Shown here: in pieces, positions 1 through 25,237 of the stretch
Layout of the letters: the number at the start of each line of letters is the position of its first letter
Position numbering within the stretch: the stretch's first letter is position 1
Program-made: the position numbers and the translations under genes
Virus record (IMG/VR): IMGVR_UViG_3300029787_000298
Location: 1 to 25,237 of that record
Reading direction: 5' to 3' (one strand)
Source of the DNA: a virus
Length of the DNA stretch: 25,237 nt
Notes under the pieces: generated by a model
Told to the model about the DNA's origin: nothing
Seen by the model: only the letters and a program-made list of their open reading frames with translations
The model's database searches: none

Positions 1-261
1 GTCAACTACTGTTTCTTCAGTAGTTTCCTCTTTGTATTTACCGATAGCAATAACCCTAAATTGTAAGTGGGGAAAATCTTTTGCCACTATACCTTTGTTT
101 ACATTATCCATAAAGGTATCTAAGGTTGAGATATATCCGAACTGCTCTGCTTCTTCTACCCATTCCTCATCAGGCATATGAACTACATCTTCTTGTAAAC
201 CTATCGTCTTAGATATGCCATAAACTCTTAATTCGTAATCTTCTATTTCTCTATTCATCAT
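1..261 (-). CDS. hypothetical protein, C-terminus beyond the window edge
   Basis: The frame is open from the start codon to base 1, so only the first 87 residues are visible. It begins MMNREIEDYELRVYG and is acidic. I do not recognise it. The ATG at 259-261 (or the adjacent ATG at 256-258) is preceded by GGGAG with a four-base gap, and the start lies inside the end of the gene that stops at 251, so the two are translationally coupled. It is the last visible member of the leftward small-gene operon led by the pyrimidine-dimer glycosylase gene. No motif, membrane segment or signal peptide can be seen. Confidence 0.75.
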   Translation of the reverse strand, partial: MMNREIEDYELRVYGISKTIGLQEDVVHMPDEEWVEEAEQFGYISTLDTFMDNVNKGIVAKDFPHLQFRVIAIGKYKEETTEETVVD

Positions 262-655
262 GCAACTCCCATGCTTGATATATAAAGTCCCATGTTAAAT
301 CATACATGAAACAATATAACTCAATTAGTTTACCCTGAAATTCGTGGTCGTATTCGTAAGGTTTAATCTTTAGCAATCTATGGTAGTGGTCATTCTTCAT
401 ACCCATCAATTCTTCTTCTCTTTCAAGGTTGTCTAAGAATGTAAACCACATATCATCAGTAGATGAACCACTACACCATTTTGTTTCGTGGTCGTATTCT
501 TCTAATAAGGTAGCAACAAGTATAGGGTATACTCTATCATCTTGATAGTCATTTAGTTTTTGGTCAACCCTAACTAATATATCTTCTACTTTACTTGCCA
601 CATCTTCTCTGAACTTTTTTGCTTGTGCTTCTTGATGTAATTCTATACTATCCAT
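251..655 (-). CDS. hypothetical acidic protein (134 aa)
   Basis: A 134-residue soluble protein rich in Glu, Asp, Tyr and Trp. Its second half has an aromatic-rich helical pattern (LYCFMYDLTWDFIYQAWEL). No known family recognised. The start ATG overlaps the end of the gene upstream (stop at 648) by eight bases and its own end overlaps the next gene, so it sits in the middle of a tightly coupled leftward operon. Small acidic proteins in such clusters are often host-takeover or anti-defence proteins in phages, but that is only context. Confidence 0.75.
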   Translation of the reverse strand: MDSIELHQEAQAKKFREDVASKVEDILVRVDQKLNDYQDDRVYPILVATLLEEYDHETKWCSGSSTDDMWFTFLDNLEREEELMGMKNDHYHRLLKIKPYEYDHEFQGKLIELYCFMYDLTWDFIYQAWELHDE

Positions 656-878
656 TTTCTATATCTTGTAATTCCTCTAAGAACTCAACTGCTCTTTCAT
701 ATTCATTTATAATATCACTATCAGACCACAAGTCAAGTGGCTTCTCGCTACCATTGTGTATACCTCTTAATTCATCAATCACATCACTTTGGTCGCCATC
801 ATACCAACCCTCTTGCCAATAGTCTAAGATAGTTTCAATCATTTCATCTTTACTAGGTACTCCATTTTGATTACTCAT
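648..878 (-). CDS. hypothetical acidic protein (76 aa)
   Basis: A 76-residue acidic protein of unknown function, with predicted helices and the motif YWQEGWYDGDQSDVIDELRG. The ATG at 876-878 follows GGAG with a spacing of nine bases and overlaps the upstream stop as ATGA. It belongs to the leftward operon that starts at the pyrimidine-dimer glycosylase gene. No catalytic or metal-binding pattern is visible. Confidence 0.75.
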   Translation of the reverse strand: MSNQNGVPSKDEMIETILDYWQEGWYDGDQSDVIDELRGIHNGSEKPLDLWSDSDIINEYERAVEFLEELQDIENG

Positions 879-1105
879 TTTATTGTATCTCCATTACTAT
901 TTTCTTTATCTACTTTAATATCTTTAAATCGATTTGTCAAATGGTCATTATATCTTGCATAACTTTCATCTAAATCTTCCACAACCTCATCTAAGATTTC
1001 GTATGCTTGATTAATTAAATCTATTGCTTCGCCATAATGATTATCCTTAAAGTTATCTAAGAATTGTAATGCGTTCTTTAATTTTTCTACTATTGTAAGT
1101 TCCAT
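875..1105 (-). CDS. hypothetical helical protein (76 aa)
   Basis: A 76-residue protein beginning MELTIVEKLKNALQFLDN, largely helical and acidic, with leucine/isoleucine heptad-like spacing that could form a coiled coil. I chose the ATG at 1103-1105 over an upstream in-frame ATG at 1148-1150 because the latter would overlap the glycosylase gene by 40 bases, while 1105 starts just past its stop at 1111. The SD is weak (GGGTG). Function unknown. Confidence 0.72.
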   Translation of the reverse strand: MELTIVEKLKNALQFLDNFKDNHYGEAIDLINQAYEILDEVVEDLDESYARYNDHLTNRFKDIKVDKENSNGDTIK

Positions 1106-1110
1106 ATTAA

Positions 1111-1506
1111 TTACACCCAAAAGTATTTTATGTTTGTAGGTTCGTTCCAACCATATTTGCTATAAAATCTAAAGTCTTTTCTTAAAAGATTAGACCTATG
1201 TGATTTATGTATTCTTTCATCTCCAACCCATTTAGGTATTTTAAAATCTTTTATGTGGGTTATATGTTTCATAGTATTGTTATACCCTCTTTTAATCCAC
1301 TCGTCAAGACACATATTATGATAGTATGCTAAAGCGTCAGGATAATCAAGCCACATTTTATTTACAGGGTGGTATGGATATCCCCCCTTTCCCTTAGTAA
1401 TTTGATTATAGGTCTGCATAGCTTCTACTCTTTGCTTTCCTAGTCTTTTATAATCTAAACATTCAACACTTTTTTTTATGTCAGAATATGGCATAAATGT
1501 TTGCAT
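1111..1506 (-). CDS. pyrimidine-dimer DNA glycosylase-like protein (Pyr_excise family)
   Basis: Likely a base-excision enzyme acting on UV-damaged DNA. The 131-residue protein starts MQTFMPYSDIKKSVECLDYK followed by RLGKQR, the typical N-terminus of bacterial and phage proteins annotated as pyrimidine-dimer glycosylase/endonuclease V. The mid-part HPVNKMWLDYPDALAYY and the CLDEWIKRGY helix, plus a C-terminal HRSNLLRKD-type segment ending in KYFW, also match that family as I know it. I chose the ATG at 1504-1506 because family members start with this M-x-TF(L/M)PY motif and GGGAG lies about 10 bases upstream; an upstream ATG at 1578 would add 24 unrelated residues. It is first in the leftward operon, directly behind a consensus-like promoter. 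Whether it is truly a dimer glycosylase is untested for this subfamily. Confidence 0.8.
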   Translation of the reverse strand: MQTFMPYSDIKKSVECLDYKRLGKQRVEAMQTYNQITKGKGGYPYHPVNKMWLDYPDALAYYHNMCLDEWIKRGYNNTMKHITHIKDFKIPKWVGDERIHKSHRSNLLRKDFRFYSKYGWNEPTNIKYFWV

Positions 1507-1544
1507 AATATTAACACTCCCGTAACTTAAATTTGTATTAGTTA

Positions 1545-1553
1545 AGTATAATA
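1545..1553 (+). promoter_or_regulatory. AGTATAATA-type phage promoter, rightward
   Basis: AGTATAATA, one of eight copies of the shared motif in this window, 35 bases before the ATG at 1588. It shares bases 1550-1553 with the leftward -10 box, so the two polymerases could not bind together. There is no recognisable -35 box. Confidence 0.55.
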
Positions 1554-1578
1554 TATATGAAAACAAATGAACTGTCAA
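1550..1578 (-). promoter_or_regulatory. sigma70-type promoter for the leftward glycosylase operon
   Basis: On the minus strand a perfect TTGACA (1573-1578) is followed after exactly 17 bases by TATATT (1550-1555), about 45 bases before the glycosylase ATG at 1506. Nothing else in the window matches the bacterial housekeeping consensus this well in a non-coding stretch. It is probably an early, host-polymerase promoter. Its -10 box overlaps the rightward AGTATAATA motif. Confidence 0.75.
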
Positions 1579-1587
1579 GGGGGATAA

Positions 1588-1731
1588 ATGAAAGCAGTAT
1601 TAAAATGGTTATTTAAACCAACAACATTACACTATAATAAGGATTATGTATTACATATTGAAGATGATTATTACCACCAATCCTATATACCATCTAAGGA
1701 ATTGAGTACATATTACTTGGCTCAAATATAA
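1588..1731 (+). CDS. small plus-strand protein (47 aa), unknown
   Basis: A 47-codon ORF beginning MKAVLKWLFKPTTLHYNKDY and ending TYYLAQI. It is basic at the N-terminus and tyrosine-rich. The strong SD AGGGGG ends four bases before the ATG and an AGTATAATA motif lies 35 bases upstream, which is why I call it real despite its length. It faces the minus-strand gene that stops at 1762, so the two are convergent with a 30-base gap holding no clear terminator. No family recognised. One of only two plus-strand genes in the window. Confidence 0.6.
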   Translation: MKAVLKWLFKPTTLHYNKDYVLHIEDDYYHQSYIPSKELSTYYLAQI

Positions 1732-1761
1732 ATTATGAAAAAAGATAGTAAACAGTCGGCG

Positions 1762-2226
1762 TTAGTCGTTTCCCTCTACCTCTGTATCCTTATCACTTTC
1801 ATCTTCCTCACTGTCTAAAATTTCAGATGGTGGCATTTGCCCATCTGCTTCAGCTTTTATTAACATATCTGCACCATCTTCCATAGCCTTATATACCATT
1901 GTCTTAAACGCTTTGTAAGTTAAAGTTTTAGCACTTGTGCTTAATCCGATATGTTCTTCAATGTCAGGTAATCTCAAATTTTCTATTGGACTGAAACCGA
2001 CAATCTGTAATATCTTTAATCTTCGATAGAACTCTTTACAGTTCTTTTTAGTAATCCTATTCATATATACGCTTTCAGTAGCGTCAACAATCATAAGAGT
2101 TCTTTGTCGCATGACATGATTTCCATCTGCGTCTTTAACAAATACTCCATCTGCACTACGAGTTTTGTAACAAACCTCTGTTGAGTTTTTTATTTTTGTT
2201 ATATCCCACTGGGTATCTACTGGCAT
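1762..2226 (-). CDS. hypothetical protein (154 aa) with acidic tail
   Basis: A 154-residue protein of unknown function. The first 130 residues are mixed and partly basic; the last 20 or so are a nearly uninterrupted acidic tail (SEEDESDKDTEVEGND). The ATG at 2224-2226 follows GGAGAATAGA directly, with the SD overlapping the stop region of the gene upstream (2229), so the two form a coupled pair. The acidic tail could bind a DNA-binding protein or mimic DNA, but this is only inference from composition. Confidence 0.75.
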   Translation of the reverse strand: MPVDTQWDITKIKNSTEVCYKTRSADGVFVKDADGNHVMRQRTLMIVDATESVYMNRITKKNCKEFYRRLKILQIVGFSPIENLRLPDIEEHIGLSTSAKTLTYKAFKTMVYKAMEDGADMLIKAEADGQMPPSEILDSEEDESDKDTEVEGND

Positions 2227-2228
2227 TT

Positions 2229-2660
2229 CTATTCTCCTAAATCTATATCTTTTAACATATCTTCTAAAGTTGTAAGGTCGTTTATTTGTTTAGAGTATAA
2301 AGCATTTAATACTTTCCCTTTTAAACTAATTCCAACCCTATTCCCATAGTGTACCACATCTGATAAAGCAATTTCTCTTAACATATATAAATCTGCTTCT
2401 GATATTGACATTGTTACCGAGCCACCTTTCATGGCTTTTAATAATGCTTTACCTATTTTATCTATAAAGTCTATGGTTACAATAGTACAATTACTCGGCA
2501 TTGGAACTCTGATTGGCATCATGCCCTCAAACTCTACACCATTAACTGCCATTGTTATTGTATCATCTATGTACAGTAATTCAGCAAGTGTAAGTTTAAT
2601 CTTTTTACTAGCACTATCACTTATGTACTTGCCTTTCTTATCTTTATTATCTTCTTCCAT
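2229..2660 (-). CDS. hypothetical protein (143 aa)
   Basis: A 143-residue protein, charged at the N-terminus (MEEDNKDKKGKY), with a middle part of alternating hydrophobic residues (VPMPSNCTIVTIDFIDKIGK) that suggests a beta/alpha fold. Not recognised. The start codon follows AAGGAG at good spacing and a TGTATAATA promoter motif lies only 19 bases upstream, giving a very short leader. It is the first gene of a two-gene unit with the gene at 1762-2226. Confidence 0.78.
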   Translation of the reverse strand: MEEDNKDKKGKYISDSASKKIKLTLAELLYIDDTITMAVNGVEFEGMMPIRVPMPSNCTIVTIDFIDKIGKALLKAMKGGSVTMSISEADLYMLREIALSDVVHYGNRVGISLKGKVLNALYSKQINDLTTLEDMLKDIDLGE

Positions 2661-2678
2661 AATAACTCCTTACAGTTA

Positions 2679-2687
2679 TATTATACA
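2679..2687 (-). promoter_or_regulatory. TGTATAATA-type phage promoter for the 2660 gene
   Basis: Minus-strand TGTATAATA, the one copy that departs from AGTATAATA at its first base. It lies between the terminator hairpin at 2703-2720 and the SD of the 2229-2660 gene. Transcription starting about seven bases downstream would give a leader of roughly a dozen bases. Confidence 0.6.
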
Positions 2688-2720
2688 CTAAAAATAAAGA
2701 AAGGGGAGAACAATCTCCCC
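2688..2720 (-). terminator. intrinsic terminator of the 25-residue gene
   Basis: On the minus strand a perfect 7-bp stem GGGGAGA/TCTCCCC (2703-2709 with 2714-2720) closes a four-base loop and is followed by TTTCTTTATTTTT. It sits six bases past the stop codon of the small gene at 2726-2803, so it would end that transcript. Confidence 0.8.
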
Positions 2721-2725
2721 AATCC

Positions 2726-2803
2726 TTAAACTCCGAAAAGTGTTCCTATTAATCCTAATATTAGCATGAATAGAAAGAACTTCGCTATATCTTCAATAAT
2801 CAT
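2726..2803 (-). CDS. 25-residue single-pass membrane peptide
   Basis: A 26-codon ORF starting MIIEDIAKFFLFMLILGL and ending GTLFGV. After the short acidic start it is almost wholly hydrophobic, a single membrane helix with a GxxG-like small-residue stretch. The ATG at 2801-2803 follows AGAGGTGG at about eight bases. It has its own TTGACA-18-TATACT promoter upstream (2848-2877) and its own terminator downstream (2688-2720), which makes a stand-alone transcript of about 150 bases. I do not recognise it. Small membrane peptides like this occur among phage superinfection-exclusion and lysis-control genes, but nothing in the sequence decides the role. Confidence 0.65.
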   Translation of the reverse strand: MIIEDIAKFFLFMLILGLIGTLFGV

Positions 2804-2847
2804 AGTTTTCACCACCTCTCAATTATTTTAGATTTTAAGTTAATTTG

Positions 2848-2856
2848 AGTATAATA
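2848..2856 (+). promoter_or_regulatory. AGTATAATA-type phage promoter for the HNH gene
   Basis: Plus-strand AGTATAATA followed by TAAGTAGGAG, so the SD begins only six bases after TATAAT. Same compact promoter-SD layout as the copies at 18684 and 24093. Overlaps a leftward promoter. Confidence 0.6.
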
Positions 2857-2877
2857 TAAGTAGGAGATATTTGTCAA
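2848..2877 (-). promoter_or_regulatory. sigma70-type promoter for the 25-residue gene
   Basis: Minus strand TTGACA (2872-2877), 18-base spacer, TATACT (2848-2853), about 45 bases before the ATG at 2803. The -10 box is the reverse complement of the first part of the AGTATAATA motif used rightward, and the -35 box lies inside the start region of the HNH gene. Confidence 0.6.
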
Positions 2878-3251
2878 CCATGTTTCAACCTAAAATCAGG
2901 AAGGCTGGAGTTCCACCCTTTGTTAAAACTAAATACGACTTTCAAAAAAGCCGACCAATAGAAGATTATCTTTCCAATAAAGTTCCTATGCAAAGCGATA
3001 AACTAAAAGAAAGATTGCTTAACGCTAATATGCTAGAACCTAAATGTGCCGTTTGTGGAATGTTCTTTTGGCAACAACAACATATTCCATTAGAATTAGA
3101 CCATAAAGACGGCGACCATAATAACAATAATCTAAAGAACTTGCAACTCATTTGTCCTAATTGTCATGCACAGACTGATAATTATAGAGTGAAAAAACCT
3201 GATGCAAAATCTGCTATGGATGTTCATGGAGGCAAGAAACCAAATCGGTAA
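2871..3251 (+). CDS. HNH endonuclease
   Basis: A 126-residue HNH-family nuclease. Zinc-knuckle cysteines C59-x2-C62 and C95-x2-C98 bracket the core, with LELDHKDGDHNNNNLKNL in between (D77-H78 and the Asn-rich loop) and NCHAQT at the end. It would cut DNA with a metal ion. Such genes in phages are either free-standing homing endonucleases or packaging-linked nicking enzymes; isolation on the opposite strand and distance from the terminase favour the former. The start is uncertain: TTG at 2871 lies four bases from AGGAG, ATG at 2880 lies 13 bases away, and either gives the full domain. Confidence 0.9.
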   Translation: MSTMFQPKIRKAGVPPFVKTKYDFQKSRPIEDYLSNKVPMQSDKLKERLLNANMLEPKCAVCGMFFWQQQHIPLELDHKDGDHNNNNLKNLQLICPNCHAQTDNYRVKKPDAKSAMDVHGGKKPNR

Positions 3252-3295
3252 TCCCCTTCCCTGCACTTCCTTCCCTTCCTTGCAAATCTAAAATT

Positions 3296-3664
3296 TCAAA
3301 AGTATGGGTCGTCTCTATCCTCACTAGGTAATTTAATAACCTTTTTAATTCTGGCAAGGTCGTCTCTTATTTCCCTGATATCTTTAGCTAGACTATAAAA
3401 TATTTCAAAACCATTTGATTTATCTTCTGGATGGTTTTCATTATGTTCAGCTTTCAGATATGCTTCATTATAACTTTCAGCAAATATAACTTCTTCATAT
3501 CCACTATCTAGTTTTATATTCCATATAGACATTGAGCCTCCTACTGGTATAGAATCTAACTGTTCAAATGATGTTAGATTGCTTTTCATTGGGCGTGCTA
3601 CACTGGTTTGTGTTTGACGTTTAGGTTTGTATGGTTTGCTGTCACGGCGATAGAACTTAGTCAT
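3296..3664 (-). CDS. hypothetical protein (122 aa)
   Basis: A 122-residue protein with a basic N-terminus (MTKFYRRDSKPYKPKRQTQT), a central stretch SMSIWNIKLDSGYEEVIFAE that looks like beta strands, and a charged C-terminal helix (DIREIRDDLARIKKVIKL). Not recognised. The ATG overlaps the stop of the cysteine-rich gene by eight bases, so it is translated with the virion-protein operon above it. It ends facing the HNH gene with only 44 bases between, a pyrimidine-rich stretch without a clear hairpin. Confidence 0.72.
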   Translation of the reverse strand: MTKFYRRDSKPYKPKRQTQTSVARPMKSNLTSFEQLDSIPVGGSMSIWNIKLDSGYEEVIFAESYNEAYLKAEHNENHPEDKSNGFEIFYSLAKDIREIRDDLARIKKVIKLPSEDRDDPYF

Positions 3665-3824
3665 CTTCTAAGCAACAACCATCACCACAACATTCTACTT
3701 CATCTTCTTCTTCATCACACTCGCGTAAGCATACATCTTCTTCACACTCTTCCTTGTAGCAGTTATCAGTTTTGCAAGTAGCATCTGTTTCGCATTCACA
3801 TATACAATTGAAATTGTCAGGCAT
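3657..3824 (-). CDS. cysteine-rich acidic protein (55 aa), metallothionein-like composition
   Basis: A 55-residue protein read codon by codon from ATG 3822-3824 with a perfect AGGAGG five bases upstream. It contains 12 cysteines: CICEC at residues 7-11, then C17, C22, C27, C32, C36, and two CC pairs at 45-46 and 50-51 (CCGDGCC). Most of the rest is Asp and Glu, with almost no hydrophobic core. This composition suggests a metal-binding peptide or a disulphide-rich virion peptide; I know no named family for it. It sits between the basic virion genes and the 3664 gene, which it overlaps by eight bases. Confidence 0.72.
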   Translation of the reverse strand: MPDNFNCICECETDATCKTDNCYKEECEEDVCLRECDEEEDEVECCGDGCCLEDD

Positions 3825-3833
3825 GTTTACCTC

Positions 3834-4103
3834 CTATGTTTCTAGGTATTTAATAAGTTTAGCTAGGCTTCCTACCTTCTTTGCTACCTTCTTTGAATAC
3901 TTAGCTCGGCTTCCTACACCACCTGCCTTACGTTTCTTTCTGTTAGTCGCTGCTTTCTGACCGCGTGTTAATCCTGCACGCACTTTTTTGGGTAAGTATC
4001 TACCCCGTTTACCTTTAGGTTTCTTTTCATCACCTTCAGAAACGTAGTCCCAATCTTGTTCACCCCATCGCTTGAGTGACTTCTGTGACTTCTTCTCAGC
4101 CAT
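3834..4103 (-). CDS. small highly basic protein (89 aa), virion/DNA-binding type
   Basis: An 89-residue protein with about one third Lys and Arg. It carries RGRYLPKKVRAGLTRGQKAA followed by TNRKKRKAGG and alternating SK/KK runs. This Y-LP-K--R--LT--QK-A-N--K pattern recurs in short basic proteins or domains of marine tailed phages and giant algal viruses; the function is not established to my knowledge. DNA condensation inside the head is a reasonable guess. Its stop codon TAG is part of the AGGAGG of the cysteine-rich gene, and its start overlaps the previous stop as TAATG. Confidence 0.75.
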   Translation of the reverse strand: MAEKKSQKSLKRWGEQDWDYVSEGDEKKPKGKRGRYLPKKVRAGLTRGQKAATNRKKRKAGGVGSRAKYSKKVAKKVGSLAKLIKYLET

Positions 4104-4336
4104 TAGTTTCTGTAGCCCCCACCGGCTTTTTTATATCTCTGTGCAAGTAGTTGTGCCTTCCTTGCAGACCATTGTCCGGGTGCACCACCTTTACTACCAG
4201 CCTTGATAGAAGCAAACATTCGCTTCCTCATACCCGGCTTGGTGTAGTTCCCTGCTTTGTTTACAGTAGACTTAGACCTTTTTTTCTTTCTAGCTTTTTC
4301 AATTATACTTTTAAATATTAATATTGAGTTATCCAT
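4103..4336 (-). CDS. small basic protein (77 aa) with GGxPGQWSARKAQLL motif
   Basis: A 77-residue basic protein. Residues about 35-77 hold the recognisable module RKRMFASIKAGSKGGAPGQW, SARKAQLLAQRYKKAGGGY, which I know from many marine phages and large DNA viruses as a short domain of unknown function. The first 25 residues form an amphipathic helix (SILIFKSIIEKARKKKRSK). The ATG follows AGGAAAAA at good distance. It belongs to the series of basic genes from 3834 to 6050 that follow the protease and capsid genes, so a virion role is likely. Confidence 0.78.
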   Translation of the reverse strand: MDNSILIFKSIIEKARKKKRSKSTVNKAGNYTKPGMRKRMFASIKAGSKGGAPGQWSARKAQLLAQRYKKAGGGYRN

Positions 4337-4342
4337 TTTTTC

Positions 4343-5377
4343 CTACCATTTCGATTTGTCTGCCCAGTAAGCTGCTGACATCTTACCACGTTTTATGTTC
4401 TTAGCATGTCTTGCTTTGAATGACTTCCGTTTCTTTTTCATCTTTTCAGACTCACCCTTCTTAGGGTCACCTGCAGTCTTTGCACCCTGCTGTCCGTAAC
4501 GTATAGTTTTTATTTTATTACCTTCCTTAGCTACAACTATGTGTGACTTAGTAGGATGATTAGGAGTCCTCTTTGGTTTGTTATATCCTGACACTCCCGC
4601 TCTTTTAAGTCTAGGGTCAGCCCCTTTCCTAGGGGCTTTTACTAAAAAAGATTTAAATTTTTCTATGCTCTTTTTAAGACCTAGTTCTTTTTTCTCGTCA
4701 TAACTAAGACTAGTAAATGTAGCCTCTAAATTATGTAATGAGTCAGAGATTTTATTTTGTACCCATCCCGGTAATTCATCCTCATTGTCTATAATATTGT
4801 GAGTCATGTCAGCTAAATCAGATACTCTATCTAATTGTTTCTTAGCCATTCCACCTTCTTCTTCTTTTGCAAGCCACTCTTTAAGTATGCTTGTGTATGT
4901 AGGCTTCTTGCTACCCCTAGTGAATCGTGATAATAATTTAGCACCCATTTTTTTAGACTCAATATCTGGTAGATTTTTACCAGTAGGTTTTTCTTCTCCT
5001 ACTACAGAGGGTTTTTGTTGACTTCTTCCTAACAATTTATCCATTAGTCCTGAAGATACAACCTCTATCCTTACGTCTGGGTATCTAGTTTTCTTCATAT
5101 CTTTCTTAATCTTATAGTGATTTTGAGTGTGATGAGCAGATTCCTCCGTGTTCGGGTCTCCTAAATCTTGACCAGCTTGATTTACAATCTTAGATGGCGT
5201 TGGGTTAGATGGGTCGTCATAACTAACTGGAGCATGACGTACAAAGTCTGGCTCTACATATTCTGGAAAGCCTAACTCTTTTAAATGTCTTTTATGTTCA
5301 AGCTGTCTAGCGTGTTCATTCAAAAGAACACCAGCTTGTTTTTCACCCAATCCGGGCACTATTGATTCTTTAGCCAT
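4343..5377 (-). CDS. virion-type protein (344 aa) with basic C-terminal module
   Basis: A 344-residue protein. The middle (about 180-225) has AKKQLDRVSDLADMTHNIID and ELPGWVQNKISDSLHNLEA, a helical domain that in other marine phages occurs in head-associated proteins. The C-terminus (about 275-344) has KTIRYGQQGAKTAG, then KRKSFKARHAKNIKRGKMSA and AYWADKSKW, another recurring basic module of unknown function. A GYNKPKRTPNHPTKSHIV stretch links the two. The start ATG follows AAGGAG by nine bases and overlaps the previous gene by eight bases. I infer a structural or DNA-binding role within the capsid; no enzyme motif is seen. Confidence 0.72.
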   Translation of the reverse strand: MAKESIVPGLGEKQAGVLLNEHARQLEHKRHLKELGFPEYVEPDFVRHAPVSYDDPSNPTPSKIVNQAGQDLGDPNTEESAHHTQNHYKIKKDMKKTRYPDVRIEVVSSGLMDKLLGRSQQKPSVVGEEKPTGKNLPDIESKKMGAKLLSRFTRGSKKPTYTSILKEWLAKEEEGGMAKKQLDRVSDLADMTHNIIDNEDELPGWVQNKISDSLHNLEATFTSLSYDEKKELGLKKSIEKFKSFLVKAPRKGADPRLKRAGVSGYNKPKRTPNHPTKSHIVVAKEGNKIKTIRYGQQGAKTAGDPKKGESEKMKKKRKSFKARHAKNIKRGKMSAAYWADKSKW

Positions 5378-6050
5378 TTGCCAATACTCCTTCTGCCCAA
5401 GACCTTATAGCCTTCTGCATTTTTTTACCTACTAATCCTGCTAGATATCTAGAGAATCTATCCTTACCTCCAAAGCCACCTGTTTTTGGTTTCGCTTTAG
5501 GTGCAGTAAACATAGGTCTAATTACTTTAGGTTCATTAACTAAGAATTGAGTTAACTCTCTTCCTTCACCCATTTCAGCTGACTGCACTTGGTCAGCTAT
5601 CTTTTGATATTCAGACGGGTTTCTAGCTATCCCGTATAATTCTTTCACAGCATCATCGTATGCCATTTTTCTTTTTCTAGCTGCCTCTTGTACAGTAGCT
5701 CTATATTCAGGTGTTTGTAGTTTCCTTCTTAACTTTTCTTTACGTTGTAAAGCTCTACCAGCTAGTGTTTCCGCTCTAGCTGGAGGAGTAGCAGCTCTTT
5801 GACTAGCTACTTCTCTGTCTATACGTTTTTTCTTCTTCCCTGCAGATGCAGAGTAAGACGTACCACCACTACCAGCAGACTGAGACGCAGCTTGTTCCGC
5901 TATCTTTCTAGCCCTTTTCTGACTATCTGTCATGGAGCTCTTAGGCTTTTTGACACTAGGATAGAATGGCTTACTAGGTTGCTTCTGAATACCAGCTACC
6001 ATTTCATGAAAGGCATCTTTTACTATATGATGTACTGTATCAGTTGCCAT
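5370..6050 (-). CDS. basic structural-type protein (226 aa), unknown
   Basis: A 226-residue, very basic protein. It opens with an amphipathic helix MATDTVHHIVKDAFHEMVAG that resembles the segment MDNVSNIVKQVFKSQV inside the long protein encoded upstream, continues with disordered Ser/Gly/Lys/Arg stretches and a helical ELYGIARNPSEYQKIADQV part, and ends in an amphipathic helix (RYLAGLVGKKMQKAIRSWAE). AAGGA precedes the ATG by six bases, inside the end of the upstream gene. Not recognised. The shared N-terminal pattern suggests a common binding partner or targeting signal among these virion proteins. Confidence 0.72.
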   Translation of the reverse strand: MATDTVHHIVKDAFHEMVAGIQKQPSKPFYPSVKKPKSSMTDSQKRARKIAEQAASQSAGSGGTSYSASAGKKKKRIDREVASQRAATPPARAETLAGRALQRKEKLRRKLQTPEYRATVQEAARKRKMAYDDAVKELYGIARNPSEYQKIADQVQSAEMGEGRELTQFLVNEPKVIRPMFTAPKAKPKTGGFGGKDRFSRYLAGLVGKKMQKAIRSWAEGVLANG

Positions 6051-6053
6051 TTA

Positions 6054-8723
6054 TTATCCTTGTTCTGTCTGTCTAGTTGAACCAGCTAATTTTCTAGCAG
6101 CTTGTCTTCTAGCAATCTCTTCCCTGTTTGCTGCTAGTGCAGCTGCTGCACCACCCGGTCCTCTTCCTCTTTGTGCCATCGTCTTTTTCTGAGGTTTAGA
6201 TGCACTAGGTTTAGTACCACTTAATTTAGTTGTTGTTGTACCTCCCATAGGTTTTTCACCAACAGTTTTTGGAGGTTTTGTTTTTCCTTTATCTCTGAAA
6301 CTTGCAGCTGTCTGCATAGCAGTAGGTTCTTTCTTAGGAGCAGGAGCACTAGGTCTTGTAGTACCAGTCCTTCTCATCCGTTGTTCTTCCATTCCACTAC
6401 CAGCTACTCTCTTTGGTACAGAAACTTCAGTTGTAGTCTTAGGTGCTTTAGGTGCTGATGGTCTACCAGCACTACCTGCAGGAGATGCAGGGTCATATCT
6501 TGTTGCTAATGTTTGACCTTTACCTGCTCTCTCTTTACTTCTAGCATACGCAGATTGCATAGCACCTAGGTTTTTCCTAGCAGCCTGTCTTTCTGATTCA
6601 AAATCTCTAGGGCTTACTCTTTGTTGCCCAGTGCCTCTTCTTGGAGTATCAGTACCGACTGGTTTAGGCGGTGTAAATTTTCTCTCTCTAGCTGCCGCTG
6701 ATTCAGCAAGTCGTTCTCTTTCAGCTGCTGGACCTTCTAGGTCAGCTTGCGATGGTTGAGGGGCATTTAATCTAGCTAGTAACTGTCTTTGAGTTTTAGC
6801 CCTTGCGTCTCTTTCTCTCTTTTTAGCACTAGCTTCTCTACCTTCAGCCATTCTTCTTTTTAACTCTTGTTCTGGAGTTTCTTTCCCTTCTTGTGCAGCA
6901 AGTCTTCTTTCTAAACTTGCAATTTTTTTCTGGTCATCAGTCAATTTTGGTTGTCTAGTCGGTCTTTTAACTGGAGGTAGTACATCTTTTGAAACCCATC
7001 TTTCATTTACAATGTCCCATACCTGACTCTTAAAGACTTGTTTAACTATATTAGATACATTATCCATAATGTCTCCCTTTGTCACACTCTTTGGTGCAGT
7101 TAATTTTTGAGGTTTACCTTTTGGTATGTCTCCAAGTTTTTTAGGAGTACCTTGTTGTCCTCTCCTTGCTAATAAATTTTGCATGCCACCTCTAGGTCTA
7201 CTACTGCCCGGTAGTGTTCTTTTAGTACCCCTGCTAGGTTTACTACTGCCCGGTAGTGTACGTTTAGTGCTAGTTTGAGGTTTGCTAGGTATTCCTTTCG
7301 GTCCTCCAGAAGGGGTCCTTCTTAAATCAGTTAACTTTCTTTTCCTAGCAGCTCCTATACCTCCCGCACTTTTTCTAGCAGATGCACTTCTACTTATTGC
7401 ACCTAGTGCTCTTTTAGTGGCTCCGATAGTTCCTCTACCTCTTCCACTTCTACCTAGTCCCGCTCTTGATAACATTTTTCCTGCAGTTTTAGCAGTTCGT
7501 TCACCTATTGATTTACTTCCTCCACGGATTGCACCTAAAGCACCAGCTCCTGCTGCTGCTCCTCTTATAGCACCACCTTGTTTTTTAGGTTGTTTTGGTT
7601 CTTGTTTTGATAAGAATTCTTTTTTCATATTGTAGGTCTCCTTTATACCTTCAGTGATTTTATCTCTGTATTTATCGCCTTTAGAATCATCACTGAAGTT
7701 CTTAAAGCCTTTCTTTTTAGCCATAGCCGTTGCGATTGCAAAAGGATTTATTTTTTCCTTTCTTTTTTCCATTGACATCTTTACAGGCATACCAATGTTT
7801 CCAGTAACATTTGCTGGCTTTGGAGGTGTTATAGCTTTAGGCATTTTACCTGCTGCTCCTGCCATCATTGGTGCTTTTGATATCCAATTGTTAAACATAT
7901 CAATATGATTTATGTCTTCTTTTGATATAGCTATATATTCTGTTTGTATAGACGGAGTAGGTTCTGAATGATTTGTTAGACAACTACCATCAACACAAGA
8001 ACCCGAAGCCTTATCACCTTTCAATAATTCAAAGTGTGCTCCCTGATTAACTCCCTTTTCACATATGGTTACTTCTGCTAGTTCCATATCATCTACTTGT
8101 AATACATTACTACCATCAGATTTTTTAATATCTTTACTTTTAGTTGCACTACCAGCAATTGAATATGAACTCATGCCACCTTTTTCAATTTGGTCTCTTA
8201 CTCTTGTAGAGATTTTAGTATCTCCTCTCAATTCAGATATAAAAAATAACCCATTTTCATCTACACCACTCTTAAATATATTACCTGACTTACTTATATA
8301 AGCAGGGAGTGCGTGTCCAACTTGCACATCAGAGTGCATAACCATTACATTTCTAGCTCTGAAGTTCTTCATAAACTTCTTAAATGCTTTTTTCAATGCC
8401 ATAGTGGTGATGAGATGTCCTTCTCTATCTACTAATTCAACAGATGCTGGACCACCAACTACCATTGGTCTAGTGGTTTCATCTTCGTCTAATCCATCTG
8501 CTGCCTCTGTGTATGTTTTATTAGAAGGGTAAGCTCTAGCTAAAGTAATAACCTCAGCAGGCGATGCTAATCCAGCCTCGTGTAATCTCTTAAATTCATC
8601 TAAGGCATCAGCAATATCCTCTAAAGTGGTCTTACCTGCCTGAGCCTTCTCTAAGAATGAGACCGTAGCATCTTCTGATATCCAGTTATTAAACTCTGTT
8701 TTTGTTTCAGCTAATGTAACCAA
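6054..8723 (-). CDS. prohead serine protease fused to a long basic disordered tail (889 aa)
   Basis: The first 235 residues look like a phage prohead protease of the XkdF/prohead-protease type: residues 91-120 lead into VMVMH130SDVQVG, then KGGMSSYSIAGSA (Ser185-Ser188 region) and MELAEVTICEKGVNQGA. In this family a conserved His and the Ser of the S-x-x-G segment form the active site that trims scaffold and capsid proteins. The remaining 650 residues are unlike a normal protease: Lys/Arg/Ala/Gly/Pro-rich, low complexity, with repeats such as KRTLPGSS and one helical charged region near 585-690. The start is TTG at 8721-8723, five bases after a perfect AGGAGG. Two in-frame internal ATG codons have strong SDs, so shorter products may also be made. 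Protease genes normally precede the capsid gene; here it follows by 2 kb. Confidence 0.78.
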   Translation of the reverse strand: MVTLAETKTEFNNWISEDATVSFLEKAQAGKTTLEDIADALDEFKRLHEAGLASPAEVITLARAYPSNKTYTEAADGLDEDETTRPMVVGGPASVELVDREGHLITTMALKKAFKKFMKNFRARNVMVMHSDVQVGHALPAYISKSGNIFKSGVDENGLFFISELRGDTKISTRVRDQIEKGGMSSYSIAGSATKSKDIKKSDGSNVLQVDDMELAEVTICEKGVNQGAHFELLKGDKASGSCVDGSCLTNHSEPTPSIQTEYIAISKEDINHIDMFNNWISKAPMMAGAAGKMPKAITPPKPANVTGNIGMPVKMSMEKRKEKINPFAIATAMAKKKGFKNFSDDSKGDKYRDKITEGIKETYNMKKEFLSKQEPKQPKKQGGAIRGAAAGAGALGAIRGGSKSIGERTAKTAGKMLSRAGLGRSGRGRGTIGATKRALGAISRSASARKSAGGIGAARKRKLTDLRRTPSGGPKGIPSKPQTSTKRTLPGSSKPSRGTKRTLPGSSRPRGGMQNLLARRGQQGTPKKLGDIPKGKPQKLTAPKSVTKGDIMDNVSNIVKQVFKSQVWDIVNERWVSKDVLPPVKRPTRQPKLTDDQKKIASLERRLAAQEGKETPEQELKRRMAEGREASAKKRERDARAKTQRQLLARLNAPQPSQADLEGPAAERERLAESAAARERKFTPPKPVGTDTPRRGTGQQRVSPRDFESERQAARKNLGAMQSAYARSKERAGKGQTLATRYDPASPAGSAGRPSAPKAPKTTTEVSVPKRVAGSGMEEQRMRRTGTTRPSAPAPKKEPTAMQTAASFRDKGKTKPPKTVGEKPMGGTTTTKLSGTKPSASKPQKKTMAQRGRGPGGAAAALAANREEIARRQAARKLAGSTRQTEQG
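7065..7077 (-). promoter_or_regulatory. internal ribosome binding site and in-frame ATG at codon 553
   Basis: Inside the 889-residue gene GGGAG stands five bases before an in-frame ATG (7065-7067). Starting here would give a 337-residue basic protein whose N-terminus MDNVSNIVKQVFKSQV resembles that of the separate downstream gene product at 6050. This is as good an SD as many true starts in the window. Confidence 0.5.
7201..7259 (-). repeat. 42-base tandem repeat inside the protease-tail gene
   Basis: CTACTGCCCGGTAGTGT occurs at 7201-7217 and again at 7243-7259, 42 bases apart, and the bases in between are also similar. In protein it gives two copies of KRTLPGSS in 14-residue units. It is a short in-frame duplication in the disordered region. 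Confidence 0.75.
7626..7643 (-). promoter_or_regulatory. internal ribosome binding site and in-frame ATG at codon 366
   Basis: AAAGGAG lies nine bases before an in-frame ATG (7626-7628) where the sequence turns to MKKEFLSKQEPKQPKKQGG. A product from here would comprise only the basic disordered region (524 residues), without the protease. Confidence 0.45.
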
Positions 8724-8732
8724 GAGGTCCTC

Positions 8733-9755
8733 CTATCCTACAGGGGCTGCAACTCCCCAAATAACACCTTCGTAAGTTGTACTAGAACCACTAGCTATTA
8801 CAGAAATATTCTTTCTGAAATCTAATGGATGAGTGCTTACAAAGAAGTTATGCTCAGTTGTATCATTACCAGTTAATTTAATAGCGGCTGTACTTGCTTC
8901 TGCAACAGTATCAAACGCTACATATAATACTTGTGATGCGTGAGTGTTTCTAATACTTATCCCTCTAATCGCACCTATTGGAGATAGATGTCTTGACATT
9001 GATAGGTCTGTTGTTCCTTGCCATTGATATGTATTACCACCAGCAAGGTTTCCATCTATATAATCAATAACTTTCGTGTTTATTCTTTTATCGTACATTA
9101 ATGCATCCCACAACATATTAATATTGTGTTGTGAGTTTGAACAGAACTTAATTTTATATGTTGCTGCACCTGTTGGAAGTTTGAAATGTACTGATACTCT
9201 TTGGTAAGATGTACTCAAGTTAACGGCTTCACCAGTAGCTAATACAGTGTCACTAGAATCTAAAATTTGTATTACTGCATCTCCTGATGCTGATGCCCCT
9301 CTTACCATTCCTTGTGCACATAAATAGGAGTCTTGGCTTCTTGATGTACCACCAGCTAATAAATCTGTAGTAACAGTGAATCCTTCCTTTGCTGCAGAGT
9401 TTGCAGGGTTACATGTTAGTTCTGCTGACCCTAAGAAAGGTGCTCCTGTTGTTCTTGATATAGCAGACCCAACTGTTGTGAATTCTGTTATATCTGTGTT
9501 TTCTATTGATGGGTTTAAAATTCTATTTACGCCGGGACTACCGCTATAAGGTAGTTCTAGATTTGCTGTAGTTGCCCCTTGGTCTATGTCATAATATGGA
9601 CCTGAAAATATATTTATTAAATCTGCTGCCGCTGTTCCGACTGAACCGCTAAAAGGTACATATCTATCCCATGGTTGTACAGCGGTTCTTGTACTGGGGT
9701 CTGATTGCCATGATTCATAAGACGCTGAGTCAGTGTAGTCGTTTGTTATTGACAT
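8733..9755 (-). CDS. virion surface protein with carbohydrate-binding-module-like domain (340 aa)
   Basis: A 340-residue beta-rich protein. Residues about 75-225 resemble a CBM/galactose-binding jelly roll: opening NRILNPSIEN, strands with GAPFLGSAELTC, QDSYLCAQGMVRG, and ending MLWDALMYDKR, the W-D-A-x-M pattern typical of such modules in phage tail and head fibres. It is followed by DGNLAGGNTYQWQGTTDLSM, the DG...Y-W-G-T phrase that often follows these modules in phage structural proteins. It probably decorates the virion and may bind host-surface sugars. Position between the decoration-like gene and the protease supports a head protein. SD AGGAG precedes the ATG. Confidence 0.72.
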   Translation of the reverse strand: MSITNDYTDSASYESWQSDPSTRTAVQPWDRYVPFSGSVGTAAADLINIFSGPYYDIDQGATTANLELPYSGSPGVNRILNPSIENTDITEFTTVGSAISRTTGAPFLGSAELTCNPANSAAKEGFTVTTDLLAGGTSRSQDSYLCAQGMVRGASASGDAVIQILDSSDTVLATGEAVNLSTSYQRVSVHFKLPTGAATYKIKFCSNSQHNINMLWDALMYDKRINTKVIDYIDGNLAGGNTYQWQGTTDLSMSRHLSPIGAIRGISIRNTHASQVLYVAFDTVAEASTAAIKLTGNDTTEHNFFVSTHPLDFRKNISVIASGSSTTYEGVIWGVAAPVG

Positions 9756-9782
9756 GTATTTATTCTCCTATTTCTATTATTG

Positions 9783-9808
9783 GTAGCCACCCAAAAAAGA
9801 GTGGCTAC
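9783..9808 (-). terminator. stem-loop between decoration-like and CBM genes
   Basis: Perfect 8-bp stem GTAGCCAC/GTGGCTAC with a ten-base loop (on the minus strand TCTTTTTTGG). No U-tract follows in the leftward direction, so it may be an RNA processing or partial termination site rather than a full terminator. Confidence 0.5.
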
Positions 9809-9825
9809 TCAATTATAACCTATTT

Positions 9826-10470
9826 TTATGCAGGTTGTCCGTAAAGTGTTATTAATAACTTTCCTGCTGTGTAAGTGTCATCTGTTCCACCACCAGAAGC
9901 GACTAAGTATAAAAACTCGTCAGCTGCTGGAAATGCTGATAACACAAATGGTGTACCTAGATTTCCTCCTGCTAAGTCAGCACCCAAATCAAGCAACTTA
10001 GTTTCTGATAAGCCAGAAACAGCTGCATCTTCTGTACCAGTTCCAACAGTAGCTGAGAACAAGTCAATGTCTGGTTCTCCACCTGCTGGTGTTTCTAGTG
10101 ATTGAAAAGTACCCGCAAAAATTGAACCACATAAAGCAGATGTAATCTGTCCTATGTGACAATTAGCTGTACTGTTTTTACCGATAATGTCTCCTGCTGC
10201 AGATGAGTTCAAACCAGTGAGGTCAATAAAAATTTCAGTTTTTATTAAGTCACCAGCCACTGTCACGTTAGCTTTGTACACGGTGTTAGTACCTGTTGAG
10301 ATACCTGTACCCGGTGTAATGTTTTGCATTCTAAATGCAGTTTCGTCTGTACTACCGAACAATAATGTTTCAGCGTCAGCGTAGTAATTAAAGTCGTAAC
10401 CTAATGCAGACCTAGCTATAATTCTAGTGTCTGGCGTTACGTCTGATTGTTTAAACGTATGTTTAGCCAT
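9826..10470 (-). CDS. decoration-like structural protein (214 aa)
   Basis: A 214-residue Gly/Thr/Ala-rich, beta-strand protein with very few Lys and Arg. It begins MAKHTFKQSDVTPDTRIIAR and ends LLITLYGQPA. Sequences of this style follow the capsid gene in other marine phages and are called structural or head-decoration proteins; I do not know a named family. CGGAGGAAC lies at good distance before the ATG. The start overlaps the end of the 73-residue gene by eight bases, tying it to the capsid operon. Confidence 0.65.
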   Translation of the reverse strand: MAKHTFKQSDVTPDTRIIARSALGYDFNYYADAETLLFGSTDETAFRMQNITPGTGISTGTNTVYKANVTVAGDLIKTEIFIDLTGLNSSAAGDIIGKNSTANCHIGQITSALCGSIFAGTFQSLETPAGGEPDIDLFSATVGTGTEDAAVSGLSETKLLDLGADLAGGNLGTPFVLSAFPAADEFLYLVASGGGTDDTYTAGKLLITLYGQPA

Positions 10471-10684
10471 CGTTTTGTTCCTCCGTATTAAATGCCATAC
10501 TTGTCACATCATCTTGAACATTTCGAGTTGCTCGCCACATGGCTTGCTTAATCGATTTTTTTAAAGCAGTGGTTGTTGGAGCATCTGTTAATGACCCTTC
10601 TATCAAGGTCATAACTTCTCCAACCATTCTTTTGGTCTGGACATCCAGACTTTGTAACACTCCATTAGCATATACAATCTGCAT
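10463..10684 (-). CDS. small helical protein (73 aa), paralogue of the 13254 gene
   Basis: A 73-residue, mainly helical protein of unknown function. Its core KRMVGEVMTLIEGSLTD, ALKKSIKQAMWRATRN lines up without gaps with RMVGKILDLVEASMAE, KLKKLLQVPLYDFRN of the 71-residue protein encoded at 13254-13469. Similar small helical proteins are common among phage head genes. It is the first gene after the capsid terminator; a weak SD (AAGGA) lies upstream and no AGTATAATA motif is visible, so read-through past the terminator probably feeds it. Confidence 0.7.
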   Translation of the reverse strand: MQIVYANGVLQSLDVQTKRMVGEVMTLIEGSLTDAPTTTALKKSIKQAMWRATRNVQDDVTSMAFNTEEQNDG

Positions 10685-10725
10685 TAGTTATTCATCCTTA
10701 CATTACATTACATTTACATTCATTC

Positions 10726-10766
10726 AAAAGCGGGGGTAATTAACTTAATAACTACCCCCTGCTTTT
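10726..10766 (-). terminator. terminator hairpin after the major capsid gene
   Basis: A long inverted repeat: AAAAGCGGGGGTA (10726-10738) pairs with TACCCCC-T-GCTTTT (10753-10766) with one bulged base and a 14-base loop. The arms end in A4 and T4, so it works in both directions. It lies 39 bases past the capsid stop codon. The U-run is short (TTTT), so termination may be partial, allowing less mRNA for the genes downstream than for the capsid protein. Confidence 0.75.
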
Positions 10767-10804
10767 CATATAGTCGATTTTTACTTCTACTAAGACTTTA
10801 TTGA

Positions 10805-12196
10805 CTATGTGTTCAAGTCTTGGATTTTAGCGTGAACGTCAAACCTGTAAGCTCTGAACTCTGCCATAGTGTATAGCAAACCTCTGACTACAAGTGCGTC
10901 AGCTGCGAAGTAATCTCTGTTCTCAATATACTGAGTAGGTTGAGCCACAGCGATTTCAAGGTAGTCAGTGTCCAACACATATACGTTTGAACCCTGTTTT
11001 CCACCACCAGCTGCTAATTCTGATTTTGTAGTATCAGCATCTGGCAAGATTGGAATACCTTGGTAAGTTGCGAGAACTAGTCCAGTTCTTGTACCCGGAA
11101 AAGTCTTTTCAGACCCTACTCCTACTTGGTACTCTTCCTGTCCCATGTATCTCTGTTGAGAGTTAAGTAATCTCTCTAGTTTGAAGTATTGGTCGTGACC
11201 CATAAGAATTAACTTAGGTTCTCCACCATTTGTTCTGATTGCTTGTATACAATCGTCAAGTAGGTTTAGAGATAGGTCTCTTCCAACACCACTGTTACCT
11301 TTTACAGCAGCAGCAGCACTGAACGTACCAGAAGTTCTTTGTTCTGAACCGCTAGTAGATACAGTCAAGTCATACGCTGAGTTCATTACTTGTACTCCGG
11401 CGTTTCCTTGTGATGCACTGTTGTTAATTGTAACGATGTCATCAATTGATGTTAAACCTGCTCTTGCAGTGATTGAGAGGTTATCAGCAACTGTTGTACT
11501 TCCTGCAGCTGGCGTACCTGACATTGTGCCAAGTGTTACGTCATTTCCAGAAATTGCTGAGATAGCTACGTTATTTGCAGTAGCTGCACCAGCATCGACT
11601 AACATTACAGTGTCACCGACTCTTAAGTCAGAACCATCTGTTACGTTAGCATCAGTTGCATCCGCACCGATTGCACCAGCGTTTGCTACCGAACCCGGTA
11701 GTAATAACTCTTGGTTCATTTCCTTGATGTGGTCAAGTTGTGCGTTTTCGTTTTCCAACGCTAATACGTCACCGACACCACCTTCTAATTGGGCAGTGTA
11801 CATTGCTTTCACAGAAGCACCGAATGAAGTTGAAATAATCTTAGGCAAGCTAGAGATTGTTTCTAGGTTTGAAACATCGATATCTGGTAGACTACCAGTC
11901 TCTGTTATTGGTCGAGACCTTTGGCTACCTCTATCTGTTCTTACCCTCCAACCAACGGTGTTACCGAAAACTGTTCTTGGGATTGCATTGAAAAATCGAG
12001 TTTGGTTGTTCAAAGACTGCCATACTTTTCTACCGAAAGTAGAAGTAAACACGTTATCCGCAGCTGTAGTCGTAAAGATTGCATCCGCAGTTCCTGTGTT
12101 CGCAGCATTAAAAGCCTTTGATAAATACTCAGGTCCGAATACAGACTGGTTTAGTCCTCTATTCGATTGAGCTATGTATTCACTTAGTGAAGGCAT
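10805..12196 (-). CDS. major capsid protein, HK97 fold
   Basis: A 463-residue protein that would form the icosahedral shell. The N-terminal third (SLNNQTRFFNAIPRTVFGNT, WRVRTDRGSQRSRPITETG, ISTSFGASVKAMYTAQLEG) and the C-terminal part (KLILMGHDQYFKLERLL, VYVLDTDYLEIAVAQPTQYI, LLYTMAEFRAYRF) read as the E-loop, P-domain and A-domain pattern of HK97-type capsid proteins. Residues about 170-245 are an Ala/Asp/Thr-rich, beta-type insertion (RVGDTVMLVDAGAAT) that probably makes a surface domain. It follows the scaffold-like gene and is closed by a strong hairpin. SD CGGAG lies upstream of the ATG. Position and length fit well; the assignment rests on sequence style and gene order. Confidence 0.85.
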   Translation of the reverse strand: MPSLSEYIAQSNRGLNQSVFGPEYLSKAFNAANTGTADAIFTTTAADNVFTSTFGRKVWQSLNNQTRFFNAIPRTVFGNTVGWRVRTDRGSQRSRPITETGSLPDIDVSNLETISSLPKIISTSFGASVKAMYTAQLEGGVGDVLALENENAQLDHIKEMNQELLLPGSVANAGAIGADATDANVTDGSDLRVGDTVMLVDAGAATANNVAISAISGNDVTLGTMSGTPAAGSTTVADNLSITARAGLTSIDDIVTINNSASQGNAGVQVMNSAYDLTVSTSGSEQRTSGTFSAAAAVKGNSGVGRDLSLNLLDDCIQAIRTNGGEPKLILMGHDQYFKLERLLNSQQRYMGQEEYQVGVGSEKTFPGTRTGLVLATYQGIPILPDADTTKSELAAGGGKQGSNVYVLDTDYLEIAVAQPTQYIENRDYFAADALVVRGLLYTMAEFRAYRFDVHAKIQDLNT

Positions 12197-12236
12197 AATT
12201 TATTTTCTCCGATTTTTACTAGTTAATTGTTTAAGT

Positions 12237-13097
12237 TTAGAGATTTGCTATTTCGTCTGGCAAGTTCTCTGTTAAACCTTGTCTCTTGAACTCTTGCATT
12301 TTTCTAAGTTCTTTGTAAGACAAGTTTGTGAGTTGGTCGACTACATCATTCACAGTTTGAGCTTTTTTGATTGGAGTTTCATCTGCTCCAAACACGTTGC
12401 TCAATTGCGGTTTCTGTAATCCATTCTCTTCCTTGAATCCCATTTTTCGTAGTCTGTTCTCGGATTCGTCTTTTACAGCTTTTGAGATGTCTAATGACTC
12501 AATTTGTTTCTGTAATGAAGAAATTTGTTTGTATAACTTCTTCACTTCGTCTTCATCTTCGTCATCTTCGTGCATGGCTTTCTCTTTTTTAGGGAAACCC
12601 ATAGCTTTTTCTTCTTCGTCTTCATCTTCGTCTTCATCATCATCAGCTTTGTTCATACCCATTTTAGTGTATGCTTTTTCTTTTTCGTCTTCATCATCTT
12701 CATCTTCGTCATCCTCAGCTTGAATAGAAGCTTGTTGTTCTTCTATCTTTGTCCTTGGAGTAACAGTTTCAGATGAATCGTCAGCGTCACCTATGTAGTT
12801 AGGGGTAGCAGTGGCACCTTTTGTTGGGTCGCCTCCACCTACAACTTCTACATCAGTCCCGTCTACATCCATTCCTAAAGGATTTTCTGCTAATTCAATT
12901 AATACTGCTTTAGCAATATCATGTACTAGCTCTTCCTTTTCTAACTGTGCTTCTTCTTCTTTTGCAATTTCGTATGAAGCGTCATCATCAGCTTCAATTC
13001 TTGCATCCATTTTTTGCAACACTTCTGATAGTGCAGCTAATCCTAGCTGTGTACCTTCCATGTGCTTTTCAATTCTATTTAGAATTTCGTCAGACAT
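12237..13097 (-). CDS. scaffold-like protein with three acidic runs (286 aa)
   Basis: A 286-residue protein directly before the capsid gene, the usual place of a scaffolding protein. Residues 128-138, 152-163 and 177-184 are almost pure Asp/Glu runs separated by similar KEKAY/EEKAMGFPK/KEKAM linkers, then a coiled coil (YKQISSLQKQIESLDISKAV) and a basic C-terminal tail (LSYKELRKMQEFKRQGL), which in scaffolds contacts the capsid protein. The N-terminal 70 residues are helical. The ATG has AAGGAGG upstream. The acidic runs could hold open the basic inner capsid surface, or later be cleaved by the prohead protease. Role inferred from position and composition. Confidence 0.7.
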   Translation of the reverse strand: MSDEILNRIEKHMEGTQLGLAALSEVLQKMDARIEADDDASYEIAKEEEAQLEKEELVHDIAKAVLIELAENPLGMDVDGTDVEVVGGGDPTKGATATPNYIGDADDSSETVTPRTKIEEQQASIQAEDDEDEDDEDEKEKAYTKMGMNKADDDEDEDEDEEEKAMGFPKKEKAMHEDDEDEDEVKKLYKQISSLQKQIESLDISKAVKDESENRLRKMGFKEENGLQKPQLSNVFGADETPIKKAQTVNDVVDQLTNLSYKELRKMQEFKRQGLTENLPDEIANL

Positions 13098-13151
13098 ATT
13101 ATGTCCTCCTTAATGTAAAGTTTGTTTATTTACTAAATTAATATCGACCTC

Positions 13152-13185
13152 AAAAAGGTTGGTCTAAGCCACCCCCGACCTCTTT
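13152..13185 (-). promoter_or_regulatory. hairpin in the leader of the scaffold-capsid mRNA
   Basis: In the 156-base gap 13098-13253, minus strand AAAGAGGT can pair with ACCTTTTT (one G-U), or alternatively GGTC with GACC, around a G-rich loop (GGGGGTGGC). A T5 run follows. It lies between the AGTATAATA promoter at 13215 and the scaffold start, so it is part of the mRNA leader: a possible attenuator, stability element or terminator for transcripts entering from upstream. Confidence 0.5.
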
Positions 13186-13214
13186 AAAAAATATTTATAA
13201 TTTATGTACACTTA

Positions 13215-13223
13215 TATTATACT
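13215..13223 (-). promoter_or_regulatory. AGTATAATA-type promoter for scaffold and capsid genes
   Basis: Exact minus-strand AGTATAATA followed by TAAGTGTAC. It lies 118 bases before the scaffold ATG, the longest intergenic leader in this set, and is preceded by an AT-rich stretch without a -35 box. Confidence 0.65.
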
Positions 13224-13253
13224 AATTTATATTGAAATATAAAAAAATTAAAC

Positions 13254-13469
13254 CTACTCTACGATGTTAGTATCTACGTCACCGCTTTGTAAACGTAACA
13301 TGTCATTTCTAAAATCGTACAGTGGTACTTGAAGTAATTTCTTAAGTTTTTCACATTGCTTACCTTCAGCCATAGATGCCTCTACTAAATCTAAAATCTT
13401 ACCTACCATTCTAGAATGCCTTGCGATTAACCATTCTTGTTCCTCTGATACATTTTCTATGTCTACCAT
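13254..13469 (-). CDS. small helical protein (71 aa), paralogue of the 10463 gene
   Basis: A 71-residue helical protein starting MVDIENVSEEQEWLIARHSR. The core RMVGKILDLVEASMAEGKQC followed by EKLKKLLQVPLYDFRNDML is shared with the 73-residue protein downstream of the capsid gene. I recall comparable short proteins in the head region of other phages, but no proven function. AAGGA precedes the ATG by about eight bases. Located between the gp10-like gene and the capsid promoter. Confidence 0.72.
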   Translation of the reverse strand: MVDIENVSEEQEWLIARHSRMVGKILDLVEASMAEGKQCEKLKKLLQVPLYDFRNDMLRLQSGDVDTNIVE

Positions 13470-13484
13470 TTTTATTATCCTTTT

Positions 13485-13874
13485 CTATTGTATAAAAAAT
13501 TTATATTCTTGTGATGCAGGTCTCATATTTGCCTCTATAATCAACTGAGGCAACATCATTTCAGACAACTCATCTACAGTCTGTGAAACAAAACCATTAG
13601 CATTTGCAGGAGCTTTTGGGAATCTAAAGACTTGTTGACCTCTAGAAATCATGGTAGCGTCTTCTCCATGTCCATCTATTAAAGATGCATATGGGGCGGT
13701 GTATTCGATTTCCATCCCAGTAGGGGTTTTTTTAATTGACCCTGATGCTTTTAGCTCTCCCGTTACCTGCGGGACTCTTGCTTGGGATTCTTCAAATACT
13801 TTATTAGCAAATGTTTCTATCAGTTCGTTAATGAACGCTGTAAAAGCTTCTGCTTGTGCATTAGACATTGCCAT
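13485..13874 (-). CDS. HK97 gp10-like head-tail joining protein
   Basis: A 129-residue protein of the HK97-gp10-like family, which forms part of the neck between head and tail or completes the tail end. The signature is SQARVPQVTGELKASGSIKK followed by TPTGMEIEYTAPYASLIDGH: an N-terminal helix, the VP--TG-L--S hairpin and the Y--PYA--I-(D/E) strand-helix. Length is typical. Two ATG codons (13872-13874 and two codons later) are possible; AAGGAG is nine bases before the first. An exact AGTATAATA motif is 21 bases upstream, so this gene begins its own transcript. Confidence 0.8.
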   Translation of the reverse strand: MAMSNAQAEAFTAFINELIETFANKVFEESQARVPQVTGELKASGSIKKTPTGMEIEYTAPYASLIDGHGEDATMISRGQQVFRFPKAPANANGFVSQTVDELSEMMLPQLIIEANMRPASQEYKFFIQ

Positions 13875-13894
13875 ATAATAAATCTCCTTGTACT

Positions 13895-13903
13895 TATTAT
13901 ACT
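13895..13903 (-). promoter_or_regulatory. AGTATAATA-type promoter for the gp10-like gene
   Basis: Exact minus-strand AGTATAATA, then AGTACAAGGAG, so the SD starts seven bases after TATAAT. Located in the 42-base gap after the phosphoesterase gene. Confidence 0.65.
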
Positions 13904-13916
13904 ATTTTAAACGTAA

Positions 13917-15275
13917 TTAACTAAAAGTTTTAGACCATACATCAGGTAGTATGTCATTAAATTGACCTTTACGAGAGTCATATCTATTTAGGTAAACAAT
14001 TTCCTTACCAATCTCGCCGTATTTAGGGTGATAATATAAAACTATTTGTCTTGGTTTGTTGATAGATTGTACTCTTTGCATAGCATATTCATCTCCACCC
14101 TTCATACAACCACAGATATGTACAGCTCCCGTTCCTATATCAACTTCGTCTACTCTATGAAAGTGCCCCATTAATGCTGAGTCAAATTTATCTGGTACAT
14201 TTTCTAAAGTATTATCTTGTAGTTGATGCATTTCATCTACTAATCCTTTTCTAAATGCCATAACATTTCGCATATTATTTACACCCCGACTGATTGCAGT
14301 GCCACTTCCACCACCATTAATAAAGTCTCCGTGTGCTAATAAGATGTCTCTGTTACATACTTTAATTGTAGTCATGAAAGACTTTGGAATATGGAACTCT
14401 ATGTTTTTTTGGTCTTGGCAGAACACAGATACCCATTGGTACAACATGTAATCCCAGTCCATGTACTTATCTTTCATAGGTGGTTTCCTAGTCATACGCC
14501 CATGGTTACCTACCACACATGCAACTCTGACTTTATCAAAGTGTGGAGCTATAAGCATTAGTGCTTGTGAAATAAGGTTAGCTCCTCTAATCATTTGCCC
14601 CATACAATGGTCATTATTAGTTCGTGCCAACTCTTCATGGATGTCTCCACTAATCATGTCACCTAACATAGGGATTATAAGCTCACCAACGTCTGCGGAA
14701 TTACGCCTAAGTTCTGCTAGTGTAATAATTTGATTTGCCCATCCGTATAATCTTTTATTAAATATATCAATGTTATAAGTATTTAACCCCAACATTTGTT
14801 CGCCTTCTACATTATCACCAATGTGAGTGTCTGTAAGAGGAGCAATCATAGACTGAGTGCTATTGCCTTTTATTTTGCCTGTGGGTTTTCGGCGTTTGTA
14901 TTTTTTTACTTCTTTATATGAAGGGGTAAATTTTTTAATTGAGTCTATTAAAAGGTTTTCTTTAGCATCTTTTTTGATAGCTGCTTCTGCAACTTTCTTC
15001 CAATATCTAGATTCTGCTTTATAAGTTTCTATCTTCTTAGCCAGTTTGATATGTGCTTCAGGTGTAAAGCCTGTTTGCATCTCTTCCATATCTTCTGCCT
15101 GTTGTTCATCAAGTAACTCTACTTCTCTATCGTACCACTTTTGTAATGTAGTTCTATGTACTGCTACACCCCATCTATCTTCTACCCATCTAGATAGAGC
15201 ACTCCATGTTGCTCCTGCCATTTTTCTTTTTACTATCTCTTCTTTTGCCTCTTCTGGTATGACGAATGTTGTCAT
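13917..15275 (-). CDS. calcineurin-like metallophosphoesterase with N-terminal HTH
   Basis: A 452-residue protein. Residues 5-50 look like a helix-turn-helix (IVKRKMAGATWSALSRWVED, then HRTTLQKWYD). Residues 75-135 are helical and basic. The catalytic domain follows with all metal-binding motifs in order: PLTDTH (D149, H151), MLGDMISG (205-206), VVGNHGRM (NH about 257-258), LLAHGDF and ALMGHFHRVDEV. Such enzymes hydrolyse phosphodiester or phosphomonoester bonds with two metal ions; phage members near the head genes may act on DNA or nucleotides. The SD AAAGGA lies eight to ten bases before the ATG. A DNA-binding N-terminus joined to a phosphoesterase suggests action on DNA. Confidence 0.88.
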   Translation of the reverse strand: MTTFVIPEEAKEEIVKRKMAGATWSALSRWVEDRWGVAVHRTTLQKWYDREVELLDEQQAEDMEEMQTGFTPEAHIKLAKKIETYKAESRYWKKVAEAAIKKDAKENLLIDSIKKFTPSYKEVKKYKRRKPTGKIKGNSTQSMIAPLTDTHIGDNVEGEQMLGLNTYNIDIFNKRLYGWANQIITLAELRRNSADVGELIIPMLGDMISGDIHEELARTNNDHCMGQMIRGANLISQALMLIAPHFDKVRVACVVGNHGRMTRKPPMKDKYMDWDYMLYQWVSVFCQDQKNIEFHIPKSFMTTIKVCNRDILLAHGDFINGGGSGTAISRGVNNMRNVMAFRKGLVDEMHQLQDNTLENVPDKFDSALMGHFHRVDEVDIGTGAVHICGCMKGGDEYAMQRVQSINKPRQIVLYYHPKYGEIGKEIVYLNRYDSRKGQFNDILPDVWSKTFS

Positions 15276-15296
15276 GTTATCTATCCTTTACTATTA

Positions 15297-15560
15297 TTAA
15301 TCTTCTGGATTAGGTGTCCTCCTGTTAGGTGGATTTCTATATCCTTGCGGGTCCGGTCTAGGGTTTCTCCTAGAACCATACGCTATTGTTCTTTTTCTGT
15401 TAGGTGGATTTTCCACTCTACCTTCTTTAGATTTTTTATAATGATTCAAAAAAGGCATGTTATTCAATTTAACTTTAACACCTTTTTTCTTACGTGTCAA
15501 GTCAGTTTCCATAAATTCTAAAAATTTATCTAAAATACTCATCTGATTAGTCTTCATCAT
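15297..15560 (-). CDS. small basic Pro/Arg/Asn-rich protein (87 aa)
   Basis: An 87-residue protein, helical and charged at the start (SILDKFLEFMETDLTRKKKG), then a disordered C-terminal half with the repeated phrase NPPNRKRT, RNPRPDPQGY, RNPPNRRTPNPED. At DNA level the phrase is a repeated CTGTTAGGTGGATTT (plus-strand reading) about 75 bases apart. Not recognised. The start overlaps the end of the gene upstream by 14 bases, with no clear SD, so translation is probably coupled; the ATG at codon 7 is an alternative. Confidence 0.6.
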   Translation of the reverse strand: MMKTNQMSILDKFLEFMETDLTRKKKGVKVKLNNMPFLNHYKKSKEGRVENPPNRKRTIAYGSRRNPRPDPQGYRNPPNRRTPNPED

Positions 15561-16203
15561 ATTCTACATTTTCAAAAAAATCAATTGAATCATCTTGCAT
15601 CATCTCTTGTGCTTTAGTAAGTTCCGATTCAATATAATCTCCCTTCTCTACTACTGTATCTTCTTTCTGAAGTTCTTTTCTTACATCATTTACTAACGTA
15701 ATAATTGATTTAGTCATATTCTTTTTTAGATAATCATCTAATTTTTTAACTCCACTTTTACCCTTTTTATTATTACCACTATATGTTGGGGTAAATACAG
15801 CAGGGTCACTAGCCACAGCGACAGTTCCAGAGAATTCTTTTGCTAATTTATCGACTGAGCTATCGTCTGTATCTCTAAACTTATCTAAGGCTTGGCTGTG
15901 TCCTGATAATGCTTTTAAATGTGATAAGGCTTTCTTATATTTTGCAACATCAATAGATTTAGATGTTTCTTCTAAATGATGTTTAGCAGCTGATTTATGG
16001 TATCTAGGGTTGGAATCTGTTTTCGGATGGTGTATAGCTTTTACTCCATTATCATAATAATAAACTGTCGAGCCGTCTGGTCTTACTTCTCTATCTTTAT
16101 AGTTATGGTCATCATATTGGTCAGGCTCTCCGGGTTTTTTAGGGAGAGCTGAGTTAGGTTTTGATTCGTATTTAGCATCTTTTTTAGAGAAATCTTTAGC
16201 CAT
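15547..16203 (-). CDS. hypothetical protein downstream of portal (218 aa)
   Basis: A charged 218-residue protein. It has an N-terminal hydrophilic part (KPGEPDQYDDHNYKDREVRP), a short beta-like STVYYYDNGVKAIHHP, a helical central part, and an acidic C-terminus. Unknown; context suggests a portal-associated or neck protein. I chose the ATG at 16201-16203, nine bases after AGGAGG; the ATG two codons upstream (16209) would leave only three bases. It overlaps the portal end by eight bases. The STVYYYDNG stretch resembles the NTLWFIENGV phrase near the portal C-terminus, though this may be chance. Confidence 0.72.
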   Translation of the reverse strand: MAKDFSKKDAKYESKPNSALPKKPGEPDQYDDHNYKDREVRPDGSTVYYYDNGVKAIHHPKTDSNPRYHKSAAKHHLEETSKSIDVAKYKKALSHLKALSGHSQALDKFRDTDDSSVDKLAKEFSGTVAVASDPAVFTPTYSGNNKKGKSGVKKLDDYLKKNMTKSIITLVNDVRKELQKEDTVVEKGDYIESELTKAQEMMQDDSIDFFENVEYDED

Positions 16204-18247
16204 CGTCATCTTCCTCCTCTACGTTGACCGGTTCATTCTTTCTTGAAGACCCATCACCTTTTTCATTTTGATACTGGTCTCCATAATATTTCTTACCCTC
16301 CATCCCCGAAAAAGCTGCTTTACTTATATCGGTTACACCATTAACTGTTAACTTTCCTGTATAATCTACACCATTTTCTATAAACCATAGTGTGTTACCA
16401 TCAGGGGATACCTCTTTAATTATAGGGTACATAAAACCTTGGTCAGCTAAACTATCTGTCCATGTGGATGTTTTAGTTAAACCATACATCCTATCTTCAA
16501 ATTTTTTCTCTCTAGCTTCTGCGTATTCTTCTATGTCCCGTTCTTCTAAAGGGGTCTTATCATTGTGGTCTGGGGTTCTACCCGCAGTCCTTCCTTGAAA
16601 TTTACCTTTACCTTTTGGAACTGCAGTATTCATATTAGCAAAAGGTTGTTGTAAAGGTTGACTTCTAACATCAGAGTTTAATACATTTTTTTCCAAACTC
16701 TTTTCAGTTTCTTCCCCTTCGCCTTCCTCTTGTGTTGCTTGACTTTCACCCTGCTCCATTTGAGCCGTAGCTTGAGCTTCCTGAATAGCTGCTTGTTGCT
16801 GCTGTTGGTCTAATTGTATAGCAGTCATCTCACCCTGCATTTGTGTATTAGGTACAGGTTCACCACTTATTATAAAGTCTACTTCCATTAAGTCTACCTT
16901 ATTATCCTTAAGTTCAACATCAAAGCCCATTTGAAGTAATTGATTAGCAATACCTGTTCTCTGTTGAGCATGTGATATTCTAGTCGCTTCTGCTTTTTCT
17001 TCAGGATTTGGTAATACTAATTTGTAATCAGTTACACCAAAATTATCTAATATAGCAGTAAATACTTTCTCCATGATTTGTCTTTGGTCTCTTTCTACTA
17101 CTCGACTCATCACAGTTAATTGTGTAGTTTGTTGAGAAAGCCCGCCAAAAGAATCAGGAGCACCTTGGAATACTGGTGATACACCATATATTGCAGATAC
17201 TCTTTCTCTTATTTCAGCTCTTACAGGTAAGTAATCCATCTCTTGTAAAGTGTGGAACATCCTAACCATGTCAACTCTACCTCTATTAGTCCTAGATGAT
17301 ACAGCAACCATTGGTATATAGTTAGGGTCTTGTCTTACTTTTGCAGCGATAGCTTCCCTTTCCCTTTTTAAGCTTTCAGGGTCATCTGTAGTTACCATAA
17401 CCATAGATGCAGGCATCTTTCTTTCAAAGAAATACCTATATAAGTTTCTATCCATACCTATAAGTGTGAGAGCTTTTTCAAATATTGTTAATACAGGAGA
17501 CCAACCATAAGTTTCTGTTGGATTAAATTTAGACAGATGCACCACTTCTGTATCTAAGAAGTAGTGAACCTCAGTCCTATATAGGTATCTGTACATTGCA
17601 GCTTGTTTTTCTTGTTCACAACCTTCTTCAGAACATTCTTCTGGTGATTCTGATATATGCTGTCTGTGTAAAGGGCAGAAGAAATGAGAGTTCTTAGGTA
17701 ATCCTGTCTCGTCTAGGTCATATTCTATTAATGCTGGATTAATTCTTCTAATTTCTGTCACCCTTGAATTTAATTTACCATCACCTGCATCGTAATATTC
17801 TTTAGCAAAATACAAAAATGCATCATCTACAGTATTTAAATCCCAATGAAACTGTCTTAATACTTCTTCAAGCCCTTGGTCAAAAAGGTTACAATCATCC
17901 ATAAAACTCTGTAGTCTTTTAATTTGAGACTTGTCAGGGTCGGTGACGGTAGGTTCAATTTTGATACCTCTTCTAAATACTTCCCCTGTAATATGCATTA
18001 TAGGGGCTCGTAATTCTTCACAGGTGTATGCTATTGTTTGTAAATCTTGTACAAGTTGTTTACGATACGCTAATTGATTTCGTATATAAGAATTTACTAT
18101 ATAATCTACACCAAATGTAGGTCCACTACCTGTTTCTCCAGCTGATTTACTTAACATTAATTCGTTAAATATTTCCATCTGAGAGCCTAATTGCCCCATT
18201 TGTTTTGCCATTTCAGGAACTTCTGGAAGATAATCTCCTAATTTCAT
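16196..18247 (-). CDS. portal protein
   Basis: A 683-residue portal, the dodecameric ring through which DNA enters and leaves the head. Family-type sequence is seen in VNSYIRNQLAYRKQLVQDLQ, AFLYFAKEYYD, IRRINPALIEYDLDETGLP, VHLSKFNPTETYGWSPVLT, a stem-like YRYFFERKMPASMVMV, then AIYGVSPVFQGAPDSFGGLS and QQTTQLTVMSRVVERDQRQI. Residues 191-210 form an unusual C-x2-H-x10-C-x4-C insertion in the wing region. After about residue 480 a Gln-rich helical segment and a polar C-terminal extension follow. Length is greater than the usual 450-550. It lies after the terminase block and has AAGGAA before the ATG. Confident on role, not on subfamily. Confidence 0.88.
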   Translation of the reverse strand: MKLGDYLPEVPEMAKQMGQLGSQMEIFNELMLSKSAGETGSGPTFGVDYIVNSYIRNQLAYRKQLVQDLQTIAYTCEELRAPIMHITGEVFRRGIKIEPTVTDPDKSQIKRLQSFMDDCNLFDQGLEEVLRQFHWDLNTVDDAFLYFAKEYYDAGDGKLNSRVTEIRRINPALIEYDLDETGLPKNSHFFCPLHRQHISESPEECSEEGCEQEKQAAMYRYLYRTEVHYFLDTEVVHLSKFNPTETYGWSPVLTIFEKALTLIGMDRNLYRYFFERKMPASMVMVTTDDPESLKREREAIAAKVRQDPNYIPMVAVSSRTNRGRVDMVRMFHTLQEMDYLPVRAEIRERVSAIYGVSPVFQGAPDSFGGLSQQTTQLTVMSRVVERDQRQIMEKVFTAILDNFGVTDYKLVLPNPEEKAEATRISHAQQRTGIANQLLQMGFDVELKDNKVDLMEVDFIISGEPVPNTQMQGEMTAIQLDQQQQQAAIQEAQATAQMEQGESQATQEEGEGEETEKSLEKNVLNSDVRSQPLQQPFANMNTAVPKGKGKFQGRTAGRTPDHNDKTPLEERDIEEYAEAREKKFEDRMYGLTKTSTWTDSLADQGFMYPIIKEVSPDGNTLWFIENGVDYTGKLTVNGVTDISKAAFSGMEGKKYYGDQYQNEKGDGSSRKNEPVNVEEEDDDG

Positions 18248-18249
18248 AC

Positions 18250-18666
18250 TTATTCCTTAGTTATTTCAACACTATCTATAGCTACTATCTTTGCTATGGT
18301 GTCTATTGCATGTTGTTTCAACCCTGCCTTTTCTTCGTGAGTAACTTGAACTGCAGGGGTAGTATCAAGTTGTAGTTGTAATTTACTATTTTCTTCTTTT
18401 AAATCTGTCACTTGGTCAGCCAAAGCTTCATTTTCTATCATAGCAGCATTTTGTAATACTCCCAATCTAGTAGCTTCTCTAACTAAAGCTAGAAATCCTC
18501 CTTCAGATAAAACAGTTACCGCCTCACTTGAGTCATCTATTTCATCTTCTGGGTTTAACTTTGTCAAATCCTCGTGCCAAGTATCAAGTATTCTCCAAGT
18601 ACCCGCACCATCTTTTTGTGCGACATACTGTTCTTGTCTATCTCTTAACATATTACCTATCGGCAT
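18250..18666 (-). CDS. small coiled-coil protein before portal (138 aa)
   Basis: A 138-residue protein. The N-terminal half (YVAQKDGAGTWRILDTWHED) may be a small globular part; residues about 75-105 form a coiled coil (IENEALADQVTDLKEENSKL). Not recognised. It is the first gene of the portal transcript: an exact AGTATAATA lies 18 bases upstream and AGGAG follows it. The stop is two bases before the portal start. A role in head assembly is inferred from position only. Confidence 0.7.
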   Translation of the reverse strand: MPIGNMLRDRQEQYVAQKDGAGTWRILDTWHEDLTKLNPEDEIDDSSEAVTVLSEGGFLALVREATRLGVLQNAAMIENEALADQVTDLKEENSKLQLQLDTTPAVQVTHEEKAGLKQHAIDTIAKIVAIDSVEITKE

Positions 18667-18683
18667 ATCTTTTCTCCTACTAT

Positions 18684-18692
18684 TATTATACT
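18684..18692 (-). promoter_or_regulatory. AGTATAATA-type promoter for the portal unit
   Basis: Exact minus-strand AGTATAATA then ATAGTAGGAG, with the SD six bases after TATAAT, in the 49-base gap behind the ribonucleotide reductase gene. Confidence 0.68.
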
Positions 18693-18715
18693 GTTTTTTT
18701 ATAAATTTGTGAATT

Positions 18716-20596
18716 TTATGCTATATGACAAGCACTCCACCCACAAGTCTTACATGTCTCACAACCAGATTCCATTACAACTTTAGCTGATTCACAACAA
18801 TCATAGTCTTCCTGAACAGCTATTTCTGGTGCATCAAAGAAACTAAGTTGTGGTTCAGACGTTTCTTTTTCTTCAGTTTTGTGTGCTGTTACCAACACTT
18901 CCTTGTCTCTACTACCAGCTCTGTAAACTGTAATTCCTTTGCATTTAGTCTTCCAAGCTAGCATATAAGTTGTATACACATCTTCTATTGTAGCATCATT
19001 TGCGAAGTTTATCGTCTTAGATATCCCAGAGTCGCAGTGTTCTTGGAAAGCTGCTTGCATTCCTACATGTGATTCAGGAGATATTTCAGGTGCTGTAGTG
19101 TAGATTTCTTTTATTTCTTCAGGTACTTCAGGTCTATCTTTTAATGAACCACCATCAGATAAGTATTCCATAAGGTCTTCTGAATAAAAACCCATCTTTT
19201 TAGCATCTTGTTCAAAGTATTTATTTACATAATAGAGTGTCTCCCCTTCTAATATGTTCATCTTTCTGTATGCTAAGGAGAACAATGGTTCTACACCACT
19301 AGATGCATCCGCAAACATAGAGATAGTTCCTGTAGGGGCTACAGTTAATCGACACGCGTTTCTATATTTTTCATCTTCGCCGTAATCACTGTTATCCCAT
19401 GCCGGGAAAGTTCCTCTTTCTTCTGCTAATGCTATAGAAGATTGGTCTGCATGAGTCTTTAAAAACCTCATTATATCAGAACCTATCTTTCTACCTTCTT
19501 TAGAATTATAAGGCACTCTTAATTGTGTGAGCATATCTGCAAATCCCATAATACCTAAACCAATTTTTCTTGTAGATTTAGTCATTTTTTCTATTTCAGG
19601 GGTTGCATACTTATTAGCATCTATTACATTGTCTAGGAATCTTGTAGCTGTTACAATTGTAGAACGTAATCCTTCCCAGTTAATGTAAGGTCTTACTTCT
19701 TTAGTGTATACAAACTTAGCTAAATTTATTGAACCTAAATTACAAGATTCATTTCCTAATAATGGTTGTTCACCACAAGGATTAGTAGCAATCATTTCGC
19801 CATATTCTTCTGTGACGTGATTATCTTTATTTACTTCATCTAAGAAAATCATACCCGGTTCACCATTTCTCCATGCACCATACACCATTTTGTCAAATAC
19901 TTCTTTTGCATTTAGTTCACCAACTACTTGTTTACTCTTTGGATTAATTAAAGGGTAATTAAGATTAGCTTCTACTGCTTTCATAAAGTTAGAATCTACA
20001 CCTACTGATATGTTGAAGTTGTGTATATCCCCCTCTACTTTTTTGCAGTCAATAAACTCTAATATATCTGGATGGTATACTGACATCACTGCCATGTTTG
20101 CACCATCTCTTTTACCGCCTTGAGTAATCATGGATGATACTCTAGATAGTGTTTGTAATACTTGTATTGGACCACATGCAATACCATGAGTTGTCTTTAT
20201 CTTATCACCTTTTGGGCGTAACTTACTCAAAGCAAAACCCGTACCTCCCCCAAACTTTTGTACCATAGCTATGTCGTGAGCTGCTTTCATAATGTCTTCC
20301 ATACTATCTTCTAAGGGTAGTACAAAACACGCAGACAACGTACCTTGTTCTGTGCCGGCATTCATGAGTGTCGGAGAGTTAGGTATAAAATTTAACTCTG
20401 TCATCATGTCATAAAATTCTTTTTCAGTAAGCTTTATATCAGCATCTGTTTTTCCATACAATTTTTCAGAAGAAGCTATCGCCTTAGCCACTCTTTTTAA
20501 TAATGCATTTGCATTTTCTTCAGGTTCTCCTGATTCGTCTTTTAGATAGTATCTTTTTGACGCAACTGTTTCTGCTTGTTGTGTTAATGTAACCAA
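18716..20596 (-). CDS. nrdJ: adenosylcobalamin-dependent ribonucleotide reductase (class II)
   Basis: A 626-residue enzyme that reduces ribonucleotides to deoxyribonucleotides for phage DNA synthesis, using vitamin B12 coenzyme. Motifs in order: RYYLKDESGE, IPNSPTLMNAG, LSACFVLPLEDS (C90), KFGGGTGFALSKLRPKGD, the catalytic NPCGE (N272, C274, E276), NESCNLGSINL (C285, redox partner of C90), APTGTISMFADASSG, and a C-terminal GC-x2-C-x2-CGWSAC tail that re-reduces the active site. I chose the TTG at 20594-20596 because AGGAGG stands six bases before it and the family sequence starts here; reading further upstream would run through the terminase gene in another frame. An AGTATAATA motif inside the terminase gene probably drives it. 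Its place between terminase and portal is unusual. Confidence 0.93.
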   Translation of the reverse strand: MVTLTQQAETVASKRYYLKDESGEPEENANALLKRVAKAIASSEKLYGKTDADIKLTEKEFYDMMTELNFIPNSPTLMNAGTEQGTLSACFVLPLEDSMEDIMKAAHDIAMVQKFGGGTGFALSKLRPKGDKIKTTHGIACGPIQVLQTLSRVSSMITQGGKRDGANMAVMSVYHPDILEFIDCKKVEGDIHNFNISVGVDSNFMKAVEANLNYPLINPKSKQVVGELNAKEVFDKMVYGAWRNGEPGMIFLDEVNKDNHVTEEYGEMIATNPCGEQPLLGNESCNLGSINLAKFVYTKEVRPYINWEGLRSTIVTATRFLDNVIDANKYATPEIEKMTKSTRKIGLGIMGFADMLTQLRVPYNSKEGRKIGSDIMRFLKTHADQSSIALAEERGTFPAWDNSDYGEDEKYRNACRLTVAPTGTISMFADASSGVEPLFSLAYRKMNILEGETLYYVNKYFEQDAKKMGFYSEDLMEYLSDGGSLKDRPEVPEEIKEIYTTAPEISPESHVGMQAAFQEHCDSGISKTINFANDATIEDVYTTYMLAWKTKCKGITVYRAGSRDKEVLVTAHKTEEKETSEPQLSFFDAPEIAVQEDYDCCESAKVVMESGCETCKTCGWSACHIA

Positions 20597-20606
20597 TGTA
20601 GTCCTC

Positions 20607-22253
20607 CTATAATTGTCCTCTATAATTGCAGTGTAAGCATAATTTTCTTTTTGGAATCCAGAATGCTGGATTGCATACATCTTCTGTACACAATGGATTG
20701 GGAGCACCTGATTCCGAAGAAGAATCGCTGTTATTATTATACTCATTTTTTGGGAAATCCAATAATGATTTTTGGCTATCTTTCGGTTTACCAACTGGTG
20801 GTTCCAATTCATTTGCAAATTCTTGCATACTTCCAATAGTTTGCATCCTAAATATACCAGTTTCGTAAGCCGCTTGTAAAGCCATAGCGATAGAAAAAAA
20901 CGCATCCCCGTGTCCCATCGGAGTTTCAGGAGCTTTTAATTCATTGTTCACAGACAGTATTTGTTGACGTTGCCTGTGGTCTTGAATTAAGAATAAGTTC
21001 CCAGAATGTACATACTCTTCAAAGATATGTGCCATATTATTCTTAGATTTTAAAGTAAATGCTAAAGGATACCATGTTCTATGTAATCCTCTATCTTCTA
21101 ACTCACCTCTAGTATTATCTATATATCCTTTGCTAAGTCCAAAGTTCTCAGCTACTTCATTAAGATAAACTATCTGTTCAGAATAATCCCAACCATCTAA
21201 CCACGACTGATGAATTTGTTCTATCCTCTCACCCTTTCTTCTGAATACAACTAAATGTGATGGGTGTCTTTTTTTACCCACATCAAATCCAGCAAAGATG
21301 TCTTCATCTTCTGCAAATGTATGTTTAAATGTAGTCGGTAGCGACCTCAAATTAGCATCCTCACATTTTTCTATGTCTTCTGAATCAAAGTATGCCTCAG
21401 TATTAAAGTGTGGCTGTAGTAAAAACTCCGATGCAAATGATTTAGGTTTAGCTTTTTGTTGTTCTAGTAACCATTCTTCACTATATAGTTCAGGCATAAG
21501 CACTCTTCGACCCGGTTCAGGGTCTAGTGCGGGCATCTTTCTTGTTACAAATCGGTCATCTTTTTCTAATATAGTAAGTAAATCTCCGGGCATCATGGGT
21601 GTACCAACAATTACTACTGGTACTCCCTTATTAGGTATGAATAAAGACTCTGTTAAAAAATGGTCTTCAATCTTAGACATTTGTCCTATGGCTAGTGGAC
21701 TCTCTGGGTCTTTTAATATATCATCAGCAATCAATGCTCCATTAACGTGCATACCTCTTTTGAAAGAGAACAACCCACCATGTAATATTTCTGCACTACC
21801 CCCGTTACCTGTGTCATATCTAAATGTAAAGTCTGCTTTAGGAGCTCTATTAGTCATCATCTCTTTTAAAAGAGGGTTTCTATTCACCTCTTTATTTATT
21901 TCAGATATGTGGTACTTTGCCATAGTATCACTGTAAGATAAATATAATATATTAGCACTACCTTGAATCTTTAAACTTCTCCAAATACTAAATGCATGCC
22001 CTAATATAGTAGATTTAAAATGTGCTCTTGGTAATATGGCTAAGTAGTTAAGACCATCTTCAATACACTTCTCAACTTCTTCAGTTAATTTACCTACATG
22101 CCATGCTTGAAAGTATTCTGGGTGCTCAAATCCTTGAGACCATATATCCCTAGTAAACTCCCAAAAACTACCTATCTTATATTTATTACTTTTTTCTAGT
22201 TTTTCTGCAAGTAGTTCAAAGGCTTTGTCATATGTTGTTAAATCATCACTCAT
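20607..22253 (-). CDS. terL: terminase large subunit
   Basis: A 548-residue packaging motor with ATPase and nuclease domains. Walker A-type loop LPRAHFKST (74-82, the R-x-x-F-K-S/T variant), Walker B ALIADD (173-178), the coupling motif VVIVGTPM (213-220), then the RNase H-like nuclease with FDVG (D324), GYIDN (D379) and GHGDAFFS (D450). It ends with a Ser/Asn-rich linker and a C522-x4-C527-x11-C539-x2-C542 tail that could bind zinc. The start overlaps the small terminase by eight bases, so the two are translationally coupled. The TAG stop overlaps the AGGAGG of the reductase gene. Confidence 0.93.
   Translation of the reverse strand: MSDDLTTYDKAFELLAEKLEKSNKYKIGSFWEFTRDIWSQGFEHPEYFQAWHVGKLTEEVEKCIEDGLNYLAILPRAHFKSTILGHAFSIWRSLKIQGSANILYLSYSDTMAKYHISEINKEVNRNPLLKEMMTNRAPKADFTFRYDTGNGGSAEILHGGLFSFKRGMHVNGALIADDILKDPESPLAIGQMSKIEDHFLTESLFIPNKGVPVVIVGTPMMPGDLLTILEKDDRFVTRKMPALDPEPGRRVLMPELYSEEWLLEQQKAKPKSFASEFLLQPHFNTEAYFDSEDIEKCEDANLRSLPTTFKHTFAEDEDIFAGFDVGKKRHPSHLVVFRRKGERIEQIHQSWLDGWDYSEQIVYLNEVAENFGLSKGYIDNTRGELEDRGLHRTWYPLAFTLKSKNNMAHIFEEYVHSGNLFLIQDHRQRQQILSVNNELKAPETPMGHGDAFFSIAMALQAAYETGIFRMQTIGSMQEFANELEPPVGKPKDSQKSLLDFPKNEYNNNSDSSSESGAPNPLCTEDVCNPAFWIPKRKLCLHCNYRGQL
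20735..20743 (-). promoter_or_regulatory. AGTATAATA-type promoter inside terminase gene, for the reductase
   Basis: Exact minus-strand AGTATAATA followed by ATAACAG, in the part of the terminase gene that encodes an Asn/Ser-rich linker (NEYNNNSDSSSES). It lies 139 bases before the TTG start of the ribonucleotide reductase. The coding context (Glu-Tyr-Asn-Asn) could produce such a string by chance, hence moderate confidence. Confidence 0.5.

Positions 22254-25237: not shown

Follow-up and report, generated by a model that had tools for sequence, protein, structure and literature searches.

A conserved acidic, cysteine-rich miniprotein with metallothionein-like composition in the late operon of uncultured marine bacteriophages

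We report a small gene, MINI, which encodes an acidic miniprotein of 55 residues with 12 cysteines in the capsid operon of an uncultured marine bacteriophage. MINI is a real gene and, by sequence comparison, represents a new family that is metallothionein-like in composition. The most likely, albeit tentative, reading of its product is that of a late-expressed phage protein with a metallothionein-like action. The sequence analyzed here (the window) comprises all 25,237 nucleotides of a 25.2-kb linear virus record of the IMG/VR type.

MINI is a conserved gene under purifying selection

MINI (3657..3824, minus strand) begins with an ATG and translates as MPDNFNCICECETDATCKTDNCYKEECEEDVCLRECDEEEDEVECCGDGCCLEDD. 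Its cysteines (positions 7, 9, 11, 17, 22, 27, 32, 36, 45, 46, 50 and 51) are arranged as a CICEC motif followed by three C-x4-C steps, one C-x3-C step and two CC pairs; 22 further residues are Asp or Glu, His is lacking and the net charge is -19. Measured against the other scored proteins of the window (mean 0.69% Cys), 12 cysteines in 55 residues have a binomial probability of 4e-15. A first-pass annotation of this DNA had pointed out the length, cysteine pattern and Asp/Glu-richness of this product, and these stand in full, together with the exact coordinates and strand. The perfect AGGAGG that it had noticed is likewise present, as a 6/6 match to the Shine-Dalgarno sequence with a 5-nt spacer (3830..3835, minus strand; ACATAGGAGGTAAAC-ATG). 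Such a match is seen in only 3 of the 33 scored genes of the window, the others being the protease fusion and the putative scaffold discussed below, and it points to strong translation of MINI. The AGGAGG is retained in four related records (L082, L003, L097 and L099), with GGGGAG in its stead in L096.

Using three routes to reach relatives, namely BAS77, DS122 and the capsid protein, we recovered homologues of MINI from eight further IMG/VR records (L082, L003, L096, L097, L098, L099, L101 and L309), all of them situated between BAS89 and DS122, such that synteny extends across nine records. The alignment is shallow, with seven distinct sequences; in six aligned sequences 12 of 12 cysteines are invariant as against 7 of the 42 other ungapped columns, and synonymous changes occur in the Cys codons of the aligned homologues. 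Between the window and L082 the dN/dS ratio is 0.19; the remaining pairs for which dS could be measured span 0.09-0.56, and dS is saturated in four pairs. Only the MINI frame is open, the other five carrying stops in every homologue. The stop codons or cysteine losses in close relatives that the first-pass annotation had set as its test did not materialize, with every homologue keeping all 12 cysteines and none having an internal stop. In one subclade the protein additionally acquires a conserved tail, (I/V)(V/I/A)YDEFGC, whose last residue is a thirteenth cysteine. Thus, while the D/E-rich, low-complexity character of the DNA could evoke a chance ORF or an artefact of GAA/GAT repeats, a reading to which we attach practically no credence, it is ruled out by the conservation of frame, cysteines, Shine-Dalgarno sequence and nine-record synteny, the blocked alternative frames and the purifying selection, on which grounds we consider MINI to be a real gene.

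The downstream partner of MINI is DS122 (3296..3664, minus strand; 122 aa). At the MINI stop and the DS122 start, the two genes share 8 nt both in the window (ATGACTAA) and in L082 (ATGGATAA); in L003, L096, L097, L099 and L304 they abut as TAGATG. DS122 has a poor Shine-Dalgarno sequence of its own (3/6 in the window), and MINI lies directly upstream of it in 8/8 records found with a DS122 profile. This overlap or abutment, the weak ribosome-binding site and the invariant order together suggest that the two genes are translationally coupled. The AlphaFold2 model of DS122 has a three-strand, two-helix core (pLDDT ~70-86), for which Foldseek found no fold match. Profile searches gave weak matches to inhibitors of RNA polymerase of the T7 Gp2 type (E 0.015 in Pfam; E 0.022 in PHROGs, 4/6 members); these being all sub-threshold and without fold support, we do not identify DS122 as a Gp2-like inhibitor.

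MINI lies behind basic proteins in a late operon of a marine phage

The minus strand of the window carries genes for a terminase, a ribonucleotide reductase, a portal protein, a scaffold-like protein, an SU10-type capsid protein, a protease, four basic proteins, MINI and DS122, upon which an HNH-type ORF on the opposite strand converges. The major capsid protein (10805..12196, minus strand), our marker for finding relatives, is immediately preceded by the putative scaffold (12237-13097, minus strand), with long Asp/Glu runs and a net charge of -44. PROT889 (6054..8723, minus strand) combines a prohead protease of the Peptidase_S78 type with a lengthy basic tail of low complexity (net +75) in a single protein; in relatives, a protease of ~450 aa is followed by separate basic proteins of 372-1186 aa. 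Between the protease and MINI lie BAS226 (5370..6050, +24), BAS344 (4343..5377, +25, with a C-terminal phrog_7595 motif), BAS77 (4103..4336, +19, phrog_17747) and BAS89 (3834..4103, +21, matching phrog_14910, which is without known function), all on the minus strand. The first-pass annotation had correctly placed MINI behind strongly basic proteins, of which it counted three rather than the four found here (+19 to +25); its proposal of a virion operon is upheld by the prohead protease and the major capsid protein, which lie upstream in the same direction. By position, MINI would be expressed late. Farther along the minus strand is a gene for a pyrimidine dimer DNA glycosylase involved in DNA repair (1111-1578; PF03013, E 2e-22), which is also seen in relatives.

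BAS77 is characterized by the motif KGGxxGQWSARKAQLLAxxYKKAGGGY, which is matched by at least 597 stretches of IMG/VR sequence and recurs in cultured Pelagibacter, Roseobacter, Methylophilales and HMO-2011 phages; proteins of this type are thus widespread in marine phages, those of the Pelagibacter and HMO-2011 types included. No near match of the window was found among cultured phages, and a host search with the capsid protein alignment against genome contigs returned no match. The capsid protein distantly resembles those of haloviruses and a Methanofastidiosa virus; however, the archaeal host that this might imply is disfavored by a related 81-kb contig (G030), which carries DnaG-type primase, DnaB helicase, family-A polymerase (PolA) and RecA, and on account of which we assign the virus to the bacteriophages.

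Related and analogous cysteine-rich ORFs occupy the same site

A survey of 80 capsid-defined loci (720,591 bases) yielded 18 acidic cysteine-rich ORFs that passed our filter, 16 of which are located downstream of the protease, in the same stretch as MINI. At least two further groups can be recognized among such ORFs. First, family 3, from more distant relatives (L148, L150, L152 and L154), has 12-15 cysteines with CKCECNC among its motifs. Comparison of its profile with that of the MINI family (A1) gave a probability of 88 and an E-value of 3e-6, a score reached in 0/200 column shuffles, which at the profile level shows the two to be homologous. Second, an 8-Cys family (L126-L128, L131-L133 and L159) carries a CECSCEC motif; here, the hhalign score was reached in 58/200 column shuffles and homology with MINI is unsupported, for which reason we term it a positional analogue. 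In addition, L158 has a 6-Cys ORF immediately behind the protease. No acidic cysteine-rich ORF was found at this place in L136/L137 and L138/L141. The net charge ranges from -11 to -22 across the main family, family 3 and the 8-Cys family, and the related and analogous forms have 12, 13, 15 or 8 cysteines, the odd counts being 13 in one whole subclade and 15 in L152. In distant clades, small hydrophobic or amphipathic holin-like ORFs are found behind the cysteine-rich ORF (L154:6429-6566, L159:6815-7042 and L133:15085-15366 (+)).

We also considered a general tie of acidic cysteine-rich ORFs to BAS77 in marine phages, for which the cases are too few (3 in 161 kb near BAS77 and 3 in 437 kb far from it); within ~6 kb of BAS77 there is none in the cultured HTVC033P, HMO-2011 and HTVC034P.

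A metal-thiolate reading of MINI

MINI has no match in Pfam, PHROGs, NCBIfam, PDB sequences, cultured phages or 84,980 prokaryote genomes, and no family model in Pfam or NCBIfam, including those for metallothioneins, matched it or its homologues; the first-pass annotation was therefore right that no family could be named for it. The resemblance to metallothioneins that it had seen in the composition also holds. Metallothioneins have been defined compositionally as proteins of up to 300 aa with 15-35% Cys and <10% aromatic residues, their typical motifs including CXC, CXCXC and XCCX (PMC7216689). At 55 aa, MINI has 21.8% Cys and 3.6% aromatic residues, with one CXCXC (CICEC) and two XCCX, which are invariant in the homologues. 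AlphaFold2 predicted no fold (mean pLDDT 39), as would be expected of a metal-free metallothionein, yet this is uninformative with so shallow an alignment. MINI is akin to the compositionally defined metallothioneins in small size, cysteine share, paucity of aromatic residues, motifs and want of a predicted metal-free fold, but differs from them in its net charge of -19 and in showing no sequence similarity to the modeled families, its metal binding being putative.

Among known proteins, the bacterial SmtA/BmtA/PmtA group (PF02069) is comparable in size and cysteine content, and bacterial metallothioneins act as zinc stores in marine cyanobacteria (PMC9337993). However, members of this group carry metal-binding His, with SmtA also having a zinc-finger fold (PMC10612145), whereas MINI lacks His in the main family, is not predicted to fold in this way and gave no match in HMM or PDB sequence searches. 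The environmental metagenome metallothioneins of Ziller et al. 2017 (cited in PMC7216689), going by their description there, were likewise found by sequence and have new cysteine spacings; unlike MINI, they are not described in that account as phage genes.

Cysteine is the sole residue type conserved throughout. The varying and at times odd cysteine counts would fit ligand clusters better than fixed disulphides. It is this combination of composition, cysteine-only conservation, spacing and count that leads us to favor a metal-thiolate reading. By analogy with known clusters, 12 cysteines are expected to hold about 3-4 zinc ions per chain. Accordingly phrased as a mechanism, the 12 thiols (CxCxC, C-x4-C and CC-x3-CC) of MINI, located in the reducing cytoplasm, would wrap several Zn(II) or Cu(I), roughly 3-4 in the case of zinc, so that metal-thiolate clusters arise along an otherwise unfolded chain; the surplus Asp/Glu would hold it off DNA and keep it soluble among the basic proteins, and its job would be metal buffering or hand-over during assembly or late infection. 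No metal-homeostasis gene was recognized among the scanned genes of the window and its relatives. Metallothioneins are not defined by strong acidity, and this property suggests that MINI has another role, either instead or as well: metal binding alone does not account for the acidity, which may serve to avoid DNA or to contact the basic neighbors.

Alternative roles

The main rival to the metallothionein reading, with which it could hold together, builds on this acidity. Here, MINI would be an acidic partner or chaperone that binds BAS77, BAS89 or BAS344 by charge and keeps them off DNA/RNA until packaging; structural zinc, in the form of at least one ion, may lend it rigidity, and it may accompany the basic proteins into the virion. 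We regard this as rather unlikely, although several features speak for it: the negative charge is conserved in all three families, the MINI of the main family is always directly behind BAS77-BAS89, its basic neighbors are strongly charged, and small basic proteins also precede family 3 and most of the 8-Cys ORFs. However, charge by itself needs no 12 invariant cysteines, no BAS77-like gene was recognized alongside the 8-Cys ORF of L159, and in distant BAS77 phages acidic cysteine-rich ORFs are not clearly enriched nearby, as the above densities indicate. Gene position is the sole pointer to a location of MINI in the virion. A more ambitious version, which we consider improbable, is that an acidic metal-thiolate family became fixed in the capsid operon of tailed phages, where a metallothionein has been co-opted for assembly or as part of the virion and its metal-linked negative clusters handle the basic virion proteins.

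Two other readings are less likely. First, MINI might be a thiol/redox or disulphide protein, whose cysteines either become oxidized, within the virion or upon lysis, or buffer thiols, perhaps together with a thioredoxin of the phage. Vicinal disulphides are possible at the CC pairs, and in L159 a thioredoxin-like ORF with WCGPC (L159:5624-5968 (+)) comes after the protease and a few genes ahead of the 8-Cys miniprotein; but it was seen at this single locus and may instead work with ribonucleotide reductase. By eye, MINI has neither a signal peptide nor a hydrophobic N terminus, and since no signal peptide is apparent it is probably cytoplasmic. This, the changing cysteine number (12, 13, 15 or 8) and its odd values do not agree with a disulphide-rich secreted peptide, and CxCxC is an unusual spacing for disulphides; we therefore hold this role to be unlikely. 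Of the three options offered in the first-pass annotation, then, the metal buffer fits best, the acidic partner is its main rival and the disulphide peptide is weakened by the spacing, changing cysteine number and lack of an apparent signal peptide. Second, MINI might be a zinc-containing regulatory or host-takeover miniprotein, acting for instance on host transcription or defence and made together with DS122. The tight coupling of the two genes, the weak Gp2-type matches of DS122 and the fast sequence change of MINI between clades are congruent with this; nevertheless, those matches fall far below the cut-off, Foldseek gave no supporting fold, and MINI is late rather than early by position, making such a role doubtful.

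Implications and other cysteine-rich viral proteins

MINI is unusual both as a phage gene and for its strong acidity. We found no description of a bacteriophage-encoded metallothionein in open-access full texts, which is weak evidence of absence as most subscription journals lie outside that scope. If MINI does bind metal, phages of this marine group would close their capsid operon with a metal buffer of their own, which would raise testable questions regarding zinc and copper use in late infection and the export of metal in virions. The locus is also a site in a phage genome that maintains acidic cysteine-rich miniproteins while their sequence changes.

A scan with the pattern CCG[DE]GCC uncovered no members of the MINI family beyond the known records; it did find other tailed proteins. 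The pattern lies at or near the C terminus of unrelated viral proteins, namely an SNase (L223:3943-4371 (+) and L250), an FkbM methyltransferase (L208:4171-4851 (-)) and a 75-aa ORF (L258:3241-3468 (-)), and is internal to a 98-aa ORF (L218:6192-6488 (+)). The two enzymes share CC-x3-CC with MINI at or near the C terminus; in them, however, it is appended as a tail to what is otherwise a common type of enzyme, the remainder of which is not homologous to MINI. It is as if CCG[DE]GCC behaves like a reusable tail. Finally, certain marine phages with BAS77 have short, CxC-rich, His-containing acidic ORFs (L013:1942-2088, L054:5864-5992 and L078:4306-4419 (+)), which have a metallothionein-like look and are without a Pfam or PHROG match.
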